NCBI GenBank assembly: GCA_002441045.1
Contig: DJWQ01000060.1
Coordinates: forward strand, 1 to 12,377
Reading direction: 5' to 3'
Length of the DNA: 12,377 nucleotides
DNA from: Firmicutes bacterium UBA6226
GTDB taxonomy: Bacteria > Bacillota_A > Clostridia > Peptostreptococcales > Acidaminobacteraceae
Under the pieces are notes generated by a model. That model saw only the letters and a program-made list of their open reading frames with translations, did no database searches and had not been told where the DNA came from. How positions within the stretch are numbered: position 1 is the first letter of the stretch; each line of letters opens with the position of its first letter. Below, in pieces: positions 1-12,377 of the stretch. A program made the translations under genes and the position numbers.

Positions 1-23
1 TCTTTATAGCTATTGACTTCCAT
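1..23 (-). CDS. Start of a gene cut by the window edge
   Basis: Only the first seven or so codons are visible (Met-Glu-Val-Asn-Ser-Tyr-Lys). The start is the ATG at 23, seven bases after a clear AGGAGG (31-36); another in-frame ATG at 29 is too close to that site to be preferred. The gene follows the SF2 helicase stop at 38 with 14 bases between, so it is probably the next gene of the same operon. The product cannot be judged from this fragment. Confidence 0.5.
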
Positions 24-37
24 GTACATCCCTCCTT

Positions 38-1264
38 TCACCACTTAACGTACTTAGTCTCGTTGAAGTTCTTCTTGTCTTTAAGAGCCTTGCTAATAGC
101 CAGATCGATTCCGCTCCTAGTTTTCAAGTGGTAGTAATATAAATCTTTAAAGGACGTATTAAGTCTATCTGTTCTCCCGGCCGCTTGAGTCATAACTTTG
201 TAGGAATAGTTCTGTGAGTAAAACACGATTGTATCAGTCTTGATGCAGTTCCATCCTTCACAACCAGCAGTATATTGGACGAGATATACCCAACTCTTAC
301 TATTCGGTATTGGTTGATGTTTGTGACCGTTCCATTCGGCGACTTCTACATCTTCGCCATAACCAAGATTTTTGAGTATATCCAACTCGTAATCAAAGTT
401 ATAAAATATGATCACTTTAGGATGCTTTTCAAAGATTTCTAAAACAGCCACTTGCCTGGATTCATCAGAATTCACGATTTTACGCCAGACATAACAAAGC
501 CCACCGGCGTTAACGATGGGTTCGTTTTTATATGGGTCCCAGCGAGTTCTAGTAGCATCCTTATACTTTTCTACACTATAAGAAACGTACACATCTTTGT
601 GATGAGCTATTGTCTCTCGCTTGAAGTCCATCGTTACAAGAATAGATCGTCTTAAACGAATCAACCTACCGGTATTAAGATAACGGTCGACCTTTGGAAA
701 CTTACTGAACCGGCTGTATACGATATGTTCTCTTGTGAACTCCGTTCGATTTTTGTAGAAGTCGTTCGCAATAAAGACCGGAATATAATCCTGCCAGGTG
801 TCACCGGGAGTTGCGGACAACAGAATCCAATCGTTACTCTTCGTGATCTTAAGGAAGGACTTTACCCATGCTCCGCTTCCGATTACTCGCTGCTCATCAA
901 ATATGAAGAAAGCGTCTTTGACGTCGATATATTTTCCAATATTGTTCCAGCTATCGACAACCACCTTTTGACCATGGTAGATATTAATTTCCGGATGAAT
1001 AGAAAGAAGGAAGGGCGAAAGCTCACCCTCCCATTCTAATGTATCTCTTTTTCTTGCAGTTGTGATGATATATAAGTCCTTAGGAGGATTATCCATCGGA
1101 ATATGATTACCACCAGTCAAGCTGTTTGGATCTCCACCATTTTGGAGATAGTAGTAGGATAAGGCGGTTAAACTTTTCCCCGAACCGACACCGCCACAAA
1201 GAACGCAGCCATTTTTCATCTGCTGGACAGCTTTTATCTGGTAATCAAATAACTTAATGGACAT
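38..1264 (-). CDS. SF2-type DEAD-like DNA helicase/translocase (phage replication or recombination)
   Basis: A 408-aa protein with the motif series of superfamily 2 helicases. It has a Q-like Tyr8-Gln9, Walker A GGVGSGKS at 24-31, motif II Asp123-Glu-Gln-Arg (DEQR rather than DEAD/DEAH), motif III SAT at 150-152, a motif V-like YTAGCEGWN near 331-339, and motif VI QAAGRTDR at 360-367 with two arginines. Such proteins couple ATP hydrolysis to movement on or unwinding of DNA, and compact versions are common beside phage polymerases. The open frame begins at a TTG (1267), but the ATG at 1264 is the better start: it lies seven bases after GGAGG and overlaps the stop of the HNH gene as TGATG, so the two are translationally coupled. 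No extra nuclease domain is visible. Helicase assignment is firm; the exact role (replication, recombination or repair) is inferred from context. Confidence 0.9.
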   Translation of the reverse strand: MSIKLFDYQIKAVQQMKNGCVLCGGVGSGKSLTALSYYYLQNGGDPNSLTGGNHIPMDNPPKDLYIITTARKRDTLEWEGELSPFLLSIHPEINIYHGQKVVVDSWNNIGKYIDVKDAFFIFDEQRVIGSGAWVKSFLKITKSNDWILLSATPGDTWQDYIPVFIANDFYKNRTEFTREHIVYSRFSKFPKVDRYLNTGRLIRLRRSILVTMDFKRETIAHHKDVYVSYSVEKYKDATRTRWDPYKNEPIVNAGGLCYVWRKIVNSDESRQVAVLEIFEKHPKVIIFYNFDYELDILKNLGYGEDVEVAEWNGHKHQPIPNSKSWVYLVQYTAGCEGWNCIKTDTIVFYSQNYSYKVMTQAAGRTDRLNTSFKDLYYYHLKTRSGIDLAISKALKDKKNFNETKYVKW

Positions 1265-1767
1265 CAATCAACCTCCTCAAAGCGATACCCGAGGTGTGAT
1301 TTTACCTTTCCAAGTAAGCAAGCTGAAATAGCGCTCTTATGGCCGCCTATATATTCAGCACACTCCGTAATACTTTGGAATATCTCTCCGGTTTCTAATA
1401 TTCGTACTTTCTTTGATGGATGTGGTCGAGGAGGGAGTCTATATGGAATAAACAAACCAGTTTTAATCGCGTGTCTTGTATTTTCCGAGTGTTTACACCA
1501 CTCTAGATTACCTATAAAATTGTTTTCTTTATCTCCATCGATATGATTGATTTCAAATTCTTCATAATCACAATCAAAAAAAGCAGCAGCTACAAGCCGA
1601 TGAATATATCTGGGATGATGTTTAGATTTACTAAATAACTTAATCTGTTGATATCCATTTTTTGTGGTGTAAGATTTCATTATTGTATTTGTTTTTAAAC
1701 TTCGAACACGCCCATAATTACTAACTTCGTAGTCATTAAAATCTTTAACTGGTAGCCAAGTTTCCAT
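1264..1767 (-). CDS. Free-standing HNH homing endonuclease (NUMOD4-HNH-NUMOD1 type)
   Basis: A 167-aa protein with three recognisable parts. Residues 4-24 carry the NUMOD4 pattern (W-x-PV-x-DF-x2-YEVSN-x-GRVRSL). Residues 56-100 carry an HNH_3-type nuclease core (HRLVA at 56-60, INHIDGDK at 73-80, Asn82-Asn83, NLEW at 87-90, Asn96 and His100). Residues 118-165 resemble a NUMOD1 DNA-binding helix segment. Proteins of this make-up cut DNA site-specifically and spread themselves or an intron; no intron or intein boundary is visible here, so it is probably free-standing. The ATG at 1767 follows AGGAGG (1775-1780) at a good distance. Its last codons (GAG GAG GTT GAT TGA) contain the ribosome binding site of the helicase, and the stop overlaps the helicase ATG, so it is fully built into the operon. 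A hairpin terminator lies just upstream. Confidence 0.92.
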   Translation of the reverse strand: METWLPVKDFNDYEVSNYGRVRSLKTNTIMKSYTTKNGYQQIKLFSKSKHHPRYIHRLVAAAFFDCDYEEFEINHIDGDKENNFIGNLEWCKHSENTRHAIKTGLFIPYRLPPRPHPSKKVRILETGEIFQSITECAEYIGGHKSAISACLLGKVKSHLGYRFEEVD

Positions 1768-1784
1768 TATATATCCTCCTTTCG

Positions 1785-1827
1785 TAAAAATATAAAAAGC
1801 CCGAAAAGTCGTTAAACGATTCGGGCT
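1785..1827 (-). terminator. Rho-independent terminator or attenuator after the SSB-like gene
   Basis: On the minus strand AGCCCGAA (1827-1820) pairs perfectly with TTCGGGCT (1805-1798). An inner TCGT/ACGA pairing is also possible, and a T-rich tract follows (1797 down to about 1785). It lies about 20 bases beyond the stop of the SSB-like gene. Only about 17 bases separate the stem from the ribosome binding site of the HNH gene, leaving no room for a separate promoter. Confidence 0.8.
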
Positions 1828-1846
1828 CTTCTTTTAACGGATCTGT

Positions 1847-2329
1847 TTAAAATGGTTCTTCCTCAGGACCCTCTGCTTCTGTATATTTAGCTGCAAATTC
1901 ATCCTCTTCGATGGTAACATACATGGTTTTTAAATAAGCCTTAATACCGGATTTATTATTTACAGTCCACGAATAGGGCCTGATGGTCAAATCTACATTG
2001 CGGATCTCAGCAAAATCCAACGTATCAATTGACTCGTTATCGAGAGGAGTCTGAGCTTTTCGTGTAACCATAATTACTTTTGGTGGAATGTTCATGAAGC
2101 TTACCGCAACCTGGAGATAATGTTTCACTTCATCGCCCTCATCACGAGGAGCTAGAATTCTCACATTCCAACCGTCCTCAGCCAACCTCTGAGCTTGTTC
2201 CGGGTCATCGATGATGACACAGAAGTTACGGTTACCAGCTCGATTATACTTTGTCTCCTTACCTGAGAAGTTTCTGAAAATGATACGGGCATTTTCGATG
2301 ATGATATTGTCTATGTTTTTATAAGACAT
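1847..2329 (-). CDS. Probable phage single-stranded DNA-binding protein (SSB-like tail)
   Basis: A 160-aa protein of a family I recognise from gut-type phages beside replication genes, usually left unnamed. It begins with a strand-rich region ([15 protein letters not shown] at 9-23) and has several short beta-like segments to residue 140, compatible with an OB-type fold, though I cannot prove the fold by eye. The C-terminus ([10 protein letters not shown], 151-160) is acidic and ends in Pro-Phe, closely resembling the acidic tip by which bacterial and phage SSBs recruit partner proteins. The ATG at 2329 was chosen over one at 2362 because it follows AAAGGGG at normal spacing and lies two bases after the upstream gene's stop. 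It sits between the replicase and the SF2 helicase and is followed by a hairpin terminator. ssDNA-binding is an inference from context, size and tail; a recombination mediator is an alternative. Confidence 0.68.
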
Positions 2330-2331
2330 AA

Positions 2332-2867
2332 TTATTCCCCTTTCGTATAATTTTTTTGACATGGTGCTTTTGCTATTTGTCCATCTGCTTGTAATAAAAC
2401 ATGTTCACAAGGACATTTATCTCGCATATTACCTGAAACATGAATGGATATCTCTTTCAGATTCTCACCTCTACCTTTTGGAACAAATTTTAGAAGATTG
2501 ATCTTGGTTCCTTCATTAACTTTAATCGGATTATCAAAACATTTAGAAGATAAACAAATATTTGCTTCAACATTTATTCCATTGTTGAGAACACGAGCAT
2601 TATATTTGATCTGCTCCAATGCATTCGTGTAAACCCACACGTTTTTTGTCCTACTTTGGCAGGCTTTAAGTATAAGATAAAAGTCGGGATGCGCTAATGG
2701 TTCACCACCTGATATATTTATTCTATCGCAATGACCCACATTATTTTTTTTTTCAAGAAGTCTAATATTGTCTTTAATGCCAAATGTTCACCTTTGGGGG
2801 TAGCATCTGTTGAACAATAATCGCAATTATTCGGACAATATTGGGTTATCTCAATAGTATACTCCAT
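2332..2867 (-). CDS. Radical SAM protein, split by a -1 frame change at an A10 run
   Basis: Reading from the ATG at 2867 gives [10 protein letters not shown] followed by Cys11-Pro-Asn-Asn-Cys15-Asp-Tyr-Cys18, the CxxxCxxC motif that binds the radical SAM 4Fe-4S cluster. This frame stops after 49 codons at 2718. Shifting by -1 within the ten A residues at 2744-2753 continues into the frame that encodes [14 protein letters not shown] (the GGEP SAM-binding motif) and runs to the stop at 2332, giving about 178 aa. The end has a CxC and a later Cys ([19 protein letters not shown]), like a reduced SPASM-type cluster site. The halves match one gene, so this is programmed or transcriptional slippage, a broken gene, or a base missing from the assembly. 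The ribosome binding site is a moderate AAAGGA. The reaction is unknown; QueE-type 7-deazaguanine synthesis and peptide or nucleotide modification are possible, but no partner gene is seen. Confidence 0.75.
2744..2753 (-). promoter_or_regulatory. A10 slippery run joining the two radical SAM frames
   Basis: Ten consecutive A residues on the coding strand, containing A AAA AAA heptamers of the type that support -1 ribosomal slippage (as in dnaX) and also RNA polymerase slippage. The frame upstream carries CxxxCxxC and the frame downstream carries GGEP; adding one A, or slipping by -1, fuses them. I did not identify a convincing stimulatory stem-loop or upstream Shine-Dalgarno by eye. Confidence 0.55.
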
Positions 2868-2894
2868 GTTTCTTTTTTCCTTTCATATTCTGTT

Positions 2895-5800
2895 CTAAAA
2901 TGGCATACATTCATAACCAGCATCGCATATTAATTTTTCGTCAATTTCCCGAGTTTTTTCCCAATGCTTACATCCTTGACAATCGGTCTTACCGCACAAC
3001 ATGTCGTCCCAAGGAGGTTTTTCAGAAATATAAGGATCATCCGAAACAAACCATTCGAAATCGCCAAACTTCGAAATAGATTCCACAGCTTCATCGACCA
3101 TCTTGTCATAGTAAGACCTATCGACATCGGCCTCTTTTTCTAACTCGCTAACCATTTCGGACTCCAACCACCTGTAGCCTTTGGAGCCGGTAGCGGCAGC
3201 GTAACCTTTTTTTTCGGTTTTTTTGTTGAGTGTTTCTCTGAGCAGAATTCCTCCACCACACCCATCCTTAATTGGACAGAATTGACCAACCTTTCCTATA
3301 AAACGATAGTTATGTTCATCTTTTGGCAAGGACTCATTCATATCCAAATATAAGGCTGAGGTTACAGACTTGGTTTCACACATGTCCTCAAATATGATTT
3401 CTTCTTTACTGAAGAGTTTCTTGAACACATATGGAATCTGGAACTGAGTTCCGGTCGCAGTCCATTCGCCGGCGTGCTTACCATCTTTATATTTCGCAAT
3501 ATAAACCGCATCATTGACCAAACAGAATCTGTCGTACGTAGCCTCGTGTTCAAAGGTGTAGCCATACTGCTTACCATAATCCATAACAAACTTGATAATT
3601 TCCGGAGTAGCATCGGGAATTTTGATAGAGTCGGTCTTAACATGAGCAACAATAAAACCCCGTTTTTGCACCTCGTGTTTGAGGTTAATCATAAACAGGG
3701 CTCCACGTTTTGCTACGATATTGTCCTTGTTGCGAGAATCTCGGAATGGGTTATCAAAGCTTGCCGATGTAAGACCATATACTGAGTTGATTGCGATCTT
3801 TAGAGCCGTAGCCAAATCTGATGCCGCGTTCTCATCGGTTAAGTATTTAGCCAACGCTCCGCCCAGCATTTTTCTGGCTTTGTCAAAATCTTTATGTTTT
3901 ATTGCCATACGAGCATCCAAAATATCTTTGAATCTCTGCGTGTATTCCTCTCCAAAGAGTTTCTCAGCGACAATACTGCTAGGATGCATCGAAGCAACAT
4001 CCAACAACGCAACGTTACCATACATACCAGGCTCAGAATATACATATCCACCTTCGCCAGCTTCCTCGTCACGATAAGTTGACTTACCACCCTCAAACTT
4101 ATAACCAGGAAATATAGGTCTTCCTTTTTCATCGAAGATAGTATACTCGTCTCCAAATTCACTGTAGAAAATATCATTCTCTGTAACATGGTCTATACTT
4201 ATTCCAGTTAACTGGGCAGCATCTTCAGTCATTTCGCCCATGTTGCGGTAGTTGAATTGGTCTTGCGGTTTTCTGTTACTTCCAAATATAATTCGAGTGG
4301 TTAAAGTGTTTGTGGTATCATTAACCGTCATACCGGCGACATCAGCTAGGATTTGTCTTGCCAAGAAATCGGATTTTCTAGCGTTGAACGTAGCCTCGGT
4401 TGCTATAACATCGTTGTCACAATACTCAGCAACTTTTGTCCACATTTCTTCTGGCACCGGTTTATCCCATGGGAGACCAAGCTCCTGATGGTGGATGCCA
4501 AGTTCTATTTCGAACTTCTTAAGACCTTGCTTCTTGCTGGAGAAATCGTAAACGTCCGTATAAGATACGTTATAGGCTTCCCCAAAGAAACAATTCGCGC
4601 TACCGGAGATAATCTTCTGAGACAGGTTGTAGAGCTGCTCATTTGTATAACCCATCAATCGAGCATACAAAATATGATTATCATACCTTCGGCAATTGAA
4701 TCCAACCAATCTGAATCTCATAAGATCTTCAATTTCGGTCGGAGTAGGGTTAATCATCCGCACAACCGGTTTTCCTTCACCTTCAATTTTCCAATTCACC
4801 AAAAACAGGTTAGGGAATACCTCCACATCATAGAAAACCAACTTAGCATCCTCGTTTTTTCCTCCTGTGGATGGGTCTGCTGATTTAAACTGCATCTTGT
4901 TTACTAATTTAATACAATAATCGGCCTGGTTAGTGCTGCTTGCTGCAAATGCCAATACTGCATTACGCATATCTGTAATGTCATAATTTAAGTCGCTGGT
5001 ATGCGCATCTTCCAGTATTTTATAAATGAAATCGATACTGGGCTTAGTACCTGGATGTATCTCTTTGTTGAGATTTCGTTTGATCAGTGTTCTAAGCCCT
5101 TTCTCGCTTTTTATGGCTTCAAAATTTACCATTTTGTTTTCTCCTTTCAGTGGTAAACCAGAACTAATAGTCGAGATGGGTAAGTCGTTGCATTTTGACA
5201 ATTTTCGTCTCAATGAACTTTTCCCAATGAACACCTTAACTTCTATGTAGTCATCATAAACTCGGCTCAGTTTTGAGACGTCTCCAGTGTAAATATAATG
5301 CAGGTGTATTCCTGCACCACTCTTACTAAGCTCCGCATATGTAGGCGGCCATTTACTTGCTTCTTCGATGTTCTTTTCAAAAGATTTATTACCTTCTCCA
5401 TCTGGAATATCGAAGTCAATGACAATATGGTTTTCCGGGACTCTAACGTAGTGAATCCTAGATGTATTTAGCTCAGATAGTTTTGATGTCACATCATCCC
5501 ATTTATCAAATGGGGTTTTCTTCGATGTGGCGTACTGAGCAAGACAATTGGCACACTCCTTATCAAATATAGATTTCGTACTGGTAAATTTAATCAGAGG
5601 TACTTTTACTTGTTCCTCTTTTTCGTCGAGGTTGCTTTCTTCAAATTTTTCCGTCCGAAATCCGCTATAGTAACTTCGAACCCTAGATCCATCATCAAAA
5701 TTAAATCGATCCTTGTAATCCCGGAAATAATTCCTAAGCTCCTCCTTAAAGATTCTTTGCGAATATGGAAATGCTACCTTTGCCTCATCGCAGTAAGTTT

Positions 5801-6938
5801 TATACATTTCCCAAGCGGCTTTAAGAGTGGTTCCATCTTCCTTCTTGAACACATGGTATGAGTCAATAACGAAGTTGTAGAAATCGTTAGATGCACCAAG
5901 CATAGCCACTGGAATATAATCGTCGTACTTACCGGGATTACTCAAATATATCTCTTGGCAGTGACAAGCAATTGCCCCCAGCTCAAAACCGACCTGCTTC
6001 ACGATTGTTTTATACTCCTTTGGGTTTAACTTATCGCCGGAAGGGGATACGTCAATTAGCCTTCGGATGAGACCTGATTTCGCATCTGTAATTTTTACCG
6101 GCTTATTTGTGCCCAGGAACAGAAAACATTTAAATCGATTAGAGTAGGTCGATTTGAATTTCTCGTTTACCGTCATAAGCTCATGGGAAACAAGACTATT
6201 CAACCTCGTATTGTCTTCGATTTTAGAGAGGTCACCATCGTGTTGAATTGCTACAAGCGGATTGGCTTTAAACGCTTCTAGAGCAAAAGAGTTACTGGAC
6301 GAACCAAGAGCCCTCGCGTCAAATACCGAATAATACCCTTCAAATAACTGTTGGATGATATTGAGTATTGTAGATTTACCGGTTCCAGCTGCACCATACA
6401 GAACCATAAATTTCTGCAATTTCTTAGAATCTCCGGATACAATTGACCCGATCGCCCACTCAATCTTATGTCGCTCTTCCTCTACGTACAGAGTGGACAT
6501 CAGCTTGTCATAGGCAGACAAATCGCCAGCTTCAAGCGGATAACTCAGCTTTTTACTGGCGTAATCTTTTTTATCGGTTTTGTAGTTGGAAAATATAAGT
6601 TTCTCATCCAACATATGAAAGTGGTCTCTCATCTGCTTCTGACAATATTTATGCCAAGAGTCAATCATTCCAGACTCAGCGTCCCACATATGCAGAACCT
6701 TAATATTAGAGTCAAACTTCTGGCGGTTTTCTTCCGCATATTTATCTAATTCACGATCTATCAGCTGTAAAGCGTCATGCTCATCTGTAGACCATAAACC
6801 GCGTTCTTCAATCCAGATAGCGTAAAAATCACCGCCTCTAATCATGAGATCTGAGCTTTTTTTGATGATGAACTTTGGATAGATTTCTATTACACCACGC
6901 TTTGTACTGCGTGTTGAAATCATTAGAAAGTCAATCAT
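2895..6938 (-). CDS. Giant replicase: SF3 helicase - PrimPol primase - exonuclease - family B DNA polymerase fusion
   Basis: A 1347-aa protein in one uninterrupted frame. Residues 1-430 resemble a D5-like SF3 helicase: Walker A GAAGTGKST at 182-190, acidic Walker B-like stretch near 228-236, motif C FLFLGTNKP at 272-280 and an arginine pair at 292-293. Residues 455-600 resemble an archaeo-eukaryotic PrimPol: IDFDIPD with Asp508 and Asp510, SGAGIHLHY at 540-548 with His545, and a possible third acidic residue at Glu566. Residues 603-690 are helical, like a primase C-terminal domain. A DnaQ-type exonuclease follows (Asp704/Glu706; Asn748...Asp753; Tyr839-x3-Asp843). The polymerase core has motif A DVASMHPSS from Asp980, motif B KIAINSVYG at 1047-1055 and motif C KTDS at 1101-1104. 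A Cys cluster ends the protein (1315, 1320, 1323, 1338, 1344). The ATG at 6938 has GAGGAG at a long 11-base spacing and follows a coupled 20-aa ORF. Domain assignments are by motif; the PrimPol one is the least certain. Confidence 0.87.
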   Translation of the reverse strand: MIDFLMISTRSTKRGVIEIYPKFIIKKSSDLMIRGGDFYAIWIEERGLWSTDEHDALQLIDRELDKYAEENRQKFDSNIKVLHMWDAESGMIDSWHKYCQKQMRDHFHMLDEKLIFSNYKTDKKDYASKKLSYPLEAGDLSAYDKLMSTLYVEEERHKIEWAIGSIVSGDSKKLQKFMVLYGAAGTGKSTILNIIQQLFEGYYSVFDARALGSSSNSFALEAFKANPLVAIQHDGDLSKIEDNTRLNSLVSHELMTVNEKFKSTYSNRFKCFLFLGTNKPVKITDAKSGLIRRLIDVSPSGDKLNPKEYKTIVKQVGFELGAIACHCQEIYLSNPGKYDDYIPVAMLGASNDFYNFVIDSYHVFKKEDGTTLKAAWEMYKTYCDEAKVAFPYSQRIFKEELRNYFRDYKDRFNFDDGSRVRSYYSGFRTEKFEESNLDEKEEQVKVPLIKFTSTKSIFDKECANCLAQYATSKKTPFDKWDDVTSKLSELNTSRIHYVRVPENHIVIDFDIPDGEGNKSFEKNIEEASKWPPTYAELSKSGAGIHLHYIYTGDVSKLSRVYDDYIEVKVFIGKSSLRRKLSKCNDLPISTISSGLPLKGENKMVNFEAIKSEKGLRTLIKRNLNKEIHPGTKPSIDFIYKILEDAHTSDLNYDITDMRNAVLAFAASSTNQADYCIKLVNKMQFKSADPSTGGKNEDAKLVFYDVEVFPNLFLVNWKIEGEGKPVVRMINPTPTEIEDLMRFRLVGFNCRRYDNHILYARLMGYTNEQLYNLSQKIISGSANCFFGEAYNVSYTDVYDFSSKKQGLKKFEIELGIHHQELGLPWDKPVPEEMWTKVAEYCDNDVIATEATFNARKSDFLARQILADVAGMTVNDTTNTLTTRIIFGSNRKPQDQFNYRNMGEMTEDAAQLTGISIDHVTENDIFYSEFGDEYTIFDEKGRPIFPGYKFEGGKSTYRDEEAGEGGYVYSEPGMYGNVALLDVASMHPSSIVAEKLFGEEYTQRFKDILDARMAIKHKDFDKARKMLGGALAKYLTDENAASDLATALKIAINSVYGLTSASFDNPFRDSRNKDNIVAKRGALFMINLKHEVQKRGFIVAHVKTDSIKIPDATPEIIKFVMDYGKQYGYTFEHEATYDRFCLVNDAVYIAKYKDGKHAGEWTATGTQFQIPYVFKKLFSKEEIIFEDMCETKSVTSALYLDMNESLPKDEHNYRFIGKVGQFCPIKDGCGGGILLRETLNKKTEKKGYAAATGSKGYRWLESEMVSELEKEADVDRSYYDKMVDEAVESISKFGDFEWFVSDDPYISEKPPWDDMLCGKTDCQGCKHWEKTREIDEKLICDAGYECMPF
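5130..5148 (-). promoter_or_regulatory. Internal ribosome binding site and ATG within the replicase
   Basis: Inside the replicase frame, GAAAGGAG (5148-5141) is followed after eight bases by an in-frame ATG at 5132 (Met603). It falls exactly at the boundary between the PrimPol part and the PriCT-exonuclease-polymerase part. Its match to the Shine-Dalgarno consensus is as good as that of most true starts in this window. Initiation here would give a 745-aa exonuclease-polymerase without the helicase and PrimPol domains. Alternatively it is a relic of two formerly separate genes, or chance. Confidence 0.5.
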
Positions 6939-6944
6939 CGCACT

Positions 6945-7007
6945 TTATTCTCCTCTCATGCGTTTAAACTCCTCAATCTCTTTGCTGAGTTCTCCAATTT
7001 CAACCAT
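6945..7007 (-). CDS. 20-aa ORF coupled to the replicase
   Basis: A 20-codon frame beginning at the ATG at 7007 (Met-Val-Glu-Ile-Gly-Glu-Leu-Ser...) and ending at a TAA at 6945. It has an AAAGGAGG site nine bases before the ATG, and its ATG overlaps the stop of the 71-aa gene as TAATG. Its last codons (AGA GGA GAA) contain the ribosome binding site of the replicase, whose ATG lies six bases further on. The peptide is charged and helical in character, with no membrane segment. It may be a real micro-protein or simply a leader ORF that couples replicase translation to the upstream gene. No family is recognised. Confidence 0.5.
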   Translation of the reverse strand: MVEIGELSKEIEEFKRMRGE

Positions 7008-7222
7008 TAGCTTTTTCCTCCTTTCGTTGTATGTTTGATGAAACTATCGATCGTTTCGAATTTCCAATCTTTATGACTATTGAAAGTAAATATAAATTCC
7101 TGTCCATTGGTCTGTCTTACACGAAGGCTGTTTTTACCATTCGGGAACCAAGTAGCGATCTTATCTCCGGCATAGACTGAGAAATATAATTCGAACCATT
7201 TAAAAACTTCATTGTGAGTCAT
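7007..7222 (-). CDS. Unrecognised 71-aa phage protein
   Basis: A small soluble protein with no family that I recognise. It is rich in aromatic residues (WFELYFSVY at 9-17, TWFP at 24-27) and has alternating beta-like segments (LRVRQTNGQEFIFTFNS, about 33-49), suggesting a compact beta-rich fold. There is no membrane segment, Cys cluster or obvious catalytic motif. The ATG at 7222 follows AGGAGG after five bases, and that site overlaps the stop of the upstream 184-aa gene (7232). Its own stop overlaps the ATG of the 20-aa ORF. The tight packing argues that it is translated, and its place directly before the replicase suggests an early role. Confidence 0.75.
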   Translation of the reverse strand: MTHNEVFKWFELYFSVYAGDKIATWFPNGKNSLRVRQTNGQEFIFTFNSHKDWKFETIDSFIKHTTKGGKS

Positions 7223-7231
7223 TTATTCCTC

Positions 7232-7786
7232 CTAAGATAATAGAATGTCGTCCAAGTGCCAGCACATCTGGTACCAAATCTCAGCAGTTCGTAAATCGTG
7301 TTTGCAGTTCTCGACCGTAAACAAGCCACCCTCACCATTTCGTTTGTATTCTCGATTCATAAATCTTGAAATGACGCCATCCACATAGTCCTTATTGTAT
7401 TTGGCGTCGTTCATAGAACCTAAACCGAGATTAACAATCATGTTCCAGAACCATTGACCTGTTCGATTACCCACATCGGGATCGTCCATAATATGTTCTT
7501 CGCAACGAATAGCAAGAGCAGTTAACATTTCCAAAATACTGCAAGACTGGTTATCCAAATAAGTTGTAATTATAAGACGTTCGTACTGACGCTCATATCC
7601 AAATCGATATCGGAGATCTATCCCATCTTCTGCTCTGTTACTGTCCATTCCGATAATATAGATAAACTCTATACTATGCAGGTGACTTAAAAGCTTCCTA
7701 TAGGATAGTCTCTTAGAATATTTTTCATTGCATACGAGCTGGTACATCCATTCAAAGTATTCGTTGTTCAGCTCGTTTCTCATCAT
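7232..7786 (-). CDS. Conserved phage protein of unknown function (184 aa)
   Basis: A soluble 184-aa protein resembling a family I recall from gut Clostridia-type phages without known function. Notable segments are EYFEWMYQLVC (9-19), SYRKLLSHLH (28-37), MDSNRAEDGIDLRYRFG near 47-63, a helical SCSILEMLTALAIRCEEHIMDDP region near 81-103 and TGQWFWNMIVNLGL near 109-122. The charged, Trp-rich sequence has no membrane segment and no catalytic motif that I can name. Two consecutive ATGs (7786 and 7783) are possible starts; GAGGTGG lies at a suitable distance, and the first ATG directly follows the TAA of the upstream 199-aa gene, so translation is probably coupled. Confidence 0.85.
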   Translation of the reverse strand: MMRNELNNEYFEWMYQLVCNEKYSKRLSYRKLLSHLHSIEFIYIIGMDSNRAEDGIDLRYRFGYERQYERLIITTYLDNQSCSILEMLTALAIRCEEHIMDDPDVGNRTGQWFWNMIVNLGLGSMNDAKYNKDYVDGVISRFMNREYKRNGEGGLFTVENCKHDLRTAEIWYQMCWHLDDILLS

Positions 7787-8386
7787 TTAATCATCCACCT
7801 CGTGCGGCTTTCTTTTACGGATATTCGAAAACTTTCTCTGGTCCAGCAGGATTTCGTAGTCACATTTCAACCTGTCATTTCTGACAAACACTGAATCATC
7901 CTCATACTCTCCAAAACTATTCAAAGAATCGAATCCAACGACGTCCTCAACATCATCTACTAATTCATCGTTATCGTCTGCCAGAATCTGATCGGCGTAA
8001 TAAGTAAGACTAATTTTTTCATAATCATCAAACTCGCCAAACTCTTCCGGAGCAATAACATAAGGTTTATCTATTGTCATAGACTCCTTTTTCATCTCTT
8101 CTTCATCTTCTGTACCAATATCTGAATAGTTCCTATAACCCTGTTCACGCAACCGAGCAGCATATTCAACAACGCTAGGTTTTTCTTTTGCATTGTCAGC
8201 CTTTGTTCGGGCATCGACGTCCTCGGTTTCTTCGGCAAAATCTATTTCTCTCTTGGAGAATACCTCTTTTACCGAATCAATTTCATCTTGAGCGATTTGT
8301 TCGTATTTTTTCTCGACGTAGCGCCAGGTAACTATCGACCCGACAGCTGCGCCCAGAATAAACATTATAAAATTTGTTTTACTCAT
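7787..8386 (-). CDS. Membrane-anchored acidic phage protein of unknown function (199 aa)
   Basis: The start was set at the ATG at 8386, seven bases after AGGAG, rather than at the GTG opening the frame at 8401. Residues 5-20 (NFIMFILGAAVGSIVT) form one N-terminal membrane segment, followed by a basic/charged heptad-like stretch that may be a coiled coil (about 22-45). The rest should be cytoplasmic and is very acidic. It contains VVEYAARLREQGYRNYSDIG (72-91) and a conserved-looking domain from KPYVIAPEEFGEFDDYEKISLT (107-128) to the C-terminal basic KRKPHE. I recall similar proteins in gut phages, always without function. The start overlaps the stop of the 53-aa membrane protein by eight bases, so the two are coupled. 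Confidence 0.85.
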   Translation of the reverse strand: MSKTNFIMFILGAAVGSIVTWRYVEKKYEQIAQDEIDSVKEVFSKREIDFAEETEDVDARTKADNAKEKPSVVEYAARLREQGYRNYSDIGTEDEEEMKKESMTIDKPYVIAPEEFGEFDDYEKISLTYYADQILADDNDELVDDVEDVVGFDSLNSFGEYEDDSVFVRNDRLKCDYEILLDQRKFSNIRKRKPHEVDD

Positions 8387-8540
8387 TATCGTTCTCCTCA
8401 CATTTTATTGTCATAACGGTTAAAGCTAATCCGCTAAAAAGCATGGAAACGCTTAACAATATACCTCCTGTGATGTGTCTTTTTCGCTTTGTATTTAACA
8501 CACCATCAAGTATGTATATAATGTTTTCTAAACTTTCCAT
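8379..8540 (-). CDS. 53-aa single-pass membrane protein
   Basis: The ATG at 8540 follows GGGAGGAGG, which lies in the last codons of the upstream 32-aa gene. The product has an amphipathic N-terminus (MESLENIIYILDGVLN), a basic patch KRKRH at 18-22, then one hydrophobic segment from about 25 to 45 (GGILLSVSMLFSGLALTVMT) and a short acidic tail. The stop at 8379 lies inside the start of the 199-aa membrane protein, giving an ATGAGTAA overlap. Good ribosome binding site, tight overlap and a clean membrane profile support a real gene. No family recognised. Confidence 0.72.
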   Translation of the reverse strand: MESLENIIYILDGVLNTKRKRHITGGILLSVSMLFSGLALTVMTIKCEENDNE

Positions 8541-8546
8541 ATGTAT

Positions 8547-8645
8547 TTACCTCCTCCCGCTAGATAAAATGGTAATACCTCCAACAAAACATATACCGGC
8601 CATCGCGGAAAGAGCATAAGATATAAATGCTAATGTGTTTTTCAT
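8547..8645 (-). CDS. 32-aa single-pass membrane peptide
   Basis: The ATG at 8645 follows AAAGGAG at normal spacing, 14 bases after the stop of the cell-wall hydrolase gene. The peptide is almost wholly one membrane span (LAFISYALSAMAGICFVGGI, residues 5-24), ending in Ser-Ser-Gly-Arg-Arg. Its final codons carry the ribosome binding site for the 53-aa gene. Size and shape would also fit a small holin-like or regulatory membrane peptide, but nothing shows that. No family recognised. Confidence 0.65.
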   Translation of the reverse strand: MKNTLAFISYALSAMAGICFVGGITILSSGRR

Positions 8646-8659
8646 TGTCTTATCTCCTT

Positions 8660-9136
8660 TCAATCGTATTTTGAAAAATAGTGATTTTCGACTTGAAATA
8701 GAGGAATTCCATATTTGCTATAATGACCCGCAGTAAAAAACATAACGTCGTAATTAGTTCGAGACTCAAGTTCTTCTCTAACTAGCTGGCAAATATCCTC
8801 TCTGACTTTACATCGATCTATCCTGCCGTTCCACATTGATGAAAAATGTTTTGGTTGATACACAACGTCGTATATTGTATTTGGAAAGTGTTTTGAATCC
8901 ACGCGATTTAGGATAGTGTCGATTACCAGTCGTTTCCCTTCCTCGCATTCTCCCTCCGCTTCTGCCATCGTCACTAAGGCTATTAATTCGATGTCTTCAT
9001 TAGATATCAATTCAACGTCCTTATTAGAGACTAAAGCTACAATTTTTTCAGTTTCTACATCATCGCCTGTAAAACCACTACAAGCCACAAAAATAAAGGT
9101 CAGAGAGAGAATAACTATTTTGCTTATTTTACACAC
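8660..9136 (-). CDS. SleB-like cell-wall hydrolase with a lipoprotein signal
   Basis: A 158-aa protein. The GTG at 9136 was chosen because AGGAGG lies six bases upstream; the open frame extends further back to a TTG at 9175, but that runs through a terminator stem. Residues 1-19 form a lipoprotein signal (MCKISKIVILSLTFIFVAC, lipobox FVAC with Cys19). Residues 50-155 match the SleB/Hydrolase_2 pattern of spore-cortex and cell-wall lytic enzymes: IALVTMAEAEGE with candidate catalytic Glu59 or Glu61, then LVIDTILNRVDSKHFPNTIYDVVYQ, then the FFTAGHYSKYG and FQVENHYF ends. Such enzymes cleave peptidoglycan glycan strands. Lipid anchoring would place it on the outer face of the membrane, unusual for a phage lysin. 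Two 8-residue repeats sit in the linker. The gene follows a terminator with no visible promoter. Confidence 0.83.
   Translation of the reverse strand: MCKISKIVILSLTFIFVACSGFTGDDVETEKIVALVSNKDVELISNEDIELIALVTMAEAEGECEEGKRLVIDTILNRVDSKHFPNTIYDVVYQPKHFSSMWNGRIDRCKVREDICQLVREELESRTNYDVMFFTAGHYSKYGIPLFQVENHYFSKYD
8984..9031 (-). repeat. Imperfect 24-bp tandem duplication in the hydrolase linker
   Basis: Two adjacent 24-base units encode VSNKDVEL and ISNEDIEL (residues 36-43 and 44-51) between the lipobox and the catalytic domain. The DNA copies differ at several positions, so the duplication is not very recent. It lengthens the linker between membrane anchor and enzyme. Confidence 0.7.
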
Positions 9137-9149
9137 ATAGGTCCTCCTA

Positions 9150-9190
9150 AAATAAAAAACTACCCTCCAATTCAAAGATCAAAGGGTAGT
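9150..9190 (-). terminator. Rho-independent terminator after the 310-aa DUF6353-like gene
   Basis: On the minus strand ACTACCCT (9190-9183) pairs perfectly with AGGGTAGT (9166-9159), with a 16-base loop and then a run of T residues down to about 9151. It lies about 27 bases after the stop of the 310-aa gene. Only ten bases separate the stem from the ribosome binding site of the hydrolase gene. Confidence 0.82.
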
Positions 9191-9216
9191 CATCTTGTTT
9201 TAATGTGGGTTTTCAC

Positions 9217-10149
9217 TCACATCATATCCCAAATATTACCGTCTACATTGAAATCAAGAAGGATCGTCCTCTCGTAGCCATTTACGAAATTACGGACCGT
9301 TTCCCTGTGGACATTATAAATACCGAAATCAACATAGTTATCGCCAATAGGATTTTCAGCATCGTAAACCCAACCAACTACCTGTCCGGCTTTTGTTCGA
9401 GGAATGCCAAGCATGTCATATACTTCATTCAAGAAGAGGCAACCATTTGCTCTGAGTTTATCGTTCGCATAATGTTGCTGAGCACGAAGAAACATCAGAT
9501 TATACTCTGAATCCTTTTCCCATCCAGTACAACCATCATCAAAAAACCGAGCGTAATCGCTATAAGTGTTAGGGTCTTCGGCTACTTGGATGGTTTCTTT
9601 AACCTTCTTTTCCTTACCATCTTCACCAACGACGATTTTTTCAATCTTTTTAGCTTTGATGTTGTGTCTTAGTTCGCGTTCTACTTCCTCACCAAAACGC
9701 TCGACTACACGGTTTCTGTATTCCTTGAATCCTTTATCCACCGTAGCATAAGCCGCAGCCAGAGCTACATTACGCTGACGAAGAATATTGTTCGATGCCA
9801 GTATGCTTCCAAGAGACAGGGCTCCAAGAGCTACTGCCGGAGCATAAAGCTTCGCAAGCTTAACGCCGGTTTGAACATAGACAATTGCCAGGTCCTTCTT
9901 TACATCTTCAGGAGTATATTCTTCTGCCAAAGACTCGTTAGCCGCGCAATTATGGATAGAATTAATATCTTCTTTAGTTTTCTCTAGAATATCACTCACC
10001 TTAGTGGTAGCCTTACAAGCCATAACGGCGCTTACTACGGTTCCAACCACACCTGCTACCACAAGAATTTCTGGGCTATGTTTCTTGAGTTTAAAACCCA
10101 TCTTGTTAAACGAACTACTTAAAGTTGTCATAAGTTCTGCTTTTTTCAT
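9217..10149 (-). CDS. DUF6353-like phage membrane protein (310 aa)
   Basis: Recognised as DUF6353-like, a phage family of unknown function. Residues 23-50 hold the family signature KHSPEILVVAGVVGTVVSAV...CKATTK with the first membrane segment (about 28-45). A second hydrophobic segment covers 102-120 (YAPAVALGALSLGSILAS), followed by RNVALAAAYATVDKGFKEYR (126-145). Residues 165-190 are a charged Lys/Glu insert absent from the shorter paralogue at 11601-12365. The C-terminal part has LNEVYDMLGIP...GWVYD...DNYVDFGIY (240-278), a module shared with two neighbours. The ATG at 10149 follows AAGGAG at 11 bases and lies two bases after the DUF6378-like stop. A terminator follows. The likely topology is two membrane passes with a large cytoplasmic C-terminal domain; the function is unknown. 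Confidence 0.85.
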   Translation of the reverse strand: MKKAELMTTLSSSFNKMGFKLKKHSPEILVVAGVVGTVVSAVMACKATTKVSDILEKTKEDINSIHNCAANESLAEEYTPEDVKKDLAIVYVQTGVKLAKLYAPAVALGALSLGSILASNNILRQRNVALAAAYATVDKGFKEYRNRVVERFGEEVERELRHNIKAKKIEKIVVGEDGKEKKVKETIQVAEDPNTYSDYARFFDDGCTGWEKDSEYNLMFLRAQQHYANDKLRANGCLFLNEVYDMLGIPRTKAGQVVGWVYDAENPIGDNYVDFGIYNVHRETVRNFVNGYERTILLDFNVDGNIWDMM

Positions 10150-10151
10150 AA

Positions 10152-10451
10152 TTAGATATTCTCCTTTTCTTTTTTAATATTAGCAGTGACGCTCAATGCA
10201 ATTTCTGCGCCGCAGGCAGCATAACCGGCCAAATCTACAAAGCTGTCTTCGGTTGCTGTTCCGGTCTTAATTCTAGCGATCTTAAGTAACGCCATCATCA
10301 TAGCTACGTCGGTTGCCGTAAAATCAACATCCTTGTATGTTGACCATAAAGCGGCTATTGACCGAAAATTATCTTCAGGGGAGCCGTATTCATTTTCTCG
10401 CTGGCCACATACACATTGTTTGGCCTTATCTAAAGTTTCTGCTCTCGTCAT
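10152..10451 (-). CDS. DUF6378-like phage protein (99 aa)
   Basis: The start was set at the ATG at 10451, which follows GAGGAG at good spacing; the open frame extends about 20 codons further back but only through the overlapping 35-aa gene. The 99-aa product matches the DUF6378 pattern as I remember it: RAETLDKA at 3-10, GQRENEYGSPEDNF at 16-29, TDVAMMMALLKIARIKTG at 47-64 and DSFVDLAGYAACGAEI at 69-84. The helical layout with conserved acidic residues and a YG-PEDNF motif recalls small all-alpha nucleotide-binding proteins such as MazG-like enzymes, but that is only a suggestion. No membrane segment. The charged C-terminus ends two bases before the start of the 310-aa DUF6353-like gene, so the two are probably cotranslated. 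Confidence 0.87.
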   Translation of the reverse strand: MTRAETLDKAKQCVCGQRENEYGSPEDNFRSIAALWSTYKDVDFTATDVAMMMALLKIARIKTGTATEDSFVDLAGYAACGAEIALSVTANIKKEKENI

Positions 10452-10453
10452 TT

Positions 10454-10561
10454 TTATCTCTCCTCGTTCAAATATTCGTAATACTCGGATTCGGTTGCAA
10501 ATAACATCCAACGTCCAGTCACAAAACCCATATAGCCGTATGATGTTAAATATCCTTCCAT
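10454..10561 (-). CDS. 35-aa aromatic-rich phage micro-protein
   Basis: The ATG at 10561 follows AGAGGG at six bases, eleven bases after the stop of the 202-aa gene. The product starts MEGYLTSYGYMGFVTGRWML and continues with an acidic tail rich in Tyr and Glu. Seven tyrosines, three phenylalanine or tryptophan residues and two near-repeated Gly-Tyr or Gly-Phe turns are packed into 35 residues. It is not a membrane segment. Its last codons (AAC GAG GAG AGA) contain the ribosome binding site of the DUF6378-like gene. I recall very similar short peptides in gut phage genomes at this kind of position, which supports a real conserved gene of unknown function. Confidence 0.72.
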   Translation of the reverse strand: MEGYLTSYGYMGFVTGRWMLFATESEYYEYLNEER

Positions 10562-10572
10562 ATCGAACCCTC

Positions 10573-11181
10573 TTAATTTAGCGGAAGTGCTTTAGGCAGT
10601 TTTAACATATACCCGTCTCGTACCCGAATTACAGATACGCTGCGAATATCAGTCCATCCGTATTTGTTATCCGTATAATTGCCGGTAATACCGACCAAAT
10701 CATACAAATCTGCTACGCTAACTAACCCATAAGTAGAAATCAATTCATCCATTCTTGATAAGACATCTTCGGCTTCTCCGCGATTATCCAAAATAATGTC
10801 GTCATAGTTATAGCCGGTTTTCGTCCGAGCCGCGCTATAATCTCTACGGTCATTTCCTTTATCGTAATAACTCCTGTAAGATACCTTAGAAGCAGTAGAG
10901 TTACTCTTTGTCTTACCGGTCTCACCGTAGAGCATCATATCAATACCGTTCGTAACAATATCCGAAATGGCTTTTTTAATTGCTGGAACCAAAACATCCA
11001 GCAAAATATAAGATTTTACATTACCGACGTCTTCCGAAATAAATACATCCGCAAACTTTTGGATCTCGTTTTTCTTCTTGGACTTCACTGTTCCAGCAAT
11101 TACTTTTTCCACTTTCTTTTCCGGCACAGATTCCCGCTGTTCTTCTTTGGATTTATGGGAATTTGGCTTGTATTGATCCAT
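10573..11181 (-). CDS. Conserved phage protein of unknown function (202 aa)
   Basis: A 202-aa protein that I recognise as recurring in gut Clostridia-type phages without known function. Residues 1-40 are highly charged and Lys-rich (YKPNSHKSKEEQ; TVKSKKKNEI). Residues 42-85 form a predicted helical segment (FADVFISEDVGNVKSYILLDVLVPAIKKAISDIVTNGIDMMLYG) that is amphipathic rather than a clear membrane span. Residues 90-125 are a low-complexity Ser/Tyr/Arg linker. Residues 127-202 are a folded domain with DDIILDNRGEAEDVLSRMDE and VADLYDLVGITGNYTDNKYGW, the latter resembling the C-terminal module of the DUF6353-like neighbours. The ATG at 11181 has AAGGAG at eleven bases. It follows a hairpin terminator by only about 30 bases. 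A DNA-binding or scaffold role is possible because of the basic N-terminus, but unproven. Confidence 0.85.
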   Translation of the reverse strand: MDQYKPNSHKSKEEQRESVPEKKVEKVIAGTVKSKKKNEIQKFADVFISEDVGNVKSYILLDVLVPAIKKAISDIVTNGIDMMLYGETGKTKSNSTASKVSYRSYYDKGNDRRDYSAARTKTGYNYDDIILDNRGEAEDVLSRMDELISTYGLVSVADLYDLVGITGNYTDNKYGWTDIRSVSVIRVRDGYMLKLPKALPLN

Positions 11182-11202
11182 CGTAGTTTTTTCTCCTTTT
11201 AT

Positions 11203-11240
11203 AAAAGAAAAAGAGAAAGCACCTTGTTAAAGGCACTCTC
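11203..11240 (-). terminator. Terminator-like hairpin before the 202-aa gene
   Basis: On the minus strand GAGAGTGCCTT pairs with AAGGTGCTTTCTC across a 4-base loop, with two G-T wobble pairs and a two-base bulge, followed by a T-rich tract (11212-11203). It is about 44 bases beyond the stop of the 79-aa gene and only 14 bases before the ribosome binding site of the 202-aa gene. The stem is weaker than those of the other two terminators. Confidence 0.65.
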
Positions 11241-11283
11241 CCTTTTAAGAACTCTGTCTTTCTATTTACTTAGTTCCATCAAA

Positions 11284-11523
11284 TTACTCGTCGATCTCAG
11301 CATCTTCGAATTCATCAAATTCTGCGTCCATCTTTTGCTGTTCTTTCTTGGCTTTGATTTTAGCCACCATCGGTTTGATTATGTACTTGTAAGTTGCTAC
11401 ACCTCCAAGAACTACCAATCCGACACCAACCGCCACCTTAATACCTTTTCTAGAACCCGCTGTTGCGATTTCCTCAGTTACTTCGATAATCTCTCCATTT
11501 ACCATGATTTCATTAGTATTCAT
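11284..11523 (-). CDS. 79-aa single-pass membrane protein with acidic tail
   Basis: The start was set at the ATG at 11523, which follows AAAGGGG at normal spacing; the frame opens at a TTG six codons earlier within that ribosome binding site. The N-terminal 25 residues are polar and acidic (EIMVNGEIIEVTEEIATAG), then SRKGIKVAVGVGLVVLGGVATYKYIIKP forms one membrane span (about 28-45), followed by a basic stretch (KIKAKKEQQK) and a strongly acidic C-terminus (EFDEFEDAEIDE). The Lys-rich side suggests a cytoplasmic C-terminus. No family is recognised. It lies between the 254-aa DUF6353-like gene and the 202-aa gene, with a hairpin terminator downstream, and it fits the membrane-protein block around it. 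Confidence 0.8.
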   Translation of the reverse strand: MNTNEIMVNGEIIEVTEEIATAGSRKGIKVAVGVGLVVLGGVATYKYIIKPMVAKIKAKKEQQKMDAEFDEFEDAEIDE

Positions 11524-11600
11524 TTTATTTTCCCCTTTCAAATATAGATAATTTTATAAGTTCTTTCATTAAAGACTGTGTTTTTTTCGCGCACCCAATA

Positions 11601-12365
11601 TTACCTATAGTCATACTTAGGTGCAACTTGATAATCAATAACAAGACAAGGTGTCCCATCATCAGCTAATTGTGAACTAAAATTCAAATCTATGTATCCG
11701 TGGTCAATATTCCATCCAAGATCATCGCCGATACTGGTAGGATTAAGCCCGATTTCATAATAGAATTCGTTGAGTGAAATATACATTTCATCTCTCATTT
11801 GTCGATTGAGTTCATTCTCGATTTTTTTCAATTTATCAATATCTGATTTGAAATATCGACCTGAAATCACATCATAGCAGAGGGTGTTACCTCTTTCGGT
11901 AATGATTATTTCTCGACTACTAACCGGATCTCGATTAATCCTATCCTTCGCAACAGCATCTCTTACAGACTGTTCTTTTTTCTCACCGATAGCTTCGATT
12001 ACTTTTCCTTTGTATTCTTTCAGAGCTGACTCGGATAGAGTATAAGCCGTAGCTAATGCAGCGTTACGACGGACATTTACTGAACTAGCCCCTACTAGAC
12101 AAGCAATAGATAAACCTCCAGTTACAGCCGCAGGAATATAACAAGTCCATGCAGTTTTTACGGTTTCAATGAATGTAAGTTTGTCTACGTCATCATTATT
12201 TTTTCTCTCTTCAATAAGTATAATCGCCTTCGGGGTTGCTTTGACTGCCATTACGGTAGTTGTAACCATTCCAGCGATACCGATGCCCGTTAATATCTCT
12301 GGACTGTGTTTACTTATTGTCATCCGTATACTTTTGGCAATTTTAGATAAGTTTGGTTTATTCAT
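11601..12365 (-). CDS. DUF6353-like phage membrane protein, shorter paralogue (254 aa)
   Basis: Shares the DUF6353-like layout with the 310-aa protein at 9217-10149. KHSPEILTGIGIAGMVTTTV...VKATPK lies at 19-46 with membrane segment 1 (about 22-42). Segment 2 is near 74-94 (CYIPAAVTGGLSIACLVGAS), then RRNAALATAYTLSESALKEYKGKV at 99-122 and the C-terminal LNEFYYEIGLNPTSIGDDLGW at 198-218. It lacks the Lys/Glu insert of the longer copy and has its own extended C-terminus. The two proteins are clearly related but far from identical, pointing to an old duplication or two independently acquired family members. The ATG at 12365 is only 12 bases from the window edge, so its ribosome binding site cannot be seen and a slightly different start is possible. 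Function unknown. Confidence 0.85.
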   Translation of the reverse strand: MNKPNLSKIAKSIRMTISKHSPEILTGIGIAGMVTTTVMAVKATPKAIILIEERKNNDDVDKLTFIETVKTAWTCYIPAAVTGGLSIACLVGASSVNVRRNAALATAYTLSESALKEYKGKVIEAIGEKKEQSVRDAVAKDRINRDPVSSREIIITERGNTLCYDVISGRYFKSDIDKLKKIENELNRQMRDEMYISLNEFYYEIGLNPTSIGDDLGWNIDHGYIDLNFSSQLADDGTPCLVIDYQVAPKYDYR

Positions 12366-12377
12366 TTATTCATTTTT

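What the first reader, a model, noticed from the sequence alone, without database searches (positions are those of the whole stretch)
2895..6938. One polypeptide appears to carry helicase, primase, proofreading exonuclease and family B polymerase
Seen in the sequence: one 1347-codon frame with SF3 Walker A (182-190) and motif C (272-280), PrimPol-type Asp508/Asp510 and His545 motifs, DnaQ exo I-III, and PolB motifs A-C. Known: PrimPol-helicase fusions such as pRN1 ORF904 place the primase first and lack a PolB; primase-polymerase fusions also exist on archaeal plasmids. Here the helicase comes first and a complete PolB is appended. Inference: a near one-protein replisome that unwinds, primes, copies and proofreads.
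Basis: partly seen in the sequence, partly recalled or inferred. Interest (0 to 1): 0.8.

Follow-up and report, generated by a model that had tools for sequence, protein, structure and literature searches.

The report
Known four-in-one phage DNA replicase
A phage gene encodes one protein with a DNA-unwinding motor, a primer maker and a proofreading DNA polymerase; the architecture is real, but the family is already named and one member has already been purified and shown to do all four jobs.

The parts
2895..6938 (-). Whole helicase-primase-polymerase gene, 1347 aa (HelPrimPolB / GP55-type replicase)
5601..6938 (-). Residues 1-446: SF3 (D5/DUF5906-type) helicase
   Evidence: DUF5906 E=9.5e-13; TIGR01613 E=3.7e-13 but 49 bits, below its cut-off of 108.7; profile vs PDB: 7ola DNA primase 1.9e-7, NrS-1 helicase region 6k9c/6k9e 0.0042; not modelled
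6369..6395 (-). Walker A, residues 182-190 (GAAGTGKST)
   Evidence: K188 152/152; equals GP55 K189
6231..6254 (-). Walker B region, residues 229-236
   Evidence: D234 150/152, D236 146/152; assignment by position, motif recalled
6099..6125 (-). SF3 motif C / sensor 1, residues 272-280
   Evidence: N278 152/152
5121..5600 (-). Residues 447-606: AEP (PrimPol) catalytic core
5406..5432 (-). AEP motif I, residues 503-511, D508 and D510
   Evidence: 152/152, bias control; D510 equals GP55 D509, needed for priming
5295..5327 (-). AEP motif II, residues 538-548, H545
   Evidence: 152/152
5229..5249 (-). AEP motif III (assigned by position), residues 564-570, E566 and K568
   Evidence: 152/152 each
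4869..5120 (-). Residues 607-690: helical domain (aHD of the GP55 paper)
   Evidence: helices in models; Y652 and F664 equal GP55 Y655 and F667, whose mutation abolishes priming
4359..4853 (-). Residues 696-860: 3'-5' exonuclease (DEDDy type by motif, recalled); ExoI 701-707, ExoII 745-756, ExoIII 837-846
   Evidence: D704/E706 equal GP55 D712/E714
3024..4358 (-). Residues 861-1305: PolB polymerase region; motif A 976-989, B 1043-1057, C 1097-1107 (KTDS)
   Evidence: AF2 model of 446-1312, mean pLDDT 87.9; the 50 Foldseek rows shown are all PolB, best E 4.6e-15; profile hits E. coli Pol II 1.4e-6; D980 equals GP55 D949
1847..2362 (-). Partner: ssDNA-binding / single-strand annealing protein
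   Evidence: PF24083 E=2.5e-57; phrog_4787, matched in 41 of 41 relatives' records and in 0 of 14 control genomes
38..1267 (-). Partner: SF2 helicase, 409 aa
   Evidence: phrog_62 E=2.2e-63, matched in 41 of 41 records, but also in 14 of 14 control genomes

Best explanation
It is a HelPrimPolB-type phage replicase, a homologue of GP55 of lactococcal phage 1706. The SF3 helicase opens the duplex; the AEP core plus the helical domain make a short RNA primer on exposed single strand; the PolB domain extends it, with proofreading by its exonuclease; and the helicase gives strand displacement. Shown here: sequence, folds of the AEP and PolB parts, conserved catalytic residues, conserved fusion. Shown by others for GP55 only: the four activities, dimer formation, and primase and polymerase able to work in trans. 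Inferred: that the window protein does the same in infection, with the phage's ssDNA-annealing protein and host factors.
For: Full-length phrog_4210 match; 40% identity over residues 19-1293 to GP55, with K188, D510, Y652, F664, D704, E706 and D980 identical to GP55 residues tested by mutation; AEP fold; PolB fold; SF3 profile matches; fusion kept in 145 of 160 loci, and one place covering at least 80% of the query in 252 of 341 phage records. DnaB_C is matched in 0 of 41 records and DnaG_N over the cut-off in 0 of 41 (one sub-threshold match of 25 positions with a stop inside, E 9.5e-4), while phrog_4210 is in 41 of 41. GP55 biochemistry, PMC12205980.
Against: No activity of the window protein itself is known. 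Its helicase part is only 33% identical to GP55's, against 58% for the AEP core, so nucleotide use and oligomeric state may differ. The AEP part has no significant sequence match to a solved structure; the case for it rests on fold and conserved residues. The helicase part was not modelled. The VIA match of the PolB part has a high rmsd (7.0 over 447). The 41 records are relatives and the 35 IMG/VR ones may be fragments, so absence of DnaB/DnaG is not proof; other primase families were not searched for.
Confidence: 0.96

Rival explanations
1. The middle domain is an AEP relic without priming activity, and priming comes from the host DnaG or another phage gene.
For: Pfam does not call the domain in the window protein, and sequence matches to other primase families are weak (phrog_3022 E=0.0019, phrog_695 E=0.012).
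Against: H545, E566, K568, R577 and R578 are identical in 152 of 152, and D508/D510 in 25 of 25 loci not fetched by that motif, which a relic would not keep. GP55 makes RNA primers and its D509A mutant is primase-deficient. No DnaG_N over the cut-off in 41 of 41 records.
Confidence: 0.03
2. The four-domain frame is an assembly artefact joining two genes.
For: The window lies in a 16.2 kb virus record that may be a fragment.
Against: Intact frames in 145 of 160 loci (some loci are near-duplicates), in sequenced phages FP_oengus, Tanis, ReqiPepy6 and 1706, and in homologues at 90-93% identity.
Confidence: 0.005
3. The PolB part starts DNA by itself, like primer-independent PolBs, so the primase is dispensable.
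For: Motif C lacks its first Asp in all sequences counted; Kazlauskas 2020 says primer-independent PolBs also lack it.
Against: GP55 mutants without a functional primase made no DNA de novo.
Confidence: 0.02

Closest known systems
GP55 of lactococcal phage 1706 (Zhang et al. 2025, PMC12205980)
   Same: Same domain order, 40% identity, identical residues at the seven tested sites that were mapped; Lys in motif C too
   Different: Helicase part only 33% identical; Walker A reads GKG in GP55 and GKS here (Ser in 149 of 153 aligned); about 38 residues near 905-942 here are missing in GP55
HelPrimPolB group of family B polymerases (Kazlauskas et al. 2020, PMC7544198)
   Same: SF3 helicase and PrimPol fused N-terminal to PolB; divergent motif C
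   Different: No difference found; the paper's figures and membership list were not seen
PHROG 4210
   Same: Full-length match, residues 2-1306, E=0
   Different: Annotated only as DNA polymerase
NrS-1 primase-polymerase
   Different: Primase first, helicase in the C-terminal region, no PolB (passages)
pRN1 ORF904
   Different: Primase first (passage); no PolB (recalled)
Listeria phage P40 gp31 and gp32
   Same: A related PolB (phrog_1252) and an SF3-type primase protein (phrog_864, DUF5906)
   Different: Two adjacent genes, not fused

Membership tests
HelPrimPolB / GP55-type replicase | SF3 helicase at the N terminus | tested here: met
   (sequence only, not modelled)
HelPrimPolB / GP55-type replicase | AEP domain between helicase and PolB, with motifs I-III | tested here: met
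HelPrimPolB / GP55-type replicase | aHD with the two residues essential for GP55 priming | tested here: met
   Y652: Tyr in 152 of 153, F664: Phe in 153 of 153 aligned sequences; helices
HelPrimPolB / GP55-type replicase | PolB with exonuclease and polymerase motifs | tested here: met
   motif C is KTDS
HelPrimPolB / GP55-type replicase | All in one polypeptide | tested here: met
HelPrimPolB / GP55-type replicase | Helicase, primase, polymerase and exonuclease activity | not testable with these tools
   Shown for GP55 only
NrS-1 / pRN1-type PrimPol-helicase | AEP N-terminal to the helicase, AEP acting as the replicative polymerase, no PolB | tested here: not met
   Helicase first and PolB present
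Primer-independent PolB (piPolB) | First Asp of motif C absent | tested here: met
   Lys in 152 of 152, 74 of 74 in the loci not chosen by motif C; the piPolB trait is from the text of PMC7544198
Primer-independent PolB (piPolB) | Starts DNA without a primase | not testable with these tools
   GP55 did not when its primase was inactivated

The most novel reading that the evidence does not exclude
The replicase may be one half of an obligate replication-transcription pair. In 40 of 41 longer relatives' records it occurs with a large RNA polymerase-like gene (phrog_4291; ADFDGD motif in the four checked), besides the ssDNA-annealing protein (41 of 41), so transcripts from that enzyme could open origins or supply first primers. 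Also, the lactococcal branch (GP55) may be atypical, so that the common GKS branch, to which the window belongs, would run its helicase on ATP.
Probability: 0.12. Interest if true: 0.45.

Novelty: already known. Interest (0 to 1): 0.15.

Why it matters
A single chain that unwinds, primes, copies and proofreads is a very compact replication strategy and a possible tool for DNA amplification, but that point has already been made in print with GP55.

Tried and rejected
Sequence search of the AEP part against solved structures gave only chance hits (Lactococcin-A immunity protein, E 0.14 and 0.63), so the fold route was used. An armadillo-repeat hit at 130-178 (153-178) was judged spurious because no stretch passed on its own. 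The piPolB-like reading of the Lys in motif C was rejected as main explanation because GP55 needs its primase. An assembly artefact was rejected. VIA-align's NrS-1 rows end at NrS-1 residue 176, so its helix bundle was not matched to the helices at 607-690; by the tool's own caveat that shows no difference, though the GP55 authors report no homology. Papers: PMC12205980 read in abstract, introduction, results and discussion, passages; PMC7544198 passages and one section; PMC5862659, PMC8775771 and PMC7102993 passages only. Paper searches: searches gave nothing further on this architecture that I followed; one search's listing holds PMC7544198 and PMC5862659; one search found 0 papers; two searches returned the two decisive papers. 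Kazlauskas 2016 (gkw322), Kazlauskas 2011 (gkr564) and the piPolB paper of 2017 are not held and were not read.

Full report
What is there. Window 2895-6938 on the minus strand is one frame of 1347 codons with an ATG start and AGGAG ending 11 bases upstream. The window is part of a 16,210-base virus record. PHROG 4210, 'DNA polymerase', matches residues 2-1306 with E=0.

Helicase. Pfam DUF5906 matches 180-293 at E=9.5e-13 and TIGR01613, a P4-type primase model, matches 171-390 at E=3.7e-13, with 49 bits against a cut-off of 108.7. A 45-sequence profile of residues 1-446 finds the solved 'DNA primase' 7ola (E=1.9e-7) and the NrS-1 helicase region 6k9c/6k9e (E=0.0042). Lys188 of Walker A, Asn278 of motif C and Arg292/Arg293 are identical in 152 of 152 aligned sequences.

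How far the counts can be trusted. The 152 sequences are the window, six named phages and 145 loci; 15 of the 160 fetched loci were left out before the count because they are incomplete or broken. The loci were fetched with short patterns, from AEP motif I and the helicase for IMG/VR, and from AEP motif I and polymerase motif C for GTDB, so the counts for those motifs are partly by construction. In a check, D508 and D510 are kept in 25 of 25 loci without the AEP pattern (12 IMG/VR, 13 GTDB). Lys1101 and Asp1103 are kept in 74 of 74 IMG/VR loci; all 71 GTDB loci contain the motif C pattern and say nothing. Of the 120 listed proteins, 120 contain KTDS and 118 contain a V[ILV]DFD string; P0018 and P0019 do not, and I did not look at their motif I. 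The sequences are related, so these are not independent events.

Is the fusion conserved? tblastn finds 341 phage records, 252 of them covering at least 80% of the query in one place. The lowest-ranking records in the spread listing match only part of the exonuclease/PolB region (H85-H100), and the three that I opened hold separate PolB genes of PHROG 1252. Of 160 loci from IMG/VR (best 80 of 445, itself capped) and GTDB genomes (best 80 of 169), 144 passed my test for a single complete frame, and L070 failed only because of a second small hit, so 145 of 160. Ten are cut by contig ends. Five are broken (L012, L071, L153, L158, L168), all between residues 831 and 995, none near 600. Because the patterns came from this protein's own domains and the best matches were kept, unfused relatives are under-sampled. 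The protein search scored 7997 candidates and all 7997 matched; that is a capped count, and only the best 120 were listed.

What it is. Kazlauskas et al. 2020 (PMC7544198; passages and the EpsilonN-like section) describe HelPrimPolB as PolBs fused to SF3 helicase and PrimPol domains, citing their 2016 paper, which is not held. Zhang et al. 2025 (PMC12205980; abstract, introduction, results and discussion; not the supplement) purified GP55 of phage 1706 and report UTP/dTTP-dependent unwinding, RNA priming with a strong site at 5'-CCAAC-3', PolB extension, 3'-5' exonuclease, strand displacement, mainly dimers, primase and polymerase able to work in trans, and over 1000 homologues. The window protein is 40% identical to it. 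GP55 K189, D509, Y655, F667, D712, E714 and D949 correspond to K188, D510, Y652, F664, D704, E706 and D980 here, all identical. Identity by part is 33% helicase, 58% AEP, 46% helical domain and 49% PolB.

How it most likely works. As GP55: helicase opens, AEP plus helical domain prime with RNA, PolB extends and proofreads. In 41 records (6 named phages and the 35 IMG/VR records above 45 kb among the 80) DnaB_C is matched in 0 and DnaG_N over the cut-off in 0, while phrog_4210 is in 41. Controls: DnaB_C rings in 14 of 14 known genomes, DnaG_N in 10 of 14, phrog_4210 in 4 of 14. Among the families searched the protein is therefore the only replicative helicase, primase and polymerase found; other primase families were not searched for, and IMG/VR records may be fragments. 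It does not act alone: an ssDNA-annealing protein (phrog_4787; 0 of 14 controls) and an SF2 helicase (phrog_62; a broad model, 14 of 14 controls) are in 41 of 41, and both are in the window. Zhang et al. note that GP67, the putative helicase of phage 1706, resembles RNA helicases.

Verdict. Observation and interpretation hold; the implied novelty does not. Open points are the nucleotide used by the GKS branch of helicases, the oligomeric state, the lysine in motif C, and why nearly all these relatives (40 of 41) carry a large RNA polymerase-like gene, phrog_4291.

Noticed in passing
L002:28591-31365, L003:26586-29300, L005:28090-31179, L171:22083-25172; not in the window: A 900-1030 aa RNA polymerase-like gene (phrog_4291, annotated RNA-dependent RNA polymerase; motif ADFDGD in the four checked, two of them from close relatives) is matched in 40 of 41 records with this replicase; the miss is the record of L072. 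The records are related, so this may be common descent only.
   Followed up: partly
L071:8716-9282, L153:9210-9821, L158:2222-2854: In three of the five broken homologues an HNH endonuclease ORF lies in the break, at about residues 892-943 of the replicase; L153 also has an anti-repressor-like ORF there. Looks like a homing endonuclease insertion site.
   Followed up: partly
window 1264-1767: HNH endonuclease with NUMOD4 motif whose end overlaps the start of the SF2 helicase ORF by four bases.
   Followed up: no
ORF residues 886-943, window 4110-4283: A loop in the polymerase varies from 16 to 79 residues across 152 sequences; part of it is modelled at low confidence.
   Followed up: no
MG757154.1 36235-36651 (L007's record), and the IMG/VR records of L054 and L090: Small separate matches to pieces of the same family: helicase pieces in Streptomyces phage Bing, AEP pieces of 57 and 42 model positions in the other two. 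Possible remnants or recruited domains.
   Followed up: no
window 2332-2739: 135-aa ORF with a weak radical-SAM match (Pfam E 0.0095, positions 45-86 of 166), overlapping the annealing-protein ORF.
   Followed up: no
window 9217-10149 and 11601-12365: Two copies of the phrog_2152 (DUF6353) family of unknown function; FP_oengus has three annotated.
   Followed up: no
window 8660-9175: Cell wall hydrolase (PF07486) with a lipoprotein-like start, judged by eye.
   Followed up: no
P0004, P0026: Two close homologues carry the source name 'energy-coupling factor transporter ATP-binding protein EcfA2', probably a mis-annotation from the Walker A motif.
   Followed up: no
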